A stretch of 64,000 nucleotides of DNA from Pelagibaculum spongiae (GCF_003097315.1 NZ_QDDL01000001.1:1178001-1242000), one strand, 5' to 3'. Numbered from the stretch's first letter, positions 1 to 64,000 are shown. The notes: a model not told the origin generated them from the sequence alone. Made by a program: numbers and translations.

Positions 1-2
1 GT

Positions 3-656
3 GCATTTCTTTGCGCATCGCTGATTGCTATTGGTTTATTTATTTCTATGAACAAATTAGTTCATCCAAAAAATACGTTAGCACAACCAGCCGATAACTT
101 TCGTTTGATTGATTTTATTCAAACCGACAAATCAGAAACTATTCAACAAAAAAAGCGCTTACGGCCCGAGCCTCCCAAGCCGGTCAACAATCAGCCACAA
201 CCACAAACCAAAATTAGCCAGAGTAAACCTTCCAAGCCTCAACTAGCTAATACACCACTAACAATGCCTGAGCTAGATTTACGGCTCGATCTGTCAATAG
301 ATAGCAGTTTTGTGCAGCCACAGAGCTTCAATAATAATGTGCCGATATCTAATGTTGAAGTAACAGTCATTGAAGCTGGCAACAACAGTGAAGCCATTCC
401 GCTATCTACATTTCCTCCGGTATTTCCTAGTAAAGCGCTACGTAGAAAAATTGAAGGTTTTGTCACGCTCAGTTTTACTGTAACTAAAAGCGGCCGTATT
501 AGTAATATAAAAATTATTGAATCGGATCCGAAACGGATATTTGACCGCGAAGCGATCAAGGCAATTCGCAAATGGAAATTCCAACCAAAAAAATTAGCCG
601 GGCAAGCCGTTGAAAGTCAATTCACTCAAAAACTCGAATTCAAATTAGGTAATTAA
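3..656 (+). CDS. TonB-family energy transducer, 5' end outside the window
   Basis: The reading frame is open from base 3, and the residues before the first in-window Met (48) are hydrophobic, so this is the end of the N-terminal membrane anchor of a gene that starts upstream. After the anchor comes a Pro/Lys/Gln-rich linker (about residues 40-75 counted from that Met), typical of the periplasm-spanning part of TonB. The last 85 residues fit the TonB C-terminal domain, with the usual G-x-V-x-L-x-F-x-V-x-x-x-G-x-I pattern and a terminal strand-forming segment. TonB links inner-membrane proton-motive force to outer-membrane receptors. The next gene starts 5 bases downstream and encodes a TPR-type exported protein, an arrangement known from ExbB2-ExbD2-TonB2-TPR operons, so exbB/exbD-like genes probably lie upstream. 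Seen: anchor, linker, domain. Inferred: operon membership. Confidence 0.85.
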   Translation, partial: AFLCASLIAIGLFISMNKLVHPKNTLAQPADNFRLIDFIQTDKSETIQQKKRLRPEPPKPVNNQPQPQTKISQSKPSKPQLANTPLTMPELDLRLDLSIDSSFVQPQSFNNNVPISNVEVTVIEAGNNSEAIPLSTFPPVFPSKALRRKIEGFVTLSFTVTKSGRISNIKIIESDPKRIFDREAIKAIRKWKFQPKKLAGQAVESQFTQKLEFKLGN

Positions 657-661
657 TCGCT

Positions 662-2191
662 GTGAACATCCGATGCTTAAATTTTTACAGTAAATTGCTA
701 TCTATTGCATTAGTTACAATATTGATATTTACACCTGCTATCTACAGTACTTCAGCAATAGCCCAACCGGCATTACAGCTCAAAGCGGCCAGTTACAAAC
801 AATTATTATCCAGCCAAAAAGCACTAGAAGCGAAGCAATACGCTAAAGCAGAGCAGTTGTTATTAACACTTATTAAAAACACTCAATCATTAAAGTATGA
901 CCAGCTAATTGGCTGGAGAAATCTTGCTGCAGTCTATCTTGATCAAGCCGCAAGTACTGGCACTGCTTCTGAAGAAAACACTCAAGAAAACACTCAAGAA
1001 AACACTCAAGAAAACACCGACCAACTTTACAATAAAGCCATTCCAGCGCTAGAAAAAGCATTAGAACTAGCGCTTGGTTTAAAACAGCAAGCGAGCATTG
1101 AGCAACAACAGCTTCGCTTGAATTTAGGACAACTATTATTACAGCAACAACACTATGCAAAGAGCGCTCAATTATTTGAAGACTATCTTTCTATCGAAGA
1201 AATAAAGTTATCCAAACCGCAAATAAGTAATACTGAAACTGAGAACAAAGTCGCCAAAACAAGTCATCCAGCCGCGCGAATTTACCTATTACTAGCTCAA
1301 GCCGAGTATCAGCAACAACACTGGCACAAGGTATTATCCCCCATCAGCAAAGCAATAGCAGCAGCAACAGAGCAGCAACTGCCTGCGCAAAAAAACTGGT
1401 ATCAAATTAAATTAGCAGCGTTTTATCAGTTAAAACAGCCATCAGAAATGAAGCCTCTATTGCAGCAAATGCTCAAACTTTGGCCAAATGAACGCCAGTA
1501 TTGGATGCAACTATACCAAGTTGAATTGCAACAGTCAGAGTTTAGCGGGCTACAAGCTGATGCCTTAGCTGTTTTAAAGTCTGCATGGCTGCAAGGCGTC
1601 TTCGATAGAGAGTCTGATTACCTGCAATTGGCACAATTATTGGCTTATAACAACAATACCTACCAAGCTGGCCAACTACTTGAACAATCAATCCAACAAG
1701 GGTTGGTTACAGAAACCGATAAAAACTATCAATCCCTAGCTAACTATTGGTTGGTGGCAAAAGATAATGATAAAGCCTTGTTAGCATTGAAGCTGCAATT
1801 TCAGATAACACCAAAAGCAAAGTTAGCACTCACAATTAGTCAGCTGATGTTTGCGCAACAGCAATATTCGCAGCTAATCGATTTTTCCAGCAATTATTTG
1901 AAGAGCGCTTCACTAAATAGCACTTTATTGAATAGCAGCTCAGATTCATCTCTATCTAAAACAGAATCAACAACTGATTCTGATGCTCAAATCATCTCAA
2001 AAATACAACTACTTGCAGCTCAATCTTATTGGCAGCTATCACAAGTTAGCGTTCTCTCAGAGAACAAGAAAAACCAGTTAATAAAAAATTCGATACATCT
2101 ATTGAAAATAATTGAAGAGAATCTAGCGACCAAACAAACTGCAAAAAATTGGTTAAAACACATCATAAAAATTACCAACACAAAATCGTAA
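662..2191 (+). CDS. Exported TPR-like repeat protein downstream of tonB
   Basis: A 509-residue protein with a signal peptide (hydrophobic residues about 10-34, likely cleavage after Ala-Ile-Ala). The rest is helical, rich in Gln, Ala and Leu, with spacing of small and bulky residues like degenerate tetratricopeptide repeats. The start is a GTG five bases after the tonB stop, the only start that keeps the complete signal peptide. The position fits the TPR partner (TtpC-like) of TonB2 systems, but I cannot show orthology. A perfect 12-bp tandem repeat (971-1018) encodes Glu-Asn-Thr-Gln units near residues 104-119 and looks like a slippage-prone loop. The 3' quarter of this gene was copied into the spacer at 4927-5178 by the duplication that doubled the next gene. 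Confidence 0.75.
   Translation: MNIRCLNFYSKLLSIALVTILIFTPAIYSTSAIAQPALQLKAASYKQLLSSQKALEAKQYAKAEQLLLTLIKNTQSLKYDQLIGWRNLAAVYLDQAASTGTASEENTQENTQENTQENTDQLYNKAIPALEKALELALGLKQQASIEQQQLRLNLGQLLLQQQHYAKSAQLFEDYLSIEEIKLSKPQISNTETENKVAKTSHPAARIYLLLAQAEYQQQHWHKVLSPISKAIAAATEQQLPAQKNWYQIKLAAFYQLKQPSEMKPLLQQMLKLWPNERQYWMQLYQVELQQSEFSGLQADALAVLKSAWLQGVFDRESDYLQLAQLLAYNNNTYQAGQLLEQSIQQGLVTETDKNYQSLANYWLVAKDNDKALLALKLQFQITPKAKLALTISQLMFAQQQYSQLIDFSSNYLKSASLNSTLLNSSSDSSLSKTESTTDSDAQIISKIQLLAAQSYWQLSQVSVLSENKKNQLIKNSIHLLKIIEENLATKQTAKNWLKHIIKITNTKS
971..1018 (+). repeat. 12-bp tandem repeat, four units, inside the TPR gene
   Basis: Four consecutive 12-bp units of the type GAAGAAAACACT/CAAGAAAACACT. The unit is a multiple of three, so copy-number change would add or remove four residues without shifting the frame. 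It lies in a hydrophilic linker. Confidence 0.9.
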
Positions 2192-4778
2192 TCAGCAAGC
2201 TCTGATTCGTGCGCTATAACTTTGCTCAAAAATCAGCTAAAAAATACACCAACCGATCAGACAAAAGCCTCTTAACTTTCCACTTACTAGCGCTATCTTT
2301 CCTTTTATCACTTTTACTAGGTAATACAGTTTACCCACAACAACGTAGGCCATTGATACTTAAAGAAAAATAAAATCACCATAATTGAATGCTAACTATA
2401 ACTTCTTATTGTTTAACTACACTTCCCGTTAGGTTGACTTATATCCAGTTCAGTTGACGTTGTTATTTGGGAAGTGCATGAATGATCAAACAATCCAAAA
2501 AAAATAATTTATTACCAATATCTGGCGGAATTTTTTTAGTTGCTGGATTAATTTCAGCTTCAGATACTTTTGCTTTAACGCTAGTAAATGACACCTTTGC
2601 AATAGATGAAGATACACCAGCCATTTTTGATGTTCTAAGTAATGACCAGGTTAGCGCCGGTGAAACGATTAATGCACAATCATTAACAATTATTAGCGCG
2701 CCTCAAAATGGTCGAGCAATTATTGAAAATGGAAAAATTGTTTATCAAAGCACTCAAGATTTCAATGGTAGTGATAGCTTAAGCTACCAAATAACCGATA
2801 GTAATAATGCAGTAAAATCTGCATCGGTCGCGATTAATATTGCATCGGTAAATGATCGGCCAGTACAGACCAGCGCTGAGTTGATACATGTACAGCAAAA
2901 TCAAAGCTACACCTATCAAGCTACTGCTACTGATGTAGATAACACTGTTAATTTCCAATTCGGCTGGAACAGTGGCGCAAGTTTTACTTCTTTAGGCTCT
3001 GATTCAAGCAGTATTATTTTCAGTCAGCAGCGCATTGGACTGCATTCTATTATTGCACTTCGTAGCGATCATGCTTCAAGCATAATTCGTGTTGTTAGCC
3101 ACGGAAATACTGCAGATCCATCAGTTACTCAACAACTACCTGCATTGGCTGCCAATAACCAACAACAAACATTGAATTATCTGATCAGCAACGAAAACCC
3201 TTATTTTTCTCAGAATACTGAATTAAATTTTTCAGCTAAGATAATCGGTGCTTTCGCAGTTAATCAAATACCAGAAAGCTGTACTCAAAATAGCTTATCA
3301 GATGATTTAGCTGGCATTGCTATCAGCTGCGATAACTTAACGCTCGATGCAGCAGAACCATTACAACTTTCAGTACGAATCACTCCCTCTACGGCTGGCT
3401 TTATTGATAGTACAGCCACGCTATCTGCAACGACTGGCGAAGCTCGCTCGAATAACAATATCAGCAGCCAAAGACTGGCGGTATTAGCTGACACCGTAAG
3501 CGTTGCTAGCCAACAAGTTACTGCTGATGCCGCAGCTTCAATAACTGCGGTAGATGCTGAAGGTGATGGTGATATCGACCTACTAGTCGCACCCGCTGAT
3601 TACGGTCAACCTATCTGGTTTCTAAATGATGGAACAGGACGTGTAGCTCAAGCTGGTACTTTATTTGGTGCCATCGACGCCATTAAAGTTCTAACGGCTG
3701 ATTTAGATAATGATGGTATCAATGAAATCATATTATTAAATCGGGATGGTGCAGTTCAACAGTACTCAAGAATCAATGGCAGCTATCAATTAACCAATGC
3801 CATTTCAGAGTGGGATGACCAGATCGGTAGTGTTTTTGCCCGCGATGCTCAAGTTGCCGATTTAAATGGTGATCAATACCCTGAACTAGTAATCGCTGGA
3901 AATTATGCCACTCCAATATTCCCAAACAACAACGGCATACTTGGATCTGCAATATCGTTTAGAAATACCGGAATCAATAACCATGCAGTAGCAATTGCTG
4001 ATTTTAATAACGACCAACAGGCGGATATTATTTATCCAAGTGCTCTATATTCAACCAAACGCTGGCTTAATAATGGCGATAGCGATTTAAATAATAATTT
4101 AACTCGTCAATTTTGGTCTGGATCTTATCCGTTAAGCCTCTACAAAAAAGCTTTGGCCGTTGATTTAAACAGCGATAATCACGACGACTTGGTGTTACAC
4201 ACTACAGGTGAAAGAAACAGCAGCAATTTATATAGAGAATTACCTGAGCTGCAAACCATTCACCAGCTACGCATTTTTAATAATGGCCAGTCAGGTTTAA
4301 GCAACAGCGTTTCAAGACACTTGGATATTCCAGAAATTGATAGCTTCAACAGCTTTGATTTTGATAACGATAGCGACCAGGATTTATTACTGGCAACCGA
4401 GCAAGGCGCAGGCATCTTACTCAACAACCAGCAAGGAAACCTAAATTTAGGTGGTTTTGCCATTCAATCTCAGCCGGGGAATCAGTTCGTGATCGCTGAT
4501 TTAAACAATGATGGTTATAACGATTTGATCACTGCTTCAATTACCGATGCGGGCATTCAAAGCTACATCAATCCACTGGGTGATCCACTAGCGCCTATTA
4601 CCACTGATGAAAACAACCAGAATGATCGAATCGGCTTATCTATCAGCGGAAGCGGTAGCCTGAACTGGGGATGGATTATCGCATTGTTATTGTCTGCTGG
4701 ATCGGCTCGTCGCAACAAAGTGGCAAGCCGTAGTTAACTTATCAAAGTACTATTTAATAGAAACACTCTGTGAACTTT
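1941..4778 (+). repeat. Tandem duplication, unit A (about 2.8 kb)
   Basis: Unit A runs from the 3' part of the TPR gene through the 290-bp spacer and the first FG-GAP gene to about 40 bases past its stop. Unit B (4927-7772) repeats the same order of sequence at an offset of about 2.99 kb. Both spacers share a T-rich block and end in the same block containing two TTGAC motifs just upstream of the exoprotein start, so promoter and leader were duplicated with the gene. Confidence 0.88.
2482..4737 (+). CDS. Secreted FG-GAP/VCBS repeat protein with Ig-like domain, copy A
   Basis: 751 residues. A signal peptide (about 1-32) is followed by one cadherin/Ig-like 'tandem-95' domain (about 35-125, beginning VNDTFAIDEDTP). 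A middle region contains a DUF11-like segment with paired cysteines (about 215-335), and the C-terminal half (about 345-710) holds at least seven FG-GAP/VCBS-type calcium-loop motifs such as DAEGDGDIDLL, DLDNDGINEI, DLNGDQYPEL and DLNNDGYNDL. The C-terminus has a Gly/Ser stretch, a hydrophobic segment containing WGWIIALLLSAG and a basic tail, resembling a GlyGly-CTERM sorting signal. FG-GAP folds are beta-propellers used in adhesion or ligand binding; the ligand is unknown. It is the tandem paralogue of the next large gene. Confidence 0.85.
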   Translation: MIKQSKKNNLLPISGGIFLVAGLISASDTFALTLVNDTFAIDEDTPAIFDVLSNDQVSAGETINAQSLTIISAPQNGRAIIENGKIVYQSTQDFNGSDSLSYQITDSNNAVKSASVAINIASVNDRPVQTSAELIHVQQNQSYTYQATATDVDNTVNFQFGWNSGASFTSLGSDSSSIIFSQQRIGLHSIIALRSDHASSIIRVVSHGNTADPSVTQQLPALAANNQQQTLNYLISNENPYFSQNTELNFSAKIIGAFAVNQIPESCTQNSLSDDLAGIAISCDNLTLDAAEPLQLSVRITPSTAGFIDSTATLSATTGEARSNNNISSQRLAVLADTVSVASQQVTADAAASITAVDAEGDGDIDLLVAPADYGQPIWFLNDGTGRVAQAGTLFGAIDAIKVLTADLDNDGINEIILLNRDGAVQQYSRINGSYQLTNAISEWDDQIGSVFARDAQVADLNGDQYPELVIAGNYATPIFPNNNGILGSAISFRNTGINNHAVAIADFNNDQQADIIYPSALYSTKRWLNNGDSDLNNNLTRQFWSGSYPLSLYKKALAVDLNSDNHDDLVLHTTGERNSSNLYRELPELQTIHQLRIFNNGQSGLSNSVSRHLDIPEIDSFNSFDFDNDSDQDLLLATEQGAGILLNNQQGNLNLGGFAIQSQPGNQFVIADLNNDGYNDLITASITDAGIQSYINPLGDPLAPITTDENNQNDRIGLSISGSGSLNWGWIIALLLSAGSARRNKVASRS

Positions 4779-4926
4779 TTTTGCAAAAGCGCTAGATGTC
4801 GATGTAAATCGTCTAACTGCAGCAATGGCAACCACGACCTATTGATAAAACAAATATTATGAATGCTCTGTTTCCTAGGGGCATCTAACCTTTTCTTGCA
4901 AGGTTTGATAAGTCTTCGGCGCAGTG

Positions 4927-5178
4927 CAGATTCGTCTCTACTTAAAATAGAATAGATAGTTGATTCTGATGTTCACATCATCTCAAAAATCTAATTGATC
5001 ATAACTCAAGCCTCTTGGCAGTTATCGAAAGATGATATTCAGTCAGGTAAAAGACAAAGCCAGTTAATAAAAAATCGATACTTCCATTACGAATAGTTGA
5101 AGATAATCCAACAATTAAACAAGCCATAGAAAACTAATTAAAATAAATCATAAAAAATTACCAACACAAATTTATAAT
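4927..5178 (+). pseudogene. Relic of the 3' end of the upstream TPR gene
   Basis: This stretch aligns base for base with about 1941-2191 of the intact TPR gene, including shared blocks such as TTGATTCTGATG, ATCATCTCAAAAAT, CAGTTAATAAAAAAT and AAAATTACCAACACAAA. It carries in-frame stops and small indels and has no start, so it cannot code. It is the left part of duplication unit B and shows that the duplication breakpoint lay inside the TPR gene. The spacer before it (4779-4926) shows no similarity I can see to unit A and no gene. Confidence 0.85.
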
Positions 5179-5477
5179 CAACAACTCGTGATTTGCGCAC
5201 CATAATTTTGATTAAAACCAATTAAAAAAACATTGATTAGCTAGACAAACCGCTTTTAACCTTCCACTTACTAGTGTTATTTTTCCTTTTATCATTTTTG
5301 TCAAACAATACAGTTTAACAGCTTTCCCTGCAAACTATTGACCTACAACAAAGATAATAAAAAACCTTTAGACATCATCACTGAATGTCAGGTACAGCCT
5401 CTTATTATTTAACTACACTTTCCGCTAGATTGACCTACATCAAGTTCGGTTGACGTTGTTGTTCGGGGAGTACGCTA

Positions 5478-7730
5478 ATGATCAAACAATCAAAAAAAAA
5501 TAACTTATTACCAATATCTGGCGGAGTTTTTTTAGTTGCTGGATTAATTTCAGCTTCAGATACTTTTGCTTTAACGCTAGTAAATGACACTTTTTCAATA
5601 GATGAAGATACACCAGCCGTTTTTGATGTTTTAAGTAATGACCAAATTGAAGCCGATGAAACGTTCAATGCACAATCATTGACGATTACCAGCGCACCTG
5701 AAAATGGCCGAGCTATTATTCGTAATGGAAAAATTGTTTATCAAAGCAATCAAAACTTCAATGGTAGCGATAGCTTAAGCTACCAAGTAATTGATAGTAA
5801 TAATACTGCACAAACTGCATCAGTTGCGATTAGTATTGCATCGGTAAACGACCGACCAATATTGACCAGTGCCGAGCTAATACATGTCCAGCAAAACCAA
5901 GAATATACATATCAAACAACTGGTACCGATATAGATAGCTCAGTTTCGTTCGGCTTTGGTTCTAATAACCAAGCTGGATTCATTGGACGGCATGGCCTTA
6001 ATAACCGTTTTATTTTCCGGCAGCAATATGTCGGTTTAAATGCTTTTTCAGCTATCTCTAGTAATGGTAGCTCGCATTCAATTCGGGTTGTCAGTCACGG
6101 AGATATTGCAGATCCTGCAGTTACTCAACAACTGCCTGCATTGGCTGTCAATAACCAGCAGCAAACATTGAATTATGTCATCAGCAACGAAAACCTTTAT
6201 TTTACTCAAAATACTGAATTAAATTTTTCCGCTAAAATAATTGGTGCTTTCGCAGTTGATCAAATACCAGAAAGCTGTACTCAAAGTAGCTTGCCAGATG
6301 GTTTAGCCGGCGTTGCTATCAGTTGCGGTAGCCTAACCCTCGATGCAACTGAGTCATTACAACTTTCAGTGCAAATTACTCCATCTGCAGCTGGCTTTAT
6401 CGATAGTACAGCCACGCTATCTGCAACGACTGGCGAAGCTCGCTCGAATAACAACAGCAGCAAACAAAGACTGGCTGTATTAGCTAACGCCGTAAGCGTT
6501 GCTAGCCAACAAGTTACTGCTGATGCCGCAGCTTCAATAACTGCGGTAGATGCTGAAGGTGATGGTGATATCGACCTACTAGTCGCACCCGCTGATTACG
6601 GTCAACCTATCTGGTTTCTAAATGATGGAACAGGACGTGTAGCTCAAGCTGGTACTTTATTTGGCGCCATCGACGCCATTAAAGTTCTAACGGCTGATTT
6701 AGATAATGATGGTATCAATGAAATCATATTATTAAATCGGGATGGTGCAGTTCAACAGTACTCAAGAATCAATGGCAGCTATCAATTAACCAATGCCATT
6801 TCAGAGTGGGATGACCAGATCAGTAGTGTTTTTGCCCGCGATGCTCAAGTTGCCGATTTAAATGGTGATCAATACCCTGAGCTGGTAATCGCCGGAAATA
6901 ATAGCACTCCAATATTCCCAAACAATAATGGTGTACTTGGTTCGGCAATACAGTTTAGAAATGGCGGCATTAATAACCATGCAGTAGCAATTGCTGATTT
7001 CAATAATGATCAACAAGTAGATCTTATTTATCCAGATACGAATTCTGCAACCCGGCGCTGGACTAACAATGGAAACAGCGATTTAAATAGCAATCTTAAC
7101 TTTCAGCCATGGTTTGGTGCTTCTTCAAGCTTATATAGAGAAGCATTGGCGGTTGATTTAAACAACGATAATCACGACGACTTGGTGTTACACACTGCAG
7201 GTGATAGAAACAACGATAATTTATATCAAGAACTGCCTGACCTGCAGACTATTCACCAGCTGCGCATTTTTAATAATGGCCAAGCAGGTTTAAGTAACAG
7301 CGTTACAAGCCGCCTTGATATTCCAGAAATTGATAGCCTGAGCAGTTTTGATTTTGATAACGACGGTGACCAAGACTTATTACTGGCAACCGAGCAAGGC
7401 GCAGGCATCTTACTCAGCAACCAGCAAGGAAGCCTGAATTTAAATGGCTTTGCCATTCAATCTCAACCGGGTAACCAGTTTGTAATTGCCGATTTAAACA
7501 ATGATGGTTATGGCGATTTGATCACTGCTTCAATTACTGATGCAGGTATTCAAAGCTATATCAACCCACTAGGTGATCCACTGGCACCCATCATTACAGA
7601 TGACAACAGCCAGAATAATCAAATCAGCGCATCAACAGGCGGAAGCGGTAGCCTAAGCTGGGGATGGATTATCGCACTGCTATTACCTGCAGGATGGATT
7701 CGCTGCAGCAGAGCGGTCAGCCGCCATTAA
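5478..7730 (+). CDS. Secreted FG-GAP/VCBS repeat protein with Ig-like domain, copy B
   Basis: 750 residues, colinear with copy A: same signal peptide, one Ig/cadherin-like domain (about 35-125), DUF11-like segment with paired cysteines, at least seven FG-GAP/VCBS calcium-loop motifs, and a C-terminal Gly-Gly-Ser-Gly stretch plus hydrophobic segment plus basic tail. Differences from copy A cluster at about residues 150-200 and 505-560, which could be ligand-facing loops. The final GGSGSL is closer to a GlyGly-CTERM signal than copy A's SGSGSL. A rho-independent terminator follows at 7781. Function is inferred to be a cell-surface or released adhesin-like protein; no enzyme motif is seen. Confidence 0.85.
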   Translation: MIKQSKKNNLLPISGGVFLVAGLISASDTFALTLVNDTFSIDEDTPAVFDVLSNDQIEADETFNAQSLTITSAPENGRAIIRNGKIVYQSNQNFNGSDSLSYQVIDSNNTAQTASVAISIASVNDRPILTSAELIHVQQNQEYTYQTTGTDIDSSVSFGFGSNNQAGFIGRHGLNNRFIFRQQYVGLNAFSAISSNGSSHSIRVVSHGDIADPAVTQQLPALAVNNQQQTLNYVISNENLYFTQNTELNFSAKIIGAFAVDQIPESCTQSSLPDGLAGVAISCGSLTLDATESLQLSVQITPSAAGFIDSTATLSATTGEARSNNNSSKQRLAVLANAVSVASQQVTADAAASITAVDAEGDGDIDLLVAPADYGQPIWFLNDGTGRVAQAGTLFGAIDAIKVLTADLDNDGINEIILLNRDGAVQQYSRINGSYQLTNAISEWDDQISSVFARDAQVADLNGDQYPELVIAGNNSTPIFPNNNGVLGSAIQFRNGGINNHAVAIADFNNDQQVDLIYPDTNSATRRWTNNGNSDLNSNLNFQPWFGASSSLYREALAVDLNNDNHDDLVLHTAGDRNNDNLYQELPDLQTIHQLRIFNNGQAGLSNSVTSRLDIPEIDSLSSFDFDNDGDQDLLLATEQGAGILLSNQQGSLNLNGFAIQSQPGNQFVIADLNNDGYGDLITASITDAGIQSYINPLGDPLAPIITDDNSQNNQISASTGGSGSLSWGWIIALLLPAGWIRCSRAVSRH

Positions 7731-7780
7731 GATTTGCTCAAGCATGATTTAATAGAACAACTTTGTGTACCCCCATTTTA

Positions 7781-7806
7781 GAAGGACTTCGGTCCTTCTT
7801 TTTTTA
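7781..7806 (+). terminator. Rho-independent terminator with UUCG loop
   Basis: GAAGGAC-TTCG-GTCCTTC forms a 7-bp stem with a stable UUCG tetraloop followed by a run of seven T. It ends the copy B exoprotein transcript. Unit A lacks this hairpin after its gene. Confidence 0.92.
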
Positions 7807-7930
7807 TTTCCAGGGACGGAATGTATGTCATAAGGAAGCATGGATGCTGCTGTGACGATTTCCAAGGGCGGAATGTATGTCATAAGGAAACATGGATGCT
7901 GCTGTGACGATTTCCAGAGACGGAATGTAT
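7807..7930 (+). repeat. 52-bp tandem repeat, two complete units and part of a third
   Basis: Units at 7807-7858 and 7859-7910 differ at only a few bases. A third unit (7911-7930) breaks off after TTTCCAGAGACGGAATGTATG. The period is not a multiple of three. The repeat supplies the first codons of the following open frame, which makes that gene's start uncertain. Confidence 0.9.
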
Positions 7931-8341
7931 GCCGATACTACAACAGCCAAAGACTTAACAAATTTCAATATTTTTGATTTCGTCTATGCTGAAAATACCA
8001 CTCTCCACTGTGATTTCCTGAAGATGGATGCTGATAAAAACCAGCCAAGTCGCTGCATCAAACAACCGGTTGCGCAAGATATCATTCGGCAAAAAAGGCT
8101 TTTTATATTTCGTTATCGCCTGACGTTACTGCTACTACTTAGCTTTTGCTTCTTCACGCTTTTCTGGATCAGCCAGCCGACAATGCTTAGTGAACCTTCA
8201 ACAACACAATCAACGAGCCAACAAGATTTGATTTATGGATTTGTCATGTTGCTGTTAGGCTTATCTCTTTTAAAAATGACATCAAGAAAACGATTAGGGA
8301 AAGTACAAAATCAGATTAAAAAAAAGACTGATAGCTATTAA
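7928..8341 (+). CDS. Small membrane protein of unknown function
   Basis: I do not recognise this gene. From the ATG at 7928 it encodes 137 residues with two predicted membrane segments (about 62-78 and 101-117) flanked by basic residues, and a Lys-rich C-terminus. An alternative ATG at 7892 adds 12 residues encoded by the upstream 52-bp repeat; I prefer 7928 because it avoids most repeat sequence, but neither has a strong ribosome-binding site. The stop codon lies in the loop of a hairpin shared with convergent folA. It could be a real small inner-membrane protein or an open frame fused to repeat DNA. Confidence 0.45.
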   Translation, partial: YADTTTAKDLTNFNIFDFVYAENTTLHCDFLKMDADKNQPSRCIKQPVAQDIIRQKRLFIFRYRLTLLLLLSFCFFTLFWISQPTMLSEPSTTQSTSQQDLIYGFVMLLLGLSLLKMTSRKRLGKVQNQIKKKTDSY

Positions 8342-8353
8342 CCATCAGTCTTT
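8323..8353. terminator. Bidirectional terminator between the membrane-protein gene and folA
   Basis: AAAGACTGAT and ATCAGTCTTT form a 10-bp stem, with A-runs on the left and T-runs on the right, so it can end transcripts from both sides. Confidence 0.85.
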
Positions 8354-8381
8354 TCAGCACGATTTGAAAGACAAGCGAAAA

Positions 8382-8867
8382 TTAAATTCGCTCTAGCACT
8401 CGACAAGTGAAGTCGTAAGCATTTTTTTCATCTTTACTGTGCTTTTCTGCTGAAACTTCTTTCCATTCCATTGGGTTTAATGCTGGAAAGAAAGTATCGC
8501 CTTCAAATTCAGCATCAATCTGAGTCAAGTACAAGCGATCAGCATGAGGCACAAACGCCTCATAAATCTTGCCACCACCCACTACCATTAATTCCTCGAC
8601 ATCGCTAACTGCGGCCATCGCAACCTGCAATTTGGAAAAAACTTCAACACCTTCTGGGGCATAGCCCGGCTGACTACTAATCACCATGTTACGGCGACCA
8701 GGCAACGGCTTACCAATGGAATCAAAGGTATTACGGCCCATTAGTACCGGCTTACCTAAAGTGACTTTTTTGAAATAAGCCAGCTCTCCGGGTAAATGCC
8801 ATGGCATTTTATTGTCTTTGCCCAATACACGATTTTTTGCCATTGCGGCAATTAGGGAGAGTTTCAT
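8382..8867 (-). CDS. folA: Dihydrofolate reductase
   Basis: 161 residues, the normal length for a chromosomal bacterial DHFR. It reduces dihydrofolate to tetrahydrofolate with NADPH, restoring folate oxidised by thymidylate synthase. Visible family marks are the N-terminal [14 protein letters not shown] strand and loop, the substrate-binding [14 protein letters not shown] segment, [15 protein letters not shown], and VVGGGKIYE near residue 96. The start ATG overlaps the thyA stop (ATGA), so the two are translationally coupled, and the products act in the same cycle. Confidence 0.97.
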
Positions 8868-9658
8868 ACGGCAACCTCAGCTTTAATATGTGAATGAGCC
8901 TGGTAATTCACCAACTCAAAATCTTCAAACTTAAAATCAAACAGATCGGTTATTTGCCGGTTTAGCTTCATGGTGGGTAAAGCCATCGGTTCTCGCGACA
9001 ATTGTAAATCGACCTGCTCTAAATGATTGGAATACAAATGTGCATCACCCAGAGTGTGGACAAATTCTCCAAGCTCCAGCCCAGTTACTTGCGCCAACAT
9101 CATGGTCAACAATGCATAGGATGCAATGTTAAATGGCACGCCGAGAAAGATATCGGCACTGCGTTGGTAAAGCTGACAGGATAATTTTCCATCCGCCACA
9201 TAGAACTGGAACAAACAATGACAAGGCGGTAAAGCCATGTTGTCAACTTCAGCAGGATTCCAGGCACTCACTAACAAACGGCGGGAGTCCGGATTATTTT
9301 TAATCTGCTCCACCAACTGACTAATCTGATCAATTGATTGTCCATTCGCCGCTGGCCAGCTTCGCCACTGGGCGCCATACACCGGGCCCAGATTGCCATT
9401 TTCATCAGCCCAGTCATCCCAAATAGAAACGCCATTATCTTTCAAATAAGCAATATTAGTATCGCCTTTTAAAAACCATAACAGCTCATGAATAATGCTG
9501 CGCAGGTGGCATTTCTTAGTGGTAATAAGTGGGAAGCCTTTACTAAGGTCAAAGCGCATTTGATAACCAAACACGCTGATAGTACCGGTACCTGTGCGGT
9601 CATCCTTGCGATTTCCGCTATCGCGAACATGACGCATCAAATCCAGATACTGTTTCAT
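8864..9658 (-). CDS. thyA: Thymidylate synthase
   Basis: 264 residues, the same length as E. coli ThyA. It methylates dUMP to dTMP using methylene-tetrahydrofolate. Seen: the RxxRTGTGTxSxFG-type N-terminal motif, the catalytic cysteine in [11 protein letters not shown] (around residue 146), [19 protein letters not shown] split around the dUMP-binding region, and DAHLYSNH. Its start overlaps the lgt stop by one base (TAATG) and its end overlaps folA, giving a tight lgt-thyA-folA unit. Confidence 0.98.
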
Positions 9659-10527
9659 TATACTTTTCCTTTAGCCGATTTTTTTGAAGATGCCTTTTGA
9701 GCCGGTGTCTGCAATTTGGCCAGCCGATAACCCATCACCATTAACATCGCACCTACCGCAATCATCGGCAAGGACAACTGTTGGCCACGGCTCATCCAAC
9801 CTAAAGCAACAAAACCTAAATGCGAATCTGGCTGACGGAAGAATTCCACCATAAAGCGGAAGAAACCATAGCCAATTAAAAATGCACCGGAAACTGCCAT
9901 TTTTGGCCGTGGCTTTTTCGAGTAGAACCAAAGAATAAAGAACAATGCAAGACCTTCGCCTGCCATTTGATATAGCTGAGATGGATGACGCGGCTCTGAA
10001 CCTGCGCCAGCAAACACCATTCCCCATGGTAAAGATGGATCCGCTACCCGGCCCCATAGCTCACCGTTAATAAAGTTACCTACTCGGCCACATGCCAATG
10101 CCAGTGGAGCCATCGGTGCAACAAAGTCACCCACTTCAAAAAAACTTTTACCGGTAGATCGGCCAAAATACCAAACCGCCAGCAACACACCAATTAAACC
10201 ACCATGGAAAGACATCCCGCCTTCCCAAATCCGGATCATTCCCATTGGATCTTGAGCCAACCCTGCAAAATCGTAAAACAATTTATAACCGAGTCGCCCG
10301 CCAATAATCACACCAAGGAAGGCATAAAAAATCAGGTCATCGATTTGCTGCGGCTTCCATAAATTTCGCTCAGCTGCACGCTTACGACAAAGCCACCAAA
10401 CTAAAGAAATACCGATTAGATAACTAAAGCCATACCAAGTAGGGCCGAGGTTCTCCATCTGAAAGCTACCGATGTTAATCGGTCCCAGATTAAAAATATA
10501 AGGATCAAATTGAGGATGTTGAAGCAT
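9658..10527 (-). CDS. lgt: Prolipoprotein diacylglyceryl transferase
   Basis: 289 residues with about seven membrane segments. It transfers diacylglycerol from phosphatidylglycerol to the lipobox cysteine of prelipoproteins at the inner membrane, the first step of lipoprotein maturation. The Lgt signature [14 protein letters not shown] is present near residue 150, with upstream [11 protein letters not shown] containing the essential His, and the Arg-rich RHPSQLYQ segment. It lies 21 bases after the TSUP permease gene and is coupled to thyA. Confidence 0.97.
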
Positions 10528-10548
10528 GGATAGTCCTTGGCTTAGCGC

Positions 10549-11346
10549 CTACAAAAACAGCAATTTGCTACCAACAAGCAACAAAAAGCAGGCAAAAATT
10601 CTTTTTAAAACGGGCTGCGGCAAGCTGTGAGCAAGCTGTGCACCCACTGGCGCAGTCAACGCACTCATACAAGCAACGCCTAATAATGCAGGCAGATAAA
10701 CATAACCCGCAGTCATTTCCGGCAGCAGGCTATCATTCCAGCCAGCAGTTACAAAACCCAAAGCACCAGCAAGCGCTAAAGGAAAGCCACCGGCTGCTGA
10801 AATGGCCACCGCATTTCGAATCGGTACATTACACCAGCTAAGAAATGGCACAGTCATCGAACCACCACCTATGCCCACCAAAGCAGAGATAGTACCAACC
10901 ACACCGCCAGCACCCAACATGCCGGCTGACTTAGGTAACTGCCGAGCCGGTTTAGGCTTAAAACCAACCCCCATCTGCACTGCAATGGTCAGAGCAAAAA
11001 TACCAAAAAAGGTTTTCAAACTATCGCCATCAAGCAAATCAGCTAACATGGCACCTAAAAAGCTTCCCAGTAAAATACCCGGTGCTAACCGAGTAAATAT
11101 CGACCAATCAATTGCACCTTTTTTATGGTGCGCCCGAATTGATGACAAAGAAGTAAATACGATGGTCGCCAGCGATGTGCCAATCGCCATATGGGTCATT
11201 ATCTCTGGAGACATGCCCTGAAATGAGAAAAGAAACAGCAATGCTGGAACGATCACTAATCCGCCACCAACACCAAATAATCCGGCAATCACCCCAGCGA
11301 AGGCCCCTAGAACAAAGTAGCTGATCCAAATCTCGAAACCGCTCAT
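10549..11346 (-). CDS. TSUP-family (TauE/SafE) membrane permease
   Basis: 265 residues from the ATG at 11346, with about eight membrane segments and the two Gly-rich inverted repeats of the family (FAGVIAGLFGVGGGLVIVP near residue 15 and TISALVGIGGGSMTVPFLSW near 150). TSUP proteins move small anions such as sulfite, sulfonates or sulfoacetate; the substrate here cannot be read from sequence. A longer frame to 11469 exists, but the added residues are hydrophilic and precede the natural first helix, so I chose the internal ATG. The same gene sits between ptsP and lgt in several gammaproteobacteria. Confidence 0.88.
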   Translation of the reverse strand: MSGFEIWISYFVLGAFAGVIAGLFGVGGGLVIVPALLFLFSFQGMSPEIMTHMAIGTSLATIVFTSLSSIRAHHKKGAIDWSIFTRLAPGILLGSFLGAMLADLLDGDSLKTFFGIFALTIAVQMGVGFKPKPARQLPKSAGMLGAGGVVGTISALVGIGGGSMTVPFLSWCNVPIRNAVAISAAGGFPLALAGALGFVTAGWNDSLLPEMTAGYVYLPALLGVACMSALTAPVGAQLAHSLPQPVLKRIFACFLLLVGSKLLFL

Positions 11347-11529
11347 ACAGCTAACCCCATCTGTCTTCGAGGAATATTGCCCCAGCACTTGGGCTGACCA
11401 ACAAAAATCGGCATTATACGGTATCCGGCAGTGAATTTTATTGTTGGCCACAAAAAACAAATAAATCAATAAGTGAGACAGCCTGGATGTTTACCATCTC
11501 CAGGTAGATGCGGAGGGGATAAATAAGCC

Positions 11530-12360
11530 ATGTGCCTGATTGCTTTGAGTTACCAGCAACAAAAGGGGTTTCCTTTGGTTTTGTTGGCCAATCGAGATGA
11601 GCTTCATCAGCGAGAAACTTCTCGATTAGCTTTTTGGCCAGACGCACCCGAAATTCTCGGTGGCAAAGATCTTGAAGCGGGTGGCAGTTGGCTGGCGATA
11701 AATCGTAATGGCCGATTTGCGGTATTAACCAACCTGCGCCGTCCCGGCCAAACAAAAGGTCCGCGTTCTCGTGGGTTGATCATTAAAGACTATCTCACCA
11801 GCAATCTTTCTACTGAAGCATTTGTTGAACAATTATCCAATGATAGAGCGCTCTATTCGGGATTTAATATCGTGCTCGGTGATTTCTCCACCGATTGCCA
11901 ACTGTGGTATCTCTCTAGCGAGACCACACCGCGTGAATTAGCACCCGGTAACTACGCCATTAGCAATGAAGTGCTCGGTGACAATTGGCCAAAAACTGAA
12001 AAGCTTAAACAAGGAATGGTTGAATCGCTCAGCCAAGAGCTGAATGAAAAAGCACTAATGGCATTACTAGAAAACCGTCAGCAGGCAGAAAAATCTCAAT
12101 TACCTAACACCGGTGTTGGTGAAGAAATGGAGCAACTACTCTCGCCAATTTTTATCGCTAATGGCATATATGGCACTCGCTGCTCTACTTACTTAGCGAT
12201 TAACCATAAAGGTTTTTTGAGAATGCGCGAGCATAGCTGGGATGTACAGCAGCAACTTAGCGACAATAGAAGTGTTGAGTTTCTGATTAACGCTGAAGAT
12301 GATTCGTTTTTATGCAGCGATGCACTGCAAAATAACTTAGATTGTTGCTCGATAGATTAA
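11530..12360 (+). CDS. NRDE/TANGO2-family protein
   Basis: 276 residues starting with Met-Cys, as in the family, so Cys2 may become the N-terminal residue after Met removal, as in Ntn hydrolases. The family motif is seen as LLANRDE at residues 18-24, followed by the typical FWPD...ILGGKDLEAGGSWLAINRNG and TNLRRP segments. The family (human TANGO2) is linked to haem and lipid handling, but the bacterial role is not settled. The gene is transcribed away from the TSUP gene and convergent with ptsP. Confidence 0.85.
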   Translation: MCLIALSYQQQKGFPLVLLANRDELHQRETSRLAFWPDAPEILGGKDLEAGGSWLAINRNGRFAVLTNLRRPGQTKGPRSRGLIIKDYLTSNLSTEAFVEQLSNDRALYSGFNIVLGDFSTDCQLWYLSSETTPRELAPGNYAISNEVLGDNWPKTEKLKQGMVESLSQELNEKALMALLENRQQAEKSQLPNTGVGEEMEQLLSPIFIANGIYGTRCSTYLAINHKGFLRMREHSWDVQQQLSDNRSVEFLINAEDDSFLCSDALQNNLDCCSID

Positions 12361-12454
12361 TAAAACATTCGCTTTTTCAACCTATATTTTGGCCGCACTA
12401 TTTATAGTTATGGCCTCATAGTCACACCGAAAAAATTGCCAACCCTTTTTTGAG

Positions 12455-14743
12455 TCAATCCTTATCAATCACTAATTCTTTTAAATCATTATCGATTAGT
12501 AATTGACGAATTTGCTGACGAACCTGATTGGCATCGGTCGCCAAAGTCGCGGGATCAACTGCTGACTGCAATTGCTGATAAGGAATGGTTTGCAAGGCCC
12601 ATTTCACACGAGCCATTTGCACTGCGTTCATGCTTAAACTGTCATAACCCATGCCAGATAACAACAAGGCAGAATACGGATCGCCCGCCATTTCACCGCA
12701 AACCGATGCCGTAGCACCCGCAGCATGTGCACCATCGACAATTTGTTTCATCGCCATTAGCAAGCTAGGTGTTAAGTGGTCGCACAAGTTAGAAACGCGA
12801 GAATTATTACGATCCACCGCCATTAAATATTGGCTCAAGTCGTTACTACCAACTGAAACAAAATCAACCAAAGCTGCCATTTGATGGATTTGATAAACCG
12901 CCGCAGGCACTTCAATCATCATTCCGACTTTAGGTTTTTCTAATTCCGGTTTTTCTGATGTAGTGTTTTCTGCTGAGACTTCTGACCATGCTTGCTCAAA
13001 TAATTTCAGGCAGTCTTTTAATTCCTGAAGATGGGTAATCATCGGAAACATAATCATTAAATTTTTACTATTTTGATTGGCTTTAATCATTGCCCGCAAT
13101 TGGCCCAGAAAAATTTCCGGGTGATCTAAAGTAACTCTGACACCGCGCCAACCAAGAAATGGATTGTCTTCTACGATCGGGAAATACGGCAGGTTTTTAT
13201 CACCGCCTATATCGAGCGTTCGCATAATGACCGGGCGACCTGAAAAGCCTTCGAGTAATTGGCGGTAAATCAGCTGTTGTTCATTTTCACTCGGAAAACG
13301 ATTACGCATCATAAACGGCAATTCAGTACGATATAAACCCACACCATCGGCAGCTTGCGAAGGCGTTGAATTTTGCTCACTAGCCAAACCGGTGTTAATC
13401 AAAATTTTGGTTAAGCGACCATCGGGCGATAATGCAGGTTTTTGCAGCCGCTGATTTAACGATTCACTTAGCGCTTTATCTTGATCGAGCATCCGCCGAT
13501 ATTCATCAAGCATTCTACTGGGCGGATTGGGATACACTTTTCCGCGATAAGCGTCTAATGCCAGTTTTTGCCCATCCAGATGATGAAATGGTAATTCCTC
13601 CATTCCCATCAAAACTGGAATACCCAGACTTCTCGCTAAAATAGCGGTATGAGAATTAGAAGAACCTTTTACCGACACCACGCCACAGAGTTTTTCTACG
13701 GGCACTCGTGCCAACATAGCTGCAGTGACTTCGTCACCAACCAAAATCGTGTTTTTCGGATATTCTCGCTGAACGCGACTGGCTGCTTCCTGTGAAACCT
13801 GAAGTTTTGATAACACGCGACGACCTAAATCGAGCAGATCAACTGCCCGCTCACGTAAATAATCATCTTCCATAGTTTCAAAAACAGAGGCATGGCGCAG
13901 CACCACAATTTTTAATGCGCCTTGCGCCCAATTTCCCTTGCGAATGGTTTGTTCAATTTCACCATTCAAGCCCGGGTCACTTAATAAAGTGATATAGGCA
14001 TCAAATAGAACTAACTCGGCTTTAGGAACCGAACCTTCCAATTGACGAGACATCTGGCGAATATCATCTTGAACCGCATTCACTGCATCGCGGAAAGCCA
14101 GAATTTCTTCCGCTGGGTTTTCACAGCCTTTTTCTGGTACCGAATCCAAATCTGCCGGTGGATAGACCACCAGTGCGCGGCCAATTGCTAAACCAGGTGA
14201 AACCACTCGACCTTTATAGCCGCGCGATAAAGCGCCTTGCTTAGCACCACCACTTAATAAACCGCTGGCTTCCGCATTACCGAGCACCGCAGAAAGCTGC
14301 GCCGACACTGTGACTAACAGCGCTTCATCTTCTTCATCGAAACGTCGCTCTTCACCCTGCTGAACCACCAATACACCCAAGTTACGGCGTTGGAAACTAA
14401 TCGGCACCCCAAGAAAGGCACTGTAGGCTTCTTCACCGGTTTCGGGGAAATAACGAAAGCAGGCATGCTGTGAAGCATCATCAAGGTTAACCGGTTCGGC
14501 TTTTTGCGCCACCAAACCCACTAAGCCTTCACAGGAATCAAGAGAGATACGACCAACCGCTTGTTGTTTCAAACCGCGGCTGGCTTTAAGAATGTGGCGA
14601 CCGGATTGCGGATCAGTAATATAAATGGAGCAAACATCTGTCTCCATGATTTGTTGCAGGCGTTCAACAATCAAATTCAACACTTGAGTAGTGTCGCGTT
14701 GACGGTTCACTTCCTGAACAATCTGGCGGATGTGCTGCAGCAT
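12455..14743 (-). CDS. ptsP: Phosphoenolpyruvate-protein phosphotransferase of the nitrogen PTS (EI-Ntr)
   Basis: 762 residues. A GAF domain (about 1-160, nitrogen/glutamine sensing in the family) precedes the complete enzyme I module: the HPr-binding helical region, the phospho-histidine segment GSSNSHTAILARSLGIPV (active His about residue 370), and the C-terminal PEP-binding barrel with LPFMMRNRFPSE, SVGSNDLSQYLMAVDR and the SVCGEMAGDP cysteine loop. It takes phosphate from PEP and passes it to NPr and then EIIA-Ntr, regulating potassium, nitrogen and envelope functions. It follows rppH by 65 bases, the same pairing as in E. coli and Pseudomonas. Confidence 0.97.
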   Translation of the reverse strand: MLQHIRQIVQEVNRQRDTTQVLNLIVERLQQIMETDVCSIYITDPQSGRHILKASRGLKQQAVGRISLDSCEGLVGLVAQKAEPVNLDDASQHACFRYFPETGEEAYSAFLGVPISFQRRNLGVLVVQQGEERRFDEEDEALLVTVSAQLSAVLGNAEASGLLSGGAKQGALSRGYKGRVVSPGLAIGRALVVYPPADLDSVPEKGCENPAEEILAFRDAVNAVQDDIRQMSRQLEGSVPKAELVLFDAYITLLSDPGLNGEIEQTIRKGNWAQGALKIVVLRHASVFETMEDDYLRERAVDLLDLGRRVLSKLQVSQEAASRVQREYPKNTILVGDEVTAAMLARVPVEKLCGVVSVKGSSNSHTAILARSLGIPVLMGMEELPFHHLDGQKLALDAYRGKVYPNPPSRMLDEYRRMLDQDKALSESLNQRLQKPALSPDGRLTKILINTGLASEQNSTPSQAADGVGLYRTELPFMMRNRFPSENEQQLIYRQLLEGFSGRPVIMRTLDIGGDKNLPYFPIVEDNPFLGWRGVRVTLDHPEIFLGQLRAMIKANQNSKNLMIMFPMITHLQELKDCLKLFEQAWSEVSAENTTSEKPELEKPKVGMMIEVPAAVYQIHQMAALVDFVSVGSNDLSQYLMAVDRNNSRVSNLCDHLTPSLLMAMKQIVDGAHAAGATASVCGEMAGDPYSALLLSGMGYDSLSMNAVQMARVKWALQTIPYQQLQSAVDPATLATDANQVRQQIRQLLIDNDLKELVIDKD

Positions 14744-14808
14744 CTATTACTGACCCTCCGGAAAGAATTAAAAAATATTGACCGGCTGACAGCAATTGCT
14801 AACCAAGG

Positions 14809-15375
14809 CTAACCTTCGTCTTTGCCATCCCGATCTTTTGGCCATTTTTTATTGCGCTTGTTGCTCGACGCTGTCGGAGGCGGCGGATTTGGATTGGCCC
14901 GCACGTTCGCAAACACCTTAGGTGCCAACTCCAACAGAGCGCGTCGATAAACTTCACGCTTGAAAGAAACCACATGGCGCAGCGGATACCAATAGGTCAC
15001 CCAGCGCCATTCATCAAATTCCGGCTTGCTGTGTCTATCGAAACAAACATTGTCCTCAGACCCGACCAACTGAAGCATAAACCACTTCTGTTTCTGGCCA
15101 ATACAACGTGGCTTGTTGTCACGAATCAAATGCCGCGGCAAACGATAACGTAACCAGCCCCGAGATTGACCGAGAATACGGACATGCTCTTTAAGCAGTC
15201 CGACTTCTTCGTACAGCTCCCTGTACATAGCTTCAATCGGCGTTTCCTGCCTGTCGATTCCCCCTTGGGGGAACTGCCACGCCTGCTGTCCTACTCGGCG
15301 GGCCCAGAACAATCTTCCTCTCTGATCGCACAGAATAATGCCGACATTGGGGCGAAACCCATCTTTGTCGATCAT
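14809..15375 (-). CDS. rppH: RNA 5'-pyrophosphohydrolase
   Basis: 188 residues. A Nudix hydrolase that removes pyrophosphate from the 5' end of triphosphorylated mRNA and so starts RNase E-dependent decay. Seen: [11 protein letters not shown] at the start, WQFPQGGI, the full Nudix box G-x5-E-x7-REL-x-EEVG (about residues 39-60), and the [10 protein letters not shown] and [10 protein letters not shown] segments specific to RppH. The C-terminal tail is Pro/Lys/Asn-rich and probably disordered. First gene of the rppH-ptsP unit. Confidence 0.97.
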
Positions 15376-15530
15376 TCAATGATCCAATAAGCTTTTTCAA
15401 CCATTGTTCCAGAGCGAAAGGCTACTGGCAATGCCCGTGTGTACTCAGTTCGCATTGATTTGATTGGCAGCGGCAGATTCGCCGCCTACAATGTTCCTTT
15501 TTCGATCATCCGAGTATGGAGTAGTAGCAA

Positions 15531-16187
15531 GTGAGCTTGGCAATTTTTGATTTGGATAACACATTAATAAAAGGTGATAGCGATCACAGCTGGGGCGAGT
15601 TTTTGGTTCAGAAAGGCATCGTCGACACTCAAGCATTCAAACAAGCTAACGACCTTTTCTACCAGCAATATAACGATGGTCAACTCGATATAAATGAGTA
15701 CTTAAGATTCACCTTACAACCACTCACTCAATTTTCAATGCAGCAGTTAGCTGAGCTGCAAGAAGAGTTTATGCGTGAGGTAATCGAACCAATTATTTTG
15801 CCCGACGCCGAAGCACTGTTACAAAAACACCGGGACCAAGGCGATTACCTGCTAATTATTTCTGCCACCAATGAATTTGTGGTTGGCCCAATTGCAAAGC
15901 GTTTCAAAGTTGACCATGCCATAGCCTGTCAGGTAGAAATTATTGATGGTCGTTATACCGGCAAGCCCATTGGTATTCCCAGTTTTCAGGCCGGTAAAAT
16001 CACTCGACTTGAAAGCTGGTTGGAAGATCACCCTCAGCATTCCATGCAAGACGCCTGGTTCTACAGCGACTCCAGAAATGACTTGCCATTGCTAGAACAA
16101 GTCGCCCGGCCAATTGCGGTTGATGCTGATGAAACGTTAACCGCCCGAGCCAAACAAGCAGGTTGGCCAATTATTAGTTTGCGCTGA
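15531..16187 (+). CDS. HAD-family (subfamily IB, SerB-like) phosphatase
   Basis: 218 residues. The nucleophile motif is at the extreme N-terminus (FDLDNTLIKGDSD, Asp7/Asp9), motif II is in LLIISATNEF, and motifs III/IV are in YSDSRNDLPLL. That combination, with the helical cap before residue 100, is the IB subfamily, which acts on phosphoserine, phosphoglycolate-like or other small phosphate esters. Substrate unknown. The start is a GTG at 15531; no upstream ATG is in frame with the motif. It is divergent from rppH. Confidence 0.85.
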   Translation: MSLAIFDLDNTLIKGDSDHSWGEFLVQKGIVDTQAFKQANDLFYQQYNDGQLDINEYLRFTLQPLTQFSMQQLAELQEEFMREVIEPIILPDAEALLQKHRDQGDYLLIISATNEFVVGPIAKRFKVDHAIACQVEIIDGRYTGKPIGIPSFQAGKITRLESWLEDHPQHSMQDAWFYSDSRNDLPLLEQVARPIAVDADETLTARAKQAGWPIISLR

Positions 16188-16194
16188 GTGTTCC

Positions 16195-16229
16195 ATAGTT
16201 CAGGCTGGCAACCGGTCAGTCTGAACTAT
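16195..16229 (+). terminator. Possible terminator hairpin after the HAD phosphatase gene
   Basis: ATAGTTCAG and CTGAACTAT form a 9-bp stem around a 17-base loop just after the HAD gene. The T-tract behind it is weak (CATTATTTTG), so efficiency is uncertain. Confidence 0.5.
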
Positions 16230-16376
16230 TCATTATTTTGAGTTTTGCCCTCGCTGTCAGAAGAAAGGTTTTAAATAACAGCTAAATATTATTGCTCTAT
16301 AATTTCTCTTCAGCTTTATTTTCAAAAATAAATGTTTTTACGCCAAGGACTGCCTAAATACTGCGGAGCATAAATC

Positions 16377-16673
16377 ATGTCATCGAAAACCCGCCTTTTG
16401 CCAAGAACACTTCTGTCCATATTAGTTCTATCTGTCACAGCACTGCTATTAAGCAGCTGCGCTACCAGCAGCAGCGCTCTATCAGACCAACCGGTAGACC
16501 AAGTTGCCCGAGCGCACAATTGCCAGGTTGCCAAAACCAACTTAGATGCCTTATTGAATCACCAAATCATTACTCGATCTGATGCCAGTGGAAATGAGGT
16601 CGAATTGACTGCGAGTGAGCGCAAAAAAGCAGTGCAGCTGAATCAGCGGATGAAAGATAGTAATTGCAGTTAA
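16377..16673 (+). CDS. Small lipoprotein of unknown function
   Basis: 98 residues with a lipoprotein signal peptide: basic start, hydrophobic stretch at residues 11-24, and lipobox LLSSC with Cys28. The mature part is polar and has two further cysteines (about residues 49 and 97) that could form a disulfide. I do not recognise a family. The Ser-Ser after Cys28 predicts outer-membrane sorting under the +2 rule, since there is no Asp at +2. Isolated gene; the 440 bases after it hold no convincing gene. Confidence 0.7.
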   Translation: MSSKTRLLPRTLLSILVLSVTALLLSSCATSSSALSDQPVDQVARAHNCQVAKTNLDALLNHQIITRSDASGNEVELTASERKKAVQLNQRMKDSNCS

Positions 16674-17116
16674 AATAATGCTAGTGGAATTTTATCTAGA
16701 ATGAGATGCAGCGGTATTATAAAAAAAACCAAGCAAAGCTGCTTATGTTATTTCTGCCTAAGTTTTCAATTTCAAAAAAAAGTTTCTATCTGACATAGTG
16801 TTTTTTTACACAAACAATAAACTAGGCGACTTAACCGCCAGCCAACCACAAAATTATTTCACTTGATCATCAACACTCTTTTAAACAATAATATTTTTGG
16901 TTTACCCTTACACCCTGATATTTTCGAGATATATTGCCACGAAATAAGGCCAGTGATTTATCAACCAAAGCTGCCATTAACGACTGGACAATTAAAAAAA
17001 CAAAACAATTGGTTTTATTCATTAGAAATGTCAAACCCTCACATCTAATGACTTATTTGAAATCATAAAACCAATCAATACTTATGCATACCAAATAAAA
17101 TCAAAGGAAATGCAAA

Positions 17117-17908
17117 ATGAAAAAAACTTTATTAGCATTGTCATTACTAGCTGGTGCGGCACAGGCCCAAGAAGCTGACCAAGCAAGATATTCATGCGAC
17201 ATTGAAAACTATGCAGGTATTGATACAAGCGCTTTGATTATACCACTTGTGCAACAAGTTTATTCTGTTCAAAGAAATGTTCTGTCAAATGTTCCAACGC
17301 CATTCGCAATTGAAGATGGCCAGATCATGGGTATACGATATGTTACTTATTTTTCATATTCACAAGGTTTACTGATTGCCCCCGTTGAGTCGAATGTGAC
17401 ACTTAATTTTGAAGATGGTAGTGCCCGGACTGTGGCGTTAAATGAGATAAATATATCTCAACTCGAATCACCTCTCGTCAGTTACGAGATTAATGCAACA
17501 TATGACATAACGCCTGCAGGCGGTGAAACCTATAGGTTTACATATACGGGTGATAATCTTGTACAAGGTATTTTAAACGAACTCCCCCTAGCAAACTGGG
17601 AGTTTTTAGAAGGTGTATCAAGAGATGTAACACCAACTATCAATTGTATTGATCATGAAGGACCAGCAATAATAGCACAGTTGGAGAAAAGATTGAGCCG
17701 TGTTGAAGCATTACATCCAGAATTAGCAATATTTGACTTACCTTTAAGTGAAGCAATTGAATCTCTACCAAGCTCGCAACGTTACTCAGCTTATAAATAT
17801 CAATCAGGTGAAATAAATAGATACTGGGCAATTGAACGTATTCGGCGCACCGGTGAAAACACCAGCAAATTACGATTAGTAATGCAGTATATAAACGAAG
17901 AACGTTAA
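17117..17908 (+). CDS. Exported protein of unknown function
   Basis: 263 residues with a clean signal peptide (MKKTLLALSLLAGAAQA, cleavage before Gln18). The mature part reads as beta-rich (alternating pattern about 50-170) with a helical C-terminal third; two cysteines (about 26 and 193) could pair. A ribosome-binding site (AAAGGAAA) sits 7-10 bases before the ATG. No family recognised. A strong terminator follows immediately, so it is a single-gene unit. It is the first gene of the accessory stretch at 17-23 kb. Confidence 0.65.
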   Translation: MKKTLLALSLLAGAAQAQEADQARYSCDIENYAGIDTSALIIPLVQQVYSVQRNVLSNVPTPFAIEDGQIMGIRYVTYFSYSQGLLIAPVESNVTLNFEDGSARTVALNEINISQLESPLVSYEINATYDITPAGGETYRFTYTGDNLVQGILNELPLANWEFLEGVSRDVTPTINCIDHEGPAIIAQLEKRLSRVEALHPELAIFDLPLSEAIESLPSSQRYSAYKYQSGEINRYWAIERIRRTGENTSKLRLVMQYINEER

Positions 17909-17916
17909 TTAAAAAT

Positions 17917-17942
17917 AGACCATCTTAGGATGGTCTTTCTCT
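17917..17942 (+). terminator. Rho-independent terminator
   Basis: AGACCATC-TTAG-GATGGTCT, an 8-bp stem with a four-base loop followed by TTCTCTATT, directly after the exported-protein gene. Confidence 0.88.
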
Positions 17943-18117
17943 ATTAAATCATACCGAACACAGTAATGAGTAGGGTGTCGGTTTGCCTAAGGTTGTTTAC
18001 TTCCTCTGTACCTCCGGTAACAAGCAAAAGTGCGATGATTAATAATCATCCCATCAAAGCTACCTACTATTTATTGTTATTATTGAATATTTTTATGGCG
18101 CCATCGCATCACGATCT

Positions 18118-18445
18118 TCACCTGACATATCTTAAAACTAGGTTCATATATGAGTATTCTTTGGAATCAAACAAAATTGCTCTAGGTGCCAGATATAAAG
18201 AACAAAGAAAGATTTTAACCGGCACCTACCCCAGATGAACTCAGTGATTAGCTGATATTAGCTAGCTTATACCAACTATAAAAATTGAAAACTTACAATC
18301 CTTTATAAAAAAACATTTAATTAGAACAGGTAATTATAAGAAAATCTAAAACCATAACATAAATGATTTTTCATATCATATTCATAGTTTTGAAAGACAA
18401 AAAAAACCTGCCGATCTATTGTTTTATTCGTCAATTTGTTTCTTG
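18118..18445 (+). repeat. Diverged 300-bp direct repeat, copy 1
   Basis: Matches 19090-19420 over about 300 bases with many substitutions. Shared blocks include CATCTTAAAACTA, GATCAAACAAAATT, TTTTAACCGGCA, CTACCCCAGATGA and GATATTAGCTAGC. Non-coding: the open frames across it are not conserved between copies. The bases 17943-18117 before it hold no gene I can support. Confidence 0.8.
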
Positions 18446-18490
18446 CCCTATCCTTCTGTAAATCAAACCTCCTAACTATGAGTTGTTGTT

Positions 18491-18874
18491 ATGAAAACTG
18501 TAATTATATCCATACTACTACTTTATTTAACACCTTTTTCTGCACTCGCAAGTGACTGCAAGCCTGTTGTCATTGAGGGACAGCAGCTCATAGGAAACTC
18601 AAGTACAGACAATAGTTACCGCATAGAAATAAAGTTTTTCTTAAATAGCTGCGATTTTTATCAAGCGTATGCTGAAGATTCTGCGCAAGGCGCTACTACT
18701 GAACCAGGTTCAACCACTGCACATGGCGGCTCTTGGATTGTTATTTTTAAAGGCGATGGCTCTACTACCAATACCACCACTAGCATTACTCCATCTTCAC
18801 AATACATATCTGCTGAAACCAGTCGTTATTATTTGACCAGAGATCAGTTTTTAAAATTTATCGAGCAATTTTAA
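18491..18874 (+). CDS. Small exported protein of unknown function
   Basis: 127 residues with a signal peptide (about 1-20, cleavage after ALA before SDCK). Cys23 and Cys54 could form a disulfide. The centre is Thr/Ser/Gly-rich (residues about 73-105). No family recognised. It lies between the two copies of the 300-bp direct repeat, in a spot with no other coding density, so transfer as cargo between repeats is possible but unproven. Confidence 0.55.
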   Translation: MKTVIISILLLYLTPFSALASDCKPVVIEGQQLIGNSSTDNSYRIEIKFFLNSCDFYQAYAEDSAQGATTEPGSTTAHGGSWIVIFKGDGSTTNTTTSITPSSQYISAETSRYYLTRDQFLKFIEQF

Positions 18875-18960
18875 TTAGCAATCTCTTAAACGAATTAATT
18901 TTGTAATCTATGAAGAAACACTTCACGAACATAGAAAAAACTAACAAAAAATCCACAATC

Positions 18961-19026
18961 GAGAAGGGTGAGACTCACACCCACCCTTTCTCACAGAACC
19001 CTGTGTACAAGCTTTGCATGGGGCTC
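18961..19026 (-). ncRNA. Possible 3' end (domains V and VI) of a degraded group II intron
   Basis: Read on the minus strand, 19026-18996 begins GAGCC and ends GGTTC with a short pairing segment between, the shape and end sequences of group II intron domain V (usually 34 bases; here 31). It is followed by a hairpin at 18992-18961 in the place of domain VI, with GGGTG pairing to CACCC. The AGC catalytic triad is present; the canonical GAAA loop is not obvious. No reverse transcriptase frame survives upstream (19027 onward). Probably a decayed fragment. Confidence 0.35.
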
Positions 19027-19089
19027 ACGTAACTTTCTACCTCAACCTATTTGGAAGAACTCCACTACCTCCTTTTTTTCAAATCATTA

Positions 19090-19420
19090 CCCTCGCCTGA
19101 CACATCTTAAAACTAAGTGCATGCATGAGTACTCTTTGAGATCAAACAAAATTACTCCAAGTGCCAAGAATAAAGAATAAAGAATAAAGAAGGCTTTTAA
19201 CCGGCATCTACCCCAGATGAGCTCAGTGATTAGTTGATATTAGCTAGCCTACACCAACGATAAAAATTAAATATCTACAATTAATTATAAAAATATTTTA
19301 ATTAGAACCGATCGCTGCAAGAAAAACCAAAACCACAACAATCCTTCGCACTATATCCATAGTTTTGCCCCGTCAATCTATTATTTTATTCGTTGATTTG
19401 TTTCTTATTCTATATTTAGA
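19090..19420 (+). repeat. Diverged 300-bp direct repeat, copy 2
   Basis: Counterpart of 18118-18445. Inside it AATAAAG is repeated three times in tandem (about 19166-19187), absent from copy 1. It ends with a T-rich block (TTATTTTATTCGTTGATTTG) like that of copy 1. Confidence 0.8.
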
Positions 19421-19463
19421 AAGATATTTGTTCTTGCTAGATTAACATCTGTAAACAAAAAGA

Positions 19464-19646
19464 TTGAAGCCGATACGATCAACTGGAAGTTTATTTGCTG
19501 ACTTTGAGAAGACAACATTAGGTGCTGAAGCAACAAACAATATAAATAAGAATTGGGGCATATCTGCTGAATACTCCAAGCTCTTATCAGGCAAGTTATT
19601 GTTTAACGCTACAGCAGTGACTACAGGGTTGATATACAAATTTTAA
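19464..19646 (+). pseudogene. Possible 3' fragment of an outer-membrane beta-barrel gene
   Basis: About 60 codons with no ATG (first possible start TTG) and a stop just upstream. The residues alternate polar and hydrophobic and end in GLIYKF, an aromatic C-terminus typical of outer-membrane beta-barrels. There is room for only the last four strands or so, hence a truncated relic rather than a gene. Low certainty. Confidence 0.35.
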
Positions 19647-19701
19647 AAGAGGATAGAGGTCGCCTCACAAAGATCCCACTAAATTACATTAAGAGAAAAA
19701 C

Positions 19702-21435
19702 ATGAAAAAAATAATTTTATTATTAATCTTAACATTCAGTTTTGTAGGATGTCAGAACGATCAATTTGAGTCAATAGACCTAGTAAAAGAGTCTATTGAT
19801 GGAAGTGCCTGGCAAGACTCTTTAGTGGAGGTAGGCAGCAAGGAACCTAACTCAGCAAGGTATGCAACTCCAGTGCCTGTGCATGGATTAGTTACACTGG
19901 GAGACCAGAATGCTAGAGGAAACTTCAGACTTAACTGGTCACAAGACCTAACGGATATGACCATCCTTGTTGTTCTACTAGACGGAACCATATGGTTTGG
20001 AGAAGGGCATGACTCACGAAACGTGCGCAATGTTAGAGGCTCTGACGTAATTCACGGTGTGTATTTCACAGGAATAGGTGATGAAGGAATCCGTATCTCT
20101 GGAGAGGTTTTGTTACAGGGTAGACGAGACGAACTTGTGCGTAATGCTGACATCTATGCCGACTTAGGAGTAGATAACTTGGCAGATGCTGTAGGAGATG
20201 AGTTCTATATCTATTATTACGATACATCAACTTACATCAAGTTCTCTAATGGATTCGTTAGAAGCTATGTGAACTATGCTTATGATGTTCATGACAACTA
20301 TGTTTATGGATGTATCGAGAATACCGCATATACTACCCGCCTAGGTGTATACCGAATCGAGTATGGCACTATCGTATGGACTCTAGATGAAGAGGATCAA
20401 CCAGACATCAGTGTGTTTGAGATTGATATTCCGAATGGGTATTACCCAGGGAAATACAGAGTACCAGCTGACACGAATACTACTTACCGTCACCCAGCAT
20501 TCCAATACGCTCATGAGAATGGAGTTCTATTCTTAAATGAAGCAGACTTTATTGCTAGCCCAAATACTTCGTATCACGCTCGCCGTAGAATCTGTTCTGA
20601 AGATCCCATCGCAGAGGAGCTTACCCGAAATGGTGAGTTATATGACGCTTTAGGAGTAGATTCTTTAGAGGAGCTTTTAGGAGATGAGTTCTATGCATTC
20701 TACTTCCACGGATGGACATACCTTAAATTTAAGAACGGCGTTGTTAATAGCTATGTATCTCGTGGCCATGATGCTCAGAACCCTAGTCAAGAGTTCCCTG
20801 GATGTATCAACGAGATTTCTACAGAGTCGAAGGTAGGTGAATACAGAATAGAGCATGGTCGAATCATCTGGACTTTGGACGGACAAGCTCAACCAGATAT
20901 TGAAGACTTCACCATTTACGAGGAGACCGGACAGATAACAATTCCATCTAGTGCGAATCCTACTGATGCTCAACCAGCTTGGGCTGCCTCTCCCGGGATT
21001 CTGTACCCAACAGAAGAAGATCTAATCAATGATGAAGATGCTGAGTATGGTGGTGACCGTATAATCTGCACACAAGCTCAGATAGATAGCCAAGCAGGTT
21101 CTACACCTGAGTTGGCTGTTGAGACTTATGCAGACCTTATAGCTGCTATTGACTTAGGCTTCCATGACTTCTGGTATGTTAAGCACACTGAGACCGGCGC
21201 TATCGTAAGATTTACTACATTCTGTGGTGATGATGACCGAACCTTACACGTCCAAGGAGCGCCTCACGATGGATCCGAAGATTTCGCCCTTGCATTTAGT
21301 GGAGTACTAGAAGTTGACTGGTTAGGATTACCTTGTAAGACAGCGTACTCTACTGGAGAATATTCAACCTTACAGGATAAAGTGCTTGACCTTGTTACAC
21401 GAGGAATTGCAACCAACTATGGTGTTGATAGGTGA
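19702..21435 (+). CDS. Large lipoprotein with a duplicated domain of unknown function
   Basis: 577 residues. A lipoprotein signal peptide has its lipidation cysteine at residue 17 (SFVGC). Residues about 144-300 and 306-458 are two copies of one domain of about 155 residues; each contains GDEFY, a Y-I/L-K-F segment, a GCI cysteine, GxYRIEyGxIxWTLD and a closing R-x-IC cysteine. A weaker third copy starts near 471. No known family is recognised. Glycine is encoded mainly by GGA, unlike the GGT/GGC-rich neighbours, which suggests foreign origin. The start has an AGAGAAAAAC leader and a Lys-Lys-rich signal peptide. Downstream, coding-like sequence continues as a broken remnant. Confidence 0.65.
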   Translation: MKKIILLLILTFSFVGCQNDQFESIDLVKESIDGSAWQDSLVEVGSKEPNSARYATPVPVHGLVTLGDQNARGNFRLNWSQDLTDMTILVVLLDGTIWFGEGHDSRNVRNVRGSDVIHGVYFTGIGDEGIRISGEVLLQGRRDELVRNADIYADLGVDNLADAVGDEFYIYYYDTSTYIKFSNGFVRSYVNYAYDVHDNYVYGCIENTAYTTRLGVYRIEYGTIVWTLDEEDQPDISVFEIDIPNGYYPGKYRVPADTNTTYRHPAFQYAHENGVLFLNEADFIASPNTSYHARRRICSEDPIAEELTRNGELYDALGVDSLEELLGDEFYAFYFHGWTYLKFKNGVVNSYVSRGHDAQNPSQEFPGCINEISTESKVGEYRIEHGRIIWTLDGQAQPDIEDFTIYEETGQITIPSSANPTDAQPAWAASPGILYPTEEDLINDEDAEYGGDRIICTQAQIDSQAGSTPELAVETYADLIAAIDLGFHDFWYVKHTETGAIVRFTTFCGDDDRTLHVQGAPHDGSEDFALAFSGVLEVDWLGLPCKTAYSTGEYSTLQDKVLDLVTRGIATNYGVDR

Positions 21436-21458
21436 GAAATATTGCACCTTTACAATAG

Positions 21459-21707
21459 CTTGAGTTGTATTGCGACCTCGATAATGTAGGTGGTAATATC
21501 ACTGACATCGTTGGTAATGCTCAGCTTAAAGACTTCCTTCAAAACACTTCTGAAGGTAAGAGCATATATTTGGACGGAACATTAGTTGCCTATGCATCAT
21601 CTAGCTCTGGTTAAGCATACTTTGCTGTATATGAAGCTGAACAAACAGGAACCCTGACCATACACAACAGAGTCCTTATACGACCATTTACTTATATTAT
21701 AATGAGC
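21459..21707 (+). pseudogene. Coding remnant after the duplicated-domain lipoprotein, cut by the IS element
   Basis: From 21459 one frame reads as protein-like (DIVGNAQLKDFLQNT, IYLDGTLVAYASSSSG) to a TAA at 21612, then continues in the same frame as YFAVYEAEQTGTLTIHNRVLI up to the IS boundary. There is no start codon, and codon use resembles that of the preceding lipoprotein. It may be the decayed tail of that gene or part of a second exported gene destroyed by mutation and the IS insertion. Confidence 0.45.
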
Positions 21708-22980
21708 CACTACTGTCCGGTCATTGAATAGCAAGCCTCAGCTCGTGCTGTAGCGAGGCTTGCACCGGAGGTTCTGTTTCCGGCGGCTTCGTGATCAAAT
21801 CTATGAAACATCGAGCTGGTCAGGTTCAAACGGATAAGCTTGGCAATCCCTTGTAAAGATCTCTTGCTCGCACTTCCAATTTGAGCCAGTCGCAGTAATA
21901 AATAACCATTGCTACCAAAATCTGAATCTTTACGGCATTTTCCGAGCGATCTGCAAACTGTTTTATTTTTAGATTTTGTTTGATCCATTTAAAAAACAAT
22001 TCAATTTGCCATCGTGATTTATATAGCCCAGCAATCTCTTGTGCTTCACACTTTAAATCATTGCTAATAAATGTCAGTTCCTTGCCATCTTCTTCTCGGA
22101 TAATCGTTATTCGACGAAGGTTTTGTGGGCATTTTTTACCTGCAAGACCACTTAACTTAATTACTTGGTCGTGAAGAAGGTTGGGCTGATTGACTGCTTT
22201 TTCTTCAATGATTTCGTATTGAGCATTGCCTTTCATTCGCCCTACAAATCGAGTGTTTTGCTGGCAAAGCATATAGTACCAACCGTAATCATTGTACGCT
22301 CGATCAAACACATACGTCATTTCAGGTAATACCGGTAAATGCTCTAAAACCTTGCGGTCATTCACTTTTGCATGGCTGATTTCAAAGAATACTGGCACTT
22401 TTGCATGCGGGTCATATACCGTGTGGATTTTAACGCCAGCTTTAGTGCTTCTAAAATCCGCCCAGGCAAATTGTTTTAAATTTAAATCAATCGTAGAGGA
22501 ATCAATTAACCGAACCATTTCACTGTGATCTTTTTTACCGAGCTGTCCTCGGATCTTCTCCAATAAATAGAAGAATGTTTCAGTAAATATGGCGACTGGA
22601 CGATCACGATTAGCATCCGATAATGTCGAGCGTTTAATCGGTTGCACGCCCAAATGATAATGGTGATGCTTTTTACTATTGAAGTTTTCCACAACATCGC
22701 GCAAGGAATCACGCCCGGTAAATTGAGCAAATAGCATGGCTGAAAGCTGAGTCCAACAGTTCAATTTACTCGATTTTCGATCCCCTTGATGACGGTCAAC
22801 AGCCTTCTGGAATTAATGGCGAGGTAACGGAGAGAGGAGTTGATGAAAGGTTGTGTTAGTATGCTTCAAAGCCTGTTTCCTTGGTGTGTAAGATTGCTGT
22901 TTAGACAACCGCTATCTTACCGTAACTCAAGTGGAACAGGCTTTTTTGTTAGTGCCGCTGATCGTGACCGGACAGTAGTG
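21708..22980. mobile_element. IS4-family insertion sequence, 1273 bp, inactive
   Basis: Bounded by perfect 16-bp inverted repeats, CACTACTGTCCGGTCA at 21708-21723 and its reverse complement at 22965-22980. It contains one transposase gene on the minus strand, which is broken twice. No target-site duplication is visible in the flanking dozen bases, so one flank may have been rearranged after insertion. Confidence 0.92.
21710..22869 (-). pseudogene. IS4-family DDE transposase with a nonsense codon and a frameshift
   Basis: The longest intact piece (312 codons, 21826-22764) has the IS4 core: LRDVVENFNSKKHHHYHLG, SSTIDLNL with the first catalytic Asp, FDRAYNDYGWY with the second, and YKSRWQIELFFKWIKQNLKIK with the glutamate of the Y-(2)-R-(3)-E-(6)-K signature. 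Upstream in the same frame, sequence typical of the family N-terminus (TTFHQLLSPLPRH, then FQKAVDRHQGDRKSSKLNCW) is interrupted by TAA at 22813-22815. Near 21897-21912 the family-like C-terminus (YLLLRLAQIGS...SLQGIAKLIRLNLT) continues in another frame, so at least one base was lost or gained there. Not expected to make active transposase. Confidence 0.88.
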
Positions 22981-23155
22981 AGAAGAAATGTTTATGCTCA
23001 ACCCTTTTCTGCTTAAGGTAACGCCATTGATGCCTGCAGTTTCCAAGTATTTATCATCTTTAATCAGTGTACTGGACAGCTATTAATCTTCTTGAAAGTT
23101 GTAGTTCGTCTTTGGCTGAGTGAATCCTCAAAACCAAAAAAAATTTGCCCACAAA

Positions 23156-23190
23156 AAAACCCAGACAAACTAAGTTCATCCGGGTTTTTA
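23156..23190 (-). terminator. Rho-independent terminator for the rlmI-like gene
   Basis: On the minus strand, AAAAACCCGGATG...CTGGGTTTTTTT forms a hairpin with a T-run, 25 bases after the methyltransferase stop. The interval 22981-23155 between the IS and this hairpin holds no gene I can support. Confidence 0.75.
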
Positions 23191-23212
23191 TTCGATCATT
23201 CTTTACTCACCG

Positions 23213-24409
23213 CTATCTCTGGGTTACTCGACAGAAAGTGGCTTTCAAGTAATCGGTTTCTGGCACGGCGGGCAGAATCGGATGATCCGGACCTTGGCCA
23301 CCAAAACCGATGATTTGCAGATTACGATCTAAATGCACTGCTGCGCCGCGCAATTGATCGGTCAACTGATCTTTCGGTAAATGCATGGAGCAAGAACAGC
23401 TGACTAACATGCCGTCTTTGCTTAACAGGCGAATCGCCAGTTCGTTTAAACGGCGGTAAGCAGATAAGCCTGCTTTAAAATCACGACGACGTGGAATTAA
23501 TGCTGGCGGATCTAGAACAATCAAATCAAATCGTTCGTTCTGATTTTTCAGCTCTTTCAAGGCTTCAAATGCATCGCCTTGCAGTGCGGTTAATTTATCA
23601 CCGACACCGTTTAATTCACCGTTGGCCAATAACTGGTCGAGTGCTTTTTCTGAGCTATCGATTGCCCATACTTCTGAAGCACCACCCACCGCTGCTTGCA
23701 CTGCCCAGCCACCGATGTAACTGAACACGTCCAGCACACGTTTGCCTTTGGCATGTTGCATCACTGCAGCACGGTTAATTCGGTGATCATAGAACCAACC
23801 AGTTTTCTGGCCAGTTGAAATAGGTGCTTGGAACTTCACCCCATTTTCAACTAGGTCAACCAACTCTGGCGGCTCGCCAATTAATGGCTTGATGTAAGAC
23901 TCCATGCCTTCAGCTTTACGTGACTTGCCGTCGTTACGCAGTAAAACTGATTCTGGCTTGAGTACTTTTTCCATCGCCTGCTTAAGTTCTTCCAGACGAA
24001 TTTCCATACCAGGGTGGTTAATTTGCACCACGTAATGATCGAAATAGCGATCAATCACTAACCCTGGCAGGCCGTCGGAATCGCCATATACCAAACGGTA
24101 GCAAGGCTGATCGAAAATACTCTCACGCAGTGAAAGTGCTACTTTCAAGCGATGCACTAGCAATGACTTGTCAAGATGACGCTTTAAATCACGGCTCACT
24201 AAACGAGCGCAAATCAAATGCGTTGGGCTCATCAAAGCGTAACCGATTTTCTTACCGTCAGAGCCTTCAACCAGAACTTGTTCGCCCGGCTTAAAGCTAG
24301 AGACTGGCGTGGCTTTGCTATCTATTTCATTGGCATAGATCCAGCAATGACCAGATTGCAGCCTACGCTGCTCGTTTTTCTTCAGTTTGAGGATAGAAAA
24401 ATCTTCCAC
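23213..24409 (-). CDS. rlmI: SAM-dependent rRNA methyltransferase, RlmI-like
   Basis: 398 residues from a GTG at 24409 that has AGGAG six bases upstream; the longer frame to 24484 adds residues not typical of the family. A PUA RNA-binding domain (about 1-75) is followed by the middle EEHEA-like domain (YRLVYGDSDGLPGLVIDRY, SVLLRNDGKSRKAEGME) and a Rossmann methyltransferase domain with VLDVFSYIGGWAVQAA (SAM motif I), FDLIVLDPPAL (motif IV) and LVSCSCS (motif VI). E. coli RlmI makes m5C1962 in 23S rRNA; position specificity here is inferred from similarity. Confidence 0.88.
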   Translation of the reverse strand: MEDFSILKLKKNEQRRLQSGHCWIYANEIDSKATPVSSFKPGEQVLVEGSDGKKIGYALMSPTHLICARLVSRDLKRHLDKSLLVHRLKVALSLRESIFDQPCYRLVYGDSDGLPGLVIDRYFDHYVVQINHPGMEIRLEELKQAMEKVLKPESVLLRNDGKSRKAEGMESYIKPLIGEPPELVDLVENGVKFQAPISTGQKTGWFYDHRINRAAVMQHAKGKRVLDVFSYIGGWAVQAAVGGASEVWAIDSSEKALDQLLANGELNGVGDKLTALQGDAFEALKELKNQNERFDLIVLDPPALIPRRRDFKAGLSAYRRLNELAIRLLSKDGMLVSCSCSMHLPKDQLTDQLRGAAVHLDRNLQIIGFGGQGPDHPILPAVPETDYLKATFCRVTQR

Positions 24410-24503
24410 AGCCAACTCCTGCTTACAGGGCCAAAATTCAAGGCGGCGAATACTACCTGATTTAAGGCCAAAAGAGCAGGCCAAGCCTATCAGCTATCAA
24501 CTT

Positions 24504-24905
24504 TTACTGGGGTGTTTCAGCTGAAAGTCGAATGGCCACTTGCTGGGCTGTTTTCCAGTTTCCAAGATAGGCGGCAACTACTTGATCATTTTGAGTAACA
24601 AAGAAAACCGGCGGGTAAGTGAATCGCAACTGTTTTCCTGCCTGACGTAGTAATCCATCGGTGGCACCATAGCTGCCAAGAACAGGCACATCACTTGTGT
24701 AATCAATCACATTGGCTTTAACTTCAAAACCGTGTTGCTTACCATTTTTTACAACATCTGCAAGGTGATGGTTTTTAAATTTCATACATGGCGGGCAATC
24801 ATAGGCACCGTAAAAATGAAACGTTACTGCATCATTAGGGCTAGTAACAGCGACTGCTGCGAAGCTTGGTAGAAGCATTAAAAAGAGTAAAATCATACGG
24901 CGCAT
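24504..24905 (-). CDS. Exported thioredoxin-fold protein with CPPC motif
   Basis: 133 residues with a signal peptide (about 1-20) and a thioredoxin-type active site CPPC at residues 37-40, within FHFYGAYDCPPCMKFKNHH. Further family marks are a cis-Pro-like TYPPVFFV near residue 96. Expected to act in the periplasm as a thiol-disulfide reductase or oxidase. It starts 3 bases after the NTF2-like gene, so the two are co-transcribed; nothing in the pair reveals a shared substrate. Confidence 0.78.
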   Translation of the reverse strand: MRRMILLFLMLLPSFAAVAVTSPNDAVTFHFYGAYDCPPCMKFKNHHLADVVKNGKQHGFEVKANVIDYTSDVPVLGSYGATDGLLRQAGKQLRFTYPPVFFVTQNDQVVAAYLGNWKTAQQVAIRLSAETPQ

Positions 24906-24908
24906 AGC

Positions 24909-25355
24909 TTATTCCTCTGGCTGCTCTTTTTTAGAAAAATACAACTGACATTGTTCTTTATTTACTGCGACCCATGCTTGAGAACAAATTTGCCACCGGC
25001 CATCATCAAAAATCATATTGATACTATTAATATCGTAACTGACCTCTGTTTGGTTTTCTGTCATCTCACAGCCAACTGTGACAGACGCCATATTGGGATA
25101 ACATTGCACTTCATAAAAGCAGATTTTTTCTGAAAAAGAAGTCAAAACACCGTCGATGCGTAATTGATCCATTCGTTGAATAAACTCACGCGGTGTCACG
25201 GCCATTGCAGGTCGGCGAGAAGGAAAACAAATGGCATCAGGATGAAAAGTTGAACGCACCGAATCCCAATTAGGCCGAGTATTTTGATCCCAGCGAAAGC
25301 CTTCAAATTGTTGAGTAATTACTTTGATGATCTGTTGTTTATCGTCCATAGCCAA
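24909..25355 (-). CDS. NTF2-like (SnoaL/DUF4440-type) protein
   Basis: 148 residues without signal peptide. Length and pattern match the cone-shaped NTF2-like fold: N-terminal helices with WDSVRSTFHPDAICFPS, then a beta-sheet ending in DDGRWQICSQAWV. Such proteins are small-molecule isomerases, hydratases or binding proteins; no catalytic set can be assigned. It heads the two-gene unit with the thioredoxin-like gene. Confidence 0.7.
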   Translation of the reverse strand: MAMDDKQQIIKVITQQFEGFRWDQNTRPNWDSVRSTFHPDAICFPSRRPAMAVTPREFIQRMDQLRIDGVLTSFSEKICFYEVQCYPNMASVTVGCEMTENQTEVSYDINSINMIFDDGRWQICSQAWVAVNKEQCQLYFSKKEQPEE

Positions 25356-25439
25356 CTATTCATTAAGAAGCATACGCTGATTAAAGCGTGATCCTAGATA
25401 AAAAGCAGCTGACTTTTATTGCTCGTCAAATAGAAAAAC

Positions 25440-26312
25440 TCACCTCAAATCAGATAGTGCTGTTTTTAACCACGATAGAAAAATCAGGATATCCTTTTTT
25501 TTCAAGTCATTTTCACGGCAATATAACTGGTAACAGCCACCGGGCAGCATAGTATCTTTATAAAATGGAACCAGTAATTTCTTTTCCAGATAATACGCAA
25601 CCAGAATACTACTAACTAACACAATCCCTTTACCACTCAAGCCTGCCTGCAGCACTTGTTCTTCTTCAGAAAAACCAATAACTCGCCGATTAGCGACTCT
25701 GTCATTTGCCTGCCGGTTCCAATTTTGCCAATTAACATTCTCAAGCACACTCTGCTGCCATAAAGTATGAATAAACGGTAATTCATCGGTGCAACTAGTA
25801 AACGGCGCAAGATAAGCTGAAAAAGATTCATCCAAAAGATGGTAACGATCTAGCCCTAGAATATCTTTTCCTGAGTAACGTATCGCAAAATCCAACGATG
25901 CGTCAGATTTCAAATCACATTGGCGCGTCTCAGTTTGTATTGCAATCTCGTAATCGGGGTACTGCTGATAAAAATCCACCAGTAATGGCCCAAGAACCTG
26001 CGATGCAAAAGCCGGTGTAGTAGATAGTACTAGCCGCTTTTTGCTATCGGTGACATGCTCTATAACGCGGTAAATTTCTGAGAAAGCTTGCCGCAGTACT
26101 GGAGCAATCTGCACACCTTCAGCAGACAAAACAACGCCTTTGTTGCTACGAATAAAAAGGGAAATTCCTAGCTGTTTTTCCAAGCTACGAATCTGATGTG
26201 AAACAGCAGTGGGGGTTACTGCCAGTTTTTCAGCAGCAATTTTAAAACTTCCAGAAGATGCGGCCACTTCAAAAGCTTGTAACGCATGAAGTGATGGCAA
26301 GCGCTTACTCAT
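25440..26312 (-). CDS. LysR-family transcriptional regulator (GcvA-like)
   Basis: 290 residues. The N-terminal winged helix-turn-helix is clear (LPSLHALQAFEVAASSGSF, then AAEKLAVTPTAVSHQI, then LEKQLGISLF), and the rest is the periplasmic-binding-fold effector domain. The LPSLHALQAFE opening is typical of the GcvA-like subgroup. It is divergent from the SGNH esterase gene across 103 bases, so it probably controls that gene and itself. Effector unknown. Confidence 0.9.
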   Translation of the reverse strand: MSKRLPSLHALQAFEVAASSGSFKIAAEKLAVTPTAVSHQIRSLEKQLGISLFIRSNKGVVLSAEGVQIAPVLRQAFSEIYRVIEHVTDSKKRLVLSTTPAFASQVLGPLLVDFYQQYPDYEIAIQTETRQCDLKSDASLDFAIRYSGKDILGLDRYHLLDESFSAYLAPFTSCTDELPFIHTLWQQSVLENVNWQNWNRQANDRVANRRVIGFSEEEQVLQAGLSGKGIVLVSSILVAYYLEKKLLVPFYKDTMLPGGCYQLYCRENDLKKKDILIFLSWLKTALSDLR

Positions 26313-26415
26313 ACTTTCTCCAGAAAAAACTCATCCTGCAGTATTTTTTTTCATTTGATGCCATGGAACTGATCCTAAATAATCTAATTTATCAAAATAT
26401 AAAACAAGCTGAAAA

Positions 26416-27165
26416 ATGAAATACATTGTTACCTTATTGTTATTGTTGTGCTCTCTCCAACTTCAGGCAATAGAACCTCAAAAGCCTACAATACTCGCTT
26501 TTGGTGATTCTAATACTTGGGGTTGGAAATCTGTTGCCGAAAGCGAAGGCTCAAATGGGAAATTTGCAGATCATGAGCGTTGGACTGGCGTAATGGAACA
26601 AGCACTCGGTGGAAATTACAAAGTTGTTGTCAGTGGTTTGGTTGGCCGCACTACCGATTTAGACGGTCGCAATGTGGGCGCTATCTCTGCGGAATCATTT
26701 AATGGCGCAGGCGCGTTACCCATGGCAATTGCAAGACACAACCCGCTAGCACTGGTCGTTATTATGCTTGGCACAAATGATCTACAAAGTGGCTATAACA
26801 AAACACCGCGGGAAATCGCCCGATCAGCTTTTTCTTTGGCAAGAACAGTTAAAGGAATGAATAACGCACTTTATAGCCACTACCCTGCCCCGCAGGTGTT
26901 GCTTATTACGCCAGCACCACTGGGAGACACTTCTAAAACACCACTGAAAAGTCTTTTTCAGTCAGGTGAAGCACCATCAAAACAATTGTCTGCTGCATTC
27001 ACGGCAGAATCTTTAGCTGATGAAAACCAAGATATTTGGTTAATGGATGCAGGAAAAATCACAACGACTGATGGTGCCGATGGTATTCATCTATCTCAGA
27101 AAAATCACAAACTTTTGGGGATGGCTATAGCAAAGTATATCAAGAGCAAATCTACAGCCCTCTAA
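26416..27165 (+). CDS. Exported SGNH-family arylesterase/acyltransferase
   Basis: 249 residues with signal peptide (about 1-18). Catalytic serine block FGDSNTWGW (Ser about 32), the oxyanion glycine block GLVGRTTDLDG, the Asn block MLGTND and the Asp-His pair DGIHLS near the C-terminus are all present. The overall layout, including RWTGVMEQALG and the YPAPQVLLITPAPL segment, resembles the mycobacterial MsAcT arylesterase/acyltransferase. It hydrolyses or transfers short acyl esters in the periplasm; the true substrate is unknown. Probably regulated by the divergent LysR. Confidence 0.87.
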   Translation: MKYIVTLLLLLCSLQLQAIEPQKPTILAFGDSNTWGWKSVAESEGSNGKFADHERWTGVMEQALGGNYKVVVSGLVGRTTDLDGRNVGAISAESFNGAGALPMAIARHNPLALVVIMLGTNDLQSGYNKTPREIARSAFSLARTVKGMNNALYSHYPAPQVLLITPAPLGDTSKTPLKSLFQSGEAPSKQLSAAFTAESLADENQDIWLMDAGKITTTDGADGIHLSQKNHKLLGMAIAKYIKSKSTAL

Positions 27166-27206
27166 TTTAGAACCTGGTTATCTTCGGTAAATTATTCGAC
27201 TCAGGC

Positions 27207-27233
27207 TAAAGAATTTATAGCTTGGGTCGATAT
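27207..27233 (+). promoter_or_regulatory. FliA (sigma-28) type flagellar promoter upstream of fliS
   Basis: TAAAGAAT at 27207-27214, exactly 11 bases, then GTCGATAT at 27226-27233. The enterobacterial consensus is TAAAGTTT-N11-GCCGATAA, so both halves and the spacing agree well. It ends 23 bases before the fliS ATG. Confidence 0.78.
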
Positions 27234-27256
27234 AAAAACATCAGCGAGTTAACTGG

Positions 27257-27712
27257 ATGTTTCAAATGTACTCTGCCAATCGCCAAGCCGCGAATGCCTA
27301 TTCCAACACACGTAGAAACAGTGCAGCTTGTGCCGATCCGCACCAGCTGATTGTCATGCTTTATGATGGCGCAATCGCTCGCATTGCTGCTGCTAAAGGT
27401 GCTATCCAACGTAAAGATATTCCGTTGAAAGGCCAAATGATCGGCAAAGCCATTACCATTGTCGAAGGTTTGCGTGGTTGCCTAGATCATGAAAAAGGCG
27501 GTGAGATTTCCGACAATCTATCTAATTTATATGACTATATGGAACGTCGACTGCTGCAAGCCAATATGGATAGCAGCTTAGAAATGCTCGATGAAGTAGT
27601 CGATCTGATTAATGATATTCGCGGCGCTTGGGTTGAAATTGGTCCACAAGTGAAGCAAGTTAGCGGCCAAGCAACCGTTAACAGCCAAGGCGGCTTTCAG
27701 GTCACTGGATAA
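27257..27712 (+). CDS. fliS: Flagellin export chaperone FliS
   Basis: 151 residues, about the family length with a longer tail. Seen: MYSANRQAANAYSNT at the start and DPHQLIVMLYDGAIARIAAAKGAI, the core FliS motif, followed by the remaining helices of the four-helix bundle (IVEGLRGCLDHEKGGEI, NLYDYMERRLLQAN). FliS binds the flagellin C-terminus in the cytoplasm and keeps it unpolymerised before export. The gene abuts the fliT-like gene and has a FliA-type promoter, but flagellin and fliD, its usual neighbours, are not in this window. Confidence 0.94.
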   Translation: MFQMYSANRQAANAYSNTRRNSAACADPHQLIVMLYDGAIARIAAAKGAIQRKDIPLKGQMIGKAITIVEGLRGCLDHEKGGEISDNLSNLYDYMERRLLQANMDSSLEMLDEVVDLINDIRGAWVEIGPQVKQVSGQATVNSQGGFQVTG

Positions 27713-27976
27713 ATGAATAATTTGCAGCAAATGGCGAATGAGTTAATCGCCATGGCACAAGCTAACCAATGGGATGAGATTCAGCCTAAGTTGGATCTAT
27801 TTCAACAGCAATTGACCGAACAAGATGGTCAGTTGGATTCTGAACAGATATCTCACTTGCTTGCGATTACCGAGCGCTTAACTAGCCTCGGATTGAAGAA
27901 CAAAGCAGAGATTGCAAAAAAGCTTGCCAGATTAAAGCGAGGAAAAAAGGCGACCAGCGCATACAAATCAACTTAA
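27713..27976 (+). CDS. fliT: FliT-like small helical protein
   Basis: 87 residues starting on the base after the fliS stop. All-helical, Gln/Leu-rich with a basic C-terminus (LARLKRGKKA). FliT, the FliD chaperone, is poorly conserved in sequence; the call rests on size, helicity and position directly after fliS. Confidence 0.6.
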   Translation: MNNLQQMANELIAMAQANQWDEIQPKLDLFQQQLTEQDGQLDSEQISHLLAITERLTSLGLKNKAEIAKKLARLKRGKKATSAYKST

Positions 27977-28148
27977 TAACCACATTATCAACAAAGTGCT
28001 TGATCAAATTTTTGAATCGTTTATTTTTGAAATAGATTTTTGTAGCACGTCAGGCCAAAGTTTTTTCTGACCTTAAAAGCTGACAATGTATTCTTTTGTT
28101 ATAGAATTTTTCTATATGCCTGCGGCTTAATCAGAAAAAAGCTTATTC

Positions 28149-28192
28149 AAAATAGCCAACTTTTTTAATGAAAAGCTGGCTATTTTTTTATC
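28149..28192 (+). terminator. Rho-independent terminator
   Basis: AAATAGCCA...TGGCTATTT with a flanking A/T stem and a run of seven T. It lies between convergent fliT and the LysR gene; the A-run on the left lets it serve both strands. The bases 27977-28148 hold no gene. Confidence 0.85.
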
Positions 28193-28232
28193 TAAAAATC
28201 AGTACCTATTAAGAGGTATTAAATATTACCTA

Positions 28233-29153
28233 CTATTGAAATTCAGCATTCAATAAATGTAATCGTCGAGAAATTAATGCTCTGAAGTCTTCAGCTAAAA
28301 GAGATAACGGCCGATGCGCTGGATTGATCAATGAAATGGATAATTGAATTGATGGCGTAAAGGGCTTGAATACTATTGCAGCACGGTTTTCATGGTTATC
28401 TCGGTAGCTGGCAGCCGTGATAGGATCACAAATGCAATAACATAAGCCTTGCTCAACCAACTCCATTGCTGGCTGAAAATTTCTCAATTCGAAGCGTTGC
28501 ACTAAATTAGCCTGCGCCTGAGCAAAAATCTTACTAGTGTCCAAATAAGTAGGATGATCGGTATTTAATGTGGCCATCGGAAAACCATCCAAATCAGCAG
28601 GGGTGATTGAAGGTTTCGCGGTTAATGGATCATCAATGGGCAGGGCACAAACACAATCTAAATCAAAACCTTCGGCAGTAATTGCCCGGTTCTTAGTCAA
28701 CGGCGTTTCGCACAAACCAATGTCGTATTGTTGAGAAGCAACCCATTCTTCGACAATTGCCGAAGAGCGCATCATTAAAGAAGCAGATAATTTAGGTTTG
28801 TCTTTTACAAATTCTGCCAGCAATTTTGGCATGTACCATTGCGCCGTAGCGGGCATACAAGCAATTCGCAGTCGCCCTTGTTGCAGGTCTCCGATCTCTT
28901 TCATAGTTCTAGTCGATTGAGATAACCGCTCGAGAATGACTTCAGTTTCTTCGAGAAAGTAATAAGCTTCTGCTTTTGGGACGAGCCTACCTCTTTGGCG
29001 CTCAAAGAGTGATAAGCCAAGTCCATCTTCTAAGCTTGCGATCATCGCGCTGACAGCCGGTTGAGTACGGTTAAGTGTCCGTGCTGCCTCAGAAATTGAG
29101 CCTGCGCGCATCACATCGCGAAAACATTGCAACTGACGAATAGTTAAGTTCAT
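28233..29153 (-). CDS. LysR-family regulator of the TRAP/oxidoreductase operon
   Basis: 306 residues. N-terminal helix-turn-helix (LTIRQLQCFRDVMRAGSI, AARTLNRTQPAVSAMI, LEDGLGLSLFERQRGRLVPK) and a LysR effector domain. It is divergent from the TRAP transporter operon across about 150 bases that contain two inverted repeats, the classical position of an activator of a catabolic operon. The inducer is probably the imported substrate or an early product. Confidence 0.9.
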   Translation of the reverse strand: MNLTIRQLQCFRDVMRAGSISEAARTLNRTQPAVSAMIASLEDGLGLSLFERQRGRLVPKAEAYYFLEETEVILERLSQSTRTMKEIGDLQQGRLRIACMPATAQWYMPKLLAEFVKDKPKLSASLMMRSSAIVEEWVASQQYDIGLCETPLTKNRAITAEGFDLDCVCALPIDDPLTAKPSITPADLDGFPMATLNTDHPTYLDTSKIFAQAQANLVQRFELRNFQPAMELVEQGLCYCICDPITAASYRDNHENRAAIVFKPFTPSIQLSISLINPAHRPLSLLAEDFRALISRRLHLLNAEFQ

Positions 29154-29171
29154 GCAACTCTTTGTAAGCCA

Positions 29172-29208
29172 ATTGGAAAGACCAATAGTATAAGGTAAAG
29201 CTATACCT
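29172..29208. promoter_or_regulatory. Two dyads in the LysR-TRAP divergent promoter region
   Basis: ATTGG-AAAGA-CCAAT at 29172-29186 and AGGTA-AAGCTA-TACCT at 29193-29208, in tandem. LysR regulators bind paired dyads of this size (T-N11-A type) beside divergent promoters. That they are the operators is inference. Confidence 0.5.
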
Positions 29209-29302
29209 CAATCATTATTATTGTCTTGATCTTGGACAGCTTGAAGTTGCATATTTTAGGAATAAATTAACAAAATCAGCAGTGTCAGTTGAGGAAATTC
29301 AT

Positions 29303-29782
29303 ATGAATCGAGTTGCCAGCTACCTGCTAACGGGGCTGATCTGTCTTGTTGCTGGCGGACAATTTATCCAGGTAATTACGCGTTATGTTCTAGAAATTCC
29401 CGTAATGGGGTTAGAAGAAACGCTGCTTTACCCAACGCTTTGGCTTTATGTATTAGGAGCAGTAAATGCTTCGAGGGAAAATACTCACATAAGAGCAAAC
29501 GTGTTAGAGATATTTTTGAAAACCACAAAACAAGCCACTATTTTGGCGATCGTTGGCGAAGTAATAAGTATTACGGTTGGTTTATGGCTTACCTGGTGGG
29601 CCTGGGACTTTACAAAATATTCATTACGAGTATGGAAAGAAAGCCCAACCCTATACCTTCCTACCTTTTACATGGACATGGCTTTATTTGTCGGTTTGGT
29701 TTTAATGATGATTTATACCTTCACTCATTTAATCAAACACATCCGCCAACTTTCTGATCCGGAGAAACCAATCGATGATTGA
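29303..29782 (+). CDS. TRAP transporter small permease (DctQ family)
   Basis: 159 residues, four membrane segments. The ATG at 29303 has GAGGA seven bases upstream, so I prefer it to the GTG at 29282. Family marks are the N-terminal RVASYLLTGLICLVAGGQFIQVITRY-like helix (split here), the LYPTLWLYVLGAVNASRENTHIR segment and the third and fourth helices. DctQ bridges the binding protein and DctM. It overlaps dctM by 8 bases. Confidence 0.92.
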   Translation: MNRVASYLLTGLICLVAGGQFIQVITRYVLEIPVMGLEETLLYPTLWLYVLGAVNASRENTHIRANVLEIFLKTTKQATILAIVGEVISITVGLWLTWWAWDFTKYSLRVWKESPTLYLPTFYMDMALFVGLVLMMIYTFTHLIKHIRQLSDPEKPIDD

Positions 29783-31073
29783 AATAGCATTACTTGCTGT
29801 TGCCGTTCTTGTCATCTTATTGACTCTGGGCGTACCGCTACCTTATTGCTTCGGCGCAGGCTTGATGGTGATGTATTTCATCGGCGACGTAGTAATGAAG
29901 GGCAATATACTGTGGGGTTTTCAGCAATTAGGAAATCCGGTTTTATTAGCGATTCCTCTATTCGTGCTTGCCGGTACGATAATGAGCGTCAGTGGTATAG
30001 CCGCTAGTTTATTGCGCTTTGTAAATATTTTTGTTGGCCACTTACGCGGTGGTTTAGGTGTTGTAGCAACGATTAGCTGCGCTTTGATCGGTGCCATTTC
30101 TGGCTCAGGTTTAACCGGCGTTGCTGCAATTGGACCTTTGTTAATTCCTGAAATGGAAAAACAAGGCTACCCCCGTGAATACGCAACCGCGTTAATTGCC
30201 AACTCTTCGTTATTAGGTCTGTTAATCCCGCCTAGCGTCACCATGATTGTTTATGGCTGGGTAACGGACACTTCAATTCTGGCTTGTTTCCTGGCAACGC
30301 TCGGCCCAGGCCTGTTAATTATGTTTAATTTCTCCATGGTGAATATTCACATGGCTAAGAAATTTGCATTGAAATTGGAAGACCGTCCTCGTGGACCCGA
30401 CTTTATTGCAGAAGTCAGCAAACGCGGATTTAAAGCAACACCTGCACTGTTAATGCCTGTAATTATCTTGGGCGGTATTTATGGCGGCGTAATGACGCCA
30501 ACTGAAGCTGCTGCCGTTGCGGTTATTTATGCCATTCCAGTAGGTTTCTTAATCTACAAAGGTTTAAACCTAAGAACTTTCCTTGGCGCAAGTAAAGAAG
30601 CATCCACTGCTGTTGGTGCAATTATGCTGATGATTCTATTTAGCATGATCTTGTCGCAGATGTTCGTTCTGGAAGGTATTCCACAAGAGTTGGTTGAGGC
30701 AATTTTCTCGATCACTGAAGACAAAGCAATATTGCTAATACTGATTAACTTCCTGCTGTTTTTTGTTGGCATGGTAGTGAATGACGTAACAGCGATTATT
30801 TTGATTGCACCTTTATTGCTGCCATTAATGGAAGCGATCGGTGTTAGCCCAATCCAGTTTGCGGCCATTATGGGTGTTAACACTGCAATGGGTGGTGTAA
30901 CGCCTCCTTATGCATCGATCCTCTATCTTGGTGCTCGAATCGGTAAAGTAAAAGTTACGAAAGTAATTCGTCCGGCAATGATCCTGATCGTAACGGGTTA
31001 TTTGCCAGTGGTAATTTTGACCTCCTACTGGGACAACTTATCACTCTTCCTGCCACGCTACTTTGGCTACTAA
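29775..31073 (+). CDS. TRAP transporter large permease (DctM family)
   Basis: 432 residues, about 12 membrane segments. DctM marks: LVILLTLGVPLPYCFG at the start, FVLAGTIMSVSGIAASLLRF, the SGSGLTGVAAIGPLLIPEM loop, LIPPSVTMIVYGWVTDTSI and GMVVNDVTAIILIAPLLLP. It forms the sodium-driven transport channel with DctQ and the binding protein. Translationally coupled to dctQ by overlap. Confidence 0.95.
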   Translation: MIEIALLAVAVLVILLTLGVPLPYCFGAGLMVMYFIGDVVMKGNILWGFQQLGNPVLLAIPLFVLAGTIMSVSGIAASLLRFVNIFVGHLRGGLGVVATISCALIGAISGSGLTGVAAIGPLLIPEMEKQGYPREYATALIANSSLLGLLIPPSVTMIVYGWVTDTSILACFLATLGPGLLIMFNFSMVNIHMAKKFALKLEDRPRGPDFIAEVSKRGFKATPALLMPVIILGGIYGGVMTPTEAAAVAVIYAIPVGFLIYKGLNLRTFLGASKEASTAVGAIMLMILFSMILSQMFVLEGIPQELVEAIFSITEDKAILLILINFLLFFVGMVVNDVTAIILIAPLLLPLMEAIGVSPIQFAAIMGVNTAMGGVTPPYASILYLGARIGKVKVTKVIRPAMILIVTGYLPVVILTSYWDNLSLFLPRYFGY

Positions 31074-31132
31074 AAACATATGTCGATATATCAGCCAAAT
31101 AGAAACAAACAAATAAATAAGAGGTTTTGCTT

Positions 31133-32125
31133 ATGAAAAAATCATTACTATTGTCTACGGTGATCGCTGGCGTACTTGCGATCAGTAGCGTCGCGGAAGC
31201 CAAGCGTTTAAAAATCAGTCACATTCGCCCACAGGGCACCACGATTGATTTAGAACTAAAAGATTTTGCCGGTGAAGTTAAAAAAGCTTCCGATGGCGAT
31301 TTAAAAATGCGCATCTTTGCTGCCAGTGCATTAGGTGACTACACCACAGTACAAGAGCGCGTTTCTGTAGGCGCAGTTGATATGGCAGTTCAGCCAGCAG
31401 CGACTGCAGCATCACGTAGAATGCAAATTACCGCATTCCCATATGTAGCCGAAAACTGGAAGCAAGCTAAATCAATTTATGGTCCTGGCGGCGCAATTTA
31501 TGATGCAATGAAAGGCCTTTATGCCAAGCAGGACATCACCATGCTGGCTGCTTACCCGGTTTATTTTGGCGGTGTTGCATTAAACCGTGAAGCGATTGCT
31601 CCTGGTGACCCAACAGTAGAAAAAGGGATTAAAGTTCGAGTACCTGGCATTAAAAGTTTCCAGTTAGAAGGTAGCTCTCTTGGTTATATCAGTGCACCAA
31701 TCCCTTTCTCAGAAGCCTTCACTGCAGTACAGACTGGCGTTGTTGATGGTGTGATTGGTTCGGGTGCTGAAGGTTATTACGCATCATTCCGTGATGTAAC
31801 TAAAACCTATATTCCTTTGAACACTCACTTTGAAGTTTGGTACATGATTGTTAACACCGAAACTTTAAATGACTTGGATAAAAAAGATCGTGCGGTATTA
31901 GTTAAAGCTGCCACTAATTTCGAAACCAAGCGCTGGACAACGGCTGAAGCTGACCAGGCCGCTAACGAAAAACGCTTGGCAGATAATGGTGCAACCATCA
32001 TCAAATTGACCGATGAGCAATTGGCAGCAACTGCGAAAAAAGTTCGCGCTGAAGTATGGCCAGTCATCCTCAAGGACGTTGGTGAAGAGTGGGGCAAGAA
32101 AATCCTCAGTCAGGTAGCTCCATAA
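31133..32125 (+). CDS. TRAP transporter substrate-binding protein (DctP family)
   Basis: 330 residues with a signal peptide (about 1-23, cleavage after AEA). The ATG at 31133 has GAGG eight bases upstream. DctP fold marks include KISHIRPQGTTIDLELKDFA at the N-terminus (read in two parts), the RVSVGAVDMAVQPA segment, GIKVRVPG with the substrate-clamping Arg, and AFTAVQTGVVDGVIG. It captures the substrate, probably a carboxylate or amino-acid derivative, in the periplasm. A strong GC-rich hairpin follows at 32163. Confidence 0.94.
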   Translation: MKKSLLLSTVIAGVLAISSVAEAKRLKISHIRPQGTTIDLELKDFAGEVKKASDGDLKMRIFAASALGDYTTVQERVSVGAVDMAVQPAATAASRRMQITAFPYVAENWKQAKSIYGPGGAIYDAMKGLYAKQDITMLAAYPVYFGGVALNREAIAPGDPTVEKGIKVRVPGIKSFQLEGSSLGYISAPIPFSEAFTAVQTGVVDGVIGSGAEGYYASFRDVTKTYIPLNTHFEVWYMIVNTETLNDLDKKDRAVLVKAATNFETKRWTTAEADQAANEKRLADNGATIIKLTDEQLAATAKKVRAEVWPVILKDVGEEWGKKILSQVAP

Positions 32126-32162
32126 AAAGCCACAAGTCAATTAACACGAAGTAAATCCTGCT

Positions 32163-32183
32163 GGCGGCAGTAACCCTGCCGCC
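32163..32183 (+). promoter_or_regulatory. GC-rich stem-loop after the binding-protein gene
   Basis: GGCGGCAG-TAACC-CTGCCGCC, an 8-bp perfect GC stem with a 5-base loop, not followed directly by a T-run. Stem-loops here often protect the binding-protein mRNA from 3' decay or let part of transcription through to downstream genes. Two AT-rich dyads (TCTGAT/ATCAGA near 32210, and TCAGATTATTAATCTGA near 32275) follow before the next gene. Confidence 0.6.
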
Positions 32184-32302
32184 GCTCCCCACTTATTTTT
32201 CTGATTTTTTTATCAGATTTAGGGGAGCTTTGACTTTAAAAAAGGAAAGCGGGTCTTTTTTCTTGGATTTTTCATCAGATTATTAATCTGACAGGCCTTG
32301 TT

Positions 32303-32659
32303 ATGTTTCGATCTATAGCCAAAAAATCGGTTCAGGATCAAATGGTGGAAGTATTAATTAACAATGCTTCAGTAATGGTTGCCAAAGGCAGCTCTGTCTG
32401 GACCGCAATGGCATTAGCCAACCAGACCGCCACTCGATTAGCTCCAGTCACCAGCCAGTCTCGCTCTGCTTATTGCGCGATGGGTGTTTGTTTTGAGTGC
32501 ATGGTAGAAATTAACGGTATGCCCAATCAGCAAGCTTGTATGACGGAAGTTGAGTCTGGAATGCGAATTAATTTGCAACAGATTACCGTCGACTCTCAAG
32601 CTCAATTAACTGCAAATCATTTAGCCACAGAAATTTCTGATGGAGCGGCTAATGAATAA
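32303..32659 (+). CDS. 2Fe-2S ferredoxin-type subunit of an amino-acid/opine-type dehydrogenase
   Basis: 118 residues of plant-ferredoxin type. Cys58, Cys63, Cys66 and Cys79 give C-x4-C-x2-C-x12-C in SAYCAMGVCFECMVEING. This is the small subunit (HcnA, OoxX or hydroxyproline dehydrogenase gamma type) of three-part FAD/FeS dehydrogenases. The next two genes supply the other subunits, and its end overlaps the next start by 8 bases. Confidence 0.88.
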   Translation: MFRSIAKKSVQDQMVEVLINNASVMVAKGSSVWTAMALANQTATRLAPVTSQSRSAYCAMGVCFECMVEINGMPNQQACMTEVESGMRINLQQITVDSQAQLTANHLATEISDGAANE

Positions 32660-34052
32660 AAATTATGATATCGCAATTATCGGTGCTGGTCCTGCCGGTA
32701 TGGCAGCTGCAATCACTGCTTCAAAAGAAGCATCAGTGATTGTTATTAATAATCGCCCTCAAGCAGGCGGCCAGATATACAATAAACTGGCGCAATCACC
32801 ACTAGAAAAACCTCAAACACTCGGGCCAGATTATACAAAAGGCCTGCCGTTACTAGAACAATTTGAAAGCTGTAGCGCTGAAAAAATTCATGGCGCTTCA
32901 GTTTGGCATGCTGGAGATAATGGTGAAGTTCTTATCTCAGAAGATGGCCACACTAAAAAGATTTCAGCTCGGCATTTAGTCATCGCCACCGGGGCAATGG
33001 AACGACCGTTTCCTATTTCAGGCTGGCAATTAGATGGCGTAATGACTGCAGGTAGCGCCCAGGTAATGCTCAAGTCAGAAGGCTTGGTTCGTGAAAATGC
33101 AATTTTCGCCGGTACTGGCCCACTGCTTTATTTAATCGTTGCCCAATACCTACGCCTTGGCGTTAAAGTTGCTGCAATTATCGATACCACGCCGATGGTT
33201 AATTATATTCAGGCGAGCACTTCGGCAATTGGCGCAATTCGTATGCCAAAAATGATTACTAAAGGTATTGGTTTATTAGCTGAAATTGCTAAATCTGGCA
33301 CACCTTTTTATCGTTTCGCAAAAGATTTACAAGTCACTGAACAAGATGGTAAAGCCAGCGGCGTGCAGTTCAAAGCCAATGGAAAAACTGTAAAGTTAGA
33401 AAGCCAAGATATTTTTTTACATCAGGGCGTGGTGCCTAATTTAAATATGGCGCGCTCGATGGATTTACCCATGCAGTGGGATGAAGTCCAATTATGTTGG
33501 AAGCCCATTTTAAATAGCTGGGGCCAAAGCAAAATCGAACATATTTCTGTTGCTGGTGATAGCTCTGGCATTGTTGGTGCTGATGGTTCAGAAATGATGG
33601 GCTATTTAGTTGGTCTTAATTTACTGCACCAATTGAAATACATTTCAAAAGAAGAGCGTGATCAAAAAGCAAAACCTTTCCGCCAAGAATTTAATAGACA
33701 ATCTGCTTTTAGACCTTTCGCAGAAAAACTTTATCGTCCTATCGATAGCCATCGTTTACCAAGCGATGACTCAGTCGTTGTTTGCCGCTGTGAAGAAGTT
33801 TTACTCGGTGAATTAAAGGAAGGCTTCCGTCAAGGTGCAACTGACCCCAATCAGCTGAAAAATTTGACTCGTTGTGGCATGGGCCCATGTCAGGGGCGAA
33901 TGTGCGGCCATACGGTAAGCGAACTGGTTGCTCAATGGAACCAGCAAACAGTCGCTGAAGCGGGTTATTATCGCCTGCGCTCACCAATGCAATTACTGAC
34001 CTTGCAAGAGCTCAGCCTATTCACTGAAATTCGCCCTGGAGACCGCAAATGA
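32652..34052 (+). CDS. FAD/NAD(P)-binding subunit of an HcnABC/hydroxyproline-dehydrogenase-like enzyme
   Basis: 466 residues from the ATG at 32652 (GGAG upstream). The N-terminal dinucleotide fold has GAGPAGMAAA (about 10-19), a second nucleotide fold follows TAGSAQVMLKSEG, and the C-terminus has a BFD-like four-cysteine cluster (VCRCEEV ... RCGMGPCQGRMCG, about 375-420). This is the alpha subunit in octopine/nopaline oxidase, D-hydroxyproline dehydrogenase and hydrogen cyanide synthase. Which reaction it catalyses here is open. Confidence 0.9.
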   Translation: MNKNYDIAIIGAGPAGMAAAITASKEASVIVINNRPQAGGQIYNKLAQSPLEKPQTLGPDYTKGLPLLEQFESCSAEKIHGASVWHAGDNGEVLISEDGHTKKISARHLVIATGAMERPFPISGWQLDGVMTAGSAQVMLKSEGLVRENAIFAGTGPLLYLIVAQYLRLGVKVAAIIDTTPMVNYIQASTSAIGAIRMPKMITKGIGLLAEIAKSGTPFYRFAKDLQVTEQDGKASGVQFKANGKTVKLESQDIFLHQGVVPNLNMARSMDLPMQWDEVQLCWKPILNSWGQSKIEHISVAGDSSGIVGADGSEMMGYLVGLNLLHQLKYISKEERDQKAKPFRQEFNRQSAFRPFAEKLYRPIDSHRLPSDDSVVVCRCEEVLLGELKEGFRQGATDPNQLKNLTRCGMGPCQGRMCGHTVSELVAQWNQQTVAEAGYYRLRSPMQLLTLQELSLFTEIRPGDRK

Positions 34053-35164
34053 AAACTGATGTATTAGTAATCGGTGGTGGAATTCAGGGTTGTTCTGTTG
34101 CGTATCATCTCGCCAAGCAAGGCATGGCAGTCACCGTTGTTGAAAAAGATTGTTTAGCACGGCATGCATCTGGCGTTAATGCTGGTGGTATTCGATTAAT
34201 TGGCCGTCATATTTCTGAAGTTGCATTAAGTAAAGCAGCGATGGAAATGTGGCAAAACCTCGATAATGAATTAGGCCATGAAACCGGATTTCGTAGCCGT
34301 AGTTTGGTGAATATTGCGGCCGATGAGGCCGATATTGAAACATTAAAAAAACGCCAACAGTTAATGAATGATCATGGTTATTTTCATGAGAAAATGATTG
34401 ATCAGCAAGAATTACGAGAACGGCTACCCCATGTATCTGACTTTTGTGTCGGCGGCGCAGTCTCTGAAACCGATGGTTATGCAATTCCTTATCAAGCAAC
34501 CTTGGCTTACAAATTAGCCGCAGAAAAATTCGGCGCTAAATTTGTTTCTGGCGTTGAAGTGAAGCAAATTCGAAAGCTAGGCAATCACTGGTTAGTTAAA
34601 TCAGATACTCAAGAATTCGAGTCAGAGCATTTAGTCAATTGTGCTGGTGCTTGGGCAGATCTGATCTCAGTAATGATTGGCGATAATGTACCGCTTTCAT
34701 ACAGCGCGCCAATGTTGATGGTAACCGCTAGAATGCCGCACTTTGCCGGGCCAGTAGTTGGCTCAGTCAGTCGGCCATTATCATTTAAACAGTTTGAAAA
34801 TGGCACAGTATTAATTGGCGGTGGTGCGAAAGGTTTTGCCGACCGCGCCAACAATAAAACTCGCTTAGATTACCAATTACTGGCCAAAGGCGCGAAGAAT
34901 GCGATCGATTTCTTCCCAATAATGAAAACGGCCTGCATTAACCGGATGTGGTCTGGTTTGGAAGGCTATATGCCTGATAACTTACCGGTGATTGGACCTA
35001 GTCCAAAAGCTGAAAATGCTTGGCATGCTTTCGGATTTTCGGCTCATGGTTTTCAAATGGGGCCGATTGTCGGCAAGATAATGGCAGATCTAGTTTTGAC
35101 TGGTAAAACAGAGTTCTCACTAGATGCGTTCCGAGTTAATCGCTATGAGCGCAAAGTACTCTAA
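34049..35164 (+). CDS. FAD-dependent amine oxidoreductase subunit (DAO/sarcosine-oxidase beta type)
   Basis: 371 residues. The N-terminal GGGIQGCSVAYHLAKQG is the FAD-binding motif, VNAGGIR is the DAO-family signature, and the C-terminal MWSGLEGYMPDNLPVIGPS with FSAHGFQMGPIVGK closes the flavin site. It is the catalytic beta (HcnC-like) subunit that oxidises a C-N bond to an imine. It starts within the previous stop (ATGA). A downstream RidA would hydrolyse the imine. Confidence 0.92.
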   Translation: MKTDVLVIGGGIQGCSVAYHLAKQGMAVTVVEKDCLARHASGVNAGGIRLIGRHISEVALSKAAMEMWQNLDNELGHETGFRSRSLVNIAADEADIETLKKRQQLMNDHGYFHEKMIDQQELRERLPHVSDFCVGGAVSETDGYAIPYQATLAYKLAAEKFGAKFVSGVEVKQIRKLGNHWLVKSDTQEFESEHLVNCAGAWADLISVMIGDNVPLSYSAPMLMVTARMPHFAGPVVGSVSRPLSFKQFENGTVLIGGGAKGFADRANNKTRLDYQLLAKGAKNAIDFFPIMKTACINRMWSGLEGYMPDNLPVIGPSPKAENAWHAFGFSAHGFQMGPIVGKIMADLVLTGKTEFSLDAFRVNRYERKVL

Positions 35165-35228
35165 TGACTGCAGTAGCCAAAATCTGTCGTCTAACTAACC
35201 AAATTTAAGTGCTCAAAGGAGACACAAA

Positions 35229-35579
35229 ATGACTATCGAACGTTCCGGTTCTACTGACCGAATGAGCAAAATTGTTAAGCATAATGGTACGGTTTATCTA
35301 TGTGGACAAACCGCCGGTGAAGCCGAGTGGGATATCTGCGAGCAAACTCGCCAGTGCTTGAAAAAAGTAGAAGATTTGCTGGAAGAAGCCGGTTCATCAA
35401 CCGACCATATTTTATCTGTAACGATTTATGTTCGTGATATGAAAGATTTTGCAGGCATGAACCAAGTATGGGATGCCTGGGTTGCAGACAAGCCAAAGCC
35501 AGCCCGCGCTTGTGTTGAATCACGAATGGCTCGCGATTCAATTCTGGTGGAACTGTCGGTGATTGCTGCTGAAAAATAG
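35229..35579 (+). CDS. RidA-family enamine/imine deaminase
   Basis: 116 residues, family length. Seen: [14 protein letters not shown], the helix [30 protein letters not shown], and the conserved Arg in [20 protein letters not shown]. RidA proteins hydrolyse reactive imines/enamines made by amino-acid oxidation. Position directly after the amine dehydrogenase genes, with AAAGGAGA 9 bases before the ATG, makes a pathway role likely. Confidence 0.92.
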
Positions 35580-35586
35580 TTGCTTG

Positions 35587-35620
35587 TAACAAACTGCCAA
35601 CCTCATTTGGTGGTTTGTTA
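35587..35620 (+). terminator. Probable terminator after the catabolic operon
   Basis: CAAACTGCCAA and TTTGGTGGTTTG pair around CCTCA with two mismatches, followed by a short T/A stretch. The rest of 35621-35884 shows no gene. Confidence 0.6.
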
Positions 35621-35884
35621 TATCCAAACCAGCTGACAGTCCTGAAATGTGCGCTTGGAAGTTGTTTGGGTATAAGCACCTTGAAGTCGGTAGCTAACGC
35701 TATCGACTTCACACTTTAAACAATTACTTCTACAGGTTGTAACTCTGTATTTTCGCTTATCCTTCTGCGCTCGCCTCTACCCATCGTTATACCGTTTCAT
35801 TTAACTATTCATTAATTTTTTTTATTTGCGATCAGGCCGTCTAATAGCTGTAGTTAACTAGTAAATAACTACTTACAGATTGCT

Positions 35885-37642
35885 ATGTCTATTCATTCGA
35901 AATATCTATTTTCACTTCCCCTAATACTAGCCACTAGTTTTTCTAGTCATGCGTATCAGGCAGACGTTAACCAAAGAGCAACAACACAGCTGTTGAGCTA
36001 TCAACAATCATTTCAGCTATTGGTTGATGTCACTAGCAGTAATGTAACCCAGAACCGACAACTAGAGCTGCAGCTGGATTTTTCAGGCCCATTGGATGTT
36101 AACCAACTGCCAGACAACTGCCAGCAAATTAATAACCAACAAGTTGATTGTTCCATTTCATTATTCCCCCATATCGCAGCTGAAACCAGCACACTAACTA
36201 TTGACCTGACAACCAATCAGCACGGTCAATTAACTACTACCGCTATCCTTTCAAATAGTAATAATCAAGATGACGATTTATCCGACAATAAGAATATCTG
36301 GATAGGTTACTCCACAGAAAAATTAAACAAACCTGCACAGTTTGGAAATACTCAAGCAATCGTTGCACATAATCCTGATCAACAAAATGGGTCAGATTTA
36401 ACTATTGCTTATTTACCGTCAAGTGGCCATGGATATGGACGAACTTACTTAAATAATGGCAATGGCGTTTTATCTCTCCCCAATGATAACCGGTACTTTA
36501 TTAGTGCAGTGTTAGATGGCTATGCATTAACGGTCATGAATAATGATGATCCAACGAGTGCTTCTGAATTATTTTCACACAATATTGCGAGTTCATTATA
36601 TTTAATGAAAGCCGGTGCTTTATTAGAAGCGTCAACCAGAACCGGCGTTGAAAATGCAAGAATACCGGCAAACACACTTTTTTATTCCAGCATAGATCCT
36701 TACCTTCAAAAAAATAGCTCATCTGGTTTAGGCAAACCAAGAAAAATAATATTTGAAGATATTGACTCTGACCAAGGTGAGAATGCCAACACTGGATATG
36801 AACACATTTATATCTCTCGAGATAATAATGGTGCTCATTTGCTTTACTATTCCTACCCAGATTTTACTACAGTCAATCGCCCGTCAATTCAGCTTACTAC
36901 TGGAACAACTTACGATGGTATTTTTGCAGATCTAAACAATGACAATCGACTGGATATTGTTCTAGCTAAAAATGGCACTAACATGTTTTGGCTGGCAGAA
37001 AATGCTGCTATAGCAAGCCGCTTTCCTAATCAAGTTGGTTTAGGATCAGCCTTGCTGAGTCGTGCAATTGCTGCAATAGACGTTGATAGGGATGGCGACT
37101 CTGATCTAATTTTTGCCGATCAAGTTCAACTGAATAATCTTCCAAGTGAGCAGTTATCTATTTATCTTAACGATGGTGCAGCAAATTTCAGCAAAAGCTC
37201 ACAAATAATATTAACTTCAGAAGTTGATCAATTATTAGTTGCCGATCTCTACGGTGATGGAAATGACGTACTAATTGTCTCTCAACTAGACCAGCTCTCT
37301 CTTTATAAAAGTAGTGCACAAGGGCTGGTGTATTCTCCGCTATCTATTGAGATAAAAGCACCTTTAGTGTTAGCAGATTTTGATCAAGATGGTCTTATGG
37401 ATATTGCCGGAGATCGAATCTACTTAAATACTGAAATAACAGAACCATTACCTATTGTAATTTCGTCACCGCCGATCTTGGAACCTGACCCAATAATTAC
37501 AACTCCATATTCGCAATCAATTGGTAGCGGATCATTTCAAGGTTATCTTGGTATCGCTAGTCTGCTTATTCTTATCACCATTGTGCTCGTTAGAGTGAAA
37601 AAATCTAATCATTCAAAAGAAGAAATAGATACCAATGAATAA
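35885..37642 (+). CDS. Secreted FG-GAP repeat protein, second pair, first gene
   Basis: 585 residues. Signal peptide about 1-23, then a DUF11-like domain with paired cysteines (about 30-130, QLPDNCQQ and QQVDCSISL) of the same type as in the 2.5-7.7 kb exoproteins. The remainder holds FG-GAP-like loops (DLNNDNRLDIVLAKNG, DVDRDGDSDLIFAD, DFDQDGLMDIAGD). The C-terminus is SIGSGSFQGYLGI, a hydrophobic helix (about 558-572), and a basic/acidic tail, resembling a cell-surface sorting signal. No enzyme motif. Overlaps the next, paralogous gene by 8 bases. Confidence 0.8.
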   Translation: MSIHSKYLFSLPLILATSFSSHAYQADVNQRATTQLLSYQQSFQLLVDVTSSNVTQNRQLELQLDFSGPLDVNQLPDNCQQINNQQVDCSISLFPHIAAETSTLTIDLTTNQHGQLTTTAILSNSNNQDDDLSDNKNIWIGYSTEKLNKPAQFGNTQAIVAHNPDQQNGSDLTIAYLPSSGHGYGRTYLNNGNGVLSLPNDNRYFISAVLDGYALTVMNNDDPTSASELFSHNIASSLYLMKAGALLEASTRTGVENARIPANTLFYSSIDPYLQKNSSSGLGKPRKIIFEDIDSDQGENANTGYEHIYISRDNNGAHLLYYSYPDFTTVNRPSIQLTTGTTYDGIFADLNNDNRLDIVLAKNGTNMFWLAENAAIASRFPNQVGLGSALLSRAIAAIDVDRDGDSDLIFADQVQLNNLPSEQLSIYLNDGAANFSKSSQIILTSEVDQLLVADLYGDGNDVLIVSQLDQLSLYKSSAQGLVYSPLSIEIKAPLVLADFDQDGLMDIAGDRIYLNTEITEPLPIVISSPPILEPDPIITTPYSQSIGSGSFQGYLGIASLLILITIVLVRVKKSNHSKEEIDTNE

Positions 37643-39380
37643 AATAAATTGTTCTTCGCTATTTGTTGTAATACTTTTAATAGCTACGCATGCTTCGGCA
37701 TCGCAAGTTAGTATTTCTCAAATGCAAGATCGATTCTATTTTGATCCGAGCGAGTCTTTTACTCAAACAATTCAACTAACTACATCTAATTTTAATCAAT
37801 CAGTTAATTTAGCAGTCGATGTTGAATTTTCAGGTGCGGTACAAGTTAATAACGCCCCAGATAGTTGCCAGAAATCTAGCCAAAGAAAAGCATCGAAAAA
37901 AACAGCCAACGGGGATCAACTATTAGAGCTGCAGACAACAAATTTTTCTTGTATTATTTCTCTAAAAAAACACAAAGCATCAAAGAAACACAGCTTAGTT
38001 TTTGAATTAACAACTGATGGTGCGGGGATTATTACTAGCAAGACGCTATTAAAAAACCCCAATATCGGCTCAATTACTCGAGCTAACCAATGGATTGCAT
38101 TATCAGCTAACACTTATCGGCAGAAACCTCGGTTTGAAAACGCATTAACAAAGCTAGCTTTGGATGTAGATAACCAAAAAGGCCCCGATTTAGTAGTGAC
38201 TCGCACTGACAGCACCGGCGTTGTTTATTTGAATGATGGACAAGGTAATTTAACCCTACCTGATGACAATCGTTATATATTTGCAACGAATCAACCGGTT
38301 ACTGCTTTAGCTGAAATCAATAACGATTTTGCTAAAAGTACGCCAGAGTTACTACTTGGATTTTCTAGCACGGGTTCTTATCAAATAAGCACACAAAAGC
38401 AGCTGGATGTTGACGGAAGATTGTCAGAATTTACTCCTGCAGCATTTTTACCTGCCAACACCCCTTTTTACGAATCATTTATTGTTGATGCCAACAGTGA
38501 CGGTGCTGAAACTAAAAAATGGATTAGTGCTGATGTTGACCAAGACCTTGCAGAAGGGCAAAACCTGGGGCTAGAACATTTATTTATTGCTAGTGAAGGT
38601 CGGTCATCTTGGTTGTATTATTTTTCTTACCCTCAAAATGCTGCACATTCAACATCTGCGTCTTTTCTAACGCTCGGTGATACTCGAGATGGTATCTTCC
38701 ATGATATTAATGGCGACAAACGACTAGATATTATTCTGGCAAAAAAGGGCCAAAACAATATCTGGCTAGCAAAAAATAGTCCTATCGCCAATCGATTTAC
38801 TGATCGACAAGACATTGGTGAAGACCTGTTAAGTACTGCAATTACCGCACTAGATGTCAACCGAGATGGATATGATGATTTAATCTTTTCTAATCAACCC
38901 AATGCTGACGCAAGTGAACAAAGCACTCATCGCACACAATGGGGGAACTTAAAAATTTACTTAAATAATGGCCAAGGATTATTTAATGTCAGCCAGCAGC
39001 AATTGTTAACCGGGTATGTTGATCAGCTTTTGGCATTAGATATTGGCGGCGACGGCTACCAAGAATTGTTAGTGGCACAGCACGGTGGCATTACCGTGTA
39101 TCGAACTAGTGAAAATGGCCTGCAATTAATTCCAATTGCAGCGAAGATTCAAACGCCACTATTGATTGCTGACTTGAACCGAGATGGTTTGCCAGATTTA
39201 ATTGGCAATAGCATTATTCTCAATCGCAACTGGCCTTCAGCAATGCTGGAAAACAAGCAAGCGTTAAAAATACAAGCAGGCGGTGGAGGAATTACGATTT
39301 GGCTAGGTTTATTTCTTTTATTAATAGGAAGTATATTATTTGCTTTCAAAAAGTTCAAAAACAGTAGTCACTACAATTAA
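37635..39380 (+). CDS. Secreted FG-GAP repeat protein, second pair, second gene
   Basis: 581 residues, paralogous to the previous gene over its whole length: signal peptide (about 1-21), DUF11-like domain with NAPDSCQK and NFSCIISL cysteines, then FG-GAP-like loops (DINGDKRLDIILAKKG, DVNRDGYDDLIFSN, DIGGDGYQELLVAQ, DLNRDGLPDLIGN). The C-terminus has AGGGGITIW, a hydrophobic helix and a Lys-rich tail, close to a GlyGly-CTERM pattern. The ATG lies in an ATGAATAA overlap with the preceding gene, so the pair is probably made in fixed ratio and may work together. Confidence 0.8.
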   Translation: MNKINCSSLFVVILLIATHASASQVSISQMQDRFYFDPSESFTQTIQLTTSNFNQSVNLAVDVEFSGAVQVNNAPDSCQKSSQRKASKKTANGDQLLELQTTNFSCIISLKKHKASKKHSLVFELTTDGAGIITSKTLLKNPNIGSITRANQWIALSANTYRQKPRFENALTKLALDVDNQKGPDLVVTRTDSTGVVYLNDGQGNLTLPDDNRYIFATNQPVTALAEINNDFAKSTPELLLGFSSTGSYQISTQKQLDVDGRLSEFTPAAFLPANTPFYESFIVDANSDGAETKKWISADVDQDLAEGQNLGLEHLFIASEGRSSWLYYFSYPQNAAHSTSASFLTLGDTRDGIFHDINGDKRLDIILAKKGQNNIWLAKNSPIANRFTDRQDIGEDLLSTAITALDVNRDGYDDLIFSNQPNADASEQSTHRTQWGNLKIYLNNGQGLFNVSQQQLLTGYVDQLLALDIGGDGYQELLVAQHGGITVYRTSENGLQLIPIAAKIQTPLLIADLNRDGLPDLIGNSIILNRNWPSAMLENKQALKIQAGGGGITIWLGLFLLLIGSILFAFKKFKNSSHYN

Positions 39381-39406
39381 TCTCCTTCAATCCACTGTTA
39401 TAAATA

Positions 39407-41623
39407 TCAACTTACTGATTTCCAAAGAACTACGAGCTCGCTTTCTAGTTCATGCTCTACTTCAGCGCTGATGGTTTTTCTTAATTGCTTCAACCAGCTT
39501 TTCTTTCCAACTTTCGGCACCTGCAGATTATTTGATATGCTATTTAGCTGTTGTTGAGAAAGGCTTCCTTTTCGGAACTTATGATCCAATAACAAAGCAA
39601 TTGATAATCTAGAAAGCTCGAAGCTTCTATACCCTCGACTAAAACTAATTAAATTCAACCAATCCAGAGCAAGCAAGTTTTTATCCGAATCATTAATCGA
39701 TGCATTAGATAATTTAATAAGTTTATTTTGTAAATCAGTATCTAATTCAACATCACCTTTTGCTATCAACTCCGGTAGCTGACGATTGAAATAGCAAGAT
39801 AAGCATTGGGTCATTTCACACGCAGCAGCAGATAATGGCAATAGCATTTGTAGCGAATGATGACCGCTAGCGGCATCTTTACTAATGCCCATTCGAATCG
39901 CTTGGTATAAATTTTTATGCCAGAAATCGACTAACGCTGCACTGGCTGCAAAGCTAGTGCCTAGCCAGTCGTAGCCATCCGCTTGCACTTTTAGTTTTTG
40001 CAATAATTGGCTACCAACATTGTGCTGCTGAAATTGTGGCAATACTGCAATACGACTAACTCTTAAACCTTTTTGCAATGGCGCGTCTTTATAACCGGCG
40101 TGAGCTGCAAGAGATTGAGCTAATAAATGCCCCCTTGGCCGTCGTTTCCCGAGCCAGATATCTTGAGCTAGTAATACAGGAAAGCCCCCTTCTTCAATTG
40201 CCAATAATACGCCGACGACCAAATGATCATATTCAGTCGCTCTTGCTAGTAGAATGGTTATTTTTGGATTGCCTAGCATCAATCGCAAATCACTTGGCTG
40301 GGTTTGGTAATGTGCCTGAACCAATAGCCCATAAGTTTGCTGCAACAGTTTTTCATCATTCACCAGCGCTTCAGCTGAAATTGCATTAATTTCAACTGCG
40401 CACTTGTCGGCAAGCTGTTTTTTAGCGGGAAAATTTAAGCTCGATGGTTCAGCATCCATTAATAACAGTTGGCTAATAAATTGCTCGGTTGGATCACCTT
40501 CCCCCCAGCGAATCGGCGCAAACATTTCTAATGTTTGCCAACCAGCACTGCTGCTAGCTGCTAGTGCAGAAAATTTGAGTGAAAATCCTCGACCGCTGCC
40601 TTCATAACCGTGAGTGGTACTGGCAAAAACAATACTTGGCCAGTGCGCCAGCATTTGCAATAACATGGGCAAAGGAATTGCAGCAGCTTCATCAACTAGC
40701 AATAAATCTGCCTTGGGTTTTTCTTGTAGCAATAAATCAGGCGCAATAAATTTCAGATTACTTTCAAGGTCTGGAGCAATTTTCGCTAGTTCTTGTTCAG
40801 CATGAAAAAAAACCTCATCTGCGGCTACGGTTCTTGGGCCAGTAACCAATACTGACTTGCCTTCAGCCAAATAACTAGCAGCAGAAATTCCCATGGCACT
40901 GGATTTCCCTCGCCCCCTGTCAGCAGTTAACATTAAGCTGCTAGTTTTTTTTTGTAGCGCTTTAATAATTGAAATAGCCGACTGCTGATCTGCAGTGGTC
41001 AGTGTTTTTCGATTCGCGCTATATTTTTTCAATCGATAAAGTTCTGCAGATAATTCAGAAATGAATGTTTTATCTGTATCAATTTTCATATCAGCTTGTC
41101 GAATATTAATCACTGATTGCTGCTGGTATTTTTTTTGAAAAAGCGCACTCACTCGTGAAAGGTATAAATCAGAAGTGGTTAATTGTTCGTCGGGCCATGA
41201 GAGTAATTTTTTACAATAGGGGTCATTAAAATTCGACCACTCTGCAAGCTTGGGCACAATAAATAACAAAACGCCGCCAGCAACCAATGTTCCAGATAAA
41301 GCGCCAATCGCATCGGGATCAAAGCCACTAAAACAATCCACCACTAACCAATGCGTTTCACGCCCTAGCCATTGATCGGTCCTTCCCTTGGCAGGAACAT
41401 TTGCCAACTCAGGCGCTGAGTCAGACAACCAGACTGAGTTGTCGCTGGCTTGGCTTAATTCAGTTGCCAGCGCTCTACCCCAATCATCATCACCCTCTAG
41501 CACAATCATCAATCGATGTTGCCTACGCAAGGTGTCAGCAATGACTTGCCGCCAATTGCTCGGTGAATGTCCATCAGCACTTTCCATGGTACTTCCCAAG
41601 ATATTTCCTACCAAACCCTTCAC
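39407..41623 (-). CDS. tmcA: tRNA(Met) cytidine acetyltransferase
   Basis: 738 residues. Order: N-terminal DUF1726-type domain, RecA-like helicase domain with Walker A (TADRGRGKSSAMG, about 235) and DEAA box (LLVDEAAAIPLPML), GNAT acetyltransferase domain (RVSRIAVLPQFQQHNVGSQLL, about 510), and a C-terminal tRNA-binding region. It makes ac4C at the wobble base of elongator tRNA-Met using acetyl-CoA and ATP. Convergent with the second FG-GAP pair. Confidence 0.94.
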   Translation of the reverse strand: MKGLVGNILGSTMESADGHSPSNWRQVIADTLRRQHRLMIVLEGDDDWGRALATELSQASDNSVWLSDSAPELANVPAKGRTDQWLGRETHWLVVDCFSGFDPDAIGALSGTLVAGGVLLFIVPKLAEWSNFNDPYCKKLLSWPDEQLTTSDLYLSRVSALFQKKYQQQSVINIRQADMKIDTDKTFISELSAELYRLKKYSANRKTLTTADQQSAISIIKALQKKTSSLMLTADRGRGKSSAMGISAASYLAEGKSVLVTGPRTVAADEVFFHAEQELAKIAPDLESNLKFIAPDLLLQEKPKADLLLVDEAAAIPLPMLLQMLAHWPSIVFASTTHGYEGSGRGFSLKFSALAASSSAGWQTLEMFAPIRWGEGDPTEQFISQLLLMDAEPSSLNFPAKKQLADKCAVEINAISAEALVNDEKLLQQTYGLLVQAHYQTQPSDLRLMLGNPKITILLARATEYDHLVVGVLLAIEEGGFPVLLAQDIWLGKRRPRGHLLAQSLAAHAGYKDAPLQKGLRVSRIAVLPQFQQHNVGSQLLQKLKVQADGYDWLGTSFAASAALVDFWHKNLYQAIRMGISKDAASGHHSLQMLLPLSAAACEMTQCLSCYFNRQLPELIAKGDVELDTDLQNKLIKLSNASINDSDKNLLALDWLNLISFSRGYRSFELSRLSIALLLDHKFRKGSLSQQQLNSISNNLQVPKVGKKSWLKQLRKTISAEVEHELESELVVLWKSVS

Positions 41624-41866
41624 TGACTACTACGCCTTTTGCCAGAACGACTGGCATCAAAAAAATCGTCGCCATTTTAAACCGGCAACTGTCAAATAGC
41701 ATCAAACTTGGCAAGTGTTTATTAGAATAATCAGAGTAGAAAGCACTTGAACACAGAATTCGCATGGAGCAATCAACGCTAAAGCATCGCTAATTATACG
41801 CGAAGCAATTTTGTATGCTGGCAATTAGAAAATAAGCGGGGTATTGAAGTGGTTTAAGTGTGCGTT

Positions 41867-42277
41867 CTACTGTGTAACAGCAACATTGATCATCCAAGGG
41901 ATTTCGAATTGGTCATGAACCAGTGCAAAACCTTCCGACCAATCACTTTGTTCAAAAGGAATTTTAACTTCACCACCTGCTGCCAGCGCATTGAAGACCT
42001 TCCTACCTTGAGACATATCTTTTAAAGAAATCGTCAACGCAAAACCATGGTGCCCCTTATGATGCACTTCAGGATCATCCGACAGCATGATTCTACTATC
42101 TCCAATCATCAGACTTGCATGCATAATTTGTCGCTCTGCTCCTTTCGGATAACAGCTTTGATCTGGGCTATCTTCAAAGCGAACCATAAATTCTAGTCTT
42201 GCATCTAATGCTTGCTGATAAAAGGTCAATGCCTGCTCGCATTCACCACAAAATATTAAATAAGCCATTACCTGCAT
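41867..42277 (-). CDS. VOC-fold (PhnB-like glyoxalase superfamily) protein
   Basis: 136 residues from the ATG at 42277, which has AGGAG five bases upstream; a frame to 42295 exists without such a site. PhnB-like pattern: AYLIFCGECEQALTFYQQAL at the N-terminus (in parts), HASLMIGDSRIMLSDD in the middle, and the second beta-alpha-beta repeat ending GFALVHDQFEIPWMINV. Metal-binding or antibiotic-resistance-like roles are known in the superfamily; function here unknown. The 500 bases after it (42296-42799) show no gene. Confidence 0.85.
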   Translation of the reverse strand: MQVMAYLIFCGECEQALTFYQQALDARLEFMVRFEDSPDQSCYPKGAERQIMHASLMIGDSRIMLSDDPEVHHKGHHGFALTISLKDMSQGRKVFNALAAGGEVKIPFEQSDWSEGFALVHDQFEIPWMINVAVTQ

Positions 42278-42799
42278 AAAAACTCCTAATGGCATAACAT
42301 TGAATTGAGTACTAATTGCACTTGTGTTGTAACTCTAGCTGAAAATCATATCAGCATTACCTGTTCAAACATCAAATATCAAAATTGCCGACTAGTTCTT
42401 TAAGAGAACAAAAACAACTAATTGCAATAACTTACTTTGCATAAGGCTTCTGGAGCTTGCACAACTTCGAGATGTAATTTCAAGACATATTTGCGCTACC
42501 CAATTCGGAAACGCTGAGTGCAATCTACTCAAATTTATTAAATAGACCCATAAAAATAATTTTGGAAAATAACTAAACCAGTAAACCGTATTCACTAGGC
42601 TAGGCGCATTCTCACTTTAAGATAAATTCTATTTTGTGAAATTGGATATTGTTGACTATTAGTTATCCCCATCAGCAAACAACGAAATAAAAAAATGCTG
42701 ATTACAGCTGGTTTCTGGTTTTCAAGATATCTCACCAAAACCTATCAACCAATCACATGCCTGCACCTGAAAAGGGCTCTTTAAATAACCATAAAGAGA

Positions 42800-43948
42800 A
42801 TGCAGGTTATGAACGGGTATTTTATGCAACGCATTGTTCACGTTTTTATCGGACTACTGTGTATCTTTCCCTCCTTACTGCTAGCTGAATATCAGCTAGA
42901 TCTTAAGCCGGGAGTAACGCCAGTCAGTCAGCAGATTTATTCTTTACACTCCACCATTTTCATTATTTGTTGTCTTATTGGCATAGTGGTTTTTGGTGTG
43001 ATGTTTTATTCAATATTCCGTTATCGAAAATCTGCTGGTGCTAAAGCGGCCCATTTCCATGAAAATACGACAGTTGAAGTCATATGGACACTGGTTCCTT
43101 TAGCAATATTAATTGGAATGGCGATTCCTGCGACTAAAACACTGCTGTATATGGAAGATGCCAGCGCTTCTGACATCGATATTCAAATCACCGGCTACCA
43201 ATGGAAATGGAAATATCATTACCTTGATTCCGACATCAGCTTCTTTTCTAACCTCTCAACGCCCCAAGATCAAATTAATAATAAAGCCGAAAAACAAGAG
43301 AACTATCTATTAGAAGTTGATAACCCGCTAGTCATTCCTGTTGGCAAAAAGATCCGCTTTCTATTTACTGCAGCAGATGTCATTCACTCTTGGTGGGTTC
43401 CTGCATTAGGCGTTAAAAAAGATGCCATTCCCGGTTTTATCAACGAAGCATGGGCAACCATTGAGCAGCCTGGCATTTATCGCGGCCAATGTACTGAGCT
43501 TTGCGGTGTTAACCACGGTTTTATGCCCGTTGTAATTGATGCAAGAAGTGAATCTGATTACCAAGAATGGATCGGCCAACAATTATCAGCAAAATCTGCC
43601 AGTGCCGATTCCGGTAAAAAGACTTGGACCATGGCCGATTTGATGAAACAAGGCCAACAAGTTTATGCCACCAATTGCCAAGCTTGCCACCAACCAACGG
43701 GCCAGGGCATTCCCGGGGCATTTCCAGGACTTGTCGATACACCACTGATTAAAGGCCCCATCGAGAAACATCTTGATATTGTTTACAACGGCAAAGCAGG
43801 TACCGCAATGCAAGCCTTTGGCGCTCAATTATCCGATGTCGATATTGCCGCAGTGATTACCTATGAAAGAAATGCATGGGGTAACGATACCGGAGAGATA
43901 GTACAACCTTCCGATGTTGCTCAATTTAAAGCCGCTAACACTAAGTGA
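42800..43948 (+). CDS. coxB: Cytochrome c oxidase subunit II fused to a cytochrome c domain (caa3 type)
   Basis: 382 residues. Signal peptide, two membrane hairpin helices (about 45-65 and 88-108), then the CuA domain with VIHSWWVPA and GQCTELCGVNHGFMP, which supply the two Cys, two His, Met and Glu ligands. After about residue 285 a cytochrome c domain has NCQACHQPTGQG (CxxCH haem site) and a candidate axial Met in GTAMQAFG. It accepts electrons for the aa3 centre. ATGs at 42800 and 42809 are both possible starts. Confidence 0.95.
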   Translation: MQVMNGYFMQRIVHVFIGLLCIFPSLLLAEYQLDLKPGVTPVSQQIYSLHSTIFIICCLIGIVVFGVMFYSIFRYRKSAGAKAAHFHENTTVEVIWTLVPLAILIGMAIPATKTLLYMEDASASDIDIQITGYQWKWKYHYLDSDISFFSNLSTPQDQINNKAEKQENYLLEVDNPLVIPVGKKIRFLFTAADVIHSWWVPALGVKKDAIPGFINEAWATIEQPGIYRGQCTELCGVNHGFMPVVIDARSESDYQEWIGQQLSAKSASADSGKKTWTMADLMKQGQQVYATNCQACHQPTGQGIPGAFPGLVDTPLIKGPIEKHLDIVYNGKAGTAMQAFGAQLSDVDIAAVITYERNAWGNDTGEIVQPSDVAQFKAANTK

Positions 43949-43956
43949 GGTCGACG

Positions 43957-45531
43957 ATGGACACTACCGCCACCGACGATAGTCATCACCATAAAATGAC
44001 TGGCTTTAAACGCTGGTTGCTCACCACTAACCATAAAGATATTGGCAGCATGTATTTATGGTTCAGTTTTGCCATGTTAATAATCGGCGGCGTGCTCGCT
44101 TTGTTTATTCGTGCAGAATTGTTCCAGCCCGGTTTGCAAATAGTTCAACCAGAGTTTTTCAACCAGTTAACCACCATGCACGGGCTGATTATGGTCTTCG
44201 GTGCAGTTATGCCTGCATTTGTCGGATTAGCTAACTGGTTAATTCCAATGATGGTTGGTGCGCCTGACATGGCCTTACCAAGAATGAATAACTGGAGTTT
44301 TTGGTTATTGGTTTGCGCTTTCACCATATTGCTCAGCACCCTGGTGCTTCCAGGCCCTGCGCCTAACTTTGGTTGGACTTTTTACGCGCCGCTTTCAACT
44401 AAATATGGCCCAGCCAGTACGGATTTCTTTGTTGTATCAGTTCACTTAATGGGGATTAGTTCGATCATGGGCGCCATCAACGTGATTGCGACTATTTTGA
44501 ATTTACGTGCACCTGGCATGACTATGATGAAAATGCCAATTTTTGTCTGGACCTGGTTAATTACCGCTTTCTTGTTAATTGCCGTAATGCCAGTTTTAGC
44601 TGGTGCCGTCACCATGATATTAACCGACCGACATTTTGGGACAGCATTTTTTGATGCAGCAGGCGGCGGCGACCCGGTAATGTTCCAACATATTTTCTGG
44701 TTCTTCGGCCACCCGGAAGTTTACATTATGATCTTGCCAGCATTTGGTATTGTATCTGAGATAATTCCGACTTTTAGCCGTAAAAAACTGTTTGGGTATA
44801 GCTCGATGGTTTATGCCACCAGTTCAATCGCATTATTATCATTTGTTGTCTGGGCGCACCATATGTTCACCACCGGCATGCCGGTATTTGGCGAACTATT
44901 TTTTATGTACTGCACCATGCTGATTGCAGTGCCGACCGGGGTGAAGGTTTTCAATTGGATCACCACCATGTTCCGCGGTTCACTGACCTTTGAAACGCCT
45001 ATGTTGTTTGCGATTGCCTTTGTATTCTTATTTACCATTGGTGGTTTTTCAGGATTAATGTTAGCTATCGTCCCGGCTGATTTTCAATATCACGATACCT
45101 ATTTCGTAGTTGCGCATTTCCATTATGTATTAGTGCCCGGTGCGGTTTTCTCGATTATGGCCGCAGTCTATTACTGGTATCCGAAATGGACTGGGCGAAT
45201 GTATAACGAATTCCTTGGAAAACTTCATTTTTGGGTTTCAGCTATCGCGGTTAACGTCACTTTCTTTCCAATGCACTTTCTTGGTTTAGCTGGCATGCCC
45301 AGAAGAATTCCAGATTATGCATTGCAGTTCGCTGACTTTAATCAGATCGCCAGTATCGGTGCATTTTTCTTCGGCGGTGCCCAGTTAATATTATTGGTCA
45401 ATGTATTAATCAGCATGCGCAACGGCAAAAAAGCAACCGACAAGGTTTGGGAACAACCTGAAGGCTTGGAGTGGACGATTGCATCTCCTGCGCCCTATCA
45501 CAGCTTTACCACACCACCAGAAATCAAGTAG
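43957..45531 (+). CDS. coxA: Cytochrome c oxidase subunit I
   Basis: 524 residues from the ATG at 43957 (GAGG upstream), 12 membrane segments. Ligands and channels are visible: TTMHGLIMVFGAVMP (low-spin haem a His), FWFFGHPEVYIMILPAFG with the His-Tyr cross-link pair and the CuB site, WAHHMFTTGMP, and DTYFVVAHFHYVL with the a3/a haem ligands. It reduces oxygen to water and pumps protons. Follows coxB by a few bases. Confidence 0.98.
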   Translation: MDTTATDDSHHHKMTGFKRWLLTTNHKDIGSMYLWFSFAMLIIGGVLALFIRAELFQPGLQIVQPEFFNQLTTMHGLIMVFGAVMPAFVGLANWLIPMMVGAPDMALPRMNNWSFWLLVCAFTILLSTLVLPGPAPNFGWTFYAPLSTKYGPASTDFFVVSVHLMGISSIMGAINVIATILNLRAPGMTMMKMPIFVWTWLITAFLLIAVMPVLAGAVTMILTDRHFGTAFFDAAGGGDPVMFQHIFWFFGHPEVYIMILPAFGIVSEIIPTFSRKKLFGYSSMVYATSSIALLSFVVWAHHMFTTGMPVFGELFFMYCTMLIAVPTGVKVFNWITTMFRGSLTFETPMLFAIAFVFLFTIGGFSGLMLAIVPADFQYHDTYFVVAHFHYVLVPGAVFSIMAAVYYWYPKWTGRMYNEFLGKLHFWVSAIAVNVTFFPMHFLGLAGMPRRIPDYALQFADFNQIASIGAFFFGGAQLILLVNVLISMRNGKKATDKVWEQPEGLEWTIASPAPYHSFTTPPEIK

Positions 45532-45555
45532 ACCAGATGCGGAAACATTTACAAA

Positions 45556-46179
45556 ATGCCACGGCCAACTGATATTTCTAACCCAATAGATTCACCACCA
45601 CAGGGCAGCTTGCGGAATAAAAACCGCAAGCTGATTCTGCAGCTATTAGCATTTACCTTAGGTATGTTTGGTTTTGGCTTTGCACTAGTGCCTTTGTACG
45701 ATGTGTTTTGCGATATCACTGGTATTAACGGTAAAAATTACTCGCTCGCCAGTAGCGATATAAGAGAAATAAATAAAAGCCGCCAAGTTTCGGTGCAATT
45801 CATTACCAGCCTTAATGAAGGGATGATCATTGATTTTGCACCTGACACCCGGCAAATATCAGTCTGGCCAGGTCAAGAATATCGAGTCAATTTTACTGCC
45901 ATTAATAACAGCGATAAAGATATTCGATTACAGGCCGTCCCCAGTATATCTCCCGGATTAAGCGCTAGCTATTTACATAAAATTGAATGCTTCTGCTTCG
46001 AACAACAAACAATAGCGGCAGGAGAAACAGTCTCTATGCCGCTATTTTTCTTTGTCGATCCACAAATTCCAACTGATTATCATACCCTAACACTTTCATA
46101 CACATTGTTTAATTTGCCGCTGCTAGATGATGAAACTAAACCATCTATTCCAGAGCAAACATTAAACAAAGAGATTTAA
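45556..46179 (+). CDS. ctaG: Cytochrome c oxidase assembly protein CtaG/Cox11
   Basis: 207 residues, one N-terminal membrane helix (about 25-45) and a periplasmic Ig-like domain. Cox11 marks are VPLYDVFCDITG and the copper-binding KIECFCFEQQ (Cys-x-Cys-Phe). It delivers copper to the CuB site of subunit I, which is encoded just upstream. Confidence 0.95.
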   Translation: MPRPTDISNPIDSPPQGSLRNKNRKLILQLLAFTLGMFGFGFALVPLYDVFCDITGINGKNYSLASSDIREINKSRQVSVQFITSLNEGMIIDFAPDTRQISVWPGQEYRVNFTAINNSDKDIRLQAVPSISPGLSASYLHKIECFCFEQQTIAAGETVSMPLFFFVDPQIPTDYHTLTLSYTLFNLPLLDDETKPSIPEQTLNKEI

Positions 46180-46194
46180 CAAGGAATATAACTG

Positions 46195-47064
46195 ATGAGC
46201 GATACACCTCCCAGCTATTACGTTCCCCCCCATAGCTATTGGCCGCTGGTGGGCTGTATAGGCCTAACCACATTGGCTCTTGGCGTCGTACTGTCACTGC
46301 GCGGTGGTAGCTCACTCATGCTACTAGCAGGCATCGGCATTACAATCTTTATGTTGTTTGGTTGGTTCCGTGACGTGATTCGAGAGTCCATGTCAGGCCT
46401 TTATTCTGACCAGATGGATCGCTCGTTTCGCTGGGGCATGGCATGGTTTATTTTTTCTGAAGTGATGTTTTTTGCTGCATTTTTTGGTGTGCTATTTTAT
46501 GTCAGAATTTTTGCACTGCCATGGCTAGATGGTGCAAGTAATAATGTAATGACAGCAGAACTACTCTGGCCAGACTTTCAAAATATGTGGCCATTACTTA
46601 CCAACCCTGACAACAGTGCTTTTAATGGCCCACAGCAGGCAATGGGCGCGTGGGGTTTACCTGCATTAAACACTGGTATTCTTCTTATATCTGGGGTGAC
46701 GCTTACTGTTGCTCACTGGGGATTGATTAAAAATAATCGAACGCAACTTATTTCAGGATTATTAGCTACGGTACTACTCGGCATTGCGTTTGTTTTTTTT
46801 CAAATTCTTGAATATGGGCATGCATGGAATGATTTGGGATTAACAATAAGCTCCGGTATTTATGGTTCAACTTTTTATCTGTTGACTGGCTTTCATGGCC
46901 TGCATGTCTCTATCGGCACCATTATGTTACTAATTATTTTAATTCGTTGCATGAAGGGGCATTTTAGTAAAGAACAGCACTTTGGCTTTGAAGCAGTTGC
47001 TTGGTATTGGCACTTCGTTGACGTGGTCTGGCTACTATTATTTGTATTTGTCTATTGGATTTAA
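46195..47064 (+). CDS. coxC: Cytochrome c oxidase subunit III
   Basis: 289 residues, seven membrane segments. Family marks include GLYSDQMDRSFRWGM, FSEVMFFAAFFGVLFYVR and TGFHGLHVSIGTIMLLI, with AVAWYWHFVDVVWLLLFV at the C-terminus. Stabilises the subunit I proton uptake path. Part of the cox operon with 15 bases to ctaG. Confidence 0.97.
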   Translation: MSDTPPSYYVPPHSYWPLVGCIGLTTLALGVVLSLRGGSSLMLLAGIGITIFMLFGWFRDVIRESMSGLYSDQMDRSFRWGMAWFIFSEVMFFAAFFGVLFYVRIFALPWLDGASNNVMTAELLWPDFQNMWPLLTNPDNSAFNGPQQAMGAWGLPALNTGILLISGVTLTVAHWGLIKNNRTQLISGLLATVLLGIAFVFFQILEYGHAWNDLGLTISSGIYGSTFYLLTGFHGLHVSIGTIMLLIILIRCMKGHFSKEQHFGFEAVAWYWHFVDVVWLLLFVFVYWI

Positions 47065-47175
47065 ATCGATCTGAATGCTTTAGATTCTATTGGTTAGAAC
47101 CACTCGCGCCATTCGACATTTTGCACTCAGCAAAAGTTTTTCTCTGATGGCGTCTGTTTTATCAAATAAGGCTTT

Positions 47176-47370
47176 CTAACTTACAAAATAAAGCTTCATC
47201 AATACCAGCATTAAGAACAGGCAAACAGACAAGCCAATTCTCCAGCTCAGTGCTTTAACGGTCGCTCCAGAAGCACTTTTACCGGCAACCATAATAAAAA
47301 GCGCTCGAAAAAGGCTAAACAAAATAATTAGCAGCAGCGCAACAGTCAGTATTTTAAAAAGGATATTCAT
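47176..47370 (-). CDS. DUF2909-family twin-helix small membrane protein
   Basis: 64 residues, almost entirely two membrane helices (about 5-28 and 42-62) around a short basic loop. Same family and position, antisense between coxC and surf1, as in Pseudomonas and relatives. Role unknown, probably linked to oxidase assembly by context only. Its start codon overlaps the divergent surf1 start by two bases in a CATG. Confidence 0.82.
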   Translation of the reverse strand: MNILFKILTVALLLIILFSLFRALFIMVAGKSASGATVKALSWRIGLSVCLFLMLVLMKLYFVS

Positions 47371-48232
47371 GTCAAAACAGATAGCTCTGATAGATCATTT
47401 ACGCAAGCCACTTTTTTGCTTGCCGCTATCTGGCTGGCAGTTACGTCCATCTGTTGGAGCAACACTTGCCGTGATTATTTTTCTGCCTTTACTGGTATTT
47501 CTTGGCAGCTGGCAGTTTGAAAAAGGCATGCTTAAAAAAGAAAGCCAAAGCAATATAGATTTTGCAAAACAAGCAGTGCCCGCCTCTTTGGAGCAGGCGC
47601 TACATAGCCCACCACCTGCAAGAATTTTATCCAAAGGTCAGTTTCTAAAAAGTTTTTTTCTGTTAGACAACCGAACCCGCGATGGCAGAGTTGGCTATGA
47701 AGTTCTAGCTATTTGGCAGGCAGAAGACGGCCCACAAGCAACCAGCTTCATTGGTAAAAAATGGCTGGTCAATATGGGCTGGATCGAAAAACCGCCGTAC
47801 ACCGGCAATAAGAATTCAACTTCGGCTACTGCAATTCATCAAGCAATTAAGCCCAGCATTGAATTACCAAAAAACAACCAGCTACTAGAAGCTTACACCA
47901 GAGAGTGGCCTAAAAGTTTCTTTCAACTTGGCCCTGAAACACCAGACGAAACTTGGCCTAGAATCATTCAAAATCCAAAACGCGAGTTAATCGAGCAACT
48001 CAGTGGCAACCAATTTTCTCCGATGATTTTAATGCTATCGCCCGACGCAGATTTTGGATGGCGCCGTGATTGGCAAAGAGATCAGCTGCCACCAGAACGG
48101 CATTTTGGCTATGCCGTTCAATGGTTTCTATTAGCGCTGACGCTAGTGCTACTTTGGCTTGGTACCGCCTTGAAACCAGAAAATGATGACAACCAAAATA
48201 CACCTAACAGCAATCAAAATGGCAGCCATTGA
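47369..48232 (+). CDS. SURF1-family cytochrome oxidase assembly protein
   Basis: 287 residues. Two membrane helices flank a periplasmic domain: LAVIIFLPLLVFLGSWQ near residue 33 and VQWFLLALTLVLLWLG near 250. Family marks are LGSWQFEKGMLKK, FLLDNRTRDGRVGYEVL, LVNMGWIE and HFGYAVQWF. It helps insert haem a into subunit I. AAGGA six bases upstream supports this ATG, although it shares bases with the antisense DUF2909 start. Confidence 0.9.
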   Translation: MSKQIALIDHLRKPLFCLPLSGWQLRPSVGATLAVIIFLPLLVFLGSWQFEKGMLKKESQSNIDFAKQAVPASLEQALHSPPPARILSKGQFLKSFFLLDNRTRDGRVGYEVLAIWQAEDGPQATSFIGKKWLVNMGWIEKPPYTGNKNSTSATAIHQAIKPSIELPKNNQLLEAYTREWPKSFFQLGPETPDETWPRIIQNPKRELIEQLSGNQFSPMILMLSPDADFGWRRDWQRDQLPPERHFGYAVQWFLLALTLVLLWLGTALKPENDDNQNTPNSNQNGSH

Positions 48233-48245
48233 GGTTTAGTTTAAG

Positions 48246-48869
48246 ATGAATAAAAAAATACAGCTTTTATCATTAGCCTTGTTATTTTTTCTACCTTTTA
48301 TTGTTGCGAGCATTTTATTTTATAGCAACATTACACCGGTTAGCGATACCAGAAACCATGGGGTTTTATTATCTCCACCACTGGCAACCGCTACTTTAAT
48401 TGAAAAGCATGACCGCCAATGGAAACTGGCATTACTGCAAACAGACCTGTGCCAGCAAGCCTGTCAGCAACAGTTATTTTTGCTAAGACAAATACAAACT
48501 TCCCTCGGCAAGCATCAAGACCGGTTAGATTATCTACTGCTGTCTTCTACTGATTTAGTCACTGATAAACAAGTACTAGCGCTGCACCCAAAGTTACAAC
48601 AACTTAAATTAACAGCTGTTCAAATGGCACAACTGATCGTCGATATTAACCCTGTCGAAAGCTCAATCAACTTACCTTCTCAAATGACCAATCAACAAAC
48701 CGCTTATATGGTATTGATTGATCCACTGGGTAACTTGTTAATCAAATGGCCAATTTCTAACCAAGAACTACCCAAGGCTGGCGACCAAATCAATACGCCG
48801 ACTCAGAAAAAAGCTAAAGGCATTCTTTCAGATATAAAGCACCTGCTTAAATTGTCGAGGATCGGCTGA
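48246..48869 (+). CDS. Membrane-anchored protein of the cox locus, thioredoxin-like fold suspected
   Basis: 207 residues with an N-terminal membrane anchor (about 8-27). The rest resembles the SCO/thioredoxin-like protein found at this place in many proteobacterial cox loci: LALLQTDLCQQACQQQLFLLRQIQTSLG (shown in parts) has a Cys-x3-Cys similar to the SCO CxxxC, and LIDPLGNLLIKWP closes the sheet. It may act in copper delivery or thiol chemistry; not proven. Its stop overlaps the ctaA start by one base. Confidence 0.7.
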   Translation: MNKKIQLLSLALLFFLPFIVASILFYSNITPVSDTRNHGVLLSPPLATATLIEKHDRQWKLALLQTDLCQQACQQQLFLLRQIQTSLGKHQDRLDYLLLSSTDLVTDKQVLALHPKLQQLKLTAVQMAQLIVDINPVESSINLPSQMTNQQTAYMVLIDPLGNLLIKWPISNQELPKAGDQINTPTQKKAKGILSDIKHLLKLSRIG

Positions 48870-49963
48870 TGTTAGCAAACCAAACGAAGCTTTTACCCGT
48901 AAAGCTTGCGCTAAAAAAACGCAGTATTAAATCTCAACCAACTAAAACGCGACCGATACAGTTAAAAATATTACTACTGACCATATTCTTAACTTTTTGT
49001 TTAGTCATGCTCGGTGCTTACACCAGACTTTCTGATTCGGGATTAGGCTGCCCCGATTGGCCTGGCTGCTATGGAAAGCTTGTGGTACCCCACATTAATG
49101 ACCTTCATTCACAAAGCCTTTATCCAGAGCAACCCATCGAACCTGCAAAGGCATGGATTGAAATGGTCCATCGTTATTTAGCTTCTTTGGTAGGGTTTTT
49201 AATTTTATTGCTAGCGATATTGACGATTAAAAAACCTACCGCAAATAAAAAATTCCCATTTGGCTTGCTGGGGTTAGTAATTTTCCAAGGATTATTAGGT
49301 ATGTGGACAGTAACCCTTGGCTTGCTGCCCATCATTGTTACGGCACACCTTTTTGGCGGCTTTGCTACCTTAACTTTGTTATGGCTGTATTACCGAGATC
49401 AATACGTCACGCTAGGCATTTCAGATTTCCCCCCCGCTTTATCTCGCTTGGCAAAAATCAGTTTATTGCTGGTGATTGGGCAGATTTTCCTTGGCGGCTG
49501 GACCAGCACTAATTATGCAGCATTAATTTGTCCTGACCTGCCGATGTGTCGCGGCCAATGGTTGCCGAACACTGACTTTATTAACGGCTTTGATTTGTTT
49601 GGTGACCCGAGTAAAAATTGGCTTGGCGGTTTGCTGGACGAACCTTCTCGTACAGCGATTCATTTAAGCCATCGTTTAGGTGCCTGTATCGTCGGTGTTT
49701 GTTTGTTAACTCTTTGCTGGCAACTATTAAAATTAAAACAGCATCAATATGCGATCGCTATTTTTAGTTTTTTATTACTTCAAATCAGCCTAGGCGTTAG
49801 CAATATTTTATTTCTGCTACCGCTACCGATAGCGGTTGCTCACAATGGCATTGCCGCCTTGCTATTAATTAGCGTCGCCGATTTATATTGGTTTAGTCGC
49901 CAATTCCAATCTGTCTCTCAACTGAAAACCTTACCGATCAGCCGTCAGCTTTCATTGAATTAA
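48869..49963 (+). CDS. ctaA: Haem A synthase CtaA/Cox15
   Basis: 364 residues, eight membrane segments. Seen: GAYTRLSDSGLGCPDWPGCYG, the two cysteine/His haem regions, EMVHRYLASLVGF, GGWTSTNYAALICPDLPMC with the second Cys pair, and AIHLSHRLGACIVG. It oxidises the C8 methyl of haem O to give haem A for coxA. Next gene is the haem O synthase. Confidence 0.95.
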   Translation: MLANQTKLLPVKLALKKRSIKSQPTKTRPIQLKILLLTIFLTFCLVMLGAYTRLSDSGLGCPDWPGCYGKLVVPHINDLHSQSLYPEQPIEPAKAWIEMVHRYLASLVGFLILLLAILTIKKPTANKKFPFGLLGLVIFQGLLGMWTVTLGLLPIIVTAHLFGGFATLTLLWLYYRDQYVTLGISDFPPALSRLAKISLLLVIGQIFLGGWTSTNYAALICPDLPMCRGQWLPNTDFINGFDLFGDPSKNWLGGLLDEPSRTAIHLSHRLGACIVGVCLLTLCWQLLKLKQHQYAIAIFSFLLLQISLGVSNILFLLPLPIAVAHNGIAALLLISVADLYWFSRQFQSVSQLKTLPISRQLSLN

Positions 49964-49973
49964 AGGTGAACTC

Positions 49974-50936
49974 ATGAGTCAAGAACTGCTTTCAGCTCAA
50001 TCAACCGCCGGTGATCAGAGCGCTGCAACCGATATACCGATCAAAACTATTTCCGAACAATCCGTGCAAACAGCCAGTTGGAAAGACTACCTGGAACTAT
50101 GTAAACCCAAGGTCGTGTTGCTGATGCTGATTACTCAATGGGTAGGCATTTTATTGGCTCCCGTTTCGGCCAGCTTTATGCTGATTAGCTGCTCACTATT
50201 GGGGGTTGGTTTATCTGCCGGTGCAGCTGCGGCATTTAATCATTTAGCTGATTATCGAATTGACGCCAAAATGAATCGCACTAAAAAAAGACCTTTGGTA
50301 AAAAAATCTCTGGCGGCACATCAGGTTTTAATTTTTGCCAGTCTACTAGGTTTCACTGGCTTAACTTTACTATGGCTGACAGTTAATCCTTTAACTTCCA
50401 TATTAACTTTTTTCAGCTTGATTGGTTACGCACTGGTTTACACATTGTATTTAAAAAGAGCAACGCCGCAAAACATTGTCATTGGTGGCTTGGCTGGTGC
50501 AGCACCACCGCTACTAGGCTGGAGCTCGGTGACCAATAGTATTGATGGCGGTGCGCTTTTATTAGTACTGATTATTTTTACTTGGACACCGCCCCATTTT
50601 TGGGCACTGGCGATTTATCGAAAAGATGAATATGCCAAAGCCGGCATACCCATGTTACCTGTAACGCATGGCGTGCCTTACACCAAACTTATGCTGTTAC
50701 TTTATACCTTGCTCTTAGTGCCTATTAGTTTGTTGCCATGGCTTAGCGGAATGTCTGGCTTACTATATCTTTCAGGTGCGGTTCCATTAGTTATGCATTA
50801 TTTATATTCCAGTTGGAAATTATTTAAAGAAGCCGACCCACTAGAAGAAAGAAAACAGGCAATTAAATCATTTCGCTATTCGATTATTTGGCTATTTGCC
50901 ATATTCATTTTGCTGATTGGAGATCGCATGTTATGA
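49974..50936 (+). CDS. cyoE: Haem O synthase (protohaem IX farnesyltransferase)
   Basis: 320 residues with about eight membrane helices (UbiA-fold prenyltransferase). Seen: LCKPKVVLLMLITQWVG, the first Asp-rich motif with the RT-xx-RPL tail (FNHLADYRIDAKMNRTKKRPL, split here), and WTPPHFWALAIYRKDEY, typical of CyoE/CtaB. Works with ctaA, just upstream, to make haem A. Its stop overlaps the sco start (ATGA). Confidence 0.96.
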   Translation: MSQELLSAQSTAGDQSAATDIPIKTISEQSVQTASWKDYLELCKPKVVLLMLITQWVGILLAPVSASFMLISCSLLGVGLSAGAAAAFNHLADYRIDAKMNRTKKRPLVKKSLAAHQVLIFASLLGFTGLTLLWLTVNPLTSILTFFSLIGYALVYTLYLKRATPQNIVIGGLAGAAPPLLGWSSVTNSIDGGALLLVLIIFTWTPPHFWALAIYRKDEYAKAGIPMLPVTHGVPYTKLMLLLYTLLLVPISLLPWLSGMSGLLYLSGAVPLVMHYLYSSWKLFKEADPLEERKQAIKSFRYSIIWLFAIFILLIGDRML

Positions 50937-51625
50937 AAAAAATAAAAATATCACTGTTATCCGTTGCAAGTTTATCCATCGCCATGCTGATGGGCTGTGA
51001 ACCGGGACAACATGCGCAAACTGACCACGGCGAGCACAGCACGACTACATCGAGCAAACCGATGGATCATAGCAAGCATAATATGACCGGCAACAATACC
51101 GCACCAGATGCCATGCTCAGCTATGCCCGGCCAACGCCAGATTTCAGCTTGACCGACCAAAGCGGCCAGCTACAAAATCAATCGATGTTAAAAGGCCAAT
51201 GGCAAATACTATTTTTTGGATTTACCAGTTGCCCAGCTGTTTGCCCAGAAACCCTAGCAACCCTACAAGCTGCTAATCATAAAATGGCAGGGGAACTACC
51301 CAAAGTAGTTTTGATTAGTGTTGATCCTGAAACCGATACGCCTGCGCAGCTCAAAGCTTATCTTTCAAACTATCAAATTCAGTCAACTGGGTTAACTGGT
51401 CCTATTGAGCAAATTCGTCAGTTTTCCCACGCTTTATTTTTGCCTTTATCTAAACAAGCCAACCCACAGCACGGTGGATTGGATCATTCGGGCAAAGTCG
51501 TGGTAGTCAATCCAAATGCAGAAGTGGTCGCTTATTTGGAAGGAAGACAACCAGTAGATCAGTTTGCCGATAAGCTAGGGAAAATACTGGCTCAACATAC
51601 TGGCAAAGCCCACAAAAAAATCTAG
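50933..51625 (+). CDS. SCO1/SenC-type copper chaperone lipoprotein
   Basis: 230 residues from the ATG at 50933, in the ATGA overlap. Lipoprotein signal peptide (lipobox LMGC). Next comes a His/Met-rich stretch (about 28-55, with HAQTDHGEHS, MDHSKHNMTG) that could bind copper, then the thioredoxin-like SCO domain with FGFTSCPAVCPETL (CxxxC) and the copper-binding His in DHSGKVVVV. It loads CuA of coxB. Last gene of the cox locus. Confidence 0.93.
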   Translation: MKKIKISLLSVASLSIAMLMGCEPGQHAQTDHGEHSTTTSSKPMDHSKHNMTGNNTAPDAMLSYARPTPDFSLTDQSGQLQNQSMLKGQWQILFFGFTSCPAVCPETLATLQAANHKMAGELPKVVLISVDPETDTPAQLKAYLSNYQIQSTGLTGPIEQIRQFSHALFLPLSKQANPQHGGLDHSGKVVVVNPNAEVVAYLEGRQPVDQFADKLGKILAQHTGKAHKKI

Positions 51626-51821
51626 AGTTAAATAAAGATTGCCCTCCGTATTCAATCAAACTGAGGGCTTCTTTACTGACATAACAGTCATTTTATCGAA
51701 CCACCACAGGCTGGCTTTTATCAGTTTCACCCGCCTGACTCGCCAAACAAATGGATTTGTTGATTCATTTTTTAATTAGCACCTCAAAAAGTTGGGGGCT
51801 AAATCGGTAAGGAAATTAACC

Positions 51822-52646
51822 ATGGGTAAAACAGCCGATATGCCACAAAGCAAGCAATCTTCAATTGAAGCTTCGCCGCAGTCTACTTCTAGCCGACTTC
51901 CCGATCCGGCAGACATTACACTCGATGCCCCTTGGCATTGGTTAGCAATGGGTTGGCAAGATTTCCGTAAAGCCGGCTACGCCAGTTTTGCTTACGGCGT
52001 GATGATGGTTTGCATTAGCTGGTTAGTCACACTAGTTGCTATTCGTTTAGAACAGGTACATTTGATCTTGCCAATGGCCGCAGGTTTTTTCTTGATGGCC
52101 CCATTACTCGGTGGTGTGGCTTATGACATTAGTCGTCAGCTAGAAACTCGCGACAAAGTATCACTACCTAGTGCCATCGGCTCTTGGAAAAGAAATCCAA
52201 TCCATGTTGCAGCAATAGGCTTAATCATGATGCTGTTTATGATGGCCTGGATGCGAATTGCCATGGTGATGTTTGCTTTGTCATTCACCTTTGAGCATGT
52301 CACTTTCGAAACCTTTTTTGATGTGTTGCTTACCTCAAAGAACAGTATTCCTTTCTTATTAATTGGTAGCGGTTTAGGTGCAGTACTAGCCTTATTAGTT
52401 TTTGCACTCACTGCCATTTCAATTCCGATGTTATTAGATAGAGAAACCGATGCATTTTCTGCCATCATCACCAGCTTTAAAGTGGTCGGTAATAACTTCG
52501 CCGCTATGATGTTATGGGCAGGATTAATTGTGTTTTTATTGGCCATCGGCATTATGACCTTTTACATCGGCCTTGCAGTTATTCTGCCATGGCTGGGCCA
52601 TGCAACTTGGCATGCTTATCGGCAAACTGTGCCTAAAACCGAATAG
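51822..52646 (+). CDS. DUF2189-family multi-pass membrane protein
   Basis: 274 residues from the ATG at 51822 (AAGGA 9 bases upstream); the frame to 51792 lacks a site. About six membrane segments. DUF2189 pattern: WHWLAMGWQDFRKAGYASFAYG, GFFLMAPLLGGVAYDISRQLE, and LPWLGHATWHAYRQTV at the C-terminus (each split as a motif). Often near oxidase genes in proteobacteria, function unknown. Terminator follows. Confidence 0.85.
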   Translation: MGKTADMPQSKQSSIEASPQSTSSRLPDPADITLDAPWHWLAMGWQDFRKAGYASFAYGVMMVCISWLVTLVAIRLEQVHLILPMAAGFFLMAPLLGGVAYDISRQLETRDKVSLPSAIGSWKRNPIHVAAIGLIMMLFMMAWMRIAMVMFALSFTFEHVTFETFFDVLLTSKNSIPFLLIGSGLGAVLALLVFALTAISIPMLLDRETDAFSAIITSFKVVGNNFAAMMLWAGLIVFLLAIGIMTFYIGLAVILPWLGHATWHAYRQTVPKTE

Positions 52647-52660
52647 GCAGTTTTATATGA

Positions 52661-52690
52661 AATCCCCAGTGCGTACTGGGGATTTTTTTG
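52661..52690 (+). terminator. Rho-independent terminator
   Basis: AATCCCCAGT-GCGT-ACTGGGGATT followed by a run of seven T, ending the DUF2189 gene. Confidence 0.94.
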
Positions 52691-52703
52691 TTGGTAGATT
52701 CTC

Positions 52704-52730
52704 AAAACCTGCTAGGCATAATTTTTTTTC
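52704..52730 (+). repeat. Degenerate copy of the TGCCAGGCATAA motif
   Basis: AAACCTGCTAGGCATAA followed by T8, one change from the common core TGCCAGGCATAA. First member of the family seen from the left; none noticed at 1-52.7 kb. Confidence 0.8.
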
Positions 52731-52764
52731 GAGAATGGAAAAAACGCATTAACCGCTGCTATTA

Positions 52765-52846
52765 ATTGCTTGCCCGCGTAGGTTGCACGGAGCGCTATGC
52801 GCGACCTGCAACTTTCGAGGCTTTCGGTGAACCCCCAGCAAGCAAT
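52765..52846. other. Structured palindromic element of unknown type
   Basis: ATTGCTTGC (52765-52773) pairs perfectly with GCAAGCAAT (52838-52846), and inside it GTTGCA (52782-52787) pairs with TGCAAC (52807-52812) around a GCGC-TAT-GCGC core. Much richer in GC than its surroundings. Not a tRNA, and it does not match an attC site or a known riboswitch that I recognise. Confidence 0.6.
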
Positions 52847-52876
52847 ATATCGGGTTATCAATAGATACATCAACCA

Positions 52877-53068
52877 GGTCTAAAATCTGCAGTCTAAAAT
52901 CTGCCAGGCATAATTTTCTTTATAAAGCACAAAAAAAACCATCTGAATTTATAAGTTCCGGTCTAAAATCTGCGGTCTAAAATCTGCCAGGCATAATTCT
53001 CTTTACCAGGCATAATTTTCTTTATAAAGCACAAAAAAAACCATCTGAATTTATAAGTTCAGATGGTT
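52877..53068 (-). repeat. Tandemly duplicated terminator-plus-motif segment after the RTX gene
   Basis: Two copies (52877-52957, 52958-53068) of a segment made of TCTAAAATCTGC repeats, TGCCAGGCATAA (52902, 52985, plus a partial CCAGGCATAA at 53006), TTTATAAAGCAC and A8. Only the right copy has the complete hairpin ACCATCTGAA...TTCAGATGGT (53040-53067), which on the minus strand is followed by T8 and serves as the terminator of the RTX gene. The left copy has lost the hairpin's right arm. Confidence 0.88.
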
Positions 53069-53102
53069 AGTTTTTACTTAACAAATAATGGGGAGCTGTT
53101 AT

Positions 53103-55697
53103 TTAAATCCAATAATCCAGGTTATAACCATTTAAGGTGATATCTTCTGATGCTAAGTCTGTCCAAATAGTGACAAACTTCTCGCCTTTACAGAAAACAA
53201 AGCTATTCAGACCATCTGCACTATCCAGCCCCATTGCTGAAAGCTCTTCAGTTCCTAGTTCAGTTTTATTAGCTTGCTGGTTTGAAGCAACGCCCCAACG
53301 GCCACCGGTAAGGTTCAAAGCATCGTGGTCATCATTACCTAGTAGCGCAACGAAGGCGTCAAAGTCAGTTTGATCACCTTGGGCCGATGCGTCTGATTCA
53401 TCATAGATTTCATTTAATTTAACCGTTATCTGCTGATCAGAACCAACTGCGCCTTTTACTGCTTCAACTCCAGTCATTGCATTACCGGTCATATCAATTG
53501 AGGCATCACTATTAGCAACTAATACATCAAAATCAGCACCGCCAGCATAGACATTATCTGCTTGCAGAGCCTCAAACATCCAACCATAATCAGCCCAGCC
53601 CTCCCATTCACTCCAGTCTTCCCAGCCTGAATCATCACTACTTTGTTGGTTTTCAAAATCAACCGAGTCATAAACCAGCGTATCGTTACCAGAACCACCG
53701 CTTAGCGTATCGGCACCATTACCACCGGCCAGTAGATCATTACCGCTGCCGCCTTGTAATTGGTCTTGGCCATTGCCACCAAACAGCCGGTCATTACCTT
53801 CGCCACCCATCAGCATGTCTGCGCCGTCACCGCCGTCTAACAAATCATCACCGGCACCGCCGTCTAGCATTTCACTGTAACCAGATACTTCAATGTCGAT
53901 AATCACGTCATTGAAGTCGTTATCACCACCGCCAAATAAATCTTCCCAAGCGCCATCTCGCATATGGTTAATGCCATCAGCATTCATAGAAGCATCTGAA
54001 TAGAAAATACTAGTGCCATATTGGCCGCATATTGCATTGCCGTTAGCGTCATTGACGACATAATTACCCTGTTCATTTTGTGATATCGAAACAGATTCAC
54101 CATCACAAACACCGCTTCGGCCGCCGTTAGGTACTAAGAAAAATCCTAATTGACCGCCTTCAGGGACTTCATCAATTGAAATGTCGAGTGTTTCACCCCA
54201 ATGGTTTTTTACATTACCCCAAACAACTTCACCCTGCATATTGCCGTCAGAATCTTTAACGAAATAACCAATACTATTGTTATACCAAGCAGAGGTGTAA
54301 TCCATCGACACTGATAGCTGTAAACCTTTTACACCGCCAATGTCATATAAACCATCGTTATTGCTATCGGTAATATTAAAATCACTCGATGCACCACCAA
54401 ACAATTTATCATTACCTTCACCGCCAGATAATTGATCATTACCCTCACCGGCAAAGCCTGCCACTTCAACTGAAGTTACAAAATAATCGCTATTATCACC
54501 GACCGCTTGATTATCAACGGCACTCATTACCAAGGTATCAAATGCCTGAAAACCAGTGTTTCCAGCATTAATCGCTAAATAACTTGAGCCATCAGCATTC
54601 TGCTGTAAATCATTGGAGGTAAAACTACCATTAGCAATTAATACGCCGTCATTCCAAGCTTCCCAAGCACCCATTTCATTGGCGCCAGCTTCATCATTAA
54701 ATAAATTTGAAATGCCCACTTTGGCTGCTAATGCATCACCCTGTAGATCTATCTGCATTTTTTCACTGACGCCCGAATTCATATCTATGCCAATTTGGGC
54801 ATCGACTAGCGATGGCGCACCTTCAACACCATATGCTTGCGAACCATCTGGCTGAGTGATGCTGGTAATATTGGATGGCTGTAAATCACCATTGGCATCT
54901 GGAGAAAAACCAGTTAATGCAGAAGATAAATCAACTGATTCAAATGCAAAGCCAAAATCATCACCAAAAATCAAGTCATTGCCCTGCTGGCCATCGACCA
55001 CATCATCTCCATTACCAGCAAAAATATTATCATTAAAACCGCTACCGCCAGCTGCCTGATTCACCGCAACATTATCAATAATCGCACCATAGCCATCTTC
55101 TTCACCGATCGCTCTAAAGCTAATCTCGTGGCTACCTACCCCCAGCTCAACCTCTAACTGGTAACTTTGCCAATCAGAAGAATCGGGTGTTCCGGTAAAT
55201 ACCACTTCACCGTCAACCAACACTTCATAACCGGCTGTTGTGTAATCAGCTGAATCACCGGTTCTGGCCGATGCTTCAAAAGTAACTCTTACCATTCCGG
55301 CATTAGTAACATTGAATACTTGCGCCACTGTTGAGTTGGTAGGGAAAATTGGCTCATGCAGTGAATCTAATTCGAGTACGCTATTGCCAGTGGCATTATC
55401 AATTCCCGTCACTTCACCTTGGTGAATTTCCATTACTGGATCGGCATTCCAACCCGCTAGGTTGGTAAAAATACCACTACCATCTTCTTCTAAGCCATTA
55501 TCTTCAAAATCACCGTTAATTAGCAGGTTATCGGTGCTATAACCGCCACCTTGGCTCCCATCACCCAGAATTTGGTCATCACCATCACCTGATTTAATAA
55601 AATCACTACCGGCATAACCGGTTATTTGGTCATCACCATCGCTGCCATTAATGACATCATTGCCATCCGTGCCGTCAATTACATTTATGTCTGTCAT
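53103..55697 (-). CDS. Large RTX-type calcium-binding secreted protein with DUF4114-like domain
   Basis: 864 residues, very acidic, no Sec signal peptide. RTX nonapeptide repeats (GGxGxDxLx type) occur at the N-terminus (GTDGNDVINGSDGDDQI), in the middle (GEGNDQLSGGEGNDKLFGG) and at about 630-690 (GGAGDDLLDGGDGADML, GGSGNDTLVYDS). A carbohydrate-binding-like region (about 55-215, LLINGDFEDNG) and a DUF4114-like domain (WEDLFGGGDNDFNDVIIDIEVSG, about 595) lie between. The last 100 residues lack repeats and end DLASEDITLNGYNLDYWI, fitting an uncleaved type I secretion signal. Predicted export by an ABC-type type I system encoded elsewhere; adhesin or matrix protein inferred. Confidence 0.88.
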   Translation of the reverse strand: MTDINVIDGTDGNDVINGSDGDDQITGYAGSDFIKSGDGDDQILGDGSQGGGYSTDNLLINGDFEDNGLEEDGSGIFTNLAGWNADPVMEIHQGEVTGIDNATGNSVLELDSLHEPIFPTNSTVAQVFNVTNAGMVRVTFEASARTGDSADYTTAGYEVLVDGEVVFTGTPDSSDWQSYQLEVELGVGSHEISFRAIGEEDGYGAIIDNVAVNQAAGGSGFNDNIFAGNGDDVVDGQQGNDLIFGDDFGFAFESVDLSSALTGFSPDANGDLQPSNITSITQPDGSQAYGVEGAPSLVDAQIGIDMNSGVSEKMQIDLQGDALAAKVGISNLFNDEAGANEMGAWEAWNDGVLIANGSFTSNDLQQNADGSSYLAINAGNTGFQAFDTLVMSAVDNQAVGDNSDYFVTSVEVAGFAGEGNDQLSGGEGNDKLFGGASSDFNITDSNNDGLYDIGGVKGLQLSVSMDYTSAWYNNSIGYFVKDSDGNMQGEVVWGNVKNHWGETLDISIDEVPEGGQLGFFLVPNGGRSGVCDGESVSISQNEQGNYVVNDANGNAICGQYGTSIFYSDASMNADGINHMRDGAWEDLFGGGDNDFNDVIIDIEVSGYSEMLDGGAGDDLLDGGDGADMLMGGEGNDRLFGGNGQDQLQGGSGNDLLAGGNGADTLSGGSGNDTLVYDSVDFENQQSSDDSGWEDWSEWEGWADYGWMFEALQADNVYAGGADFDVLVANSDASIDMTGNAMTGVEAVKGAVGSDQQITVKLNEIYDESDASAQGDQTDFDAFVALLGNDDHDALNLTGGRWGVASNQQANKTELGTEELSAMGLDSADGLNSFVFCKGEKFVTIWTDLASEDITLNGYNLDYWI

Positions 55698-56101
55698 AAC
55701 TCCATCCTCTGGATTTTTGTTGTTCCCTGTTTTCCCTAACGATCAGCATTTCCCTATCAATAAATGCTTACGCCACCGCAACCTGGCAATACCAGCGTCT
55801 AATTAAATTTTAGTTATTAAATAGCTATCTAAATACGAACAAAGATGAGCTGAGTCTCGGCTCCCCGGACATAAAGACCAACTAACACAGTGGGATATTG
55901 CAAGAGGATTATTATTAAAGCCTGACAGAGCGGTATTGGCAGAATTTGTAACTCGATAAAATGATTTGGAAGATCCAAAGGCCAATCAATCAGTGGTGCG
56001 CATGATAAAAAATATCAGCGGCAGTTTATTGACTAGCGGTAACTGCACAATAAAAAAGTAAAAATTTAATGTGCGTTGGATCACATTAAACTTTCAATTA
56101 T
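55698..56101. other. Spacer between the RTX gene and apeB
   Basis: No supportable gene. It carries the RTX gene's ribosome-binding site (GGATGGAGT before the minus-strand ATG) and presumably its promoter. A 60-codon open frame at 55803-55985 has no coding character. Confidence 0.6.
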
Positions 56102-56169
56102 TGCCAGGCATAAATTGATTTATAAAAACCACCAGCCATAAAAAAAGCGCAGCCATTGCTGCGCTTTTT
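56102..56169 (-). terminator. apeB terminator with adjacent TGCCAGGCATAA motif
   Basis: On the minus strand, AAAAAGCGCAGC-AATG-GCTGCGCTTTTTTT is a strong terminator 34 bases after the apeB stop. The motif TTATGCCTGGCA follows 28 bases further along the same strand, joined by TTTATAAATCAA, the same linker seen in the RAYT-associated copies. Confidence 0.92.
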
Positions 56170-56202
56170 AGATTCATTACAGTTCTTAAACTGCAAAATA
56201 TT

Positions 56203-57471
56203 TTATGCGAAGAAAACTTTAAGCGCTTTCACCATGCTCACAACATCTTCAACGGCACAGGTTTCACGCACCGAGTGCATAGCAAACTGAGGCATGCCAA
56301 CATCTAGCACCGGCAAACCTAGCTCGCCTTCAGTTAACGGGCCAATCGTACTGCCACAACCCATGTCGGTTCTTGCAACAAAAGTTTGCACCGGCACTTG
56401 TGCTTTTTCACACAGCTGTCGGAACTGAGCACTGGTAATGCTGGTGGTTGCATAGCGGTGGTTGGCATTAATCTTAATTACCGGGCCACCGCCCATGGTA
56501 GGCAAGTGATTGCCATCATGCTTGCTGGCGAAATTAGGGTGTACCGCATGGGCATTATCAGCTGAGATTAACAGTGAATCTGGCAAGCAGCGTTCTAACA
56601 TTTCACGCCCACCAACAATGCGCTCCAGCACACTACGCAAAAATGGCCCCTGAGCACCGCAAGCACTTTGGCTGCCAATTTCTTCATGGTCATTACACAC
56701 TAACATCACCGGCTGAGACCCATCAGATTCCAGCAATGCCGTTAAGCCTGCATGACAACTTAATAAGTTATCCAATCTGGCAGATGCTAAAAATTCTTGG
56801 TTGAAACCCACCAATGCCGGCGGCTGAACATCATAGGCACAGATTTCAAAATCGAGCACCTTTTCAGCCTGGTCACCTTGTGCCAAAAGTAAATCTTTCA
56901 ACATACTTCTAAAGTCAGGCTTGTCGCTAGCTGTCATTAGAATTGGTGGTATATCGGTTTGCGGATTAATCGTACGGTTTTTATTGGCTTCCCGGTCGAG
57001 GTGAATCGCCAATGATGGAATCATTGCAACCGGCTTTTTAAAATCAACCAAAGAGTGCTGCAGCTGCCCTTGGTTATCTTGCCAGCTCACCCGACCTGCC
57101 AATGATAAATCCCGGTCAAACCATGGATTTAACAAAGCACCGCCGTAAACTTCAACCCCTAACTGGAAGTAGCCATTTTTCAGCAGTTCCGGTTCTGGCT
57201 TCACCTTCAGGCAAGGGCTATCGGTATGGGCACCGACTAACTTCCAAGGCGTAGGCCAGCTGTTATTACCGGTTTTAAAGGCAATAATTGAAGAGTCATT
57301 GCGAGTGATATAACAAGCATCGCCAGGCTTTAGTGCCCATTCATCACGCTCATTCAACGGGCGAAAGCCTGCCGCGTCTAGGCGCTTGGTCAACTCGAGC
57401 GTTGCATGAAATGGCGTTGGGGAGCTTTCGAGGTAAGTAAGCAAGTCTTGCACTGCAGCTTGTGAATTCAT
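56203..57471 (-). CDS. apeB: M18-family aminopeptidase
   Basis: 422 residues. A dinuclear zinc aminopeptidase with preference for acidic or other N-terminal residues. Zinc ligands and catalytic residues are visible in VGAHTDSPCLKVKP, CNDHEEIGSQSACGAQGPFL, ISADNAHAVHPNFASKHD, RTDMGCGSTIGPLTEG and GMPQFAMHSVRE. Cytoplasmic, peptide turnover. Single gene with its own terminator. Confidence 0.95.
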   Translation of the reverse strand: MNSQAAVQDLLTYLESSPTPFHATLELTKRLDAAGFRPLNERDEWALKPGDACYITRNDSSIIAFKTGNNSWPTPWKLVGAHTDSPCLKVKPEPELLKNGYFQLGVEVYGGALLNPWFDRDLSLAGRVSWQDNQGQLQHSLVDFKKPVAMIPSLAIHLDREANKNRTINPQTDIPPILMTASDKPDFRSMLKDLLLAQGDQAEKVLDFEICAYDVQPPALVGFNQEFLASARLDNLLSCHAGLTALLESDGSQPVMLVCNDHEEIGSQSACGAQGPFLRSVLERIVGGREMLERCLPDSLLISADNAHAVHPNFASKHDGNHLPTMGGGPVIKINANHRYATTSITSAQFRQLCEKAQVPVQTFVARTDMGCGSTIGPLTEGELGLPVLDVGMPQFAMHSVRETCAVEDVVSMVKALKVFFA

Positions 57472-57559
57472 TCAGCTAATGTCCTTTTAAAATTACCTGC
57501 CAATGATACCTTTCAATAGGGATCTTTCAAAACTGGTGCTTTGAAGCTCTTTCAAAATC

Positions 57560-57583
57560 TGCCAGGCATAATTTTATTTATGT
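57560..57583 (+). repeat. TGCCAGGCATAA motif after the MNT gene
   Basis: TGCCAGGCATAA followed by TTTTATTTATG, 23 bases beyond the stop of the minus-strand MNT gene. The hairpin here, if any, is weak. Confidence 0.85.
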
Positions 57584-57605
57584 GAGAAAGCCATCTAGCA
57601 AAAAT

Positions 57606-57932
57606 TTAATTACTCCAAAGCACAATATATTTTTTTAAGATATTTTCTCTAAACTGCTCTGGTATTCTTTGCCACGCTAGAACTTGAACAATAATCGGAA
57701 TATTGGAATCACTTAACGCTTCAGTAAAATCCGTTAAGGCACTGTTATTCAATACGTCACTCTTTGGGCTATTAGCATCAGGTAAATGCACCACTAAATC
57801 TAAGTCACTGGTATTATGAGAAGTACCCTTCACTCGACTGCCATAAACCCATATTTGACTGCCTGTGGGCAGCGCTTCATTAGCTAACCTGCAAATTGCC
57901 TGGCGGTCCATATCTCGTAAATCCAACGCCAT
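57606..57932 (-). CDS. MNT-type nucleotidyltransferase (antitoxin-like partner of HEPN)
   Basis: 108 residues. The minimal nucleotidyltransferase motif G-S-x3-G-T-x4-S-D-x-D is complete in YGSRVKGTSHNTSDLDL (Ser32 to Asp45). In HEPN-MNT toxin-antitoxin pairs the MNT protein silences the HEPN ribonuclease, in studied cases by AMP transfer. Its start overlaps the HEPN stop by one base (TAATG). Confidence 0.88.
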   Translation of the reverse strand: MALDLRDMDRQAICRLANEALPTGSQIWVYGSRVKGTSHNTSDLDLVVHLPDANSPKSDVLNNSALTDFTEALSDSNIPIIVQVLAWQRIPEQFRENILKKYIVLWSN

Positions 57933-58348
57933 TATTCAGATACTCGCTGTTGATCAACTGCGACAGCTAAAGCACGTGCATCAATAATAAAGTCGGCTAG
58001 TAGCTCTAAAGTGGTTTCTGCGAACTTTTTACCGCTATCACTTTCAAAACCATGCGCCGTATTATTGCGATTATCTTGATAAAGCAACCATCGCTCCGCT
58101 TGCTCTAATGTCAGAAAATCATGATGTGCTGCATAACGAAAAACTTCCTTGGATACCAATCGATCGACTGCCTTTGGACTGTGCATATAATCTTTCAAAC
58201 ACTTAGGCAGCAATTTACCCGACTGCTCAAGAATAATCTCAAACTCTTTCACACAGGCCGAGCGGTACATTTCATATTCAATGCTTTCAGTAGTAGCACC
58301 TTGCAACATACCATACGCTTTATCTAGCGTATCAATGCAACGATTCAA
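57932..58348 (-). CDS. HEPN-domain protein (nucleotidyltransferase substrate-binding/toxin type)
   Basis: 138 residues, all-helical, HI0074-like. The HEPN ribonuclease motif R-x4-H is present as RNNTAH at residues 94-99, so it could cut RNA. HI0074-type proteins are described both as NTase partners and as toxins. Paired with the MNT gene by overlap. It borders the RAYT cluster. Confidence 0.82.
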   Translation of the reverse strand: MNRCIDTLDKAYGMLQGATTESIEYEMYRSACVKEFEIILEQSGKLLPKCLKDYMHSPKAVDRLVSKEVFRYAAHHDFLTLEQAERWLLYQDNRNNTAHGFESDSGKKFAETTLELLADFIIDARALAVAVDQQRVSE

Positions 58349-58466
58349 AAAATGGGTATCAATAGCCAGAGCGACTCACAAGTGACAACAAACCTAACCA
58401 ATGGGCTCAATTGTAACTGCTTATAGCAAAGAGTTCACTGCGCTCAAATATGACCGGAATGTTTGC

Positions 58467-59588
58467 CTATGGATTCTTAAACAATCGATCTGAACCCGAA
58501 CCGCCCACCCAAAATTGTTTCAACTGAACCGCATGCTTTCTTAGCGATGCCAAACAACCTACTGCCCGGTGGAACTTATTACCGCCTTGGCCCATGGTTT
58601 GAATCCAAACGGCTTGGTCAATATTCAACCGTTCAATAATCGACGGCAAAGAAGCATCCATTGCAGCTTTTCCTGAACGAATAATTCGTGCAGTTTGATC
58701 AACTAGTATTAAATAATCTTGATAAGAGAAAGGAATATTTTCTTGCAGCGGGTCTTTGCTTTTAAATGGCTTTAATTTAGGTTTAATAGCTAAATTAGCT
58801 TTGGAAGTTTCACTTGATATTACTTCAATATCGGCATCAGTCGGTTTTTTCCCAACCTTAGTATTGCGAAGAATTCGTTGTTGGATTGAAGTATAATCTG
58901 ACTGCTCTGGCGTTTTCGCTATACCTGCGCGCAGCGGGTTTAAATCAACATAAGCCATACAAGTTAAAATGGCTTGTTCGTCTAACAAAGCCTGGGCTTT
59001 AAAGCGCCCTTCCCAAAAATGCCCTGTGCATTTATCTTCTTTATTCGCCATTCTGGCTAATGGTTCATTCAGGCTGCGCATAAACCAACTTAAATCGACC
59101 AACCGCTGGCGATATTCATCAACAAAACTTTCAACATATTGCAATTCTAACGGCATTAAATTGTCACCATCTAAATAGCGGCGAACCATTTCAGGGCCTT
59201 GGTACACCTTGCACCAACGGCGCAAAACCTCATCACTACTCCAGCTGTTAGCTTTTTCTAAATTAACGCACAGCACTAAATGGTAATGGTTACTCATTAC
59301 GGCATAACTAGCAATTTCAATAGAAAAGGCATCTGCCAGTAGTGCCAAACGCTTAACAATCCAGTCTCGGCGGTGCTCAAAGCTTTCACCGGTATCTGGG
59401 TCAACACCGCACAGCCACGCCTTGCGACATACCCTACTCACGCAGTGGAACCAATGGCAAAACTGAGGATTCATTCCCACCCGACGCGGCCCAACCTTGG
59501 CAATCTCAACCGTGTCGGTATAACGACGGCCAAAATCAAACGGGCTATCAGAAAGAGGTTGAACAGAATTAAAATGGTGACCTGTCAT
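58467..59588 (-). CDS. REP-associated tyrosine transposase (Y1, IS200-like), copy 1
   Basis: 373 residues, longer than the 165-residue E. coli RAYT. The Y1 transposase metal-binding His pair is in MSNHYHLVL (His101, His103), the family helix with the candidate nucleophile is in CMAYVDLNPLRAG (Tyr213), and GHFWEGRFKAQAL lies before it. It nicks and joins single-stranded DNA at hairpins; RAYTs are usually domesticated and tied to REP repeats, which here flank it. Nearly identical to the copy at 60111. Confidence 0.9.
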   Translation of the reverse strand: MTGHHFNSVQPLSDSPFDFGRRYTDTVEIAKVGPRRVGMNPQFCHWFHCVSRVCRKAWLCGVDPDTGESFEHRRDWIVKRLALLADAFSIEIASYAVMSNHYHLVLCVNLEKANSWSSDEVLRRWCKVYQGPEMVRRYLDGDNLMPLELQYVESFVDEYRQRLVDLSWFMRSLNEPLARMANKEDKCTGHFWEGRFKAQALLDEQAILTCMAYVDLNPLRAGIAKTPEQSDYTSIQQRILRNTKVGKKPTDADIEVISSETSKANLAIKPKLKPFKSKDPLQENIPFSYQDYLILVDQTARIIRSGKAAMDASLPSIIERLNIDQAVWIQTMGQGGNKFHRAVGCLASLRKHAVQLKQFWVGGSGSDRLFKNP

Positions 59589-59597
59589 AGCACCGCA

Positions 59598-59622
59598 TAC
59601 CTACGCTATTGAAGTTTAGGTA
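59598..59622. repeat. Subterminal hairpin upstream of the RAYT start
   Basis: TACCTA-CGCTATTGAAGTT-TAGGTA, 9 bases upstream of the RAYT start codon. The same hairpin, with one base lost at its outer edge in some, recurs at 59976-59998, 61242-61266 and about 61494-61516, always between a RAYT 5' end and the CCCCGCTG hairpin. Contains GTAG, the tetranucleotide often found at REP guide positions, but that role here is a guess. Confidence 0.8.
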
Positions 59623-59635
59623 GCATATAAAACAA

Positions 59636-59711
59636 AAACCCCGCTGTGAAATTAAAAGAATTAATTCGCAGTGGGGTTTCATCAATCAATTTATGCCTGG
59701 CAGGTTTTGTT
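59636..59711 (+). repeat. REP-like unit: hairpin plus TTATGCCTGGCA
   Basis: AAACCCCGCTG...CAGTGGGGTTT (59636-59679) with an AT-rich upper stem, then ATCAATCAATT and the motif TTATGCCTGGCAGGTTTTG. Confidence 0.92.
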
Positions 59712-59715
59712 TTGA

Positions 59716-59965
59716 GTAGTGCCAAACGCTTAACAATCCAATCTCGGCGGTGCTCAAAGCTTTCACCGGTATCTGGGTCAACACCACACAGCCACGCCTT
59801 GCGACATACCCTACTCATGCAGTGGAACCAATGGCAAAACTGAGGATTCATTCCCACCCGACGTGGCCCAACCTTGGCAATTTCAACCGTATCGGTATAG
59901 CGACGGCCAAAATCAAAGGTCTGATCAGAATGAGGTTTAGCAGAATTAAAATGGTGACCTGTCAT
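59716..59965 (-). pseudogene. Truncated RAYT gene, first 83 codons only
   Basis: Codons 1 to about 84 of the RAYT are kept with a few changes, ending after KRLALL. The reading frame then runs into the neighbouring REP-like unit. The His-x-His motif and the nucleophile are missing, so it is not a transposase. The junction joins the motif end GGCAGGTTTTG directly to RAYT sequence corresponding to 59338 in copy 1. Confidence 0.92.
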
Positions 59966-60010
59966 AGCACTGCAAACCTACGCTATTGAAGTTTAGGTAG
60001 CATATAAAAC

Positions 60011-60087
60011 AAAAACCCCGCTGTGAAATTAAAATAATTAATTCGCAGCAGGGCTTTATAAATCAATTTATGCCTGGCAGGTTTTGT
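60011..60087 (+). repeat. REP-like unit: hairpin plus TTATGCCTGGCA
   Basis: Hairpin AACCCCGCTG...CAGCAGGGCTT, then TATAAATCAATT and the motif at 60068-60079. Copy 2 of the full RAYT element starts 13 bases further on. Confidence 0.92.
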
Positions 60088-60110
60088 TGAAATATGACCG
60101 GAATGTTTGC

Positions 60111-61232
60111 CTATGGATTCTTAAACAATCGATCTGAACCCGAACCGCCCACCCAAAATTGTTTCAACTGAACCGCATGCTTTCTTAGCGATGCCAAACA
60201 TCCTACTGCCCGGTGGAACTTATTACCGCCTTGGCCCATGGTTTGGATCCAAACGGTTTGGTCAATATTCAACCGTTCAATAATCGGCGGTAAAGTATTA
60301 TCCATTGCAGCCTTTCCTGAACGAATAATTCGTGCAGTTTGATCAACTAGTATTAAATAATCTTGATAAGAGAAAGGAATATTTTCTTGCAGCGGGTCTT
60401 TGCTTTTAAATGGCTTTAATTTAGGTTTAATAGCTAAGTTAGCTTTGGAAGTTTCATTTGATATTACTTCAATATCGGCATCAGCTGGTTTTTTCCCAAC
60501 CTTAGTATTGCGAAGAATTCGTTGTTGGATTGAAGTATAATCTGACTGCTCTGGCGTTTTCGCCATACCTGCGCGCAGCGGGTTTAAATCAACATAAGCC
60601 ATACAAGTTAAAATGGCTTGTTCGTCTAACAAAGCCTGGGCTTTAAAGCGCCCTTCCCAAAAATGCCCAGTGCATTTATCTTCTTTATTCGCCATTCTTG
60701 CTAGTGGTTCATTCAGGCTGCGCATAAACCAACTTAAATCGACCAACCGCTGGCGATATTCATCAACAAAACTTTCAACATATTGCAATTCTAACGGCAT
60801 TAAATTGTCACCCTCTAAATAGCGGCGAACCATTTCAGGGCCTTGGTACACCTTGCACCAACGGCGCAAAACCTCATCACTACTCCAGCTGTTAGCTTTT
60901 TCTAAATTAACGCACAGCACTAAATGGTAATGGTTACTCATTACGGCATAACTGGCAATTTCAATAGAAAAAGCATCTGCCAGCAATGCCAAACGCTTAA
61001 CAATCCAGTCTCGGCGGTGCTCAAAGCTTTCACCGGTATCTGGGTCAACACCGCACAGCCACGCCTTGCGACATACCCTACTCACGCAGTGGAACCAATG
61101 GCAAAACTGAGGATTCATTCCAACACGACGTGGCCCAACCTTGGCAATTTCAACCGTGTCGGTATAACGACGGCCAAAATCAAACGGGCTATCAGAAAGA
61201 GGTTGAACAGAATTAAAATGGTGACCTGTCAT
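60111..61232 (-). CDS. REP-associated tyrosine transposase (Y1, IS200-like), copy 2
   Basis: 373 residues, differing from copy 1 at only about eight positions (for example Asp140 to Glu, Ile to Met before AKTPEQ, Thr to Ala near 246, Ser to Asn near 254). All catalytic motifs are intact (HYH at 101-103, CMAYVDLNP). Two apparently functional copies in 2.8 kb imply a recent duplication, unusual for RAYTs, which are normally single-copy. Confidence 0.9.
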   Translation of the reverse strand: MTGHHFNSVQPLSDSPFDFGRRYTDTVEIAKVGPRRVGMNPQFCHWFHCVSRVCRKAWLCGVDPDTGESFEHRRDWIVKRLALLADAFSIEIASYAVMSNHYHLVLCVNLEKANSWSSDEVLRRWCKVYQGPEMVRRYLEGDNLMPLELQYVESFVDEYRQRLVDLSWFMRSLNEPLARMANKEDKCTGHFWEGRFKAQALLDEQAILTCMAYVDLNPLRAGMAKTPEQSDYTSIQQRILRNTKVGKKPADADIEVISNETSKANLAIKPKLKPFKSKDPLQENIPFSYQDYLILVDQTARIIRSGKAAMDNTLPPIIERLNIDQTVWIQTMGQGGNKFHRAVGCLASLRKHAVQLKQFWVGGSGSDRLFKNP

Positions 61233-61277
61233 AGCACTGCATACCTACGCTATTGAAGTTTAGGTAGCATATAAAAC

Positions 61278-61353
61278 AAAAAACCCGCTGTGAAATTAAA
61301 AGAATTAATTCGCAGCGGGGCTTTATAAATCAATTTATGCCTGGCAGGTTTTG
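61278..61353 (+). repeat. REP-like unit: hairpin plus TTATGCCTGGCA
   Basis: Hairpin AACCCGCTG...CAGCGGGGCTT, TATAAATCAATT linker, motif at 61335-61346. Confidence 0.92.
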
Positions 61354-61405
61354 TTTATTCGCAGCGGAGCTTTATAAATCAATTTATGCCTGGCAGGTTT
61401 TGTTT
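61354..61405 (+). repeat. Partial REP-like unit
   Basis: Only the right arm of the hairpin (TTCGCAGCGGAGCTT) and the TATAAATCAATT-motif part (61384-61395) remain, as a tandem copy directly abutting the previous unit. Confidence 0.9.
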
Positions 61406-61406
61406 T

Positions 61407-61481
61407 CTCGGTATAACGACGACCAAAATCAAAGGTCTGATCAGAATGAGGTTTAGCAGAATTAAAATGGTGACCTGTCAT
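61407..61481 (-). pseudogene. Truncated RAYT gene, first 25 codons only
   Basis: Encodes MTGHHFNSAKPHSDQTFDFG and a few more residues, then joins the motif end GGCAGGTTTTGTTTT directly. Its sequence (SAKPHSDQTF) matches the 84-codon fragment at 59716, not the full copies, so these two fragments share an ancestor. Confidence 0.92.
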
Positions 61482-61526
61482 AGCACTGCAAACCTACGCT
61501 ATTGAAGTTTAGGTAGCATATAAAAC

Positions 61527-61603
61527 AAAAACCCTGCTGTGAAATTAAAATAATTAATTCGCAGCAGGGCTTTATAAATCAATTTATGCCTGGCAGGTTT
61601 TAA
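61527..61603 (+). repeat. REP-like unit: hairpin plus TTATGCCTGGCA
   Basis: Hairpin AACCCTGCTG...CAGCAGGGCTT with a compensated base pair relative to the CCCCGCTG form, TATAAATCAATT, motif at 61584-61595. Confidence 0.92.
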
Positions 61604-61618
61604 TCATGCATATAAAAG

Positions 61619-61695
61619 AAAAACCCCGCTGTGAAATTAAAAGAATTAATTCGCAGCGGGGTTTCATCAATTAATTTATGCCTGGCAGGTTTTGT
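61619..61695 (+). repeat. REP-like unit: hairpin plus TTATGCCTGGCA
   Basis: Perfect hairpin AAACCCCGCTG...CAGCGGGGTTT, ATCAATTAATT linker, motif at 61676-61687. No RAYT sequence next to it. Confidence 0.93.
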
Positions 61696-61746
61696 GTTGT
61701 TAAAACATCATCAACCAGATCAATTAACCATTCTAAGAATCAAATA

Positions 61747-61794
61747 ATTTATGGCTGGCAGATATTGTTTATTTATGGCTGGCAGATATTGTTT
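61747..61794 (+). repeat. Two degenerate motif copies after the pilin gene
   Basis: TTATGGCTGGCAGATATTG twice in tandem (61749, 61773), just beyond the 3' end of pilA, with no hairpin of their own. Confidence 0.85.
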
Positions 61795-61798
61795 TTGC

Positions 61799-62284
61799 TT
61801 ACAAAGTTTTCGGCGCTAGTTTTAAACTAACATAACCACTTGTTCCAAGCTTTGTAGCATCAACTGAAAAAGATATGCCACCAGCTGTACCGATAGTAGC
61901 TAAAACATCTAATTTCAAGCCAGCTAAATCTGATGGTACACCGTTGGCTGCTGTATCGAAAGTGGTTGTAATGACTGCATTAGCGTCTCCAGCAGTATAA
62001 CCATAAGCAACAGATGCTATTTTTCCCAGTTTATTGTCTGTAGCTGTTGCACTAATACCATATTTTACTAGGTCCGCAGGCAACGGTAACTTAGCAAAAG
62101 TTGAGGCGTATTCAGCGACCGCCAACTGTGCAGGTCTAATAGCGTTCAAAGCTTGAGTATTAACTGTCGCTCTCTGTGTATAGGTCTTATATTGCGGCAC
62201 AGCCACTGCCGCCAAAATACCGATAATCGCAATAACGATCATTAATTCAATCAGGGTAAAACCCTTAGAGATAGATGCTTTCAT
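61799..62284 (-). CDS. pilA: Type IV major pilin
   Basis: 161 residues. Class III signal MKASISKG followed by [24 protein letters not shown]: cleavage after Gly8, N-methyl-Phe9, and Glu at mature position 5. The rest is an Ala/Thr/Val-rich head domain without a cysteine pair, so the usual pilin disulfide loop is absent. Ribosome-binding site CTGGAG 9 bases before the ATG. Subunit of a pilus for twitching, attachment or DNA uptake. A second pilin gene lies downstream in the same direction as read from the window end. Confidence 0.93.
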
Positions 62285-63390
62285 ATTGTTATTCTCCAGT
62301 TTTTATTTTTGGTTTTTTTACGCTTTTATTATTGTTGTTAGCCAATAACATTGGCGTGGTTTAACTGCTTAATTCAGCACAAGGCTGAATTAAATGATAT
62401 TTTGCTTTGCCGATTGCACATTCCAATAACCGCAAAGCAAACGATCAAATTAGTACCTGTTCTCGCTTGTAAAGTTGCATGCTGTTTGAGTGATTGTTGG
62501 TGGCTTTTGCGGTGATTTTTGTTACGACCTTTGTTATAAGGTCGGCAAAAACACCCTTCCAAACCACTGGTCAGCAAAATCATACAACCCACCACCGAAC
62601 AAACTTGATTTAATACCATTCAACTTGTGTGCCAGCTATTCAACAATAAACAGAAACCGAATACAAGCAGATTTTAACCACTTGTCAAACATGAAGTTAA
62701 CTCAGGTTGTTAAAGTGGCCGGGTTAGCGGGCTGGAGGTGACTAAATGCCGCTTTGTGACCATAAATGTCATTTATGGGTGACAAAGTTTGTCACATGAC
62801 AGTTTTTGGTGGGGTTGGGGTAAAAGTTCGAGGGGTTTATTGTTTGGTTTCTACAGGTTTGGTACTCGCGGCTTTTACCATCCATGGCACTGGGTCCCCG
62901 CCAATCCCTGGCGGGAATGACCGCACCCAGTAGCAAGCACCGAGCACTCTGCTTGGTGCATAACAAGTTAGCTTGGAGGTGTTGCTAAATGTACGTGCTT
63001 GCAAGTTGGTTCGTACATCGCAACTACGGAGTTAATTGTTGGGATTGCAGCACTTATGAAGTTAATTGCTGGGTGCGGTCATCCCGAGCAGGAAGTGCAT
63101 GGATGTACGGATTAGGGCGACGCAGGCAGCAAATGTTCCAGACATTTGCTCTGCATTTCCCCCATCCATAGAGGTCATGCCAAAGCCGTGATGCCGGGGC
63201 AGAAAATTGCGTCCCTGCATTTTCTGCATTTCTCACATCCTTGTGAGTCACCCAGTTGCCATGGACGGTAATGGTTAAAGCAAGTGCGGTGTTTGAAGGT
63301 AAAAAAACGGACTCGCAGATTGGTTCGTACCATTGCAACTGTGAAGTTAATTGTTTGGCAACAAGTGCAGAGCTTTGATCACCAAATACA
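62285..63390. other. Repeat-rich spacer between two pilin genes
   Basis: No supportable gene in 1.1 kb. It holds a dyad CCAATGTTATTGG upstream of pilA (near 62342) and a palindrome near 62895-62925 (CCCCGCC...GGCGGG) inside a GC-rich block. It also has two imperfect direct repeats of TTGGTTCGTAC...GCAACT...GAAGTTAATTG (about 63005-63040 and 63316-63353), with a further GAAGTTAATTG at 63058. Confidence 0.6.
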
Positions 63391-63488
63391 ACAAAGCCCA
63401 ACAGGCAGAACCTATTGGGCTTTGAGAACCATCAATCTAGCTGATCAAACCAAAACAGAATCAATCAATTTATGGCTGGCAGGTTTTG
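63391..63488 (+). repeat. Hairpin plus motif unit of a second type, copy 1
   Basis: AAAGCCCAA (63393) and TTGGGCTTT (63415) form the hairpin; a 40-base spacer leads to TCAATCAATT and TTATGGCTGGCAGGTTTTG (63470). Same motif as the RAYT units but an unrelated hairpin. Confidence 0.88.
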
Positions 63489-63523
63489 ACTATGCAACCT
63501 ACGGAGAAACTCTTAAACAGCAG

Positions 63524-63680
63524 ATACAACAAAGCCCAACAGGCAGAACCTATTGGGCTTTGAGAACCATCAATCTTGCTGATCAAACCAAGACAGAATC
63601 AATCAGATTATGCCTGGCAGGTTTTGATCCCGTGGCAGGTTTTAGTCCCGGCAGGTTTTAGTCCCGCAGGTTTAGATCCA
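63524..63680 (+). repeat. Second-type unit, copy 2, with decaying GGCAGGTTTT tandem tail
   Basis: A near-exact copy of the first unit (hairpin 63531-63561, motif at 63608-63619), then GGCAGGTTTTGATCCCG, GGCAGGTTTTAGTCCCG, GCAGGTTTTAGTCCCG, CAGGTTTAGATC, CAGGTTTA: a 16-17 bp tandem repeat that shortens stepwise to the pilin stop. Confidence 0.88.
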
Positions 63681-63683
63681 GGT

Positions 63684-64000
63684 TTAGCCTTTACCAAACT
63701 TAGGCGTAATCTCTGCAGGAAGAGTTCCAGAAAGAGAGTTTGGCGAACCAAATGCAACTTTTCCGTTAGAAGATGAAACTTTCAAAATTATAGTTTTAGC
63801 TGACAACGCTGCTGGCACAGAGTCATTTGCAGAAGTATTCGCAAATGTAATTGTTGCCAATATAGATTTAGCCAATGGATCTGCGTTTGCACCAGTAGTA
63901 GGGTCACCACCTTCAGCGAATTCGATTTTTTCAACAATACCTAGCGCATAGTCCGCCGCTGCAGCATATCCGCCATATTGAGATAAATCAGCCAGTGCAT
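63684..64000 (-). CDS. Second type IV pilin-like gene, 5' end outside the window
   Basis: At least 105 C-terminal codons. The visible part (ALADLSQYGGYAAAADYALG ... SVPAALSAKTIILKVSSSNG ... LPAEITPKFGKG) has the composition and layout of a pilin head domain. Its C-terminus (gradual Ala/Ser/Lys-rich strands ending TPKFGKG) resembles that of pilA. The N-terminal helix that would prove it lies beyond base 64000, so the call rests on similarity to the neighbour and position. Confidence 0.65.
   Translation of the reverse strand, partial: ALADLSQYGGYAAAADYALGIVEKIEFAEGGDPTTGANADPLAKSILATITFANTSANDSVPAALSAKTIILKVSSSNGKVAFGSPNSLSGTLPAEITPKFGKG

Follow-up and report, generated by a model that had tools for sequence, protein, structure and literature searches.

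Stacked tail copies with a fixed outer edge at the ends of a Y1/HUH transposase element in Pelagibaculum spongiae and other marine bacteria

Related transposase genes in many marine bacteria are surrounded by the same pattern, in which copies of an element end share a fixed outer edge and begin at random inner edges. The arrangement of these sequences suggests that the ends grow, somewhat probably in our judgement, by an enzyme nick, extension of the 3'-OH and resealing, which would duplicate the tail while keeping its outer edge fixed. It is not yet settled in the field by what means RAYT-class enzymes disseminate REPs or their own genes, and these arrays preserve the products of many such reactions as they occurred in nature. 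If the enzyme nicks its own ends and these grow outward, the process would be a little-known route by which bacteria duplicate DNA and pick up neighbouring sequence.

Eight units in series in the P. spongiae window

The window is the whole 64,000-nucleotide stretch of P. spongiae DNA that was analysed (G000:C1:1178001-1242000), which lies on a 1.39-Mb contig. Positions 58446-61793 consist of eight units in series with one common right edge; the right edges all agree, and the left starts all differ and are non-homologous. Two units are full transposase copies and the other six are pieces of 24 to 377 nt. The units and the features of their ends are as follows:

58446..59711, minus strand: unit 1, full transposase copy 1 with its upstream (right) end; gene at 58467-59588(-)
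59712..60088, minus strand: unit 2, 377 nt, first 83 codons with the upstream end; left joint within the gene
60089..61355, minus strand: unit 3, full transposase copy 2 with ~20 nt common with the left flank of unit 1; gene at 60111-61232(-)
61356..61404, minus strand: unit 4, 49 nt, left start within the hairpin, common right edge
61405..61604, minus strand: unit 5, 200 nt, first 25 codons with the upstream end
61605..61696, minus strand: unit 6, 92 nt, left start upstream of the hairpin, common right edge
61697..61769, minus strand: unit 7, 73 nt, non-transposase sequence (pilin-downstream type), ends ATGGCTGGCAGATATTGTT
61770..61793, minus strand: unit 8, 24 nt, copy of the unit 7 tail
59693..59701, minus strand: terminal repeat core GCCAGGCAT (sense) of unit 1; predicted nick 10 nt further out, at 59711/59712
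61337..61345, minus strand: terminal repeat core GCCAGGCAT of unit 3; predicted nick at 61355/61356
59636..59679, no strand assigned: subterminal, terminator-like hairpin CCCCGCTGTG...CGCAGTGGGG, lying between the right edge and the start of the gene; role putative

On the plus strand, a unit ends with ATGCCTGGC followed by ~10 nt that run to the edge as ...AGGTTTTGTT, and the last two units end with ATGGCTGGCAGATATTGTT. In the window, ten bases (AACAAAACCT) lie outside GCCAGGCAT, which agrees with the outer stretch of stacked copies described below. The left joints lie ~20 nt past the presumed left end of a full copy, in the gene after codon 83 and after codon 25, immediately upstream of the hairpin, within the hairpin, and in non-transposase sequence. 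The joints read G/TT, and most carry 1-5 nt of unexplained filler (TTG, TTC). Integron attC-like cassettes were considered for these joints and rejected, because GTTRRRY is not needed at them and because every unit is the tail of a single element, with its copies spread over 1.2 Mb.

The original prediction described a nested series of four elements, with two near-identical full genes at 58467 and 60111 and two fragments at 59716 and 61407. All four are present: the full genes are intact 373-aa ORFs whose proteins are 98% identical, and both fragments retain the start of the gene, the hairpin and the end TTTATGCCTGGCAGGTTTTG. However, the units follow one another and are not nested, and four further units had been missed (61356-61404, 61605-61696, 61697-61769 and 61770-61793). 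The internal breakpoints had also been described as joined directly to the motif end; they do meet the same end, through TT and 1-3 extra bases rather than directly at ...TTTTG.

In the window, 14 copies of the end motif were counted compared with 0.28 expected, and none of 100 shuffles reached this count; genome-wide, it occurs 35 times compared with 0 for the reversed control, and the units that carry it are spread across 1.2 Mb. When other loci were checked for copies, the array arrangement was found again at C1:263-264.5k, 467-471.5k, 55k and 1026k. Pairwise differences among the window units range from 2 to 13%. Units 2 and 5 are 97% alike mutually versus 92-93% to copy 1, and in part of their sequence they have variants of the L031 type, not the copy 1 type. 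The L031 units have their own common end, ...AGATATTTTT.

Two explanations of the array that were named at the outset as possible refutations can be addressed here. Homologous recombination alone is rejected, because it cannot produce the differing inner joints. Assembly error is unlikely given that the units differ by 2-13% and that two single-contig genomes have the same structure; as an account of the whole pattern, an assembly artefact is very improbable, since the repeats do lie near one another in this interval but the window is on a contig of the length given above and the structure recurs in the single-contig genomes G040-G042 and many named assemblies.

Within 800 nt downstream of the window copies we found no downstream terminal repeat, and only the upstream repeat is present. 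Because their left ends are without this repeat, the window copies may be one-ended derivatives.

Other features adjoin the series. At 63384-63690 lies a second array that is without transposase sequence: a duplicated hairpin (AACAAAGCCCAACAGGCAGAACCTATTGGGCTTTG) bears the same end motif, and GGCAGGTTTTAGTCCC units of decreasing length come after it. Type IV pilin-like genes adjoin arrays at 61799-62284(-) in the window and at 685-1200(-) and 4826-5293(-) in L036, and the same end motif is found downstream of pilin-like genes (window 61697-61769; L036 2412-2651); capture or shuffling of pilin 3' regions is conceivable. Directly left of copy 1, 57606-57932(-) and 57932-58348(-) encode a nucleotidyltransferase and its substrate-binding partner, an MntA / HI0074-like pair.

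The transposase and the ends of its family

The transposase encoded in the window is a Y1/HUH enzyme and belongs to TnpAY1 subclass 2.3. Its HuH motif is H101-Y-H103 (NHYH) and its catalytic Y213 lies in YVDLNP, at a spacing of 110 residues; H101, H103 and Y213 are invariant across the 32 proteins compared, all of which contain YVDLNP. The NCBIfam model REP_Tyr_transpos matches weakly (41 bits versus a cut-off of 80). A sequence search of the PDB gave no match, whereas a search with the predicted fold did, with the TnpA-REP structure 4er8 as the best solved match (Z 12.4, 157 residues, rmsd 2.9), followed by the IS608 and ISDra2 transposases. The C-terminal part of the 373-aa protein is modelled with moderate confidence, and relatives are mostly 320-380 aa long. 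The P. spongiae genome has 49 matches, which indicates that the window copies are one part of a large family; 12 and 15 matches were counted in two other genomes (G036 and G015, respectively). The original prediction took such genes to be usually single-copy, which does not hold for subclass 2.3, a normally multi-copy group (PMC6006769, Table 1).

Quentin et al. (2018) described subclass 2.3 as a gene without flanking REP-like structures or typical IS features, encoding a long protein (median 325 aa) with a C-terminal domain (PMC6006769). The window protein resembles this subclass in its NHYH, W-E and YVDLNP motifs, its HuH-Y spacing of 110, its C-terminal extension, and its occurrence in several diverged copies per genome in gammaproteobacteria. 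Unlike that description (PMC6006769), the genes here lie in units of 1.28 kb that have a terminal inverted repeat and tails stacked at their ends.

The ends were examined in the flanks of 74 named related loci from Shewanella, Endozoicomonas, Marinomonas, Colwellia, Marinobacter, Microbulbifer, Zooshikella and others. A core that reads into the element as G[AC]CA[CTG][CG]CA[CT] (consensus GMCABSCAY) was found upstream 80 times in proper orientation versus 2 in the opposite one, and downstream 114 times versus 6, whereas 345 kb of far flanks held 41 of each; because the core was derived from ~10 of the 74 loci, the enrichment that these contribute is to some extent built in, and the orientation contrast across the remaining loci is not. 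Nine of 10 checked elements with both cores measure 1277-1293 nt (~1.28 kb). Between loci of one genome, similarity ends at the same two edges (L085/L088, L096/L106 and L087/L092/L093). We conclude that the subclass 2.3 gene sits in a two-ended, TIR-bounded mobile element, which supplies the subclass with its missing ends. The motif that had been called REP-like is one terminal inverted repeat core that an entire transposase subclass has in common, rather than a REP; some relatives have GGGGACA. Family loci have no strong flank consensus, and no empty site was found among the fetched loci and within the G041 genus. In five downstream flanks from different Shewanella loci (L085, L089, L092, L096 and L106), ~100 nt of related non-transposase sequence is present, which could be captured DNA or a preferred site.

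At the family level, a Y1 transposase between inverted repeats is also the layout of the TIRYT elements, or TIRtrons, described by the Di Nocera group in 2013 (PMC3733652). Unlike these, the window core GCCAGGCAT lacks GGGGWSAS, the family core being GMCABSCAY, and dimers and clusters are described for TIRYT but fixed-edge tail duplication is not (PMC3733652). The same stacking is found outside subclass 2.3, at L259 and L260, which have a TIRYT-type core (GGGGTCAG, equal to GGGGWSAS) and stacked units such as AAACTTCC and AAACTTCGGGGTCC, or GATC, GATCAAAG and GATCAAAGGGGTCA; simple two-unit stacks were seen by eye at L263, L264 and L270, also outside the subclass.

Outer and inner edges of stacked copies

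We compared neighbours among 86 consecutive stacked cores from the 74 loci, with the pairs unselected; this test supersedes an earlier outer/inner test that was biased by pre-selecting pairs on outward length. Outward identity from the core peaks at 9-11 nt, with 33 of the 86 pairs in the best 3-nt bin versus 15 for inward identity, which ends anywhere from 0 to 254 nt. Permutations that swapped outward and inward were as sharp as the observed data in 1 of 20000 cases, and in 4 of 20000 when each element end contributed a single pair. The outer edge covers 9-11 nt with a tail to 15 and is not a single position, and about one third of consecutive core pairs have no common outer stretch. Fixed outer and variable inner edges were seen in at least 10 genera, which supports the proposal of repeated one-ended joining at the motif. 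The outer 9-10 nt are common within a stack and different between loci, which indicates that the local edge is the template for the duplicate.

By the density of local repeats, subclass 2.3 could not be told apart from canonical RAYTs (Mann-Whitney p 0.25). It fails as a control because BIMEs repeat too, and canonical RAYTs likewise have local repeats of the BIME kind. The specific measure is the fixed edge, not local-repeat density.

The original prediction regarded the shorter units as deletion derivatives. Instead, each consists of a duplicated outer edge with read-through of any length, which sometimes passes beyond the element into the flank. At L032, a 664-nt unit comprises ~566 nt of other DNA and 97 nt of element end, and this other DNA recurs at C3:237443-237959 (85%); a 443-nt unit at the same locus is 97% identical to the right part of the adjacent 664-nt unit, including ~340 nt of non-element DNA. 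Window copy 2 similarly carries along ~20 nt of the left flank of copy 1. The shortest units are ~7 nt, below the length of the outer stretch (TTTTTTC tracts, L206). Among closed genomes, G040 has a tandem copy of 1209 nt that is 99.8% identical, and G041 has a unit that starts inside the gene.

Short tandem units are frequent at these ends, and slippage is known to expand such tracts, which would be consistent with replication slippage and unequal recombination at repeat-rich ends without involvement of the enzyme. However, that process would not explain why the outer edge is fixed at 9-11 nt from the core and the inner edges are free, or why there are kilobase units with unrelated inner joints and no long homology, and we consider it improbable. 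One fixed and one ragged end would also resemble the product of LINE-like, target-primed reverse transcription with 5' truncation. We give this reading almost no credence, since the outer edge is fixed at both element ends, on opposite strands, which one RNA cannot give, and the element's sole encoded enzyme is an HUH transposase rather than a reverse transcriptase.

A proposed nick-extend-reseal route and its relation to known systems

From the anatomy of the element, we infer the nick, the nicked strand, the priming and the rejoining that the favoured route would involve. The enzyme would nick the strand that reads GCCAGGCAT (family GMCABSCAY) inward, ~9-10 nt 5' of the core, and would stay on the 5' end of the element, leaving a 3'-OH on the flank. 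This 3'-OH would extend inward, copying the other strand and displacing the enzyme-bound 5' flap, over a few nt to >1 kb and sometimes beyond the element into the DNA next to it. The 3' end formed in this way would then attack the phosphotyrosine and be sealed to the flap. Each round would add a tail copy whose outer edge is fixed and whose inner edge is random, and repeated rounds could build the window array. A nick on the other strand was rejected because it would be expected to duplicate the flank outward, which is not seen.

The chemistry has a counterpart in E. coli TnpA-REP, which forms a 5'-phosphotyrosine that a foreign 3'-OH can attack, and for which priming from a 3'-OH has been suggested (PMC8266576). 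That 2021 study reported no evidence of tnpAREP mobility and proposed that 3'-OH priming and strand transfer might both serve (PMC8266576). The window element is like the RAYT REPtrons in fold, with 4er8 as its best match, and in the proposed chemistry and priming; unlike in the REPtrons, the gene itself is multiplied here. GTAG-footed REP hairpins flank the REPtron gene and are dispersed in its genome; none is evident at the edge here, with GTAG ~15 nt away from the foot of the hairpin at 59636-59679. IS200/IS605 transposases (IS608, ISDra2) share the Y1 HUH fold, but their ends are subterminal hairpins where these are inverted repeats, and the Y motif here is YVDLNP rather than Y---Q. IS200/IS605 elements excise as single-stranded circles and insert 3' of a fixed tetranucleotide.

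The main competing reading is one-ended transposition in trans, in the style of Helitrons and IS91, in which one element end would give rise to a single strand, precise and enzyme-bound at its 5' end but random at its 3' end, and this strand would enter another end where that is nicked. IS91 has a fixed 5' end and a variable 3' end and captures flanking DNA by read-through. Helraiser has the same polarity and likewise captures flanks by read-through (PMC4778049), and the trans reading would also fit the dispersal of the families across loci and the L031 variants, rather than those of copy 1, in units 2 and 5. In contrast, stacked copies have locus-specific outer bases in common and read-through units hold the flank of their direct neighbour, both of which favour local templating; overall, we regard trans insertion as an unlikely source of the arrays. 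The proteins differ as well, being RepHel or IS91-type HUH enzymes there and of the Y1 IS200/RAYT type here, and most events here are duplications made locally, at the edge of the element itself. Nevertheless, trans events or gene conversion must also act, because of the filler, the unshared outer bases and the resemblance of units 2 and 5 to L031.

More broadly, TIR-bounded Y1/HUH elements of subclasses 2.1 and 2.3 may run nick-extend-reseal cycles in living cells without prior excision, a generalization that we hold to be evenly balanced. If true, self-templated DNA growth at an element edge would yield tracts that resemble minisatellites, tandem transposase copies both truncated and full, and duplicates of the host DNA next to the element. 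The arrays also offer an account of how tandem clusters arise around such genes and how flanking DNA comes to be captured there. Because they predict the cut strand, the cut position (9-10 nt 5' of the 9-nt core) and the sealing partners, the mechanism is directly testable with oligonucleotides. In the open literature on TIRYT and on one-ended transposition or tandem amplification by TnpA-REP, we found no description of fixed-edge tail duplication.

Further observations concern the P. spongiae genome as a whole. By local GC skew, 27 of 34 transposase genes are on the G-rich (leading) strand (Fisher p 0.0037), which is suggestive of lagging-strand use, although this count still includes the general orientation bias of genes. 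A ~110-nt repeat (the first 5-119 nt of L032:5203) occurs in ~25 places over many contigs at 88-96% identity. At L032 6968-7627(+) (G000:C1:470467-471126), a gene for a 219-aa protein with a weak, below-cut-off match to Peptidase_C58 (20.8 bits) sits in a 900-nt stretch flanked by two end motifs.
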